A stretch of DNA of 45,735 nucleotides. Source: FCB group bacterium (GTDB lineage Bacteria > Fidelibacterota > Marinisomatia > Marinisomatales > JAADGP01). The stretch spans positions 1-45,735 of the forward strand of contig JAADGP010000028.1 in NCBI GenBank assembly GCA_013152315.1, given 5' to 3'. The notes beneath the pieces were generated by a model. The model did not search any database, was not told the DNA's origin, and saw only the letters and a list, made by a program, of their open reading frames with translations. This document shows, piece by piece, positions 1 through 45,735 of the stretch. How positions within the stretch are numbered: position 1 is the stretch's first letter; every line of letters begins with the position of its first letter. Position numbers and translations under genes: made by a program.

Positions 1-842
1 CGCAGATTAATCTCCGACACCATTTCCTCATAGGTCAGCTCACCCCTCAAATGGGCCAGGATCTGTTTGTAACCGATAGAGTCCAGGGGGTGGTAGGTTT
101 CGCTTTCCGATGTCGCTTTAAGTTTTTCCACTTCACCGACCCATCCGGAAGCCAGCATGGTGTCCGTCCTGCGCCGGATTCTTTCTTCCAATTGCGACCA
201 GTCCATCGTTATCAACACCGTGAACAGGGAATAAGCGTTCCGGTGTTTCCGTTTTTGCGATCGGAAGTGCTCCGTCGGCGGTTTTCCCGTCGCTTCATAA
301 ATCTCCAACGCGCGGATTAAACGTTTTTTATTGTTGGGGTGAACGATGAGCGCGTATTCGGGGTCCACCGCCGCCAATCTTTCCAACAGGACCGAAGGTC
401 CGTATTGCTCGTATTCGTTTTCGAGACGCTGACGAATAACAAGATTGCTCACGCTGCCGGGAAAGATACCCTTCGCGACAGCCCGGTAATACAGTCCGGC
501 GCCGCCACATAAAACCGGTTGATGCCCTCTTTGATAAATATCCTCCACGACCCCATCCACCAGATTGGCGTATTCGCCGGCGGAGACCCTCTTATCGGGC
601 ATTCTGATGCCGATCAAATGATGCGGAACCTGAGCCTGTTCTTCACGGGTGGGTTGCGCGGTGCCGATTTCCATTCCGGCATAGATTTGCCTCGAATCCA
701 GACCGATAATTTCACCGTTGACCCTTTTGGCGACTTCGATCGCCAGTCTTGTCTTACCAACGGCCGTGGGACCTACGATCGCTAAAATCGGGGTTGGATA
801 TCTTCGAAAATGAATTTGTGAACCCGTTTTGCCGGGAAACAT
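1..842 (-). CDS. miaA: tRNA dimethylallyltransferase (MiaA), 3' end runs off the window; absent from the ORF track because it is partial
   Basis: Reverse-complement translation from ATG at 842: MFPGKTGSQIHFRRYPTPILAIVGPTAVGKTRLAIEVAKRVNGEIIGLDSRQIYAGMEIGTAQPT...; P-loop GPTAVGKT and DSRQIY motif typical of MiaA; adjacent to mutL. Confidence 0.93.
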   Translation of the reverse strand, partial: MFPGKTGSQIHFRRYPTPILAIVGPTAVGKTRLAIEVAKRVNGEIIGLDSRQIYAGMEIGTAQPTREEQAQVPHHLIGIRMPDKRVSAGEYANLVDGVVEDIYQRGHQPVLCGGAGLYYRAVAKGIFPGSVSNLVIRQRLENEYEQYGPSVLLERLAAVDPEYALIVHPNNKKRLIRALEIYEATGKPPTEHFRSQKRKHRNAYSLFTVLITMDWSQLEERIRRRTDTMLASGWVGEVEKLKATSESETYHPLDSIGYKQILAHLRGELTYEEMVSEINL

Positions 843-884
843 ATTTGCTTCCACACGATTACCTATTAATTCAAATTTACGTTC

Positions 885-2690
885 TCAAAGTCGTTCGAAC
901 CGCTTATCAATCTCATCTAAAGTCAACTGAACAATAATCGGTCGACCGTGGGGACAATAATACGGATGTTTGGTGCCGAAAAGACGATTTACCAATTCCT
1001 GCATTTCCTCGCGCGTGAGTTGGTCGCCGGCCTTTACCGCCGCGTGGCAGGCGAAAGACGCGGCCAGGTTTTCCTGAAATGAACTGTACTGTTTTTGATG
1101 ACTCAAATAATGATCGATAATATTCCGAATGATTTGCTTTTCATTTCCCCATCCCATCTCGGAGGGAACAGCCTCCACCAACACCTTGTTTTGCCCTACT
1201 TCCCGCATCCGAAACCCTATTTTTTCCAAATAGGGCAATATGTCCAGCAAAACCGAATATTCATCCGGCGAGAAAGTTAAGGTTTCCGGGAATAATAAAG
1301 TTTGGGAAGCCATGGGCGAAGCGTCAAAAGCGGCCAATGCTTCTTCGAACAATACCCGTTCATGGGCCACATGTTGATCAATAATTACCAGGCCGCTGCT
1401 TATCTGGGAAACAATGTATTTATTATGAACCTGCCAGATGTTTTCCACATCGATTTCCTGGTCGCCGCCTTTTCGGGCCGCCAGGGTCGATACATATGAT
1501 TTCGCCCGCTCAAGACCGGATACGGTTCGCGATGCCGGTGTTTCCGATTCCGGCGGTCCCCCGCCTGGGGCCGGTCCCGGACGTCCCGGTCCGCCCTTCC
1601 CGGTTGGGAAGGGAGTGGTCGCGGTGTAGGTGCGGGTGCTCAGGGAAAGTTGGTTGCCGGCGGGTTCCCCCGGAACGGATTTGCCAAAATCCGGGATGGT
1701 GTCCAAAATATTCCTTAACGCCGATTCGATCCCCGATTTCAATACATGGTAAATCCGCCATTCATCCTTAAACCGCACTTCAATTTTCATGGGGTGGACG
1801 TTTACATCCACCTGATCCAAAGGAAGGCCCATATTAAGCGTAAAAAACGGGTACTCTCCCCTTTTCGTGAGCGATTGAAAGCCTGAATACACCGCGGAAT
1901 TTAACAACCTGTTTTTAATAAAACGGCGGTTTAAAAAGATGTACTGTTCACCCGGTCGGGAACGGACCAAATTCAAATTCCCTATGAACCCGGATATGAC
2001 ATAATCGCCCTTGGCGATGTTGACCGGTAAAATATTCGTGCGGTAGGTTGGATCGAATAAAGCGGCGATCCGGTCCTCCAGCTTTTCGGGCAATACCTTC
2101 AGGATTTCTTTCCCATCGGCAACCAGTAAAAAATGAATTTCCGGATAAGCCAGGGCGAACCGGCGCGTCATCTGGACAATATGACGCAGTTCCACCTGGG
2201 GCGATTTCAGAAATTTCCGTCGCGCGGGCGTATTATAAAAAAGATTCGTAACCGTTATTTGCGTCCCCTGTTCGGCCGCCGCGGGAATGATTTCCGATGC
2301 CTTTCCCTTCCTCATAATCATTTCAGCTCCCCCGGCTCCCCCTTCGCCATCGGCGCAGGACACGATTTTGACATCCGAAACCGAGGCGATACTCGCCAGG
2401 GCTTCACCCCGAAAACCAAGGGTGTTTATCCGGAACAGGTCTTCCACACTGTTTATTTTGCTGGTTGAATACCGCTCAAAAGCGCGCGGCAGATCATCGG
2501 CGGTAATACCGTGGCCGTCGTCGGTAACCTGAATTAATTGGTGTCCGCCTTTTTCGATAACAATGCTCACCGCCGTCGCCCCGGCATCAATGCTGTTCTC
2601 CAACAACTCTTTCACAACCGAGGCCGGTCGTTCCACAACCTCACCGGCGGAAATTTTATTTCGCAAATCTTCTGATAACGACCGGATCAT
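885..2690 (-). CDS. mutL: DNA mismatch repair protein MutL
   Basis: N-terminal GHKL ATPase (IRSLSEDLRNKISAGEVVERPASVVKELLENSIDAGA; GFRGEALASIASV) and C-terminal ACHAAVKAGD / CPHGRP motifs. Confidence 0.97.
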   Translation of the reverse strand: MIRSLSEDLRNKISAGEVVERPASVVKELLENSIDAGATAVSIVIEKGGHQLIQVTDDGHGITADDLPRAFERYSTSKINSVEDLFRINTLGFRGEALASIASVSDVKIVSCADGEGGAGGAEMIMRKGKASEIIPAAAEQGTQITVTNLFYNTPARRKFLKSPQVELRHIVQMTRRFALAYPEIHFLLVADGKEILKVLPEKLEDRIAALFDPTYRTNILPVNIAKGDYVISGFIGNLNLVRSRPGEQYIFLNRRFIKNRLLNSAVYSGFQSLTKRGEYPFFTLNMGLPLDQVDVNVHPMKIEVRFKDEWRIYHVLKSGIESALRNILDTIPDFGKSVPGEPAGNQLSLSTRTYTATTPFPTGKGGPGRPGPAPGGGPPESETPASRTVSGLERAKSYVSTLAARKGGDQEIDVENIWQVHNKYIVSQISSGLVIIDQHVAHERVLFEEALAAFDASPMASQTLLFPETLTFSPDEYSVLLDILPYLEKIGFRMREVGQNKVLVEAVPSEMGWGNEKQIIRNIIDHYLSHQKQYSSFQENLAASFACHAAVKAGDQLTREEMQELVNRLFGTKHPYYCPHGRPIIVQLTLDEIDKRFERL

Positions 2691-2854
2691 ATTAATTTTT
2701 CATTTTTCGACGATTGATCATTACCGATGTTGATCGAAAGTAAGAAAGACCAGCAATCGAAATCCCTTAATGTCACTAATTACTGAAACCACCTTGTTTT
2801 TTCTTAGCAAAAGTAAATCACCTCTTAGTCAAACCGTAATCCAAACTTGTCATC

Positions 2855-2924
2855 ATCACACATCACGCATCACTCATCACGTTTCACGCTTAACGCTTCA
2901 CGTTTTACGTTTCACGCCTCACGC
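2855..2924. repeat. Degenerate 7-nt periodic tandem array, 10 units (ATCACAC ATCACGC ATCACTC ATCACGT TTCACGC TTAACGC TTCACGT TTTACGT TTCACGC CTCACGC)
   Basis: Read directly; the 7-nt phase is kept over 70 bp. Confidence 0.85.
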
Positions 2925-4760
2925 TTTCGAAATAATGGAAATGGTTTTTGAAAATATTTCCGCCCGCAATTTTTCGGCTTTTTCGATCAGCTCATAAATC
3001 GTCTTTTTTGTCTCCTTAACATACTCTTCGTCGCCGTCAATACCGCTTAAATTAATCAATACATTTAAGCCCGCCCCCCGTACCGCAGCCAGGGCGGTCT
3101 CACCGGCCACTCCGGCATCGCTCACCGAATTGGGATTGCCTTTTTCAACCATGATTTTCGCCAATTCCAGTACCCGCAACGATTTTTCCGCGACTTCCAG
3201 CGGTACCCGGATCGCAAAACGATTGGCCTCCGCGAGCGCTTCCCGTTTGCGGGCTTGCTCCTCATCGCTGCCGGACGGTAACCGGTTGGCGTCCATCACC
3301 TGGTTAAAGGCTTTTGTGTCTTCATCGACAAGCGAGGACAGATGATCCATTAGTTGTTGTGCCTCATCCCCGATTGCGGATAGAAACGGTTTTTGCTCGA
3401 AATATCCCTTCTTCTCGTGGGTTATTGCCGCCACCATGGAAGTCAACGCGGCGCCCAAACTCCCCGCCAGGGCCGAAACACTGCCCCCGCCGGGCGCCGG
3501 ACTATTGGCGGACAACTCCGCTGTAAATTCATTGACCGTCAGATTCATTAATTTCCCGGCCTCCGTTTTGACAGCGTAATCAATAATTTTCTCTTCCGGA
3601 ATAAAAGGCGTCACGTCATTCAGCCCCAGCGACTGAACGGCAACTTCAACCAGTTCCTTTTCCGGTATCCCCGTCGTGCGTTGTTGTTTGTTAAGGTAAT
3701 GACGGCCGGCCATGAGCAACGCCTTGAGCGGTATCAGTCCGACCAATTCGCTTCCCGTTACCCGCACCCCGCGGGTTACGGCCAGTTCGCAAACCTTGTC
3801 GAACACATCATGGATCGTCGAAACCTTGTAATTCGTGAAATTAATCGAGATTTGCGCCCGTTTAAAGGTGTCGATATACCACCCGATGGCTTTCACATGT
3901 TTAAATTTTCCCGGTCGTTTAACGGGCTTGCCGGGAAGCTGGTCTTCGGAATAACCGATTTCCTCCCAATAGGAGCGTATGTCAAAATCGTGTTTTTGTT
4001 CATGGTGCGCGATGAGGGCGGTTACCGATCCGGCTATGTGGTCGCAAAAACTGCAGGGATACTTCCCCTCCCGGTAACGGATAATGGAACCGTCCAGGTA
4101 ATTATTCGATTCGGGATGAGGAATTCTTACCGTTCTCCCTTTTTCCCTGATCTCGAAAGCGATATCGGTTGCCAGGCGTTTGTCTTTCGTATTCAGGTTT
4201 ATATTATAAGCGATCAGGAATTCCCGCGCCCCCATTACCGTGGCGCCGCTCCGGGGATTAAATTCCGCCGGACCGAAATCCGGTCGCCACTCCGGATCCC
4301 TTAATTTTTTTTCCAGTCCTTCGTACTCGCCTTCGCGAATGCGAGCCAGGTTTTTTCGTTCCGGCCTCCGGGCCGAATATTCATACAGGTAAACCGGGAT
4401 GCCCAATTCCTCCCCCACGCGTTTACCGACCCTTTCGGATAGGGCCACGCATTCGTCCATGGTGACATCACTGACGGGGATGAAGGGACAGACATCGGTG
4501 GCGCCCATCCGCGGATGGGCCCCTTCCTGTTCCCGCATATCAATCACTTCCGCCGCCTGCCGTATCGCCCGGTAAGCCGCTTCTTCTACCGCAGATAATG
4601 ATCCGACAAAGGTAACCACCGTCCGATTGGTGTCCTTGCCGGGGTCAACATCCAGCAAAGTAATCCCTTCCACGGCCTGAATCGCAGCGGTGATCTGTTT
4701 GATTTTCCCGGCGTCACGGCCTTCGCTGAAGTTGGGTACACATTCGACTAACGCAGACAT
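2919..4760 (-). CDS. Bifunctional glutamate formimidoyltransferase / formimidoyltetrahydrofolate cyclodeaminase (FTCD-like)
   Basis: N-terminus MSALVECVPNFSEGRDAGKI, C-terminal cyclodeaminase segment SANSPAPGGGSVSALAGSLGAALTSMVA. Confidence 0.93.
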   Translation of the reverse strand: MSALVECVPNFSEGRDAGKIKQITAAIQAVEGITLLDVDPGKDTNRTVVTFVGSLSAVEEAAYRAIRQAAEVIDMREQEGAHPRMGATDVCPFIPVSDVTMDECVALSERVGKRVGEELGIPVYLYEYSARRPERKNLARIREGEYEGLEKKLRDPEWRPDFGPAEFNPRSGATVMGAREFLIAYNINLNTKDKRLATDIAFEIREKGRTVRIPHPESNNYLDGSIIRYREGKYPCSFCDHIAGSVTALIAHHEQKHDFDIRSYWEEIGYSEDQLPGKPVKRPGKFKHVKAIGWYIDTFKRAQISINFTNYKVSTIHDVFDKVCELAVTRGVRVTGSELVGLIPLKALLMAGRHYLNKQQRTTGIPEKELVEVAVQSLGLNDVTPFIPEEKIIDYAVKTEAGKLMNLTVNEFTAELSANSPAPGGGSVSALAGSLGAALTSMVAAITHEKKGYFEQKPFLSAIGDEAQQLMDHLSSLVDEDTKAFNQVMDANRLPSGSDEEQARKREALAEANRFAIRVPLEVAEKSLRVLELAKIMVEKGNPNSVSDAGVAGETALAAVRGAGLNVLINLSGIDGDEEYVKETKKTIYELIEKAEKLRAEIFSKTISIISKA

Positions 4761-4770
4761 CCGCTTGCAC

Positions 4771-4908
4771 CTAACCTTTAAAAGCGATTTTTTGTAAATA
4801 ATACATCAGCCAGATAATTAGAAACAATAAAATAGCAATCCAATAGAGTGGTCGTCCAGGTTTCCGTCGTTGGGGAAGAATTCGACGAAACTTAATCCGG
4901 TGGACCAT
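4771..4908 (-). CDS. Small single-TM protein, 45 aa (MVHRIKFRRILPQRRKPGRPLYWIAILLFLIIWLMYYLQKIAFKG)
   Basis: ORF read by eye in the gap between the M50 protease and FTCD genes, same strand; basic N-terminus followed by one hydrophobic helix. Below the ORF-track length cutoff. Confidence 0.55.
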   Translation of the reverse strand: MVHRIKFRRILPQRRKPGRPLYWIAILLFLIIWLMYYLQKIAFKG

Positions 4909-4911
4909 GAT

Positions 4912-5553
4912 TTAAATTCCCGCAAAGAGATACATGAAAAAGTTAATGAATGGTTTCATAAAAAGCCAAATTATCGAAAAGCCCGTAATATAGCCGAACA
5001 GGATAACGCCCAACAAAATTCTGGGGCCGTATATTTGCAGCTTCATCACCATTTCCGGGTTTTTGCGAATCATCATGCCCGAAAATATCTGGGATCCGTC
5101 CAGGGGGGGAATAGGAATTAAATTAAAGATGGCCAGGGCAATGTTTATTCGCACGAACATGAACAGCATGGTATCGATGGGATCTCCACTCATCAATCCT
5201 TGGATTCCGCCTTGTCCCACTACCCGGAACAACAACCCTCCCACCAGTGCCAATAAAAGATTCGCCGCCGGCCCGGCGAATGCAACCATCATCATGTCCG
5301 TACGGGGATTGCGTAAATTGCTGGCGTTAACCGGTACGGGTTTGGCCCACCCGAATCCCACGAACAGAATCATTAAGGAACCAAAGGGATCCAAATGAGC
5401 CATCGGATTTAACGTCAAACGTCCCATCCTTGCGGCCGTATCGTCGCCCCGCCGATAGGCCATGTAAGCGTGAGAAAACTCATGAAATACCAGAGCAAAC
5501 ACCAATACCGGTATTAACATTACCAAAACTTCAACAGGCAGGCTGAACAGCAT
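4912..5553 (-). CDS. Site-2 protease family (M50) membrane metalloprotease
   Basis: HEFSHA (HExxH) motif, NLIPIPPLDG C-terminal motif, multiple TM segments. Confidence 0.92.
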   Translation of the reverse strand: MLFSLPVEVLVMLIPVLVFALVFHEFSHAYMAYRRGDDTAARMGRLTLNPMAHLDPFGSLMILFVGFGWAKPVPVNASNLRNPRTDMMMVAFAGPAANLLLALVGGLLFRVVGQGGIQGLMSGDPIDTMLFMFVRINIALAIFNLIPIPPLDGSQIFSGMMIRKNPEMVMKLQIYGPRILLGVILFGYITGFSIIWLFMKPFINFFMYLFAGI

Positions 5554-5654
5554 AATCTATCCGTCTCCGGGAAATTTAATAATTAAAGGGTGTGAATACG
5601 TCTTCATCTTTTCACGTTGAATAACCATGTCTATCCGTGTTTTCATTTTTTATT

Positions 5655-6548
5655 TCACCAACGGGGGTGATATGTGCGATGAACTTCTTTCAGGTACTCT
5701 TTATCCAGGTGGGTATAAATCTGGGTGGTGGAAATATCGGCATGGCCCAGCATTTCCTGTACCGCCCGCAGGTCGGCACCTCCTTCAAGGAGGTGGGTCG
5801 CAAAAGAGTGGCGGAGGGTGTGGGGACTGACCTTCCTGGTTATTCCCGCCGCTTCAACCCATTTTTTCAGGATAACCCAAACCATCATGCGCGTTAAGGG
5901 CCGACCGTTACGGCTTAAAAAGATCGTCCCCGGGTTGGACCCGCGCCGGGCCAATGAAGGCCGCAAATGTTTCAAATAATCGTTGAGCCGGTCCATCCCG
6001 CGCGGTCCCACCGGAACTAACCGTTCCTTATTCCCTTTGCCCAATACGCGAATCATTTCCGCCTCGGCGAGCAGGTCGGTAAGCTTTAAACCGCAGGCCT
6101 CACTCACCCGCAGACCGGCGGAATACAATATTTCCAACAGCGCCACGTCCCGGAGCCCCATGGGTTCGGAAACGTCAACAGAATCCAAAATCGAATTTAC
6201 TTCCTCCACGGTCAGGACCTGGGGCAATTTCTTTGGCAGCTTCAGGGTGTCCAGCAATTGAGAGGGGTTCTGCGACACCAGTTTTTCACTGGACAAAAAG
6301 GCGTGGTAGGAGCGGATTGACGAAAACGTTCTGGAAATACTGGAAGGTGCCAGATGGATATCGTTCAGGGTCCGGATAAAGGCGCGAATGTGTTTTTGGC
6401 GTATTTTTTCCAGATCGTCTATATTTTGATCTTGTTCCAGAAACAACAGGTACCTTCGCAGGTCCCGTTGATAGGCGGCGATTGAATTGGCCGACAGGTT
6501 TCTCTCCACTCGCAACATCATCAGATACTCTTGGAAGTAGGTCTGCAT
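5655..6548 (-). CDS. xerD: Tyrosine recombinase XerC/XerD family
   Basis: N-terminal SAM-like domain; catalytic segments LYSAGLRVSEACGL, SPHTLRHSFATHLLEGGADLRAVQEMLGHADISTTQIYTH. Confidence 0.93.
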   Translation of the reverse strand: MQTYFQEYLMMLRVERNLSANSIAAYQRDLRRYLLFLEQDQNIDDLEKIRQKHIRAFIRTLNDIHLAPSSISRTFSSIRSYHAFLSSEKLVSQNPSQLLDTLKLPKKLPQVLTVEEVNSILDSVDVSEPMGLRDVALLEILYSAGLRVSEACGLKLTDLLAEAEMIRVLGKGNKERLVPVGPRGMDRLNDYLKHLRPSLARRGSNPGTIFLSRNGRPLTRMMVWVILKKWVEAAGITRKVSPHTLRHSFATHLLEGGADLRAVQEMLGHADISTTQIYTHLDKEYLKEVHRTYHPRW

Positions 6549-6650
6549 CCGCCTGGCAATATCAAACGAACGTCGTTTCTCCGTGATAAAACCGAATCGG
6601 TCGGGTAGAGGTTTCGACAGTAATTTTAGTTCGCTTAAGGTTCATGAAAT

Positions 6651-7235
6651 TCAGGACGATTTCACTACTGCCTGTTCGATTAATTCACATAAAATGTGTC
6701 CGGATAGAATATGTCCCTCCTGTATTCGTTGTGTGTCGTCACTCGGAATCCTGATAGCGACTTTGCCAAGCGCCGCCAAAGCGCCGCCGCTGCGACCGGT
6801 AAGCGCCACGACCGGCATCTGTTTTTCCCGCGCCGTCCTGGCAGCCGCGATCACGTTGCCTGAATTCCCGCTGGTTGAGATCGCCACCAGTACATCGCCC
6901 GGTTCTCCCAGGGCTTCAATCTGTCTGGAAAATATTGTTTCAAAAGCAGTATCGTTGGTCCAGGCGGTCAGCAAAGAGGAATCGGTGGTCAGGGCAAGAG
7001 ACGGAATGGCCGGACGATTGTGATCACGCAAGCCACCCACCAATTCGGTGGATAAATGCTGGGCCTGAGCCGCGCTGCCGCCGTTGCCGCACCACAGGAT
7101 CTTTTTCCCACCTTGAACCGCCGCGATCATTATCGCCGCCGCGTTGTCCAGATCCTCCTGGCAATGTTTTATCATAGCCCGCATGGTTTCGGCGCTTTCC
7201 GACAATTGCTTTTCAATAATCGTTAGATAATCCAA
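6651..7235 (-). CDS. gmhA: SIS-domain protein, phosphoheptose isomerase (GmhA)-like
   Basis: LWCGNGGSAAQAQHLSTELVG, AISTSGNSGNVIAA, EGHILSGHILCELIE. Confidence 0.85.
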   Translation of the reverse strand: MDYLTIIEKQLSESAETMRAMIKHCQEDLDNAAAIMIAAVQGGKKILWCGNGGSAAQAQHLSTELVGGLRDHNRPAIPSLALTTDSSLLTAWTNDTAFETIFSRQIEALGEPGDVLVAISTSGNSGNVIAAARTAREKQMPVVALTGRSGGALAALGKVAIRIPSDDTQRIQEGHILSGHILCELIEQAVVKSS

Positions 7236-7238
7236 AAT

Positions 7239-8006
7239 CTATTCCTTGCTGTGGACGGCTTCGGCGAATGCCGACATTAATCCGCTTCCTCCCGTTTCCT
7301 CGATAATGGTGCCGGTGACAATAAAATCGGCGCCCGCTTCAACCCGTTCCTTCGCCTGCGCCGGTTCCCGAAGGCCGCCACCCACGATGATCGGCACGTC
7401 CACCTTGTCATTCACGGCTTCGATAATAGCGGTGGTAACGGGTGTTTTTGCGCCGCTGCCCGCTTCCAGATAGATCATCTTCATACCAAAATATTGGGCT
7501 GCCAGACTATGCGCCACCACAATATCCGGGCGATTCATGGGAATGGGACGCGTGCCGCTCATGAACTCCACTGTTGACCGGGCTCCCCCGTCTATCAATA
7601 AATAACCGGTGGGGATCGTCTCAATACCAAGGTCATGGACAATGGGGGCGGCGATGGCCTGTTCACCAATAAGATAATGGGGATTCCGCCCCGACAGGAC
7701 CGACATAAACAACATGGCATCGTAATGTTCGTTTAACTGGTTCACTCCCCCCGGGAAAAAAATCACCGGCATTTCCGCCAAAGCTTTAATCCGGGCCACG
7801 CGTTGATGGTATTTGCCGTCCATCATCAGACTTCCGCCGACAAAAAGGGCATCCACGCCGGCATGGTTCGCGGTCTCCACGCGGGCATCCAGGGAATTGT
7901 CGTTTTTCCGATCGGGATCGATTAATACGATATAACCAGCGCCTTTCTGATCACGAACATCCAGAAGATAACGGTATATTTCATTTTTTTTCACTTTTTG
8001 TGTCAA
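7239..8006 (-). CDS. Geranylgeranylglyceryl/heptaprenylglyceryl phosphate synthase family (GGGPS) TIM-barrel protein
   Basis: VLIDPDRKN, GYLLIDGGARSTVEFMSGTRPIP, YLEAGSGA, IIVGGGLR, GTIIEE motifs; 4-bp overlap with gcvH. Confidence 0.9.
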   Translation of the reverse strand: MTQKVKKNEIYRYLLDVRDQKGAGYIVLIDPDRKNDNSLDARVETANHAGVDALFVGGSLMMDGKYHQRVARIKALAEMPVIFFPGGVNQLNEHYDAMLFMSVLSGRNPHYLIGEQAIAAPIVHDLGIETIPTGYLLIDGGARSTVEFMSGTRPIPMNRPDIVVAHSLAAQYFGMKMIYLEAGSGAKTPVTTAIIEAVNDKVDVPIIVGGGLREPAQAKERVEAGADFIVTGTIIEETGGSGLMSAFAEAVHSKE

Positions 8007-8386
8007 TTGATTAACGCCTGATAATCGTCGGCGGACAATAAGCCCTCTTTATCCGACGGGTCGGTAACTTCCAGTTTGATCATCCAGCCGGCACCATAAG
8101 GATCATTATTCACCTGTTCCGGGGCATCTTCCAGGTCGTTGTTAACGGCTGTCACTTTCCCCGCCACCGGAGCGTAAATGTCGGCCACCGTTTTGACGGC
8201 TTCGATCGTTCCGATCGGGTCTCCCTTTCCCACTTCCTGACCAATTTCAGGAAATTCGACATAAATGATGTCACCCAGTTCTCCCTGGGCGAAATCAGTG
8301 ATGCCGATTGTCACTTCGCTTCCTTCAAATCGGGCCCATTCATGGTCTTTGGTGTAAAGCAATTCGCTTGGGATGTTCACGATCAC
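8003..8386 (-). CDS. gcvH: Glycine cleavage system H protein
   Basis: YTKDHEWARFEGSEVTIGITDFAQGELGDIIYVEFPEIGQEV; lipoyl site ESVK-like segment IGTIEAVKTVADIYAP. Confidence 0.96.
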   Translation of the reverse strand: MIVNIPSELLYTKDHEWARFEGSEVTIGITDFAQGELGDIIYVEFPEIGQEVGKGDPIGTIEAVKTVADIYAPVAGKVTAVNNDLEDAPEQVNNDPYGAGWMIKLEVTDPSDKEGLLSADDYQALIN

Positions 8387-8417
8387 CTCTTATTCATGTT
8401 GCGTTTGTAATTTCAAT

Positions 8418-9764
8418 TTATCCATTGAATTCAAAGGTTTCCAGAAAACTCGTGTCATATTCGCCTGATTTGAATCGATCATCCATCATAATCGCCCGCT
8501 GAAACGGGATGGTGGTCTTGGGACCTTCGATAATGCATTCTTCAAGGGCCCTTTCCATGCGGATGACGGCGCGTTGACGAGTACTGGCGGAAACGATCAA
8601 TTTCCCGATCATGGAATCATAATAAGTGGGAATCTCGTAACCGGCATAGGCATGCGTATCCACGCGTACCCCTTTCCCGCCCGGCATATGAAAGCTGGTG
8701 ATTTTCCGGGGCGAGGGATTAAAATTTTTCAGCGGATCCTCGGCATTAATTCGACATTCAATCGCGTGTCCCCGCAGTTTAAAATCGTAAAGAAACTCAG
8801 GGAAAGTTTCCCCGGCATGCATCCGGATTTGCTGTTTTATCAGATCAACACCGGTAACCATCTCCGTGACGGGATGCTCAACCTGGATACGGGTATTCAT
8901 TTCCATGAAATAGAAATTTTTGTCCTTGTCCAGAAGAAATTCCACGGTTCCCACCCCGTAATACCCCACGGTTTTGGCTGCTTTTATCGCCGTATCCCCG
9001 ATCTTTTTCCGTAATTCCTCATCCACGGCGGCGGAAGGGGATTCCTCAACCAATTTCTGGTGTCTGCGCTGGACGGAGCATTCACGCTCCCCGAGATGGA
9101 CAACATTTCCGTTCATGTCGCCCAGAATTTGCACTTCGATATGACGGGGATTTTCAATATACTTTTCGAGATAAATATCGCCGTTCCCGAATGCCGTTTC
9201 CGCCTCGGCATGAGCCGTGCGATAGGCCAGCGCTATTTCTTCTTCATTCCTGACCAATCGCATGCCGCGGCCGCCGCCACCGGCCGATGCTTTTAATATC
9301 ACCGGATATCCGACTTTTTCCGCCAATGTGATTGCTTCCCGGGGACTTTTCACAATATCCTGACTCCCCGGAATTACCGGGACATTCGCTTCCCGCATGG
9401 TGGTTTTGGCCTGCGCTTTGTCGCCCATGGAAGAAATCACTTCCGGAGGGGGACCGATGAAGGTAAAATTATTCTCGGCACAAATACGGGAAAAATTTGC
9501 GTCCTCCGCCAAAAATCCGTATCCCGGGTGAATGGCATCGGCATTCGTAATTTCCCCGGCGGCGATGATGCGCGGTATGTTCAGGTAACTTTCCTTACTT
9601 GGTCCGGGCCCGATACAGACCGCCTCATCGGCGAATTTTACATGCAGTGAGTATTCGTCAGCGGTGGAATAAACCGCCACCGTTTTTATTCCCAACTCGT
9701 GGCAGGCACGGATAATTCGTAGTGCAATTTCACCGCGGTTGGCGATGAGAATTTTCTTAAACAT
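8418..9764 (-). CDS. accC: Acetyl-CoA carboxylase biotin carboxylase subunit
   Basis: [39 protein letters not shown]-grasp motif [25 protein letters not shown]. Confidence 0.97.
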
Positions 9765-9769
9765 AGGCC

Positions 9770-10234
9770 TCAGGATGTCGGCTCAATAAGAAACAGAGGT
9801 TGGTTGTATTCAACCGGTTGGCTGTTTTCCACCAAAATTTTCTTTATTGTCCCGTTCACTTCCGCTTCTATCTCATTCATGATTTTCATCGCTTCTATGA
9901 TACACAATGTATCCCCTTTAACCACCTGGTCTCCCTCCTTGATAAACGGATCGGCATCCGGCGCGGAAGCACGGTAAAAAGTCCCCGGCATCGGTGACAA
10001 AATCTCGATTTGATTATTGGTTTCCTTGGTGATTGCTTCCATGGCCGAAGACGATTCGGTATTTGCGTCAGCAACCGCTGTGTTCAACCGTTGGTCGGAC
10101 GCGGAAAACGCCTGGGCGGCAATGGGAGGCGATTTGACGACCCGGTACCTTCTTCCCCAAAACGTAACGTCAATTTCATTCACATCACTATGCTCTAATA
10201 GATAGATTATCTCTTTTAACTTATCTTGCCACAT
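9770..10234 (-). CDS. accB: Biotin carboxyl carrier protein
   Basis: C-terminal biotinyl domain with [14 protein letters not shown]; adjacent to accC. Confidence 0.96.
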
Positions 10235-10265
10235 TGAATATCCTTGGCCTAATGCTTTCGAAAAA

Positions 10266-10823
10266 TCAGGAAATTTTCACTCGTTCAATATATTCCCCGG
10301 TGCGCGTATCGACCTTAATGACATCACCCAAGTCGATAAACAGGGGAACCTGAACCGTATGACCCGTTTCCAGAATTGCCGGCTTGGTCGCGCCCGTGGC
10401 CGTGTTACCGCGCACACCGGGTTCGGTCTCCGTCACTTCCAGTTCAACATGGGCCGGCAACCGCAGACTTAATATCTCAGACCCGTCAAACAGCAAATCG
10501 ACATTCATTCCCGGCTTTAAAAAGTTTTTTTCCTCGTCTACCGGAACGGAAATCTGGTCGAAGGTTTCATTATCCATAAATACAAAAGAATCACCATCCT
10601 GATATAAATATTGCATTGTTTTTGCTTCAACACGGATCAACTCGATCCGGGCACCGGCGTTAAAGGTCACATCAATTACTTTTCCGCTCTGGATATCCTT
10701 TAGTTTGGTACGGACAAAAGCTCCCCCCTTGCCGGGTTTGACGTGTTGAAACGAAACCACTTTCATCCGTTTCCCTTTATATAACAGAACGGCTCCGTTA
10801 CGAATATCTGCTGTCGTGGGCAT
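10266..10823 (-). CDS. efp: Elongation factor P (start re-assigned to ATG at 10823)
   Basis: [43 protein letters not shown]...; the 29-aa extension in the ORF track (from 10910) does not resemble EF-P. efp-accB-accC is a widespread gene order. Confidence 0.96.
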
Positions 10824-10929
10824 ATTTTCTCCTAGTATTAAGCCGATAAATTTACGTAAGAGGAGTTTTACTTCAAATTTATGAATACACCCAACGCGGA
10901 TACATTCCACGCGAAAAACCGGGGAATGT

Positions 10930-11895
10930 TTATACTTCGCTCCCGGCAGGTATTTGTACTTGCTCCGGCTTCCAGTATTTCAGCGTGTCACGGATGAATT
11001 CGCGCGACCAGTTCAGATCGCGATTCAGCATTTCCGGCGCAGGCACATGTTTGGCATATTTAATCAGGTCGGCGCGTTCCAAAAGGGAAATCCAGGGGCC
11101 CCAAAGTTCCTCTTCGAACGGGAATAACTCACGGTTGGCCCGGATTTGTTCGGTGGTCATTTCCAATGTTTTAATATATAAGCTGCTCTCCACGTATTGC
11201 CTCAGGATATGGGACAACCGAACATAAAACTCTTTTACGTCGTCCCGGTATTTATCGTCCAATTCCCGCAGTTTCCGCAGGGCTACCGTATCCGCCGGTT
11301 CGGTCACTTCCCAGGATTCCTCTTCCATGTGAACCGGTGGTATTCGTTTTTTCCAGGTCCATATTATTCCCGCAATAAGCACAACCAACAGACCGGCGAA
11401 AAGAATCCCTTTCCACGGAAGCGGCATTTTTACCGGCACCGGTCCTTTAATCGGTTTTATTTCAGGGGTAACAGCCCCTTTCAGGATCGAATGAATGTTT
11501 ACCTCTACCGGGTCGGTCGCGAACACGTAATCCACGCTGCTGTCAGGCTTCATCACCACCACATTATAAGCGGGTATTTCATAATGACCCGTATCCCAAA
11601 ATACAATCGCGAATTCCACGCCGCGACGGTCTCTTTCCGTCGCGAACATACGCCTGTTCCTGATTTCGAACGACAATGAATCGTTTTCCCAATCCGAAAA
11701 TTTAAGGGGCCGGTCCGACCCCCCGCTTACCGTGACCCGATAATGAATAATATCGCCGATTGTCGCGTCGGTCGTATCGACCATACTCTCGATCCGGATC
11801 GGCTTTTCGACCTGATTGGAACGGCAACTGAAGATGAACAACAGGGTTATTGAAATAAATAAAAACCAGATTGTTTTGTTTTTCACAATAAACAT
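10930..11895 (-). CDS. Membrane lipoprotein associated with the MoxR/DUF58 cluster (BatD-like/DUF4381-like architecture)
   Basis: Lipobox LLFIFSC, Ig-like N-terminal region, central TM helix (GILFAGLLVVLIAGIIWTW), cytoplasmic C-terminus; abuts DUF58 gene. Confidence 0.6.
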   Translation of the reverse strand: MFIVKNKTIWFLFISITLLFIFSCRSNQVEKPIRIESMVDTTDATIGDIIHYRVTVSGGSDRPLKFSDWENDSLSFEIRNRRMFATERDRRGVEFAIVFWDTGHYEIPAYNVVVMKPDSSVDYVFATDPVEVNIHSILKGAVTPEIKPIKGPVPVKMPLPWKGILFAGLLVVLIAGIIWTWKKRIPPVHMEEESWEVTEPADTVALRKLRELDDKYRDDVKEFYVRLSHILRQYVESSLYIKTLEMTTEQIRANRELFPFEEELWGPWISLLERADLIKYAKHVPAPEMLNRDLNWSREFIRDTLKYWKPEQVQIPAGSEV

Positions 11896-12770
11896 TAATA
11901 ACGCCGTTCGCGTTGTTTAAAATAACTCATCAGGGGATTTATATAGTCTTCCCCGGTGGAAATTTGAATTAAATCGAATTTGATTTTATCGCATTCTTTC
12001 TTTAACCGCTCAAAACGTTTTTTAACCGCTTGTGAATAATCCATCCGTTCCTGGGAAACACCGGTATCTATCCAAAATTCCTGTTCGGTTTCGGGATCGT
12101 GCACTTTCACGAGTCCGATGTCCGGTATGTCAATTTCCGCCGGATCGTATATTTGCAGTCCGATCAAATCGTGCTTACGATTTACGACCCGTAAGGTCGT
12201 CAGGAAACCTTCATCAATATAATCGGAAATCAGAAAAACGACACTGCGCCGTTTGGCGACTTTTAAAAGGAAATCCAACGCGGTCTGGATCGATGTACCC
12301 CGACCCTGCGGTTGATGAAATAGCAATTCGCGGATCACGCGCAAAACATGGGAACGCCCCTTTTTCGGGGCAATATATTGTTCAACGGTATCGCTGAATA
12401 AAATCACGCCTACTTTATCATTGTTCTTAATCGCGGAAAAACCCAGCACGGCGGCAATTTCGATTCCGATTTCGGTCTTGAACTTATCGATCGTTCCGAA
12501 ATGACCGGAACGGCTGACATCGATCATAAGGAAAACCGTTAATTCGCGTTCCTCCTCAAAAACCTTCACAAAAGGAGCGCCGCTGCGAGCGGTCACGTTC
12601 CAGTCAATCAGGCGCACATCATCACCGGGCTGGTATTCGCGAACTTCCGAAAAAGTCATCCCCCGTCCTTTAAACACCGAATGGTATTCGCCGCCGAAGA
12701 GATCATTGACCAGACCCCTGGTTCGGATTTCCAAACGGCGGACTTTTTTGAATATTTCGCTGGGGATCAT
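11895..12770 (-). CDS. DUF58 domain protein
   Basis: GRGMTFSEVREYQPGDDVRLIDWNVTARSGAPFVKVFEEERELTVFLMIDVSRS, the DUF58 signature. Confidence 0.93.
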   Translation of the reverse strand: MIPSEIFKKVRRLEIRTRGLVNDLFGGEYHSVFKGRGMTFSEVREYQPGDDVRLIDWNVTARSGAPFVKVFEEERELTVFLMIDVSRSGHFGTIDKFKTEIGIEIAAVLGFSAIKNNDKVGVILFSDTVEQYIAPKKGRSHVLRVIRELLFHQPQGRGTSIQTALDFLLKVAKRRSVVFLISDYIDEGFLTTLRVVNRKHDLIGLQIYDPAEIDIPDIGLVKVHDPETEQEFWIDTGVSQERMDYSQAVKKRFERLKKECDKIKFDLIQISTGEDYINPLMSYFKQRERRY

Positions 12771-12902
12771 TTAAAGGGACTGGTTATCAGCATTAGATCG
12801 AAGCGCCCTCGTTCCCATGCATCGGTACAATTCAGCGACGATAGCAATCCGGGCGATTCGATTGCGCTTCACCATCTGTTTTTTCCGCTTTATCTTTTGT
12901 GC

Positions 12903-13898
12903 TCAGGGCACTTCGATTGTATCAAACAAGCGTTTTATTATATCTTCCGAAGTAAGTTCCTCGGCTTCGGCCTCGTAGGTCAAAATAATACGATGCCGCA
13001 ATACATCCGCACCGATGTAACGGATGTCTTCCGGGGTAATGTATCCCCGATGTTCGATGAAGGCCCTGGCTTTCGCCGCCAATATAAGGTTTATCGTCGC
13101 CCGCGGAGAAGCTCCGTATTCTATTAATTCCTCCATATCGGATAGCTGATAAGCGGCGGGATCGCGTGTCGCGAAGACCAGGTTTAGAACATATTCCTCG
13201 ACTTTTTCATCAACATAAATATCATTAATGGTTTCCTGGGCTTTCAGGATTTGATGCGGTTGAATCACGGGTTGGACATCAAAGGTCTGGTTGGTTTTCG
13301 CGGTGCGACGCAAGATTTGTTTCTCTTCCGCTTTCGAGGGGTAATCCACTTTCAATTTAAGCATAAACCGGTCGACTTGCGCTTCCGGCAAGGGGTATGT
13401 GCCTTCCTGTTCGATGGGGTTTTGAGTCGCCAAAACCAGAAATGGTGTTTCCAGCAAAAACGTTTCTTCACCAATCGTAACCTGCCGCTCCTGCATGGCT
13501 TCCAACAGTGCGCTTTGCACTTTTGAGGGTGCCCGGTTAATTTCATCCGCCAAAATAATATTGGCAAAGATTGGCCCCTTCCGGGTTTCGAAACCACCCG
13601 TTTTTTGATTATAGATGAGCGTCCCCAAAAGGTCGGCGGGTAACATATCAGGCGTGAACTGAATCCGTTGAAATTTCGTGTCGATTAGTTGTGCCAATGA
13701 TTTAACAATCAGCGTCTTCGCCAACCCCGGAACACCTTCCAGGAGAATATGGCCATTCGCCAACATGCTGATTAAGATTTTATTGATTAATTCGTCCTGA
13801 CCGACAATTATCTCGCCGAGCGCGCGTTTCAAGGCGTCGACAAACATCGATTCTTTGGAGATCCGTTCGTTGATCTCCGTTAAACTGAACTCTGTCAT
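12903..13898 (-). CDS. MoxR-type AAA+ ATPase
   Basis: GHILLEGVPGLAKTL Walker A, ILADEINRAPSKVQSALLEAMQERQVTIGEET, LATQNPIEQEGTYPLPEAQVDRFM. Confidence 0.96.
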   Translation of the reverse strand: MTEFSLTEINERISKESMFVDALKRALGEIIVGQDELINKILISMLANGHILLEGVPGLAKTLIVKSLAQLIDTKFQRIQFTPDMLPADLLGTLIYNQKTGGFETRKGPIFANIILADEINRAPSKVQSALLEAMQERQVTIGEETFLLETPFLVLATQNPIEQEGTYPLPEAQVDRFMLKLKVDYPSKAEEKQILRRTAKTNQTFDVQPVIQPHQILKAQETINDIYVDEKVEEYVLNLVFATRDPAAYQLSDMEELIEYGASPRATINLILAAKARAFIEHRGYITPEDIRYIGADVLRHRIILTYEAEAEELTSEDIIKRLFDTIEVP

Positions 13899-13912
13899 GG
13901 AATTCCTTCTAT

Positions 13913-14689
13913 CTATTGCGGAGGAGTTGAACCCGCGGGTGAATCACCGGTAATATGTTTCAATACCGGAATTTCGTTAATATCTTTTCCTAAGAAATCT
14001 AATTCGAATTTAACCGACGGCGTCAATTCATGTTTGGGATAGTTCTCCATAAAAGCCATGTACTCCTGGCGGGCACTATCAAGGTCATTTAATACATTGG
14101 CATAAATATAACCAATCATAAACTGGGCGTGCGCCTCTTGCTGGGACCCCTTGAAGTCTTTCGTAACCTTACGATACGCGGCAATTGCCTGCTGGAAATC
14201 CCGCAAGTCATTCATATAAATGTCACCAATTAAATACTGGGCTTTGGGCGCGATCTCATGGGAGGGGAAATTTGAAACCAGGTAATTTAAAGCGTCCAAC
14301 GAACGGGTAATGTTTTTCGCGCCCCGGCTCGATTCGGCTTTATTGAACAACCAATCGGGAAAACCCTCTATGTCTTCACGCGCGAGTTGGGCGGAAGGAG
14401 TATTAGGGTATTTCGCCACTATCATTTCCAGGACTTTATATCCTTCGTCGTAATTATCCTGGTTATCAAGATAAATCCTGGCGATTTGATAATGAATTCC
14501 CGGAACGAGTGTATCTTCGGGATAGCTGTCAATTAATTTTTGAAATTCCTGGAGGGCCAAATCATATTGTCCCTGTTTAACATAATCTGCTCCTAATTGT
14601 TTTAATTCATCAGGAGATTTGCTGCAGCCAACGATAAATAAAACCAGTAAAACCGTAACACCCAATTTCATATTCATTTTTCTTCCCAA
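13913..14689 (-). CDS. TPR-repeat lipoprotein (BamD/YbgF-like)
   Basis: Lipobox LFIVGC; repeated TPR-like units (YVKQGQYDLALQEFQKLIDSYPEDTLVPGIHYQIARIY...). Confidence 0.8.
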   Translation of the reverse strand: MGRKMNMKLGVTVLLVLFIVGCSKSPDELKQLGADYVKQGQYDLALQEFQKLIDSYPEDTLVPGIHYQIARIYLDNQDNYDEGYKVLEMIVAKYPNTPSAQLAREDIEGFPDWLFNKAESSRGAKNITRSLDALNYLVSNFPSHEIAPKAQYLIGDIYMNDLRDFQQAIAAYRKVTKDFKGSQQEAHAQFMIGYIYANVLNDLDSARQEYMAFMENYPKHELTPSVKFELDFLGKDINEIPVLKHITGDSPAGSTPPQ

Positions 14690-14797
14690 TTTTAATTATA
14701 AGACGACGAAATTTAGAAGATGGGTTGCCGTCCAAACAAGGCTTAACTATGATGGTTGTAACACCAATTAAGAATATTTGTTCCTGCCGGATACCAG

Positions 14798-16606
14798 TTA
14801 AAATATATAATGCACCCCCAGTTGCAACTCCCATACATTCAACTGTTTAACCGGCACGGCATAATCCAATCTGATTGGTCCGAGGGGAGTGGCCAAGGTA
14901 AGGCCAAGCCCTATATCCCATACAATACTTTGAGGCGTGATATTGGATACGTTATCGGTGAGTAAACCACCATCAGCGAATATTTCGCCCCCGATCAGCC
15001 AAAACAATGGAAATCGAACTTCCCAGTTCGTTAATATTCTGATCGTATTTCCATAAGGAATTTTTGTCTTCTGCCCTGCTTCGTCAACAACTTCAACCGT
15101 CTGGAATTTTAATGTTTCCCAGGCTCGCAAACTTGTACTTCCTCCCAGATAAAACTTATCATAACGAATATCCTGGTATGTCTTATCCCAACCAAACATC
15201 ATACCATATTTCAAACGCCCGGCCAAGACCGTGTTTCTTATAATGGAAATATATTTATTCAGGCCGAAATCCAACTTTAAAAAATCACGGCTCCCCCCTA
15301 ATATTCCCCCGGTCTGGTTTAAATCCACATCCAGCATCCATCCTTTTTTCGGATAAAGGGGATTGTCGGTACCATCCAGATGCAACTTAATGGTGAATGA
15401 TCGTTGTTCGATATCCTGTTTCAAACTTATGGGTTCGATAAACTTTTCCCACCGGAGCCCGGAGTCGAAAAACGATCGATCGGAGAAACGATAGAGATTG
15501 GAAATCGTAAGTCCGTAACGGTGAATGTTGGGGTTATCTTTCTGACCGTAATTTTTAAAGGTTTCATAATAGGCCTTTATTTGGGTAGGGATTCGATACC
15601 CCAAAATCCATTGGTTGCGAAAACTCATGTCAAACCGTATCCGTGGGTAAAATATCTCCTGACCAATGGGAATATGTCCGGTTAGTTTCGTTGAAAAACT
15701 GGTCGTCGTTTTTAAAAAACTACGATTGCGCCATTCCACTTCGCCACCGATGCCGGGAAAGGGTTCCACACCCTCATAAAACTCGATCGGATAATAACCA
15801 CCTTCCGATATCCACTCCCGCGGTTTGAATTGCCGTAATTCAATCAATAAATTAACGGTCGTATCGCTGTTGACGACCTTAATGGGCGTAATATTCGCCG
15901 CCGAGAAGACCCCGGTCTCAATCAATCGCCTCTGGGAAAGAATAATATCATCGCGATTATACTTATCCCCGGGTTTGAATACCAATTCACGTTCCACTAC
16001 GGAAGTGTCCATCTGTTTTAACCCTTTAATAAAATAGGAATGGATATAAACGTCAGGACCTTCATCGATTTGAATTAACACATCCACCGAATCGCGGATC
16101 ACATCGGAAACCCGCACAACGCAAAACAATTTTCCATAGCGCTGATATTCCGCTTCCACGGTAGCGATATTCGAATTGGCGGTGACCGGATCGTAAGGTT
16201 TATTTTCTTTTAAACCCATTAAATTGGCAATGGTTTTATTGCTGACAATACTATTACCCCGGATTATGACTGATCTCAAATAGTACCGTTTCCCTTCTTT
16301 AATAATTATAAAAACATCGGCCTGGTCGTCCTGAATCTCGAAGGAGTCTTTTACCGTTACCTCCAAAAACCCCTTTGATCGATATAGCGTTTTAACGCTG
16401 ATGGCGTCCATACGCAATAATCGCCGGTCGAAACGCGTCTTGGAGAACAGCTTATGTTCTTTCAGTCGCATTACCGCTCTTATCTGATCTTTCTTAAGCG
16501 CCTTGGCGCCGATAATTTCCACCCGGTTTACGACAATATCATTTACCGGACTTGCCGAAAGCATGCAATACGACATGAGGAAGAGAAAGATAGTGGTTTT
16601 ATACAC
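14798..16606 (-). CDS. BamA/TamA (Omp85) family outer-membrane protein with POTRA domains
   Basis: POTRA-like repeats then beta barrel (LGGSTSLRAWE; GLGLTLATPLGPIRLDYAVP); C-terminal aromatic residue (LGVHYIF). Confidence 0.92.
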   Translation of the reverse strand: MYKTTIFLFLMSYCMLSASPVNDIVVNRVEIIGAKALKKDQIRAVMRLKEHKLFSKTRFDRRLLRMDAISVKTLYRSKGFLEVTVKDSFEIQDDQADVFIIIKEGKRYYLRSVIIRGNSIVSNKTIANLMGLKENKPYDPVTANSNIATVEAEYQRYGKLFCVVRVSDVIRDSVDVLIQIDEGPDVYIHSYFIKGLKQMDTSVVERELVFKPGDKYNRDDIILSQRRLIETGVFSAANITPIKVVNSDTTVNLLIELRQFKPREWISEGGYYPIEFYEGVEPFPGIGGEVEWRNRSFLKTTTSFSTKLTGHIPIGQEIFYPRIRFDMSFRNQWILGYRIPTQIKAYYETFKNYGQKDNPNIHRYGLTISNLYRFSDRSFFDSGLRWEKFIEPISLKQDIEQRSFTIKLHLDGTDNPLYPKKGWMLDVDLNQTGGILGGSRDFLKLDFGLNKYISIIRNTVLAGRLKYGMMFGWDKTYQDIRYDKFYLGGSTSLRAWETLKFQTVEVVDEAGQKTKIPYGNTIRILTNWEVRFPLFWLIGGEIFADGGLLTDNVSNITPQSIVWDIGLGLTLATPLGPIRLDYAVPVKQLNVWELQLGVHYIF

Positions 16607-16613
16607 GGCGGTG

Positions 16614-19600
16614 TCAGTACGAATATCTGAGACGGTACTTTACGTGGAAATTCCCGGTTTTATCGACGTTTCCCACCACGGATAAATAACGACTTACTTT
16701 TATTTCCACACCTAACATATGATTGGGGTTGGTAAGCGAAAACGATCTCCGGTAGGCCAACGATAACTTATCCGAAAGGTCGGCCTTAATGGAAAAATCT
16801 TCCTGGCTGTTCGGATTCAGGAACCCGCCCGTTCCGCTGATTGTCACATCTTTTACTAATCCAAGTTGGTTTAAAGCGCTGATTTGCATCAGATTTTTCT
16901 CTAATTGGCTCTCAAACCACGCGCCCAATATAGCCTGTGCCTGATTCCCAAATCCAGTGGAAGATATTTCCTGATCTTCAAATCTTTTTCTCCACGTTAA
17001 TAATTCGAGAATATCGCTTTGCGAAAAACCGCTGGAAGATTCCAGTTTCAGACGCGGATGATCCATGGAACCTATTAAAGAAATACTAATTCGTTCACCA
17101 TTAATAACCGTTTCGGCCGAAATATCCAAGTAGGGGTTGAACCCCTTGCCGTCAAAAGCCAAATAGCCATCGGAAATTGTAAATATATCACCATAATAAT
17201 AAAACTTACCTTCCTGGATGTACAGTTCGCCGGCGAAATCAGCCGGCCGATTGCCGAATTGACTGATACTCACCTCACCGCCGATATTCGCGTCAATCTG
17301 GCTGTTAATCAGGTTAAAGTCGCCCTGAATGGGGAAATTCAACTTGTAATTCATGATAATGCCACCCTCTTCGGATGGTTCCGCCCCCACCGTTTCGGAA
17401 ACGAATTCCTGGAACATTTGCACATCAATGGCAGCAATTTCTCCCGCAACGGTAATGGTATCACGTCCGGTGATATTCACGTCCAAGTCGACAACACCTT
17501 CAATATCTTCGATCAGGGCCTTGAAATAGACATTTTTACCGGTTGCGTGAATATCATACCGTGGCTTGAAGAATTGTGTTAAATCCATTTCCCCTTTGAT
17601 ATCCAGGTTGTCTTTCCCCTTGGAACGATCACCCCGTTTAACCATTTTACCGGACAGGTGATCTACGATAAACCGGTTTTTTATTACTTTCGCTTTTCCA
17701 TTTAAATGGGTAATCGGGTCATCGAGTAAAATAGTATAGACTTTGGCATTATCAAGGTTAATGAACCCATCCCGTACCGGATGTTCCGGTGTGCCGCTTA
17801 ATCGTAAGCCGATATCAAAATTGCCCGTTATGGAATCCACTTCCGCTAAATAAGCAGACAAAAATTCAAGATTGGACAAATGCCCCTTGGTATCAATCCA
17901 AAGGGAATCCTGGGTGATTAAGCGACCGAACGTTTCGGATCCAAGATCATAATCGACCGGTAAATAACCTTTACCTTCGATATAATTATCTCCCCGTCGC
18001 GATGAAAAGGAAGTGAATTCGAGACGATGATTCCCATATTTACCCGACCCTTTTACCGTGCCCAGGGACAATATGTCAAAAACGGCATCATCAACTTTAA
18101 CGTCAAAACTGAAACTGGTATTTTCGGTCGTGCCGCCAAGGTCAAAGTTCCCGCTGACCATTCCCCCTAAATGAAACCAATCAGGGATAAACTGTGTGAA
18201 TAATTCAATATTCAAATTCTTGAAATTGGTCTGTAATTCAACTTTTACCGATTCCCCGGAGGTTTTTTTAAGAGGAATAACTCCGGAAACCTGTACGCCG
18301 GTATTTGCTCCATCGATTAGAGTCAACTCATCAATATGCAAAATGTTGTTACGGATAAGCAGTGAAACGATCAAATCATTAAACGGCTGTCCGGCAATTT
18401 CACCGTTTTTAAAGGAAACATCAATTAAACGATCAAGGTTATTAATATCACCCTGAATTCCCATTTCACCAAAAACAATCCCTTTTAGCTTAAACCGCTT
18501 ATCCCTGACAAAATAGGAAAAGATTTCCGAGTCCACGTTTGATAATTTTATTCGGCCTTCAATTCTGTTGTCATTGGTTAAATAGCCTTCTATTACTCCA
18601 TCGTCCACGTGTAATGTAAAAGGTTTTATATCGAATAAATTTTCATCACGCCGAATATGGATGGGGTCGGTGTTAATCAGATAGTGCCCCTCATAGGCCA
18701 ACTGGACCCGTTCGACGGTAATATTCTTTTCATCTTTAATTCCCCCTGTTAATTGGAAAAAATTGTTCCCGGAATTCAGTTGCAGGTTTTCAATATTCAA
18801 TTTGTTTGCGGCAAAAGAAAACTCACCAATGCCATTATCAAAGTGAAAAGTACGCCATTCCCCGCGACCTAATTTTACCTGTGCGAATCCTTTTTCTTCC
18901 CCTCCCTGATCCTCAATTTTGGCGTTTAATCCGACATCTTTTATTTGTAAATCCCGGTACTGAATATTCTTTCCGGTCAGATCGACGATAAAAGTCGGAC
19001 GCTCAAACGAACCGGTAACTTTCAGGTTTCCGGTGGCGGTTCCGCTGTTTAATGAGTCGCTCCAAAAATTATTGATCAGAAATACGCTGGCATCGTTCAG
19101 GTCCAATGCAAGATCCAAATCCTGTTCCCGAAAATTGACGAATCCTTTGATCACTACCGAACTGGGACCGATATTCAGTACGAGGGGTTCCGGCAGGTCC
19201 AACAAACTATCATGATAGGCTATTGATCCCGATACGGAAATGAGGTTATCGGGATACAGTTTTGATTCCTGGACTTCCATGGTTAACGACAGGTCATCAA
19301 TCCGGCCACTATCGATAATTCCTTCATATAAAACCAGACCGGAGACATTGGTCTCTTTCTGTCGTTTCAACCAGCGTCCCAGATCAAGTTGCGTAAGCTG
19401 CATATTCCCGCTTATTCTTCCTGAATATTCGAATAATCCGCTCAGGCTTAACTGTGTTTGATCGCTGGTTAGCAATAGTTTCTCCAGGGCAAGGTAATCC
19501 TTGTATTTTTTAAGTGTGAACTCGCCACCCATATTCAGGCCCAAGGCATTGGAAACAGTGATCTTCCCGTTGTAATCCGTAAAATCAGTTTCCAGGTGGA

Positions 19601-20396
19601 TATCCATCCGGATTGACGAAAACTGCGGTTTAAGCGGTGTCTTCTCAAATAATTTTTCCGGTATTTTATATTCATTAACAACCAAATCCCCAACCAACCG
19701 GTTCTCCGCACCCCAGGAGAAAAGAACATTTCCTTCAAAGGGGACTGATTTTATTAGACCCGAAAGAATTGATATATCCACATCACGTTTCCGAATCATG
19801 ACCTGGGTGTTATTAAGCGCCAACGACAAATCGGTACCCGCTAATTCCAGGTTCACGTTTTTTAAATCCAGCTTTAATCCTTGTTCCGATTTAATCGAAC
19901 CTTCCAATTCCACATTTATTTTCGTAGTGGTATCCAATACCGTTACCGCTACGATACCATCGATTTTTACGTTATGAACCGTGATCGGATTGTTTACAAA
20001 ATTAAAATCCGGGAAGGATTTTCTTTCTCCAGCCGGCTGGTTTTCCGGTCGGATTTCAACCGCTATCCGGCTTAGTTCCAATTGTTTTATATTAAGACCA
20101 TAAATCAACGAGCGCAGACAATTGATTTTTGCCCTGATTTGTGGAACCGTGATTTGCGAGCCTTTGGAATTGGTAAATTTGACATCCTTTCCCACAACCG
20201 TGGTAAATAAATGCCCCCCCAATTCGCCAATACTTACCTGCCATTCCCCGGTTTTAAATACTTTATTATTAATATACGACTCAATACGAGTCTGCCAGAT
20301 GGATGGTTGCAACAGCAAAAACGCCGCCAAGCCGATCAACACGAGGCTTATAGCAAGGATTTGACTAATCTTTTTCATTTGGGCTATTCGCGTCAC
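16614..20396 (-). CDS. TamB-like translocation/assembly module protein (DUF490/AsmA-like)
   Basis: 1260 aa, N-terminal signal anchor, long beta-rich body, C-terminal DUF490-like region (NPYLDISAETVINGERISISLIGSMDHPRLKLESSSGFSQSDILELLTW) ending in YRLRYSY; directly upstream of the Omp85 gene. Confidence 0.88.
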   Translation of the reverse strand: MTRIAQMKKISQILAISLVLIGLAAFLLLQPSIWQTRIESYINNKVFKTGEWQVSIGELGGHLFTTVVGKDVKFTNSKGSQITVPQIRAKINCLRSLIYGLNIKQLELSRIAVEIRPENQPAGERKSFPDFNFVNNPITVHNVKIDGIVAVTVLDTTTKINVELEGSIKSEQGLKLDLKNVNLELAGTDLSLALNNTQVMIRKRDVDISILSGLIKSVPFEGNVLFSWGAENRLVGDLVVNEYKIPEKLFEKTPLKPQFSSIRMDIHLETDFTDYNGKITVSNALGLNMGGEFTLKKYKDYLALEKLLLTSDQTQLSLSGLFEYSGRISGNMQLTQLDLGRWLKRQKETNVSGLVLYEGIIDSGRIDDLSLTMEVQESKLYPDNLISVSGSIAYHDSLLDLPEPLVLNIGPSSVVIKGFVNFREQDLDLALDLNDASVFLINNFWSDSLNSGTATGNLKVTGSFERPTFIVDLTGKNIQYRDLQIKDVGLNAKIEDQGGEEKGFAQVKLGRGEWRTFHFDNGIGEFSFAANKLNIENLQLNSGNNFFQLTGGIKDEKNITVERVQLAYEGHYLINTDPIHIRRDENLFDIKPFTLHVDDGVIEGYLTNDNRIEGRIKLSNVDSEIFSYFVRDKRFKLKGIVFGEMGIQGDINNLDRLIDVSFKNGEIAGQPFNDLIVSLLIRNNILHIDELTLIDGANTGVQVSGVIPLKKTSGESVKVELQTNFKNLNIELFTQFIPDWFHLGGMVSGNFDLGGTTENTSFSFDVKVDDAVFDILSLGTVKGSGKYGNHRLEFTSFSSRRGDNYIEGKGYLPVDYDLGSETFGRLITQDSLWIDTKGHLSNLEFLSAYLAEVDSITGNFDIGLRLSGTPEHPVRDGFINLDNAKVYTILLDDPITHLNGKAKVIKNRFIVDHLSGKMVKRGDRSKGKDNLDIKGEMDLTQFFKPRYDIHATGKNVYFKALIEDIEGVVDLDVNITGRDTITVAGEIAAIDVQMFQEFVSETVGAEPSEEGGIIMNYKLNFPIQGDFNLINSQIDANIGGEVSISQFGNRPADFAGELYIQEGKFYYYGDIFTISDGYLAFDGKGFNPYLDISAETVINGERISISLIGSMDHPRLKLESSSGFSQSDILELLTWRKRFEDQEISSTGFGNQAQAILGAWFESQLEKNLMQISALNQLGLVKDVTISGTGGFLNPNSQEDFSIKADLSDKLSLAYRRSFSLTNPNHMLGVEIKVSRYLSVVGNVDKTGNFHVKYRLRYSY

Positions 20397-20434
20397 CCCA
20401 CGATACGAATATACAGGTCACTGGTTCCAAAAAC

Positions 20435-20471
20435 AAAAAAAGCGTCCCACTATTTGCAAGACGCTTTTTTT
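20435..20471 (-). terminator. Rho-independent terminator downstream of dnaK (symmetrical, could be bidirectional)
   Basis: AAAAAAAGCGTC - 13 nt - GACGCTTTTTTT: perfect 12-bp inverted repeat with A-tract/T-tract, 15 nt past the dnaK stop. Confidence 0.88.
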
Positions 20472-20485
20472 GTATTGAATATCCG

Positions 20486-22453
<1,968 letters not shown>

Positions 22454-22493
22454 TTAATGGCAGATGCTTTGCCGGTGTCACTATTAATGGCAG
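22454..22493. repeat. Two 10-bp direct repeats TTAATGGCAG (22454-22463, 22484-22493), 30-bp spacing, upstream of dnaK
   Basis: Read directly from sequence. Confidence 0.6.
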
Positions 22494-22748
22494 AAAAGAA
22501 GGACGGTTAACTGATCCGCGGTCAGATTATTCAACGCCAAAAGATATTGGTGGTTTGTTGCAAATGAAAATACCGGTTAGCCATCGGGACGCAGGTTCAA
22601 ATGGGTTATCCTTATGGTGCGGATAATTTCCCACGGCGTTACTCCACACATATCACGTATAATGAATTCGTTAATATGGTGAAATTAATACGTCCATCGA
22701 ACCCGACGGTACCATCGGGGTTTTTTCTTCCCTTTCGGAGAGTCCGTG

Positions 22749-25265
22749 TCAGGAAGTTATATTTTCAGGGGATTTTTTACTGTCGGGGAAATCCGATTTC
22801 AGGGCCGGTTTTTTGGCAGACCGTTTTCTTTTCTTCACCGAATTAAACTTAAACTCCCCTTTCAACGCATCGACCTTGATAACGGCTCCCGATGAAAAGA
22901 TGTTTTCCAATAATAATTCGGAGATGGGATCTTCAAGGGAAGTCTGAATTTCGCGACGTAAATACCGTGCTCCGTATTCAGGATTAAACCCTCTTTCCAG
23001 TAACAATGCTTTTGCCCGCTTGGTTAATGAGAGTTTAATACCCAAATTGCTGAGATTATTCTTCAAATCCTGAAGTTGCAAATCGATAATATTCAAAACA
23101 TCCGTTTTCGATAAAGGATGGAAAACAATAGTGTCATCGAGTCGATTAAGGAACTCGGGACTAAAGGTATCCTTAACCTGTTCAAGTATTTTGTCGGTTA
23201 TTTCTTTAAAATCGAATTGATCACTGGATTCGACAAAACCAAAAGTACTGTTCGACTGAATTACTTTAGTACCGACGTTTGACGTCATGATAATAATCGT
23301 ATTTTTAAAATCAACTTTCCGGCCCAAGCCATCGGTTAAAACACCTTCGTCAAACATCTGGAGCAAAACGTTATATATATCCGGATGGGCTTTTTCAATT
23401 TCGTCAAAAAGGACTACCGAATAAGGATTACGACGAACTTTTTCGGTAAGCTCACCACCTTCTTCGTACCCTATGTATCCCGGTGGGGCGCCAATCAGTC
23501 TTGATACCGAAAACCGTTCACCATATTCCGACATATCTATTTTCACTAAGGAATCGACGTGACTGAACAGATAGCTGGCCAACGCCTTTGCCATCTCGGT
23601 CTTCCCTACCCCGGTAGGTCCAAGAAACAGGAAAACACCGATCGGCCGTTTCGGGTTTTTCAACCCGGCACGGGCCCTCTGTATCGAACGTGTCAGACTA
23701 TTAATAGCCTCATCCTGTCCGACAATGTACTTGTGAAGACCTTCGGGCATATTCAGCAATTTCTGGCTCTCGGACTGGGCCACTTTATTCACCGGTATCC
23801 CGGTCATCAGGGAAACAACGTCGGCAATATGATCCTCCGTGATTTGAATCGGATTTTTGCTTTCTTCCTTGTGCCATTGCCGCTGGGCATGGGCCAACCG
23901 CTTTAGCATTTTTTGCTCCGTATCCCGCAAGGCGGCGGCTTCTTCGAACTTCTGCTCGGCGACTACTTTTTCCTTTTCGGCACGGATATGTTCAATATCC
24001 TGTTCCAGATCGATAACAGACTGGGGCACTTTCGTATTCAACATATGGGCGCGCGAGCCAACTTCATCCATCACGTCAATGGCCTTATCCGGCAGGAAGC
24101 GATCGCTGATGTAGCGATGGGATAAATGAACACAGGCTTCTATCGCGTCATCGTCATAAATCACATTGTGGTGTTTTTCGTAATTGGTTTTCAATCCTTT
24201 GAGGATATCTATCGACTCCTCCACGGAAGGTGGATTAATCATAACTTTCTGGAAACGACGTTCCAGGGCCCCATCTTTCTCAATATGTTTCCGGTATTCA
24301 TCCATTGTTGTGGCCCCGATACAATGGATATCCCCCCGGGCCAACGCGGGCTTAAACATATTCGAGGCATCCAGGGAGCCCGTCGCGCCGCCGGCCCCCA
24401 CAAGGGTGTGCAGTTCATCGATAAACAGGATCAAATCGCCGGAATTCTCCAACTCCAACATGATGGTTTTCATCCGTTCCTCGAATTGACCCCGGTATTT
24501 TGTCCCGGCCACAATGGCAGCCAGATCAAGCGCCAGAATCCGCTTGTTCTGGAGCAAGCGCGGGACCGATTTTTTTATAATTCTCTGGGCGAGTCCTTCG
24601 ATAATCGCCGTTTTGCCAACTCCGGGTTCGCCGATCAGTACCGGGTTGTTTTTCTTCCGTCTGGTGAGGATCTGCGCGACCCGGACGATCTCGTCATCCC
24701 GTCCGATCACCGGATCCAGCTTCCCTTCAATCGCGAGGGCGGTAATATCACGCGAAAAATGATCCAGGGCCGGGGTTTTCGATTTTTGCGTTTTGCCAAT
24801 GCCCGTGCCGCCTGACTGAGGGGAGACTCCCTCCTTCAATTCATCCTGAATAAGTTCTTTTATACTGTGATAATCCAGGTTGTAGGCATTTAATACTTCA
24901 AACGCGATTCCCTCGGTTTCACGCAACATGGCCAATAATAAATGTTCGTCACTGGCCACCGTGGAACCCAGGGTTGTTGCTTCATTATAGGCGTTCCGGA
25001 GAATACGTTCAGCCCGCCTGGTTAACGGCAGGTGCCCCAGGGTCATGGTCCCGCCGGACGATTTGATCATGTCCTCCACCATCGCGCGGATATCGTCCAA
25101 ATCGCAATCGTATATTTCCAGGATCCTGATTGACAGGCCGGAACTCTCGTTTAACAAACCAAGCAACAAATGCTCGGAACCCACATAACTATGCCCAAGC
25201 CGGATTGCCTCCTCTTTGGCATAGCGCATGATATTCTGAACTCGTTTGGAAAAATTTTCTCTCAT
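22749..25265 (-). CDS. clpC: ATP-dependent Clp protease ATP-binding subunit ClpC-like
   Basis: Two Clp_N repeats, two AAA+ modules (GEPGVGKTAIIEGLAQRI; GPTGVGKTEMAKALA), UVR-like segment FEEAAALRDTEQKML. Confidence 0.95.
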   Translation of the reverse strand: MRENFSKRVQNIMRYAKEEAIRLGHSYVGSEHLLLGLLNESSGLSIRILEIYDCDLDDIRAMVEDMIKSSGGTMTLGHLPLTRRAERILRNAYNEATTLGSTVASDEHLLLAMLRETEGIAFEVLNAYNLDYHSIKELIQDELKEGVSPQSGGTGIGKTQKSKTPALDHFSRDITALAIEGKLDPVIGRDDEIVRVAQILTRRKKNNPVLIGEPGVGKTAIIEGLAQRIIKKSVPRLLQNKRILALDLAAIVAGTKYRGQFEERMKTIMLELENSGDLILFIDELHTLVGAGGATGSLDASNMFKPALARGDIHCIGATTMDEYRKHIEKDGALERRFQKVMINPPSVEESIDILKGLKTNYEKHHNVIYDDDAIEACVHLSHRYISDRFLPDKAIDVMDEVGSRAHMLNTKVPQSVIDLEQDIEHIRAEKEKVVAEQKFEEAAALRDTEQKMLKRLAHAQRQWHKEESKNPIQITEDHIADVVSLMTGIPVNKVAQSESQKLLNMPEGLHKYIVGQDEAINSLTRSIQRARAGLKNPKRPIGVFLFLGPTGVGKTEMAKALASYLFSHVDSLVKIDMSEYGERFSVSRLIGAPPGYIGYEEGGELTEKVRRNPYSVVLFDEIEKAHPDIYNVLLQMFDEGVLTDGLGRKVDFKNTIIIMTSNVGTKVIQSNSTFGFVESSDQFDFKEITDKILEQVKDTFSPEFLNRLDDTIVFHPLSKTDVLNIIDLQLQDLKNNLSNLGIKLSLTKRAKALLLERGFNPEYGARYLRREIQTSLEDPISELLLENIFSSGAVIKVDALKGEFKFNSVKKRKRSAKKPALKSDFPDSKKSPENITS

Positions 25266-25299
25266 ACCAGTTGGAAATTAAACACACTTTAACACGGAT

Positions 25300-25977
25300 T
25301 CAAACATCCTCTGCATTTTTTAAGCCGCCATTAACTAAAATTAAACGACGATTCCCTATGGCGGCAACATCGGGATTATGGGTGGTAATAACAAACGCCT
25401 GATTAAAATCGTCTCTGATTTGCACAAACAAATCCATTAACCGGCGGGCATTCTCCACATCGAGATTTCCCGTCGGCTCGTCGGCCAGGACCAAATCAGG
25501 ATTGTTTATCAGGGCCCGCAATACGGCCACCCTCAGACGTTCCCCTCCGGAAAGCTGGGAGGGAAAATGATCTTTACGGTCAATTAGACCCACGTATTCA
25601 AATAATTCTTCCGCCCGTTCCTTTTTTGATTCTTTGGTTCTCCACAGCCGGGTGGGAAGCAAAACATTCTCCCAGGCGGTAAATTCCGAAAGCAAATGAT
25701 GGAACTGAAATACGAATCCCAGATGAGCATTGCGCACCCGTGCCAATTCATCGTCCGACATGACCGCGATGGATTTCCCGTTAATGAAAATTTCCCCTGC
25801 GTCGGCGCTATCCAGAGTACCAATAATGTTCAGTAACGTCGATTTGCCCGAACCGGACGGTCCCATAATGGTCACAATGTCCCCCCTGGGAACATCCAGA
25901 TTGAGGTCCACCAACACCGGCAGATTCTTTACACCGTTCTGGTAAGATTTGTAAATATGTTTTGCTTCCAGTATCAT
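25300..25977 (-). CDS. lolD: ABC transporter ATP-binding protein, LolD family
   Basis: Walker A GPSGSGKST, LSGGERLRVAVLRALINNPDLVLADEPTGNLD; next to two FtsX/LolC-type permeases. Confidence 0.92.
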   Translation of the reverse strand: MILEAKHIYKSYQNGVKNLPVLVDLNLDVPRGDIVTIMGPSGSGKSTLLNIIGTLDSADAGEIFINGKSIAVMSDDELARVRNAHLGFVFQFHHLLSEFTAWENVLLPTRLWRTKESKKERAEELFEYVGLIDRKDHFPSQLSGGERLRVAVLRALINNPDLVLADEPTGNLDVENARRLMDLFVQIRDDFNQAFVITTHNPDVAAIGNRRLILVNGGLKNAEDV

Positions 25978-25991
25978 CGTTTTATTTCAAG

Positions 25992-27197
25992 TCATTTTTC
26001 AAGATGGACCGCGTCTTTCGGCTGTATCATCATCGCCCGGCGGGCGGCCACCACAGAGGATAATACGATTAACAGCAACGCAATGCCGGGAATAATTATT
26101 AAATCTGAGGCCCTCAATATCATGGGTACCCGGTCCATAAAATAAATATCCTCCGGCAATGGAAAAATACCATAATAATTCTGAATTACGATAATAATCA
26201 GGCTGATTGCAATTCCCGCCACGGCGCCGGCGCCGCCGATCATCAATCCCTGTTTAATCAATACCATGTAAATATCCCTGGCGGTGGCTCCGATTGTCCG
26301 CAAAATTCCAATCTCTCTTATCTTCTGATAGGTAACCAAAACCAGTGTGGACGTCAAATTAAAGGCGGCCACCAACACAATAAGACTTAATATGATCATC
26401 GCGCCGATCCGTTCCATTTTCATCGCCTGGAACAAGCCTTCATGGAGTTCCGCCCAAGTATGGATCGTAGTGGTCGGAGGTAAAAGCGCGGCTATTTTAT
26501 TTTTAACGATACCAACATCCTCCGCCCCGTCCAGCCGGATATCCAGACCATCCAGCTGTTTTTTACGGACAAACATTTTGCGGCCCAATTCCAGGGGAAG
26601 AAAAACCATACGGTCATCAAAATCCAACACTTCCACCTGGAAAATTGCGGCTATCCGGGTCTGGTACTGGCGCGGAAACCCCAATTGCCAGGGACTGTCG
26701 ATGGGGCTCATGACGGTAATCCGGTCCCCCTCTTCCAGATTCAGGCGTGATGCCAGCAATCGGCCTACGATAATCGGGGTCTGCCCCGCTTCCACTTCAA
26801 TTTCCTGATGTACTCCCAAATTATAGAAAGTGGAAACCGATCGAAAATCCACGGCTTTGAAACTTACCATCCGACTTTCGCCATTCCGATTTGTTAACAA
26901 ACCTTTCCTTTCCATAAATGGCATAACCGATTTAACGCCCGGTTGTTTCCGCAGTAATTCTATAATCGACGGGATATTCTGAGTTTTTTCCAAGCCCGTG
27001 ATTCGCAAATCACCCTCGAAACCGATGATTTTTTTCGTCACCTGCGCCTCAAAACCGTTTAAGACGGCGACGGACAGAATCAGGAAAAGACAACCCAGGG
27101 TCATCCCGATAATGGCAATCCATCCCGTGAAACGGCTGGCCCCCGCGCCCGGACCGCCAAGCATAAAACGCCGTGCCAGATAAGTCGTGACGTTCAT
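25992..27197 (-). CDS. LolC/LolE-family (FtsX-like) ABC transporter permease
   Basis: N-terminal TM, periplasmic MacB-PCD-like domain, FtsX C-terminus (YQKIREIGILRTIGATARDIYMVLIKQGLMIG). Confidence 0.92.
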   Translation of the reverse strand: MNVTTYLARRFMLGGPGAGASRFTGWIAIIGMTLGCLFLILSVAVLNGFEAQVTKKIIGFEGDLRITGLEKTQNIPSIIELLRKQPGVKSVMPFMERKGLLTNRNGESRMVSFKAVDFRSVSTFYNLGVHQEIEVEAGQTPIIVGRLLASRLNLEEGDRITVMSPIDSPWQLGFPRQYQTRIAAIFQVEVLDFDDRMVFLPLELGRKMFVRKKQLDGLDIRLDGAEDVGIVKNKIAALLPPTTTIHTWAELHEGLFQAMKMERIGAMIILSLIVLVAAFNLTSTLVLVTYQKIREIGILRTIGATARDIYMVLIKQGLMIGGAGAVAGIAISLIIIVIQNYYGIFPLPEDIYFMDRVPMILRASDLIIIPGIALLLIVLSSVVAARRAMMIQPKDAVHLEK

Positions 27198-28399
27198 TCG
27201 TACCGTAAGGCTTCCGCCGGTTTTACGCGGCTGGCTTTTATCGTCGGCCCCAGGGCGGCGACGATGGAGGAAATAATTCCGATGGCAATAATAATCCCGG
27301 TCACACCCCAGTGAATTTCAACCGGCACATTATCCATGAAATACACATCTTCCGGCAGCGATATAATTTGGAATTTGATTTGCAGGTACGCCAAGCCTAC
27401 CGCAAGAACGCCACCAAAAACCGAGCCGATAACACCGATAATGGCCCCTTCCAGCAAAAAGAGCCGCTTGATACGCGCCGGTGTCAACCCCAACGCCAAC
27501 AACGTCCCTATTTCCCGCATCTTTTCGATGACGATCATCGCCAGAACCGAAATAATATTCACTACCCCCACAAAGGCTATCATCCCGAAAATAAACAGGA
27601 TCGGCCATTTCTGTAGCGACATCCAATCAAACAAGACGCGATGCTTTTCTTTCCAGGATAAAAGATAATACGGATAACCCAGGTTGGTCTCCAGATACCG
27701 ATAAACGGGTCTTACGTTGCGCATATCATCCAGGGTAATGATACGGCCGGATACCTGACCCGGCATATTGAATAACGTTTGGGCATCCGCCAGGGACAAG
27801 TAGACCACCGTTTTGTCGTATTCCAGCAAACCGGAGTGAAATAACCCGGTAATACGATATTGCCGGAACCGTTGCGCCGTCGAAACCCGGGTTATCGATT
27901 CCAGATCAAACAGCACCAGTTTATCGCCAACACCAACCTTTAATTGATCGGCAAGACGATTACCCATGATAATTGATCCCGGACTTAAATCCAGTTCCCC
28001 GGACACCAAGATAGAAGACAACCCGGCAAATTTACTTCCGTCTCCTATTCCTTCCACGATCACTCCTTCAGCCCGCGAACCTTTGCGCAACAAGGCCGGT
28101 TTCTGGATATACAATTGCACCGTCATCGGAAAAGGACTTTGCCGGATTACGCTATCCAGGAAAGCGTCATTTTCTCTCATCGGCTGATCCATGAAATGCT
28201 GGATGCGAATGTGCCCGTCGAACCCGGCAATTTTCTGGGAAATGGTGTTTTCGAATCCTTTCAGGACGGCAAAAGTCAGGATTAACGCCGTTATGCCCAT
28301 TCCCAGTCCAAGAATGGCTAAAATCCCCGCGAAGGTTGAGAAGCTTCCTTTTTGAGGCGCTTTTAAATGACGAAAGGCGATATGAAAAGCGAGTGGCAT
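27194..28399 (-). CDS. LolC/LolE-family (FtsX-like) ABC transporter permease, second copy
   Basis: IEKMREIGTLLALGLTPARIKRLFLLEGAIIGVIGSVFGG; 4-bp overlap with the next gene. Confidence 0.92.
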   Translation of the reverse strand: MPLAFHIAFRHLKAPQKGSFSTFAGILAILGLGMGITALILTFAVLKGFENTISQKIAGFDGHIRIQHFMDQPMRENDAFLDSVIRQSPFPMTVQLYIQKPALLRKGSRAEGVIVEGIGDGSKFAGLSSILVSGELDLSPGSIIMGNRLADQLKVGVGDKLVLFDLESITRVSTAQRFRQYRITGLFHSGLLEYDKTVVYLSLADAQTLFNMPGQVSGRIITLDDMRNVRPVYRYLETNLGYPYYLLSWKEKHRVLFDWMSLQKWPILFIFGMIAFVGVVNIISVLAMIVIEKMREIGTLLALGLTPARIKRLFLLEGAIIGVIGSVFGGVLAVGLAYLQIKFQIISLPEDVYFMDNVPVEIHWGVTGIIIAIGIISSIVAALGPTIKASRVKPAEALRYE

Positions 28400-28500
28400 T
28401 AATATGACGGTAGTAAGGAATGGATCACTGAATGGATCAACATTCGGGGGTCGTTTATGCCGGGGTCAGTCACGAATTCGTTTTGGCGCAAACTCCAAAT

Positions 28501-30000
28501 CTAATTCGATCCGTCTACCACACGCATGGCCGGAAACAGGATTACGTCTTTTATCCAGCGCCGTTCCGTAAGGAGCATTACCAGGCGGTCGATTCCGATT
28601 CCCACACCGCCGGTAGGGGGCATTCCGCATTCCATGGCCTGGATGAAGTTTTCATCCACGGGCTGTGCCTCCAGGTCTCCCGCCTTGCGCAATTTGGCCT
28701 GGGCCTCAAATCGTTCACGCTGGTCGATCGGATCATTCAGTTCCGTAAAGGCGTTCGCGAATTCCGCTCCCCCGATGAACAATTCAAACCGTTCAACCAA
28801 TTCGCTGTCCCCGCTGCGGTGCATTTTTGCCAAGGGCGAAATCGCCTTGGGATAATCGATTACAAAGGTCGGTTGAATCAAATGGGGCTCAACCAATCGT
28901 TTCATCAATTCATCCAGCAACTGCCCGTAGTTGGCATTTTCCGGGATTACCAGTCCGTGTTCCGTGCAAATGGCCTGCAATTGGCTTGCATCGGCTCGCG
29001 ACACGTCATGGCCCGTAAATTCCGCCAACAATTCCATGATCGGACGCTTGGCAAAGGGCTTCGACAGATCAATTTCCATGTCACCCCAGGTAACCTGCAA
29101 CGCCCCGACCTGTTCGGCCACGGAACGAATCAGTTCTTCGACGATTTCCATGATTTCTTCGTAATCGGCGTAGGCCTGGTAAAATTCCAGGGCGGTGAAC
29201 TCCGGGTTGTGGTTCCGATCCATCCCCTCGTTCCGGAAATTTTTGGACAGTTCATACACCCGATCGAACCCCCCGATAATCAGGCGCTTCAAATACAATT
29301 CATCCGCGATCCTTAAAAACAGTTTTTGTTCCAAGGCGTGGTGAAAAGTCTCAAAGGGCCGGGCATTCGCGCCCCCGTACAGCGGTTGCAGCACGGGCGT
29401 CTCAACTTCGATATAATCGCGTTCATCAAGAAAACGCCGGATAGCGGTGATGATTTTCGCCCGTTTGAAAAAGACCTCCCGGTTTTCCGGATTCACGATC
29501 AAATCCAGATGACGGTAGCGATAACGCTGTTCCTTATCCGTGAAGGCATCGAAGGTTTGCCCGTCTTTTTCCTTCACAATCGGCAAAGGACGGATGCTTT
29601 TACAAAGAACGGTAATGGATCTGGCATGGACGGATATTTCACCGGTTCTGGTCTTAAACACATACCCGTTCACCCCGATAAAATCACCAATATCCAATAA
29701 TTTGAAATGGTCATACGACTCGGAACCCACATCGTCACGACGTACATATACCTGGATCCGGCCGGCGTAATCCTGGACATGGCAAAACGACGCCTTGCCC
29801 ATTTTCCGCAGCGACATGATCCGCCCGGCAATAGTCACATCCTGCCCTTCCAGTTGATCGTAATCCGACTTGATTTCAGTGCTTTTATGGGTGGGTTTAA
29901 ACACATGCGGGTAGGGATTAACCCCCGCCGCTCGCAGTTTTTGCAGTTTTTCCTTACGAAATTCGATAATCTGATTTAAACTTTGTTTTTCGTCTGTCAT
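28501..30000 (-). CDS. lysS: Lysyl-tRNA synthetase, class II
   Basis: RKEKLQKLRAAGVNPYPH, FRNEGMDRNHNPEFTALEFYQAYADYEEIM, GIGIDRLVMLLT. Confidence 0.97.
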   Translation of the reverse strand: MTDEKQSLNQIIEFRKEKLQKLRAAGVNPYPHVFKPTHKSTEIKSDYDQLEGQDVTIAGRIMSLRKMGKASFCHVQDYAGRIQVYVRRDDVGSESYDHFKLLDIGDFIGVNGYVFKTRTGEISVHARSITVLCKSIRPLPIVKEKDGQTFDAFTDKEQRYRYRHLDLIVNPENREVFFKRAKIITAIRRFLDERDYIEVETPVLQPLYGGANARPFETFHHALEQKLFLRIADELYLKRLIIGGFDRVYELSKNFRNEGMDRNHNPEFTALEFYQAYADYEEIMEIVEELIRSVAEQVGALQVTWGDMEIDLSKPFAKRPIMELLAEFTGHDVSRADASQLQAICTEHGLVIPENANYGQLLDELMKRLVEPHLIQPTFVIDYPKAISPLAKMHRSGDSELVERFELFIGGAEFANAFTELNDPIDQRERFEAQAKLRKAGDLEAQPVDENFIQAMECGMPPTGGVGIGIDRLVMLLTERRWIKDVILFPAMRVVDGSN

Positions 30001-30022
30001 TGATCCAGTCCTTAACTCCGAT

Positions 30023-31127
30023 CTAACTGTTAGTCTTAATTCTTTGCATTAAGTAGGCCCGAATAAAGGGATCTATTTTCCCGTCCATAACGGCCTGAAT
30101 ATTTCCCGTTTCCAGTTTTGTGCGATGGTCTTTGACCAGGCTGTAAGGATGAAACACATAGGAGCGGATTTGGCTCCCCCATCCAATGTCCTTTTTCTGG
30201 CTCTCCAATTCCTTTACCGCTTCTTTTTCCTTTTCTTTCTCCAATTGATAGAGCCGGGATTTTAAAACTTTCATGGCCTGGGATTTATTTTTATGCTGGG
30301 ACCGTTCATTCTGGCATTGCGCCACAATACCGGTGGGAATATGCGTTATGCGCACGGCGGAGTCGGTCCGATTCACGTGTTGTCCGCCCGCTCCACTGGC
30401 ACGGAATGTATCGATTCGCAGATCGTTGGGATTGATTTCCACTTCGATTTCATCGTTTACCGAGGGGTAAACAAAGACCGATACAAACGATGTGTGTCGC
30501 CGGCTATTGGAATCAAACGGAGAAATTCGCACCAGGCGATGGACGCCCGCTTCGGCTTTTAATAAGCCATAAGCATATTCACCCCGCACTTCGATGGTGA
30601 TATCCTTAATACCGGCCTCCTCGCCCGGCTGGTAATCCAGGATGGTCATTTCAAAACCCTTTTGCTCAATCCACCGGCTGTACATGCGATACAGCATCTC
30701 CGCCCAGTCCTGGCTTTCGGTACCACCGGCGCCGGGATGAATTGTCAAAATCGCATCCATCTGATCCTGTTCATCGCCCAGCGTCAGCCGCAATTCCAGG
30801 TCTTCAAGAATGGTCTGGTAAGCCTTTAATTCGACCTCAACCTCTTCGGGAGAAGATTCCCCCGCCTCGGCGAACTCAAGCAACACTTCCACGTCCCCGT
30901 GTCGCCGTTCCAGATCCTTCCAGAGATTGATCTCTTTCTCAATAATCGAGATCTTCTTTAGAATCGAGGAGGCTCTTTCATTATTGTTCCAGAAAGAAGG
31001 CTCAACGGATTTGGCCCGTAGTTTCTCCAACTCAGCTTCTTTCGACGCTAAGTCAAAGATACCCCCGGAGTTCAAAATGTTTTACTTCGGCCTTTGCGAA
31101 ACGATCTTTTAATTCTGATAAATCCAT
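30023..31127 (-). CDS. prfB: Peptide chain release factor 2, expressed by programmed +1 frameshifting (ORF0 31127-31053, then main frame to 30023)
   Basis: ATG at 31127: MDLSELKDRFAKAEVKHFELRGYL-TGA, slippery site GGGGGTATCTTTGAC, then DLASKEAELEKLRAK... in +1 frame; GGQ motif GAGGQHVNRTDSAVRI. Confidence 0.96.
31053..31068 (-). promoter_or_regulatory. RF2 programmed +1 frameshift signal (internal SD-like GGGGG, then TAT CTT TGA C)
   Basis: Minus strand reads CGGGGGTATCTTTGAC with TGA at 31055-31053 in frame with ATG 31127. Confidence 0.95.
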
Positions 31128-31246
31128 GGTGTGAATTTACAATTATCCGTATGACAATTAAGATTTAAGATTTGCCCTTTCCCGATTTAATGCAACGTGT
31201 CGGAACGTAGTGGAGATCCCGATGGAGCGGAGCGACTGTCAGAGAA

Positions 31247-31260
31247 ACGTGATGCGTGAA
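31247..31260 (-). repeat. Two units of the 7-nt repeat (TTCACGC ATCACGT on minus strand)
   Basis: Same heptamer family as 2855-2924 and 42311-42338. Confidence 0.5.
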
Positions 31261-31314
31261 GCCTTTTTAAAATCGGTAATCTTCAATCAAAGATAGAAAA
31301 TCCTTCAAACCTTT

Positions 31315-31338
31315 GTCTCAGCCTTCGCCTTAGCCTTA
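31315..31338 (+). repeat. 6-nt periodic repeat GTCTCA GCCTTC GCCTTA GCCTTA
   Basis: Read directly; same family at 42351, 43147 (minus) and 43332. Confidence 0.6.
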
Positions 31339-31498
31339 ATAGATTAAATTGGCGAAATCGGGTATTCTATCCTGATTTATCAAGAAAATAATACGTTAAT
31401 TTTCATTTCCATAATATTGTTCAACATGGGGATATAGAAAATAAATACATTGTTTCTATAAGAAATGTTTTAACTTGTATTCAAGTAGGGAAAACTTT

Positions 31499-31630
31499 GT
31501 CGCCTTGCCCCGATTCGATCGGGGCACAGCGACTGTTTCTTTTGGTACTTTTCTTACGCTAAGAAAAGTACAAAGCGGCCTTGATTGTTGTTCAAAACTA
31601 TATTCTTTAACAACTTAACTTACCTCAATT
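31499..31630 (+). repeat. Nested-hairpin dispersed element, copy 1 (short apical arm)
   Basis: GTCGC-CTT-GCCCCGAT TCG ATCGGGGC-ACA-GCGAC followed by GTACTTTTCTTA CGC TAAGAAAAGTAC (31545-31571) and a conserved tail ending ACTTAACTTACCTCAATT. Confidence 0.8.
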
Positions 31631-31674
31631 CAATCACGGTTAATTTTTATATATGTGTTATTTAAAGTGAAATG

Positions 31675-32910
31675 TCAGTGAGAAATCAAAGAAACAACAC
31701 TGCTGTAAGCCAAATAACTGAATACCACCAGGGACAAGATTAAGAGCCCGTTCGTCAGCCATCCGTTCTTTAATTGGTTTACCCACTGTTTTTTATTATT
31801 CATAAACAGTAACGTGCCGGTTAAAAAAGGCATAAACAAGGAACCCATCACCGAATAAACGACAATAATCCAGATCGGTTTATTGATCAACAGCAAGATC
31901 ATCGGCGGGAACGCCAAATATGCCAGATACCCCCGATATAACAATGAATTTGTTTGGACCGATTTACTATCACCCGGTTTCGCTCCCGGACGTACCGTTT
32001 GGACAAAATCGGTAAACAGATAGGGAATCCCCTGCCAAACGCCGATCATGGACGTGAATACGGCGCACCAGAACCCGATCAGGAACAGGCTTTTTCCCAA
32101 TGGGCCAAGTACGGTCCCCAACTGCTCGGCCAGCGCCAGAATCATCCGGGTACCTTTAATCGCTTCCACATTAACCCCGCTGGCTATGATCATCATGGCT
32201 ATCCCAAACAATCCTGTCAAACCATAAGCGACGCCAAGGTCTAGTTTGACCATTTTATGCGCATTTGCACCGGTCCATTCTTTCTCGCGGATCCAATAGC
32301 CGTAGCTTAATAACGTAACGCTGCCGCCCACACCACCGATAACACCTAAAATAAACGCCCCCGACCCGGTCGGTACCGTGGGGATTACCAAAGACGAAAC
32401 CAGTACCTTCCATTCCGGGCGTATCAGGACGGCACAAAGAATGATTAACAAAAACATGGGAGCGATTAATACTTTCATTGTCTTTTCAAACAACGTGTAT
32501 CGACCGGTTAAAACGAGTACCAGGGCGGCTATGGAATGAATTATACCCCAGGCAGTTTCTGATAATCCGCCGAAGAGGGCTCTTCCCGCCAGTCCGCAGG
32601 CGGAAATCAAAGCTCCGGCCACAATGAAGGACCATAGCAACAGATACAACCCGAACACAATCGGAATAATAGAGTGCAATTTTTGCGACCACCCCTCAAT
32701 TAAGGTTAAACCGGTGGCCAATTGCCAACGCGCGATTCCTTCATTCATTACGAACTTTATGGCGGCGCCAAACACGGCGGCCCACAAAATAATGGTCCCA
32801 TATTTCGCTCCCGCAACCGAGGCGGCAATCATATCCCCGGCCCCGACACCCGTCGCGGCGATGGCAATCCCCGGTCCGATTAACGATAATGATAATCCTG
32901 GTCTCTTCAT
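31675..32910 (-). CDS. Divergent NRAMP-family transporter
   Basis: SLIGPGIAIAATGVGAGDMIAASVAGAKYG aligns ungapped to the NRAMP TM1 region; about 11 TM segments by eye. Confidence 0.85.
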   Translation of the reverse strand: MKRPGLSLSLIGPGIAIAATGVGAGDMIAASVAGAKYGTIILWAAVFGAAIKFVMNEGIARWQLATGLTLIEGWSQKLHSIIPIVFGLYLLLWSFIVAGALISACGLAGRALFGGLSETAWGIIHSIAALVLVLTGRYTLFEKTMKVLIAPMFLLIILCAVLIRPEWKVLVSSLVIPTVPTGSGAFILGVIGGVGGSVTLLSYGYWIREKEWTGANAHKMVKLDLGVAYGLTGLFGIAMMIIASGVNVEAIKGTRMILALAEQLGTVLGPLGKSLFLIGFWCAVFTSMIGVWQGIPYLFTDFVQTVRPGAKPGDSKSVQTNSLLYRGYLAYLAFPPMILLLINKPIWIIVVYSVMGSLFMPFLTGTLLFMNNKKQWVNQLKNGWLTNGLLILSLVVFSYLAYSSVVSLISH

Positions 32911-33067
32911 TTTGATTTACAAATCGATTATAGAATGTAAAATTACAAACGATTTTTTGATATTCATGAGTACTGTTATAAAAAACGTATGACTTACTCA
33001 GGATTCACGGGAAAAACGAAACCGGAAATTCCTGATAGTCCTGGTATTCTTGGGATTGAGATTATTC

Positions 33068-33946
33068 TCATTCAATCGAAAAGTAAGCCCATTCGGATTC
33101 ACCGCCGGACTCATCCAGCCCGGTTTTATTATCGACTTCACCAATGGCTTTTACTTTCCAACGGTACAATCCCGGAGACAATGTATCGACTTTCCCCTTA
33201 CAGGAAATCACGTTATCCGGCCAATTTTGAGAGCCGGCGGGAAAATAAGGAAACGGTATCGGCGTGGTATTTTCATAACCAAACCACACATTCGTAAAAC
33301 GACAGATCCATATGGCCTCAATGTTGTTAATATCGTACAATCTCTCCAGACGGATAACGTATTCATTGGAATAATAGTAATGGGAAGCCCGGTCCATCCA
33401 TTCAAAGATCACGTTTGAGTCCACGGATTCATTGACCGGCGCGTGCGGCAGCGGCGAATTAAGCAACAGGTAACTTACCGTATCGGACGGACGGCTTTCA
33501 TTTTCCGCCAAATCGACGGCAGTTAGGTAATAGAAATACCGAACATACGTGGACAAGCTGTCATCATAATACATCGTATCGGTCTCAATATTCTGAAACA
33601 GATCAATCATGGCTATCGGCCGAAATTCATTATCCGCCGTTGAATCGGCCCGGTAGACAATATAGCCTGATAAATCGTCTTCCGTATTAGGGCGCCACAT
33701 AAGAACGATCCGGTCTTTTCCCGCATTATCGGCATCGATCCCTTGCTCCACCCAATCTTCCGGATGAGACTTTTCCACCAGGACCGGTTTGGCCGGCGGA
33801 TACGGATCTTCCACCACATCGGGACACCCCGGAATAAGCAGCATGGTGAAGAAAATAATCACCAGTAACCGGACTATGGTTCTAATATGTGAATTTCGAA
33901 ATCGCATTTTTTGCCTATTCATTAATACTTTTTCTTTCAGGTCCAT
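33068..33946 (-). CDS. Lipoprotein with fibronectin type III-like segment
   Basis: Lipobox LLIPGC; DRIVLMWRPNTEDDLSGYIVYRADS and YFYYLTAVDLAENESRPSDTVSY are Fn3-like. Confidence 0.7.
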   Translation of the reverse strand: MDLKEKVLMNRQKMRFRNSHIRTIVRLLVIIFFTMLLIPGCPDVVEDPYPPAKPVLVEKSHPEDWVEQGIDADNAGKDRIVLMWRPNTEDDLSGYIVYRADSTADNEFRPIAMIDLFQNIETDTMYYDDSLSTYVRYFYYLTAVDLAENESRPSDTVSYLLLNSPLPHAPVNESVDSNVIFEWMDRASHYYYSNEYVIRLERLYDINNIEAIWICRFTNVWFGYENTTPIPFPYFPAGSQNWPDNVISCKGKVDTLSPGLYRWKVKAIGEVDNKTGLDESGGESEWAYFSIE

Positions 33947-34049
33947 GCTCCATTAATCGTATGTTATTAATTAATATTCTTTTATGTAACAAGTAGATAA
34001 AGAAGAGTTACCTTATTATTTTAAAAATAAAGTCACCCTATTTTACCTT

Positions 34050-34301
34050 GTCGCCTTGGAAAAATTCGGGATAAAGAGCGGAATTTTGCCGGAGGATAAG
34101 ACGGTTTTACTGTCTGACCCTGTGGAATTTTTATTCCACAGGGGAGTTTAAAACCGGCCCGGAGGCAAAGTTTCGCTCCCCTAATTTTTTTCCTCAGCGA
34201 CTGCTTCTTTTGGTCCTTTTCTTACGCTAAGAAAAGGACGAAGAGACTTTGATCGTAATTCGAGATATTGTTCCTTAGCCACTTAACTTGTCACCTCAAT
34301 T
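34050..34301 (+). repeat. Nested-hairpin dispersed element, copy 2 (long apical arm)
   Basis: GTCGC...GCGAC basal pairing, internal CCCTGTGGAAT TTTT ATTCCACAGGG (34118-34143), then GTCCTTTTCTTA CGC TAAGAAAAGGAC (34213-34239) and tail ACTTAACTTGTCACCTCAATT. Confidence 0.8.
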
Positions 34302-34379
34302 TTTTCGAAACCACAAGTAAGACAAATTTGTAAATCTCCCTACGCTCATTGAAGTGAGCGATAAATGTTAGTCATCAAT

Positions 34380-35378
34380 TTAAAATCCTACCCACCCCCC
34401 AATCCGATGGGCTTTACCCAAATCATGATTGGAAAAGCTGTAATCCAGGGAAACCGTTTTCCCCTTCCGTTGAAAAACCAGTCCCAGTCCGCATTGGATA
34501 TAATCACCGGTTAAACCGCCCCGAATGGAGATTTTATCGAAAAGTTCTCCCTCGAGCCCAAATTGAATTTCACGCGGATAAAGTGAATTTTGCTGTTCAA
34601 ATATGGCGATCTTCACCGGCCACCGATCAAACGACTGTTTATAACTGATCCCCGTTATCAGTTGCATGGGAATCAGGTCTTCTTTATTCGTATTCCAGTA
34701 TATTCGCGTCCCGGCAATATTGTTCAACGAAACGCCGGCGACAAGGTCTCCCAGCCAGTCAAAAGTAGATACCTGCTCCAGATTAACCATTATCATGGTC
34801 CCGATATCGATGCCCAGACCGATCCCCTGGATAGCATGGAGATTCTTACGTAATATTTTCACATTCATACCGAAGGGGATTTTTACCGGAAACGGGGCAA
34901 ATTGCCATCCCGGATCGATCGTTTTGGTAATATTTTTGGAAATATTAAAGGTTACGGCCGCCTCTATATCTTTGAAGGATCTAAACCCCTGTCTTACCAG
35001 GGCGCGAATGGAATCCCGACGCACGGCCAAATCCGTAACGTTTCGTAAATCCGGACGCTCCGGAATATTATCAACATAAAGCAACACCGTATTGACTCCC
35101 CACTGGTAATACTTATTTTTGGGAATTGAGACTCCCATGGATACATAATCGGCCAGGCCGAATTGATTAATAAACATTCCGGACAGAGTTGGTGACGGTG
35201 TGAATCCCGTTGCGGCGGGATTGACCAAATATCCCCCCGTATGTTGCGGCAAGGCCACTACCGCCCGCCCTAAGGCGATTGAACGCGGAGACGTTCCTAA
35301 GTTCAGGAACGCATCCGCGTAGCTGTTCTGCCCCTGTAAGCAGGTAATATAAATGCCAAGTAAAAATAAACGCTTCAT
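34380..35378 (-). CDS. PorV/PorQ-family outer-membrane protein (T9SS-associated)
   Basis: DAFLNLGTSPRSIALGRAVVALPQHTGGYLVNPAATGF typical of the PorV/PorQ family; ATGA overlap with upstream PorU-like gene. Confidence 0.8.
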   Translation of the reverse strand: MKRLFLLGIYITCLQGQNSYADAFLNLGTSPRSIALGRAVVALPQHTGGYLVNPAATGFTPSPTLSGMFINQFGLADYVSMGVSIPKNKYYQWGVNTVLLYVDNIPERPDLRNVTDLAVRRDSIRALVRQGFRSFKDIEAAVTFNISKNITKTIDPGWQFAPFPVKIPFGMNVKILRKNLHAIQGIGLGIDIGTMIMVNLEQVSTFDWLGDLVAGVSLNNIAGTRIYWNTNKEDLIPMQLITGISYKQSFDRWPVKIAIFEQQNSLYPREIQFGLEGELFDKISIRGGLTGDYIQCGLGLVFQRKGKTVSLDYSFSNHDLGKAHRIGGWVGF

Positions 35379-38300
35379 CGCGCCTTGGCCACTTTCCCGC
35401 GCCGTTCAATGACCGTTTTCCCTTTCCTGGCTTTCATCCGGTAAAAATAGACGCCGTTGGCGACAAAGTCACCGTTGGCGCTGCGACCATCCCAGATTAT
35501 TTCATGATAAGCGCCCGCACGCGGGTCCAGGTCGGTCAAAGTGGAAGCCGTGGTAAAATTGCGAATTCGCCGGCCGGCCACGGTATAAATCTCCAGGCTG
35601 AATTCATCCACCGTTTCGGTTAATTCATAAGCGAACCGGGTCTGGTCCTTAAAAGGATTGGGGTAATTTCCATAATCGATCAAATCCAGCTTCTCCCGCA
35701 CAATAAATTCCAGACGGAGTGTATCGGAGGGATTGCCCGTGGCATCGTGGACCACCACGGCCAGAGTGGAATCCATAACCGTGAAAGTCGGGCTCAATTG
35801 TACCCCTAAAATGTTCGGTTTGCCATTTACCTGCGAAATAATTTCCTTCCCGGCTTCCCGATTGTTGATCCATATATCAATTGATGGCGACCGGTGGTCG
35901 ATTCCATTGTGATCCTGCACGGTGAGGGCAATTAATGGCGACGCGCTTACATAGCCGTCATGCAGAAAGCGTTGACCATTAACAGTGGCCTCTATACGGG
36001 GCGGAACGACATCGCCGGAAACAAAAAAGGCATATTTCCCGGAACCCGATCCGGTGAACCGAAGCAGGGAATCGGACAGAATACGCATTTCAACCGGCAA
36101 CCAGGTGTCAAATTCATCATAGAACCGAAAAAGACGGGTTTGTTCGGTTACGCCGTTAGGCACTGTCCACGATACGGTATACTCATCCCCGGTATCCGAA
36201 ACGATTTCGAGGCCCAGGCGCCGCGGATCGAGCGTATCGGGAACAAATTCCGGTTGAGTAATGGGCGCCGCGACCTGCAAATTTCGCAGCGTGATAACAA
36301 AAGAAGCGCTTACCGTCCCCGATGGAATTTCAAGTCCAACGCCCCCGAGCCCGACAATACCGTGGGAACTCAGGTTTTCGGTCGTTCCCAACTCGGGAGT
36401 AACCCAAAAGGCGGGGGTTTCCAGGACAGCAATTAAGGTGTCATTGTTCCGGTCGGACAACGGTTCATCGGCCGTAGTGATCACCCGGTAAGTTTGGATT
36501 CCCACCGGGAAAGCACCGGAAACAGCAGCCGACGACTTTCCTTTGCCGGTAAAATACAATGAATCTACCCCCAGTGATTTCCAGGCACCGGATACTTCGC
36601 GCTGAAATTCCACGGTTACCTCCCCGGCGCCGCCGGTAAGGTTTTGCACCCCGGCCTGCAGGGAAATACGCTCGTCAACCACAAACCGCATGTCGACCGG
36701 TTTCATGTCCGGCAATTGGGCAATCTTCACCTGTTTTTCCGGACTGAAAGCAACGTTGCCCTGTCCATCCACTACGCGACTTTGCAAGCTGATAATACTC
36801 CCGGGAGGCTGAGGCGGAAGCGGTGTTTCCAGTTCGAATTCATGATCTCCAACGCCAATCATATTCGATCGAAATGACCCGTTTACCCATAATTGCACGG
36901 AATCGATCCCCTGGCGATCCTGCGCCCTTGTTCTGACCCGGATCGAATCCGCGGCCGTCGGCCGAGCGGGCGAAACTTCCATGATCTGCACCAGAGAACC
37001 GGACACCGTCATTGCCGCCCCCGACCGGTAGAGACTTCCTTGTTTTTTGTACGCCACATTGATCCGATGCCGGCCGGGATTGAGGGTATCGGGCATTTCA
37101 TAGGTAATGGAAGGACCCCCTCCGTCCGGAATCCAACGACGGTCCACCGGGAAAAGTCGGTCGTCATAAATTGCCAAAGTCAGGGAATCCACCCCGGAAT
37201 AGGCCAATGTTAACTGAAGCGCCGTTCCCGGTTCCGGATCCGCGGGTACCACTGTCAGTTCCGTCGGAAGCGGCCTGCGCAAAACAAGCGCCGGATCACC
37301 GGTCAGGTTGAATTGATAAACCTGGGAAACGGCAATATCCGGGAAATCGTCATTAGCAGCCAGAAACTCGATTTTGGCCTGGTTAATCATTTCTCCGATA
37401 CCCATTTCCCGCTCGGAAAAAATCAGCCGCTGTAACGGTTGAAGGAGCAAATAGTCATTAATGATCCAGCCCACCCCGGCGCTGCCGAACCAGGCCACGG
37501 CGCCACCGTTTTCAAATGACATCATCCGCCGGCCCAAAGCATTCGGATTGGTTACGTCACCGGTGAAGCAGGTCATGCTGGTTACAAACGGCTGTTTGGT
37601 GCCGTTTGCCAGGGATTCAAGGTCTTCCAGGGTAAAAAGCGATCGGTCGCCCCATACGGCGCCGCCCCCATGGCCGAAAAAATTCACATAGCTCACTCCC
37701 CGGTTAAAATAAGCCAACAAGGAATCCGTGTTGCCGAAGAAAACGCCGCCTTCGGAATATTTATCGATATACAATCGGGTTGGGAAATAATCCTGCTCGA
37801 TGATCCTTCGAATCAGGGTTTCCGACTGGTCCTTAAAAGTCGTTTCGTATCCCCCGATCATTAATACATTATTCTCCCAGGACTGAAAATCCCGGGTCAG
37901 GTAGGTCAGCGTCTTGGCAACCATAGTCTCCAGTTCTTCCCGGTTGCGGGCCGGAAACCGGCCGATGGCAAATTCGGGGACCAGATCGTCGCCTTCCACG
38001 TTTGCGAACCAGAAATCGGAAGCGACCGCGCCGAAACCCACGGTCTGAATTTTCATGGCCGGAATAAAATCACCGGCAGGGCCGGCTCCGCCGCCAAAAC
38101 CGAACCATTTGCCCTGCAGGGCGATTAAAACCGCTTCCGGTCGCGGGGTCCAATTCCGGTAAGCATCCGTTAAAAATGATTTAATTGCGTAAGGTGTGGT
38201 CACACCCCCGGAATATTGCCGATAAATATCTTCGACGTCGATTATCACACCATTATGGTAAACGGCCAAAGGTTCGAGTACGGTCCGGAAAGAATCGGGA

Positions 38301-40078
38301 GCGATAATCACATACGATTTCCCACCTGACGGCAGGTTCGGTTCCAGCGGATCCGCCGGCGTTATGTGCGCGACGGTTCTTAATTTGCTTTCTTCAAAAG
38401 CATGGTATTCCGGCGCTTCGCCGCTGATATAGTCCTGCAAAACGGCGGTATAGGTCTGGTCCCGCGTGTCGCGGACTACAATAAAATCCTGCAAACGTGA
38501 CACACCCGCTTTAAAAATGTAAATCCGCGGGCTGGAGAATCCGCTCACTTCGAACTGGGTTATTACCGGTAGTTTACCGTCCCGCGTAAAAACAATTTCA
38601 TCTTCATAAGCCGCATACTGACGATTAAACGTGACTTCAATCCAGTTCAGGTACACCTGGTCATAGCGGTTGGATTGATCGGCATTCTCCAGGTTCAGGA
38701 TGGTCACCGTGTTTTTTCCTGGTCGCAGATAATCCTGTCCCTGGCCGCCGTTTAAACGAAAGGACTGTTGACCGGTCCAGGAAGCGTTTCCGATTAAACG
38801 ATCATTAAACAGAAACTGGATTTTGTGAGTACTCGCGGTTATCCCCTGGATTTCCAATTGGACTTTAAAATCCAGGGTATTTGAAATTTCAGGATTGGGC
38901 AACACAATCTCAAAATCCACCGCGGTCCCGGCATGGACGGGGGGCGTCATAAAGAAATGATCGAAGGTGTCCCATTGCCGGTGCAGTCCCATGCTTCCGA
39001 GACGGTCGAAATATTCGTCCCGTTCGATATGTTCGCTGTAGGCATAGGTGGTCGGACGAAACACCTGGTCCGGCGGCCGATCGGGATAGGCGCTTTCGGG
39101 TAAATAACGGAGACCCCGCTCTGCGCCCCAGGTTAACCAGTACACATTTTCAGCGGTGTAAAAATTATTCCGGTACGGCGCGCCTTCCGGGGCCGGATTC
39201 CTTTCACCATAAAAGATGATCCGGTCGCCGGTATCAAAGGAACCGTCTTCTTCTCCTTCGATAAACAGCAGGATTTCCTTCTCCCGGTTCCAGAGCCGGA
39301 AAGTTCGCGGATCGACGCCGCGCAAAGACAGGCCGCTGTCGGCCAGTTCGGACTTAGTGAGGGCATACCAACCGGTGGTATCCAGGGTGATCCGGGCAAT
39401 ATTTTCAGAGAATTGATAGGCGGGGATGGAATGATTAAAGCCCTTTGCCCGTTCCCGCCGTTGAGGATTGAGATCTTTCAAACGGGTGCGCGATAATAAT
39501 CGAGGAATAAAAACACGGTCAATAGCTTCCCAGGTCAAGCGGATCGTCAGCCGGTTTGTCCATTGTAAATGGTTATTTTCATACCGAACCGGGAAGATCT
39601 TTATTACACTTGCCTGTTGGGGATCAATTGACTTCGTCGAATGAAGGAAGACAGGTTTGGAGGGGAATTTACCCCCTGACCACTCTGTAACGGGTTTTTG
39701 GAAGTTTATTCCCTTAGCGGCTTCAACTCCGGCGATAACCGGTGTAATTGCCGATATCTTTCGGGTCTTACCGGAAAATATCTGTATAGTCGCCGTCGCC
39801 GGGACGCCTACCAACACTTCCGAAATAACAGGCAAAACCGGGAAACCGGGTTTTTGGTATTCCGGTAATACGGGGAAAGAACGGATGTGATTATTTTGGT
39901 CAAACCATATGGAATCTATTGACACTTCCAGAATTAGAGTGCCGGGTCGGCTGAGTTTTACCTGAACAGGTATTTCTGCTAAACCAAATGCGGCTAAACC
40001 AAAAAAATACAGCAGCCCGGTACAAATTAACCGGGCAAGATTGGAGGTCTTCCCGGGATTAAATACTCCTGACTGCAT
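35375..40078 (-). CDS. C25-family cysteine peptidase, T9SS sortase PorU-like, with C-terminal FlgD/T9SS type A-like domain
   Basis: Catalytic region VSYVNFFGHGGGAVWGDRSLFTLEDLESLANGTKQPFVTSMTCFTGDVTNP; C-terminus YGNYPNPFKDQTRFAYELTETVDEFSLEIYTVAGRRI...GVYFYRMKARKGKTVIERRGKV. Confidence 0.88.
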   Translation of the reverse strand: MQSGVFNPGKTSNLARLICTGLLYFFGLAAFGLAEIPVQVKLSRPGTLILEVSIDSIWFDQNNHIRSFPVLPEYQKPGFPVLPVISEVLVGVPATATIQIFSGKTRKISAITPVIAGVEAAKGINFQKPVTEWSGGKFPSKPVFLHSTKSIDPQQASVIKIFPVRYENNHLQWTNRLTIRLTWEAIDRVFIPRLLSRTRLKDLNPQRRERAKGFNHSIPAYQFSENIARITLDTTGWYALTKSELADSGLSLRGVDPRTFRLWNREKEILLFIEGEEDGSFDTGDRIIFYGERNPAPEGAPYRNNFYTAENVYWLTWGAERGLRYLPESAYPDRPPDQVFRPTTYAYSEHIERDEYFDRLGSMGLHRQWDTFDHFFMTPPVHAGTAVDFEIVLPNPEISNTLDFKVQLEIQGITASTHKIQFLFNDRLIGNASWTGQQSFRLNGGQGQDYLRPGKNTVTILNLENADQSNRYDQVYLNWIEVTFNRQYAAYEDEIVFTRDGKLPVITQFEVSGFSSPRIYIFKAGVSRLQDFIVVRDTRDQTYTAVLQDYISGEAPEYHAFEESKLRTVAHITPADPLEPNLPSGGKSYVIIAPDSFRTVLEPLAVYHNGVIIDVEDIYRQYSGGVTTPYAIKSFLTDAYRNWTPRPEAVLIALQGKWFGFGGGAGPAGDFIPAMKIQTVGFGAVASDFWFANVEGDDLVPEFAIGRFPARNREELETMVAKTLTYLTRDFQSWENNVLMIGGYETTFKDQSETLIRRIIEQDYFPTRLYIDKYSEGGVFFGNTDSLLAYFNRGVSYVNFFGHGGGAVWGDRSLFTLEDLESLANGTKQPFVTSMTCFTGDVTNPNALGRRMMSFENGGAVAWFGSAGVGWIINDYLLLQPLQRLIFSEREMGIGEMINQAKIEFLAANDDFPDIAVSQVYQFNLTGDPALVLRRPLPTELTVVPADPEPGTALQLTLAYSGVDSLTLAIYDDRLFPVDRRWIPDGGGPSITYEMPDTLNPGRHRINVAYKKQGSLYRSGAAMTVSGSLVQIMEVSPARPTAADSIRVRTRAQDRQGIDSVQLWVNGSFRSNMIGVGDHEFELETPLPPQPPGSIISLQSRVVDGQGNVAFSPEKQVKIAQLPDMKPVDMRFVVDERISLQAGVQNLTGGAGEVTVEFQREVSGAWKSLGVDSLYFTGKGKSSAAVSGAFPVGIQTYRVITTADEPLSDRNNDTLIAVLETPAFWVTPELGTTENLSSHGIVGLGGVGLEIPSGTVSASFVITLRNLQVAAPITQPEFVPDTLDPRRLGLEIVSDTGDEYTVSWTVPNGVTEQTRLFRFYDEFDTWLPVEMRILSDSLLRFTGSGSGKYAFFVSGDVVPPRIEATVNGQRFLHDGYVSASPLIALTVQDHNGIDHRSPSIDIWINNREAGKEIISQVNGKPNILGVQLSPTFTVMDSTLAVVVHDATGNPSDTLRLEFIVREKLDLIDYGNYPNPFKDQTRFAYELTETVDEFSLEIYTVAGRRIRNFTTASTLTDLDPRAGAYHEIIWDGRSANGDFVANGVYFYRMKARKGKTVIERRGKVAKAR

Positions 40079-40190
40079 ATCTAAACGGTAACATGTTGAT
40101 TAAATAAAAACATTTCGGTAAAACTCACTCTCTCCCCCCCTTTGGCTCCTGAAAGCGGAGCAATCTCGGGGGAAGTTCAAAGAATCTCTG

Positions 40191-40502
40191 TTATTTCACT
40201 AGCATCAATTTCCCGGTGGAGGCGAATGACCCGGCATTCAGACGGTAAAAATACATTCCTGATCCGATTTCTGAGGCATTCCAAATGATCGAATGCGATC
40301 CGGCACTATATTCCGTATTAGCAAGTTCGGTAATCTTCTTTCCGGAAATATCATAAATAACAATCCTGACTACCTGGGTTTCCGGTAGCCTGAAGGATAT
40401 GGTCGTTTCCGGATTAAAAGGATTGGGGTAAGCAGGTGAGATATGATTCACACGACGATAAGAGGAAAGTGTCATGTTAAAATGCATGATGTTAGTTCTC
40501 AT
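40191..40502 (-). pseudogene. Orphan T9SS type A sorting domain, probable 3' remnant of a larger secreted protein
   Basis: HISPAYPNPFNPETTISFRLPETQVVRIVIYDISGKKITELANTEYSAGSHSIIWNASEIGSGMYFYRLNAGSFASTGKLMLVK; only about 20 aa ahead of the domain and no signal peptide. Confidence 0.7.
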
Positions 40503-40905
40503 AAGAGTTTAATAATTGCTGCGCTTACCCGGTTTAAATCAACCGTAACGAACATGGAATAAAGAACGTATAATCACTATTATTAAAGAGTAATTTTCCA
40601 TTTTATATATCTTCCGCGCGGAGGTTATTTTATATTATTCTACCGAAAAGTGTGTAATATTAATAATATATTTAGCAGAAAATAATCCTATTCAAATAAC
40701 CGTCAAATAATTTTATTCCGTCGATATTAACTACCGACAGCCCCAGCATTGAAAATTCAGGGGTTTACGACCTATGTTTCGCTTTTATTCATGTTTACTT
40801 CACGCATATTCCATTACCGGTTTCTACTCAAGATTCGATTACTATTCCCATAATGAAAAGATTGGCCGGCAATAACCGGAAATTAAATTTCTTATTTCTA
40901 AATCC

Positions 40906-40974
40906 TCATTTCAACAACGTCAATTTCCCGGTAGAGGCGAATGACCCGGCGTTCAGACGGTAAAAATACATTCC
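40906..40974 (-). pseudogene. Second, shorter T9SS sorting-domain 3' remnant (GMYFYRLNAGSFASTGKLTLLK*)
   Basis: 40920-40974 matches 40205-40259 over 55 nt with 2 mismatches; in-frame stop at 40906-40908. Confidence 0.75.
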
Positions 40975-41044
40975 GAATTTTGTAGTCTGCCTGACGGTGG
41001 ACGATCCCGCAGCAGGGAATTACATTCGATTATCCGGACAAGTC

Positions 41045-41077
41045 AATTCCCCAGCAATTCGAAATTGCCGGGGAATT
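41045..41077. repeat. 33-bp palindrome copy 1: AATTCCCCAGCAATT CGA AATTGCCGGGGAATT
   Basis: 15-bp arms, one mismatch; flanking AAGTC shared with copy 2. Confidence 0.85.
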
Positions 41078-41287
41078 ATCCTCCATATTAATATGTTTCA
41101 AAGCGCCATAAAACCTGATGATTCTTAATCCAAATAACGCGAAATAATCCATCAAACCAAGTACATTTAAAATGACTGACTAACCCATTTCGTAGTCACA
41201 ATTAGCAGGAATGGAGAATAATAATGATCGTACTAATATGAATGGAAATTGATTTCGAAGAAAAATATTTATAGGACCTTTCAATTG

Positions 41288-42115
41288 TTATTTATCATCT
41301 CCTGTTGAACGTCCTGCAATAGCGTCCATTTCTCTATCTATATTCGGATCACTATTTGCTTCTGCTAAAACAGAATCTGCATACTGTCTGTAGAGTTCCG
41401 ATTCTTCGGGGGAAAGCGGCTTTTTTTCCGTCAATTTTATTAAAACAGATTGAATATCCGGAGTTAATTTGTGAAAGTTTGACGCATAGAAAATATCTCC
41501 CAGATCAAACCTCACTATCTTTTTACCATTATTCCGCACGAGGGGCTGAGAATCCCCTGCGAAATGCAAAAAATATATTCCATCTACTAACTTACTTTTT
41601 CTTCCATCGTCGTCAAATTTCAAAACCGGCGCCCCGATTAATTTGCCCACCGGTTGAACGGCAAAATGGTAATCCGTGTAACCATCCGGCCTGGTATGTT
41701 GAAATCCGTCCAGTACTTTCCAATTTTCAAATCTTTTGCTTAATTCTTTCCATTTGGGATGGGTGTTATCGGAGGAAAGAATTTCTATCTCAAAACCATC
41801 GGCATCGAATAATTCCTCAGCTTTCTTTACCGCTTTTTCTCGTGGGAGATAAACCACCGTGCCGTGAATCTGTTCAGATTCAGGCAGGGATGTGAACTGC
41901 TTTCGTTTTTCCAGCATTGCGGCTTCGAGCGGCAGATTTTCCAATAATTCATCGAATGTGGGTTCGACGTTTGTGGTTTTATCAGCAGTGGACGCCTGCG
42001 GGTTGATCCTGAGCTCGTTCTCTTGCTTACCGTTTCCGCTACAGCTTAAGCTTACCAAAAACAAAATAATAAAAACAAACAATACCGTACCAGGTGTTAC
42101 TTTTATATGATTCAT
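41288..42115 (-). CDS. Putative lipoprotein of unknown function
   Basis: Signal peptide/lipobox LFLVSLSC; 275 aa; no family recognised. Confidence 0.7.
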   Translation of the reverse strand: MNHIKVTPGTVLFVFIILFLVSLSCSGNGKQENELRINPQASTADKTTNVEPTFDELLENLPLEAAMLEKRKQFTSLPESEQIHGTVVYLPREKAVKKAEELFDADGFEIEILSSDNTHPKWKELSKRFENWKVLDGFQHTRPDGYTDYHFAVQPVGKLIGAPVLKFDDDGRKSKLVDGIYFLHFAGDSQPLVRNNGKKIVRFDLGDIFYASNFHKLTPDIQSVLIKLTEKKPLSPEESELYRQYADSVLAEANSDPNIDREMDAIAGRSTGDDK

Positions 42116-42310
42116 AACATACCTCCTTATCCTTATAGGATTTAGAAATAATTGGGAAAAAGCTAATTATAAAAAAATAGAAAAACCATATATAATACCA
42201 GATCTGCGACCTTTTTGTACTATTTAAACTATTGTAGGTAAACATATTGAAAATCAAGTGGTATGAACCCAAGGGCACGCACATCTACAATTCGCTACGC
42301 TACGACACTA

Positions 42311-42338
42311 TTCACGTTTCACGTTTTACGTTTTACGT
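42311..42338 (+). repeat. 7-nt tandem array TTCACGT TTCACGT TTTACGT TTTACGT
   Basis: Read directly; same heptamer family as 2855-2924. Confidence 0.75.
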
Positions 42339-42350
42339 TTCAGATTCTCC

Positions 42351-42374
42351 TCCTCAGCCTGTGTCTTAGCCTTC
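42351..42374 (+). repeat. 6-nt periodic repeat TCCTCA GCCTGT GTCTTA GCCTTC
   Basis: Read directly; 12 nt after the heptamer array. Confidence 0.55.
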
Positions 42375-42549
42375 ATGGATATCCAGTTTAACTCCATAAT
42401 AATTGACCGGCCAGAATATCTACCATCACAATCCACTATCGTGATTAACAATCAGATATGATACTTTTGTAATCAGTACCACGCTCAGGCTCGTTCACCT
42501 TTATGGACTACGTGATCGTCTATGGCACCATTTTTCTTCCGAATAAGTC

Positions 42550-42582
42550 AATTCCCCGGCAATTCGAAATTGCCGGGGAATT
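42550..42582. repeat. 33-bp palindrome copy 2: AATTCCCCGGCAATT CGA AATTGCCGGGGAATT
   Basis: Perfect 15-bp arms. Confidence 0.9.
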
Positions 42583-42638
42583 TTATGACAATTGCATTGC
42601 CCGCATTCTCCAACACCAATTCCATGAACAACTCGCTA

Positions 42639-42681
42639 CATCCATGAAATATCATATATTCCATTTGATATTTCATGGATG
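42639..42681. repeat. Perfect 16-bp inverted repeat CATCCATGAAATATCA - 11 nt - TGATATTTCATGGATG
   Basis: Read directly from sequence. Confidence 0.85.
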
Positions 42682-42759
42682 GTAGTCGCGTAAAATCAAT
42701 CCCAACGGTGAACGAGTCAGGATAAGCTGTTTACTTCGTTGTTAGTTTTTACGATTTCA

Positions 42760-43098
42760 TCAATCATACCGTTTCCGTACCACATCCGATTTTAAAAGAT
42801 AACCGGCCAGAAACGTAATAACCGTCACCGCGGAAAGAATCAGCAGCATCCTGAGCCAGGGACCTCCCATCTGGATTCGCCGGTGTACCAATACAAAGGT
42901 CGTATAGGCCCAGGACAGGGCTCCGAAATAAGCCAGCCATTGGACAAGTACCAAAATCCAGCGCTTTTTTATAAAAAGCAATAAAGGTACAAGAACACTC
43001 CCGACAACGAGCACCATATTTCCACCTCTTAAAAAATGCGCGCCCAACAACAGGAACGCCAATACCAAAAGAATTACTCGTGAAATCATTTTGATCAT
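42760..43098 (-). CDS. Small integral membrane protein of unknown function (112 aa)
   Basis: Three to four hydrophobic helices; MIKMISRVILLVLAFLLLGAHFLRGGNMVLVVGSVLVPLLLFIKKRW...; ATGA overlap with the preceding ORF. Confidence 0.7.
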   Translation of the reverse strand: MIKMISRVILLVLAFLLLGAHFLRGGNMVLVVGSVLVPLLLFIKKRWILVLVQWLAYFGALSWAYTTFVLVHRRIQMGGPWLRMLLILSAVTVITFLAGYLLKSDVVRKRYD

Positions 43099-43319
43099 TC
43101 CTCACTTAATTTGAAAATACTGGTTATTAATCTACCCAAAATTGAAAAAGGCTTAGGCTCAGGCGAAGGCACCGACCTGGGGAGAAATTCATCACCAAGA
43201 GAAGGATTGAACAGAGGCGTATAATTAATTGATGTGGTCGACGGCAACAATCCAATCCCTGTTAAAGCATTTACCAAAATCATTCGCTTTCGTTTTGGTA
43301 ATGAACCTTCACTTATCAA
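43095..43319 (-). CDS. Small hypothetical ORF (74 aa or shorter), possibly partly repeat-derived
   Basis: Stop overlaps the next ATG (ATGA), but it contains the 6-nt repeat encoding VPSPEPKP. Confidence 0.35.
   Translation of the reverse strand: MISEGSLPKRKRMILVNALTGIGLLPSTTSINYTPLFNPSLGDEFLPRSVPSPEPKPFSILGRLITSIFKLSEE
43147..43170 (-). repeat. 6-nt periodic repeat GCCTTC GCCTGA GCCTAA GCCTTT (minus)
   Basis: Read directly from sequence. Confidence 0.6.
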
Positions 43320-43331
43320 CGTTTTACTATT

Positions 43332-43361
43332 CCCTTAGCCTTAGCCTGCGCCTCATCCTTA
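43332..43361 (+). repeat. 6-nt periodic repeat CCCTTA GCCTTA GCCTGC GCCTCA TCCTTA
   Basis: Read directly from sequence. Confidence 0.6.
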
Positions 43362-43386
43362 ACAAACACCGGGACCTTCAACAAAT

Positions 43387-44493
43387 CTATTCCTGCCGTG
43401 ACGAATATCGACGGATAGTCTCCGCCCGCCTGATTTTGCCACTGCCGGTCTCCGGAAATTTTTCCACAAACCGGATATCCTTCGGCCTCTCGGCCGGTTT
43501 CAATATCGATTTTAATTGCGAACGCATTCGATCCGTTTCCTCCTGCGTCCATTCCCGCCCCTCGACATAGAGAACTACCCTGTTTCCCAATTTTTCGTCC
43601 GGCAATCCACAGATAAAAAATCTTCGCCCATGAATCACGTTTTCCAGCTTACGTTCCACCTGCTCGGGAATCACTTTTATTCCCCCGGTTACGATTACAT
43701 GATCGACACGACCTAACCACTCAAAGGAATCTTCGGAGACAAGATTCACCAGGTCATTGGTAACCAATTCTTCCTCTCCCGCCTGTGGAGCTTGCACTAC
43801 CAGACACCCCCGCCGATCCCGCCTGATACGCACACCTTCCAGAACCCGGTAAACGGACGAGGCCCCGGGCCCGTTCAGCGGCCTGAGCGCGATATGACTC
43901 AGGGTTTCCGTCATGCCGAATGTGGCATATACCCGGGGTTTTATGGCCTTTACCGCCATTGTCAATTTTTGATTAATTTCGCCGCCCCCGATAATAAGGG
44001 TGTTTATCCGGTCCAACCGGTCCCGGATTTGTTGGTCGGTTTCAAACAGAAGCGTATGCAATTGCAACGGAATCATGGCGGCAAAATCAATTACACCTTC
44101 CGGCACATCGACCAGCGGATTGGAGGCGGGCCTTACCGGCACCAGGTCCAGTCCCAAAACAAAGGCCCGCACGATCATCATTTTTCCGGCCACGTATTCC
44201 GCCGGCAGACACAACAACGCCCTTTGTCCCTGTCGTAACCGGAAATAACGTCCCGTCATAACCGCCGACTGAACCATCTGTTTTTTAAAGACGGAAATCG
44301 TCTTGGGCTTCCCGGTCGAGCCCGAGGTCCGTAAATCAATTTTTTCAGAATCATCCAACCAGGTAGCAATAAAAGAATAGATTGACCTTTCCCATTCGGG
44401 AGTTGCATCACCCGACAATTTTTCCGAACAGCGCTCCAGCAAATCCAATCGATTAAATCGCCGTCCGTTTATGGTGAGGGAATCGTACTTCAT
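43387..44493 (-). CDS. menE: o-Succinylbenzoate-CoA ligase (MenE-like AMP-forming ligase)
   Basis: DLRTSGSTGKPKTISVFK, YATFGMTETLSHIALRPL, GRVDHVIVTGGIKVIPEQVE, GSGKIRR; next to menC and menA. Confidence 0.88.
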   Translation of the reverse strand: MKYDSLTINGRRFNRLDLLERCSEKLSGDATPEWERSIYSFIATWLDDSEKIDLRTSGSTGKPKTISVFKKQMVQSAVMTGRYFRLRQGQRALLCLPAEYVAGKMMIVRAFVLGLDLVPVRPASNPLVDVPEGVIDFAAMIPLQLHTLLFETDQQIRDRLDRINTLIIGGGEINQKLTMAVKAIKPRVYATFGMTETLSHIALRPLNGPGASSVYRVLEGVRIRRDRRGCLVVQAPQAGEEELVTNDLVNLVSEDSFEWLGRVDHVIVTGGIKVIPEQVERKLENVIHGRRFFICGLPDEKLGNRVVLYVEGREWTQEETDRMRSQLKSILKPAERPKDIRFVEKFPETGSGKIRRAETIRRYSSRQE

Positions 44494-44494
44494 C

Positions 44495-45571
44495 TCAGGA
44501 GGAAACTTCCAAAACGGATAAATCCCATTCCGATTGAGGTTTGTAATACAACTTCCCCGAATCGATGGTCAGCGGAGAGGGAATATTGTTCAGATACAGT
44601 TGTCCGGTCCCCAAACCGTGCGTCATGGTATCTCCCAGGGTCGCCGTCCACTGGGCAATGGCATTCAAACCGATATTCGACTCTAAAGCAGAAGTTACCC
44701 ACCAACCGATATTGTGTTTTTCCGCTATTGCGATCCATTCCCGCGCCCCCGCAAATCCCCCCACCAGGGTGGGTTTTAAAATAATGTATTGCGGCCGGAT
44801 TGTTGCCAAAAGCGTGTGTTTTTCCTTTTCATCGGAAATACCGATTAATTCCTCGTCCAGGGCAATTGGCAGGGGACTATTTTCACAGATTTCCGCCATT
44901 CGCTCGGGCCGCCCGGGAGGAATAGGTTGTTCGATGGAATGAATTTCCAGTTCCGCGAGACGCGCCAGTTTCTCCGGGGCCGTATCCGGATCAAAAGCGC
45001 CGTTGGCGTCCACCCGGAGCTCAATTTCCGCGGGCGGGTATTCCCGCCGGATATCCCGCAATAAATTCAATTCCGTTTCGAAATCCAGGGCGCCGATTTT
45101 CATTTTCAGGCAGGTAAACCCGGAAGCCAATTTCTCCTTTATCTGCCTTCGCATAAATTCCGGCGTTCCCATCCAGATTAACCCGTTGATGGGAATCGGC
45201 CGGCCGGAATCAACAAACGGTGATGGAAATAATAGTCTTTTCCCCTCATTTTCCAAATCCCGCAGGGCGGTTTCCAGGCCGAACCGGATGGAAGGGTAAT
45301 CCCGCAGAGACGCTTTTAAATCCGACAAATAATTATCGATTTCCCGGCATACGTCGGCGATACGGGACTCAAAATTCGGGCGATCATCTATGCTGAGTCC
45401 CGGCAAAGGAGCGCATTCCCCGATTCCCGTCCTTTCCGGGTTCGGGTTTCCGATTTCCGTCAATTTCAGAAACCAAGTTTTGCGTTCCGTCAGGATACCA
45501 CGGGAAGTGCCGCTTGGTCGCTTGAAGCGAAGGACATATGGTTGCCAGGTTGCCTGCAGGGTGCCCAACAT
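44495..45571 (-). CDS. menC: o-Succinylbenzoate synthase (MenC, enolase superfamily)
   Basis: CLKMKIGALDFETELNLLRDIRREYPPAEIELRVDANGAF, SIEQPIPPG, PIALDEELIG, ILKPTLVGGF. Confidence 0.9.
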   Translation of the reverse strand: MLGTLQATWQPYVLRFKRPSGTSRGILTERKTWFLKLTEIGNPNPERTGIGECAPLPGLSIDDRPNFESRIADVCREIDNYLSDLKASLRDYPSIRFGLETALRDLENEGKRLLFPSPFVDSGRPIPINGLIWMGTPEFMRRQIKEKLASGFTCLKMKIGALDFETELNLLRDIRREYPPAEIELRVDANGAFDPDTAPEKLARLAELEIHSIEQPIPPGRPERMAEICENSPLPIALDEELIGISDEKEKHTLLATIRPQYIILKPTLVGGFAGAREWIAIAEKHNIGWWVTSALESNIGLNAIAQWTATLGDTMTHGLGTGQLYLNNIPSPLTIDSGKLYYKPQSEWDLSVLEVSS

Positions 45572-45577
45572 TAAAAT

Positions 45578-45735
45578 TCACAGGTTAACGCTGATGCCCA
45601 GCAACAAGGCAAACAGGAAGGTGTTCAATGCCAGCTTTTTTAAATACGGATCAAGTTTCGCGGGCTCAGTCACGCGCAAGACTTCAACGGCATGCCTGAT
45701 CATAACCGGGGCGATAATAAGAAACAGGAATTTCA
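45578..45735 (-). CDS. menA: 1,4-dihydroxy-2-naphthoate polyprenyltransferase (MenA), C-terminal end only
   Basis: Reverse-complement reads ...KFLFLIIAPVMIRHAVEVLRVTEPAKLDPYLKKLALNTFLFALLLGISVNL*; position ahead of menC. Confidence 0.7.
   Translation of the reverse strand, partial: KFLFLIIAPVMIRHAVEVLRVTEPAKLDPYLKKLALNTFLFALLLGISVNL

Follow-up and report, generated by a model that had tools for sequence, protein, structure and literature searches.

The locus and its two element copies

The window analysed here, a stretch of 45,735 nucleotides, belongs to the genome of a Candidatus Neomarinimicrobiota MAG (G000). Two copies of a hairpin element in the same orientation had been predicted at 31499-31630 and 34050-34301, and both are present there. 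Pfam identifies a peptide chain release factor gene to the left of copy 1 and an NRAMP gene between the two copies; both copies lie antisense to their adjacent genes. Nothing ties the release factor or the NRAMP gene to the element, and the flanking of the NRAMP/Fn3 pair, which the original prediction had singled out, is incidental, since the genome holds about 19 copies. A repeat search of the window found that 31527-31621 and 34195-34289 form a direct repeat of 95 nt with 80% identity, and that the GTCGCCTTG start occurs at both 31499 and 34050. The 12-bp hairpins described for the two copies are exact, and the A-T to C-G change that distinguishes them is genuinely compensatory: of the 19 G000 copies, 9 have C-G here, 7 have A-T and 2 have T-A, and in one the pair is broken. 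Measured against 200 dinucleotide shuffles, both copies fold much more stably, with z values of -6.3 and -8.6, the latter for copy 2 with its long arm.

Table 1. Features of the two element copies in the window (S1 and S2, stems of the predicted pseudoknot; L1, its pyrimidine loop).
Feature	Position	Strand	Sequence and basis
Copy 1, MITE insertion	31364-31678	+	Left end degenerate, right end ...GAAATGTCAG; orthologous G001 site 18 nt against 311; right TIR aligned with other copies
Copy 1, basal helix	31499-31533	+	GTCGC (31499-31503) / GCGAC (31529-31533); comparison with long-arm copies
Copy 1, 8-bp palindrome stem inside basal helix	31507-31514 / 31518-31525	+	GCCCCGAT / ATCGGGGC; occupies the position of the long arm
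Copy 1, putative S1 5' strand	31528-31531	+	AGCG, pairing with CGCT (31557-31560); basis, covarying S1 of other bacteria; only 4 bp here
Copy 1, loop L1	31537-31545	+	TTCTTTTGG; predicted triplex third strand; L1 length tracks S2 length
Copy 1, stem S2	31545-31571	+	GTACTTTTCTTA / TAAGAAAAGTAC; loop contains S1 3' strand
Copy 2, MITE insertion	33962-34371	+	Left end degenerate, right end ...AAATGTTAG; orthologous G001 site 16 nt against 410
Copy 2, long apical arm	34050-34201	+	Closed by GTCGC (34050-34054) / GCGAC (34197-34201); consensus fold
Copy 2, conserved internal loop	34111-34148	+	TGTCTGA (34111-34117) ... GAGTT (34144-34148), surrounding the variable hairpin CCCTGTGG..CCACAGGG
Copy 2, putative S1 5' strand	34196-34199	+	AGCG, pairing with CGCT (34225-34228); basis, comparison
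Copy 2, loop L1	34205-34213	+	TTCTTTTGG; predicted third strand
Copy 2, stem S2	34213-34239	+	GTCCTTTTCTTA / TAAGAAAAGGAC; exact hairpin

Two further features of the neighbourhood were noted in passing. A second short repeat, TCGGAACGTAGTGGAGATCCCGATGGAGCGGAGCGACTGTCAGAGA, occupies 31193-31262 with AACGTG direct repeats on both sides; it is absent at the orthologous site of the genus-mate G001 and has about 20 relatives elsewhere in that genome. A 1567-aa protein with a Peptidase_C25 domain (35375-40078) adjoins a 332-aa protein without a Pfam match (34380-35378), and these neighbours resemble the PorU/PorV pair of type IX secretion.

A family of MITEs

Alignment of the copies revealed conservation well past the limits originally given, up to inverted repeats CTATCATTTCTCAT... 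and CTGACATTTCTCATTT...; the copies are not bare hairpin elements but inserted MITEs that have terminal repeats of their own. The extent first proposed was therefore too short, 311 bp and 410 bp being inserted relative to the empty sites. A genome-wide search, which had been suggested as a check, yielded about 19 family copies in G000, all 19 of them intergenic and in mixed orientation to neighbouring genes, with sizes of 290-430 bp and the TIR CTRWCATTTCTCAY at both ends of well-kept copies. Direct repeats of at least 6 bp (6-7 bp) flank 6 of the 12 scorable copies, against a mean of 0.75 with shuffled flanks, and none of 5000 shuffles reached 6; target-site duplications are thus found in the family, but the window copies are too degenerate to display any. 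Both window insertions are missing in G001, where 18 and 16 nt lie between the corresponding neighbour genes in place of 311 and 410, so that each would represent either an insertion in the window lineage or a precise loss in G001. In another family of the same order (f3, in G003 and G016), the same core lies between different TIRs, CTCAWGTTTCGCACAT; 6-7 bp repeats flank 3 of its 7 copies, with a summed match reached by 1 of 3000 shuffles. Taken as a whole, sequence comparison gives good support to mobility and to the assignment as a non-autonomous MITE of Neomarinimicrobiota.

A TIR search of G000 and G001 for a parent element yielded only short elements among those inspected, and a transposase was not found. 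The 5' arm of S2 has been lost in 8 of the 19 G000 copies, with mini-palindromes in its position, and two near-identical G001 copies also carry a broken S2 without this arm, so the MITE has been able to spread recently with no pseudoknot in cis. Mini-palindromes such as TCCCGCC..GGCGGGA, CCCCGAT..ATCGGGG and CCTGTCCGCCGACAGG replace or interrupt element arms at L004, L008, L011, L014, L015, L017, L018, L019, L078, L380 and L384, a pattern that looks like palindrome exchange or a preference of palindromes for inserting into hairpins.

A predicted pseudoknot with covarying stems

The element had been described as a nested hairpin. Judged by comparison among bacteria, the distal hairpin is instead stem 2 (S2) of an H-type pseudoknot, the loop of which is not free but can pair with AGCG just upstream (S1). 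In carriers outside Neomarinimicrobiota, the hairpin loop is complementary to the bases just 5' of TTCTTTTGG, and both change together, giving pairs such as TGTCC/GGACA, GTGGCC/GGCCAC, TCGCC/GGCGA, GGCCACC/GGTGGCC and GTGGTC/GACCAC, among others. Over 62 distinct loops, S1 pairing averaged 3.74 Watson-Crick base pairs, against 2.44 +/- 0.12 when upstream and loop sequences were re-paired, and none of 2000 re-pairings was as high. The mean rose to 4.74 when G-U pairs were allowed and to 4.00, a gain of 0.26, when A-C pairs, equivalent to G-U on the opposite strand, were allowed; wobble pairs of the G-U kind on one strand only indicate that the strand as written here is the folding one. In a gap-free alignment of 22 distinct sequences, from which four copies with a poor or shifted S1 were left out (two from Paraburkholderia and two of another type), 97.2% of cells were paired, all 5 S1 pairs had changed on both sides, and the covariation score was 0.353, compared with 0.100 for shuffled alignments and at most 0.069 for slid controls.

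This covariation comes from other bacteria and is weak by itself within Neomarinimicrobiota, where S1 has no more than 4 bp, and the S1 proposed for the window (AGCG/CGCT) rests on comparison with those bacteria. In the window, S1 overlaps the basal GTCGC/GCGAC helix and the two are partly mutually exclusive; the basal helix, originally drawn as a plain enclosing stem, thus competes with S1 in the window copies. At two other loci (L230 and L054), the S2 loop contains GCGAC, which at L230 is complementary to the far-off GTCGC with which the arm begins, and S1 may form there with another partner. A second crossing pseudoknot also seems to follow just 3' of the first in many gammaproteobacterial copies (L317, L335, L336, L339 and L351), for example CTCGCC/GGCGAG crossed by ATCGGG/CCCGAT.

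The loop L1, TTCTTTTGG, contains TTCTTTT and mirrors the pyrimidine arm of S2. Parallel pyrimidine-motif triples on AAGAAAA require such a mirror sequence. When the search pattern left the length of L1 free, three-T stems had a three-T L1 in 40 of 40 cases and four-T stems a four-T L1 in 42 of 42 (82/82 together); with a descriptor lacking any L1 requirement, the lengths agreed in 90 of 93 hairpins with a recognisable L1, with one 5/5 case. Because L1 both mirrors the S2 arm and agrees with it in length, it is likely to be the third strand of a major-groove triple helix with S2. Three-T and four-T forms occur together in single genomes, and an element can even have one form at each end. They may be old paralogous lineages, in which case the independent length changes would be fewer than these counts. 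The 3/3, 4/4 and 5/5 cases seen in unrelated viral contigs (L043, L046 and L047) argue for more than one such change. A perfect mirror repeat, TTCTTTT..TTTTCTT, is at the same time a signature of H-DNA, and action at the level of duplex DNA, as H-DNA or as a cruciform, could be imagined; we regard this as very improbable, since extrusion from a duplex favours neither strand, yet wobbles are retained on just one of them, and S1 pairing plays no part in H-DNA.

Upstream of the pseudoknot lies the apical arm. Its consensus fold, derived from long-arm copies (10 Neomarinimicrobial-type sequences), has compensatory changes in 26 of 60 pairs. Its unpaired motifs are conserved, among them TGTYTGAG...GAGTT, an internal loop shared with Gammaproteobacteria. 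There, too, the motif stands 47-162 nt upstream of pseudoknots; it was found upstream of 39 of 143 pseudoknots and downstream of none, against a shuffled expectation of 0.25. The arm was rightly thought modular: hairpin tips are exchangeable, and copy 1 has a short palindrome in place of the long arm. Selection for structure, likewise proposed at the outset, agrees with the many copies, their compensatory changes, and covariation within both Neomarinimicrobiota and Gammaproteobacteria.

Distribution in other bacteria

Named relatives among the contig matches are almost all Candidatus Neomarinimicrobiota; matches in a Calditrichota and a Gammaproteobacteria MAG (L081 and L084) resemble close relatives of Neomarinimicrobial copies and may be binning errors. 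Outside this phylum, the hairpin, and with it the pseudoknot, occurs in Pseudomonadota (Burkholderia, Paraburkholderia, Pasteurella, Aeromonas, Pseudoalteromonas and Variovorax) and in Ilyobacter (Fusobacteriota), with a variant form in Parabacteroides (Bacteroidota). It was present in 12 of 229 sampled Gammaproteobacteria genomes, where a reversed control pattern had 0 matches, and no match was obtained in the E. coli genomes searched. Partial matches in Helicobacter phages, a Leptospira plasmid, a Fusobacterium plasmid and a microvirus were set aside as chance, those opened having no hairpin, as were most viral contigs with TTCTTTTGGTNCTTTTCTT, which have no 3' arm.

The core thus recurs with different surroundings in distantly related bacteria. 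This recurrence bears on another reading, that of an ordinary MITE whose hairpins are transcription terminators or neutral relics conserved by recent common descent. Palindromes are frequent in MITEs and S2 is broken in 8 of 19 copies, as that reading would have it, but S1, S2 and the arm have compensatory changes across independent lineages, the core is shared between unrelated flanks and with other phyla, and neither window copy has a terminator-like site (a G+C-rich stem followed by a T run), and a terminator role was rejected. We therefore consider an ordinary MITE improbable.

In Paraburkholderia and several Gammaproteobacteria, pseudoknots form inverted, outward-facing pairs 0.4-2 kb apart. 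At L301, L312 and L345 (G372), inverted pseudoknots 1-2 kb apart surround single cargo ORFs, a membrane protein and a methyltransferase-like protein, suggesting gene-carrying two-ended elements.

Proposed mechanism and function

We propose that the element is a MITE carrying a conserved, strand-specific structured module, the arm followed by a triplex pseudoknot, which probably acts as RNA. Its structure and mobility are well supported, and the functional steps given here are inferred. A transposase recognising the TIRs would move the element in trans, making 6-7 bp target duplications. The payload would consist of the arm with its conserved internal loops and then the H-type pseudoknot, in which the pyrimidine loop would lie in the S2 major groove as a U.A-U / C+.G-C triple helix. 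Once transcribed, the module could form a very stable fold, either RNase-resistant or protein-binding, that selection may have kept across hosts and across different mobile bodies. Against this proposal stand the single promoter-like match in the two copies, a weak one that faces the other way in copy 2, the mixed orientation of copies to neighbouring genes, and the antisense placement of both window copies.

The same fold could in principle work as single-stranded DNA: as a strand is transferred, its fold would be recognised by a transposase, relaxase or replication protein, in the manner of HUH transposition or integron attC sites. A strand-specific structure also fits this, each strand of a two-ended element has a pseudoknot close to its 3' end in the inverted pairs of Paraburkholderia and several Gammaproteobacteria, and Y1_Tnp genes were present in all six carriers tested, though also in 5 of 14 control genomes. 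However, 6 of the 7 inspected Y1_Tnp loci had no pseudoknot within about 1.5 kb, and at the seventh a MITE has inserted next to a Y1 gene, which has palindromes of its own. Neomarinimicrobial copies, moreover, have ordinary TIRs, target duplications and a single central pseudoknot. Both the proportion of G-U pairs and the presence of conserved internal loops are more typical of RNA. Action as single-stranded DNA thus appears unlikely, if less so than the readings discussed above, and action as RNA is favoured because of the G-U content, the conserved internal loops, an overlapping Burkholderia sRNA and the absence of a link to HUH transposases at the loci inspected. Some caution on RNA-level action is called for by the outward-facing pairs of Proteobacteria, which could be a feature of transposon ends.

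More broadly, and with somewhat less than even confidence, we suggest that the core is a previously undescribed pan-bacterial structured RNA domain, an internal-loop arm with a triple-helix pseudoknot, that serves as a common module of unrelated small mobile elements, including two-ended cargo units, and gives a conserved advantage to them or their transcripts. The element could account for part of the Rfam motif TwoAYGGAY and of the sRNA Bp1_684, and would suggest that MITEs can bear a conserved structured payload and are not mere deletion relics. The strong covariation makes the pseudoknot directly testable.

Comparison with known RNAs and mobile elements

An Rfam gathering scan of the window and an E-value scan of copy 2 returned nothing relevant, and among Rfam 15 families none was found to include the pseudoknot. 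Searches of the open literature by core sequence and by concept found no bacterial paper describing the core; subscription papers were outside their scope. A Nature Genetics 2025 paper that refers often to pseudoknots deals with other RNAs.

The TwoAYGGAY RNA motif (Rfam RF01731) was listed in 2010 without a function (PMC2864571). In Pseudoalteromonas (L263, above the cut-off) and Aeromonas (L262, just below it), its model matches immediately 5' of the pseudoknot, and the motif is there the apical arm of the pseudoknot-bearing unit. The Rfam match ends before the pseudoknot, however, and the two AYGGAY loops are missing from the Neomarinimicrobial arm; at the model's cut-off there was no match in the window, G000, G001 or G003. 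Bp1_684 (Rfam RF02421) is a Burkholderia sRNA listed as validated by RT-PCR and reported in several phyla, for which a trans-acting role was suggested without a mechanism (PMC3521395). In Burkholderia cepacia (L260), its overlap with one pseudoknot copy takes in the 3' arm of S2 and the hairpin that follows, but its model has no S1, L1 or 5' arm and hence does not describe the pseudoknot.

Among mobile elements, the REP/REPIN elements of RAYT transposases (PMC3733652) are likewise extragenic palindromes found across many phyla, sometimes as inverted pairs. The present core differs in its A+T-rich stem and pseudoknot and in having no GTAG or CGTC tag, and at the seven Y1 loci inspected the pseudoknot is unlinked to Y1 genes save for one chance insertion, so a REP/REPIN-RAYT origin was rejected. 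With prokaryotic MITEs, the element shares its short length, intergenic location, TIRs, 6-7 bp target duplications and empty sites in a relative; it differs from them in its structured core, which is found again in other phyla and with unrelated TIRs on either side.

H-type triplex pseudoknots are present in telomerase RNA and in the SAM-II and preQ1-II riboswitches, and to our knowledge natural bacterial triple-helix pseudoknots come mainly from riboswitches. The present element, if the predicted fold is correct, would provide a second setting for them, one that is repeated, mobile and spread over several phyla. It resembles those RNAs in having a pyrimidine L1 that is predicted to occupy the major groove of S2, itself rich in A-U pairs, and differs from them in being intergenic, mobile and multi-copy, with no fixed regulatory position.
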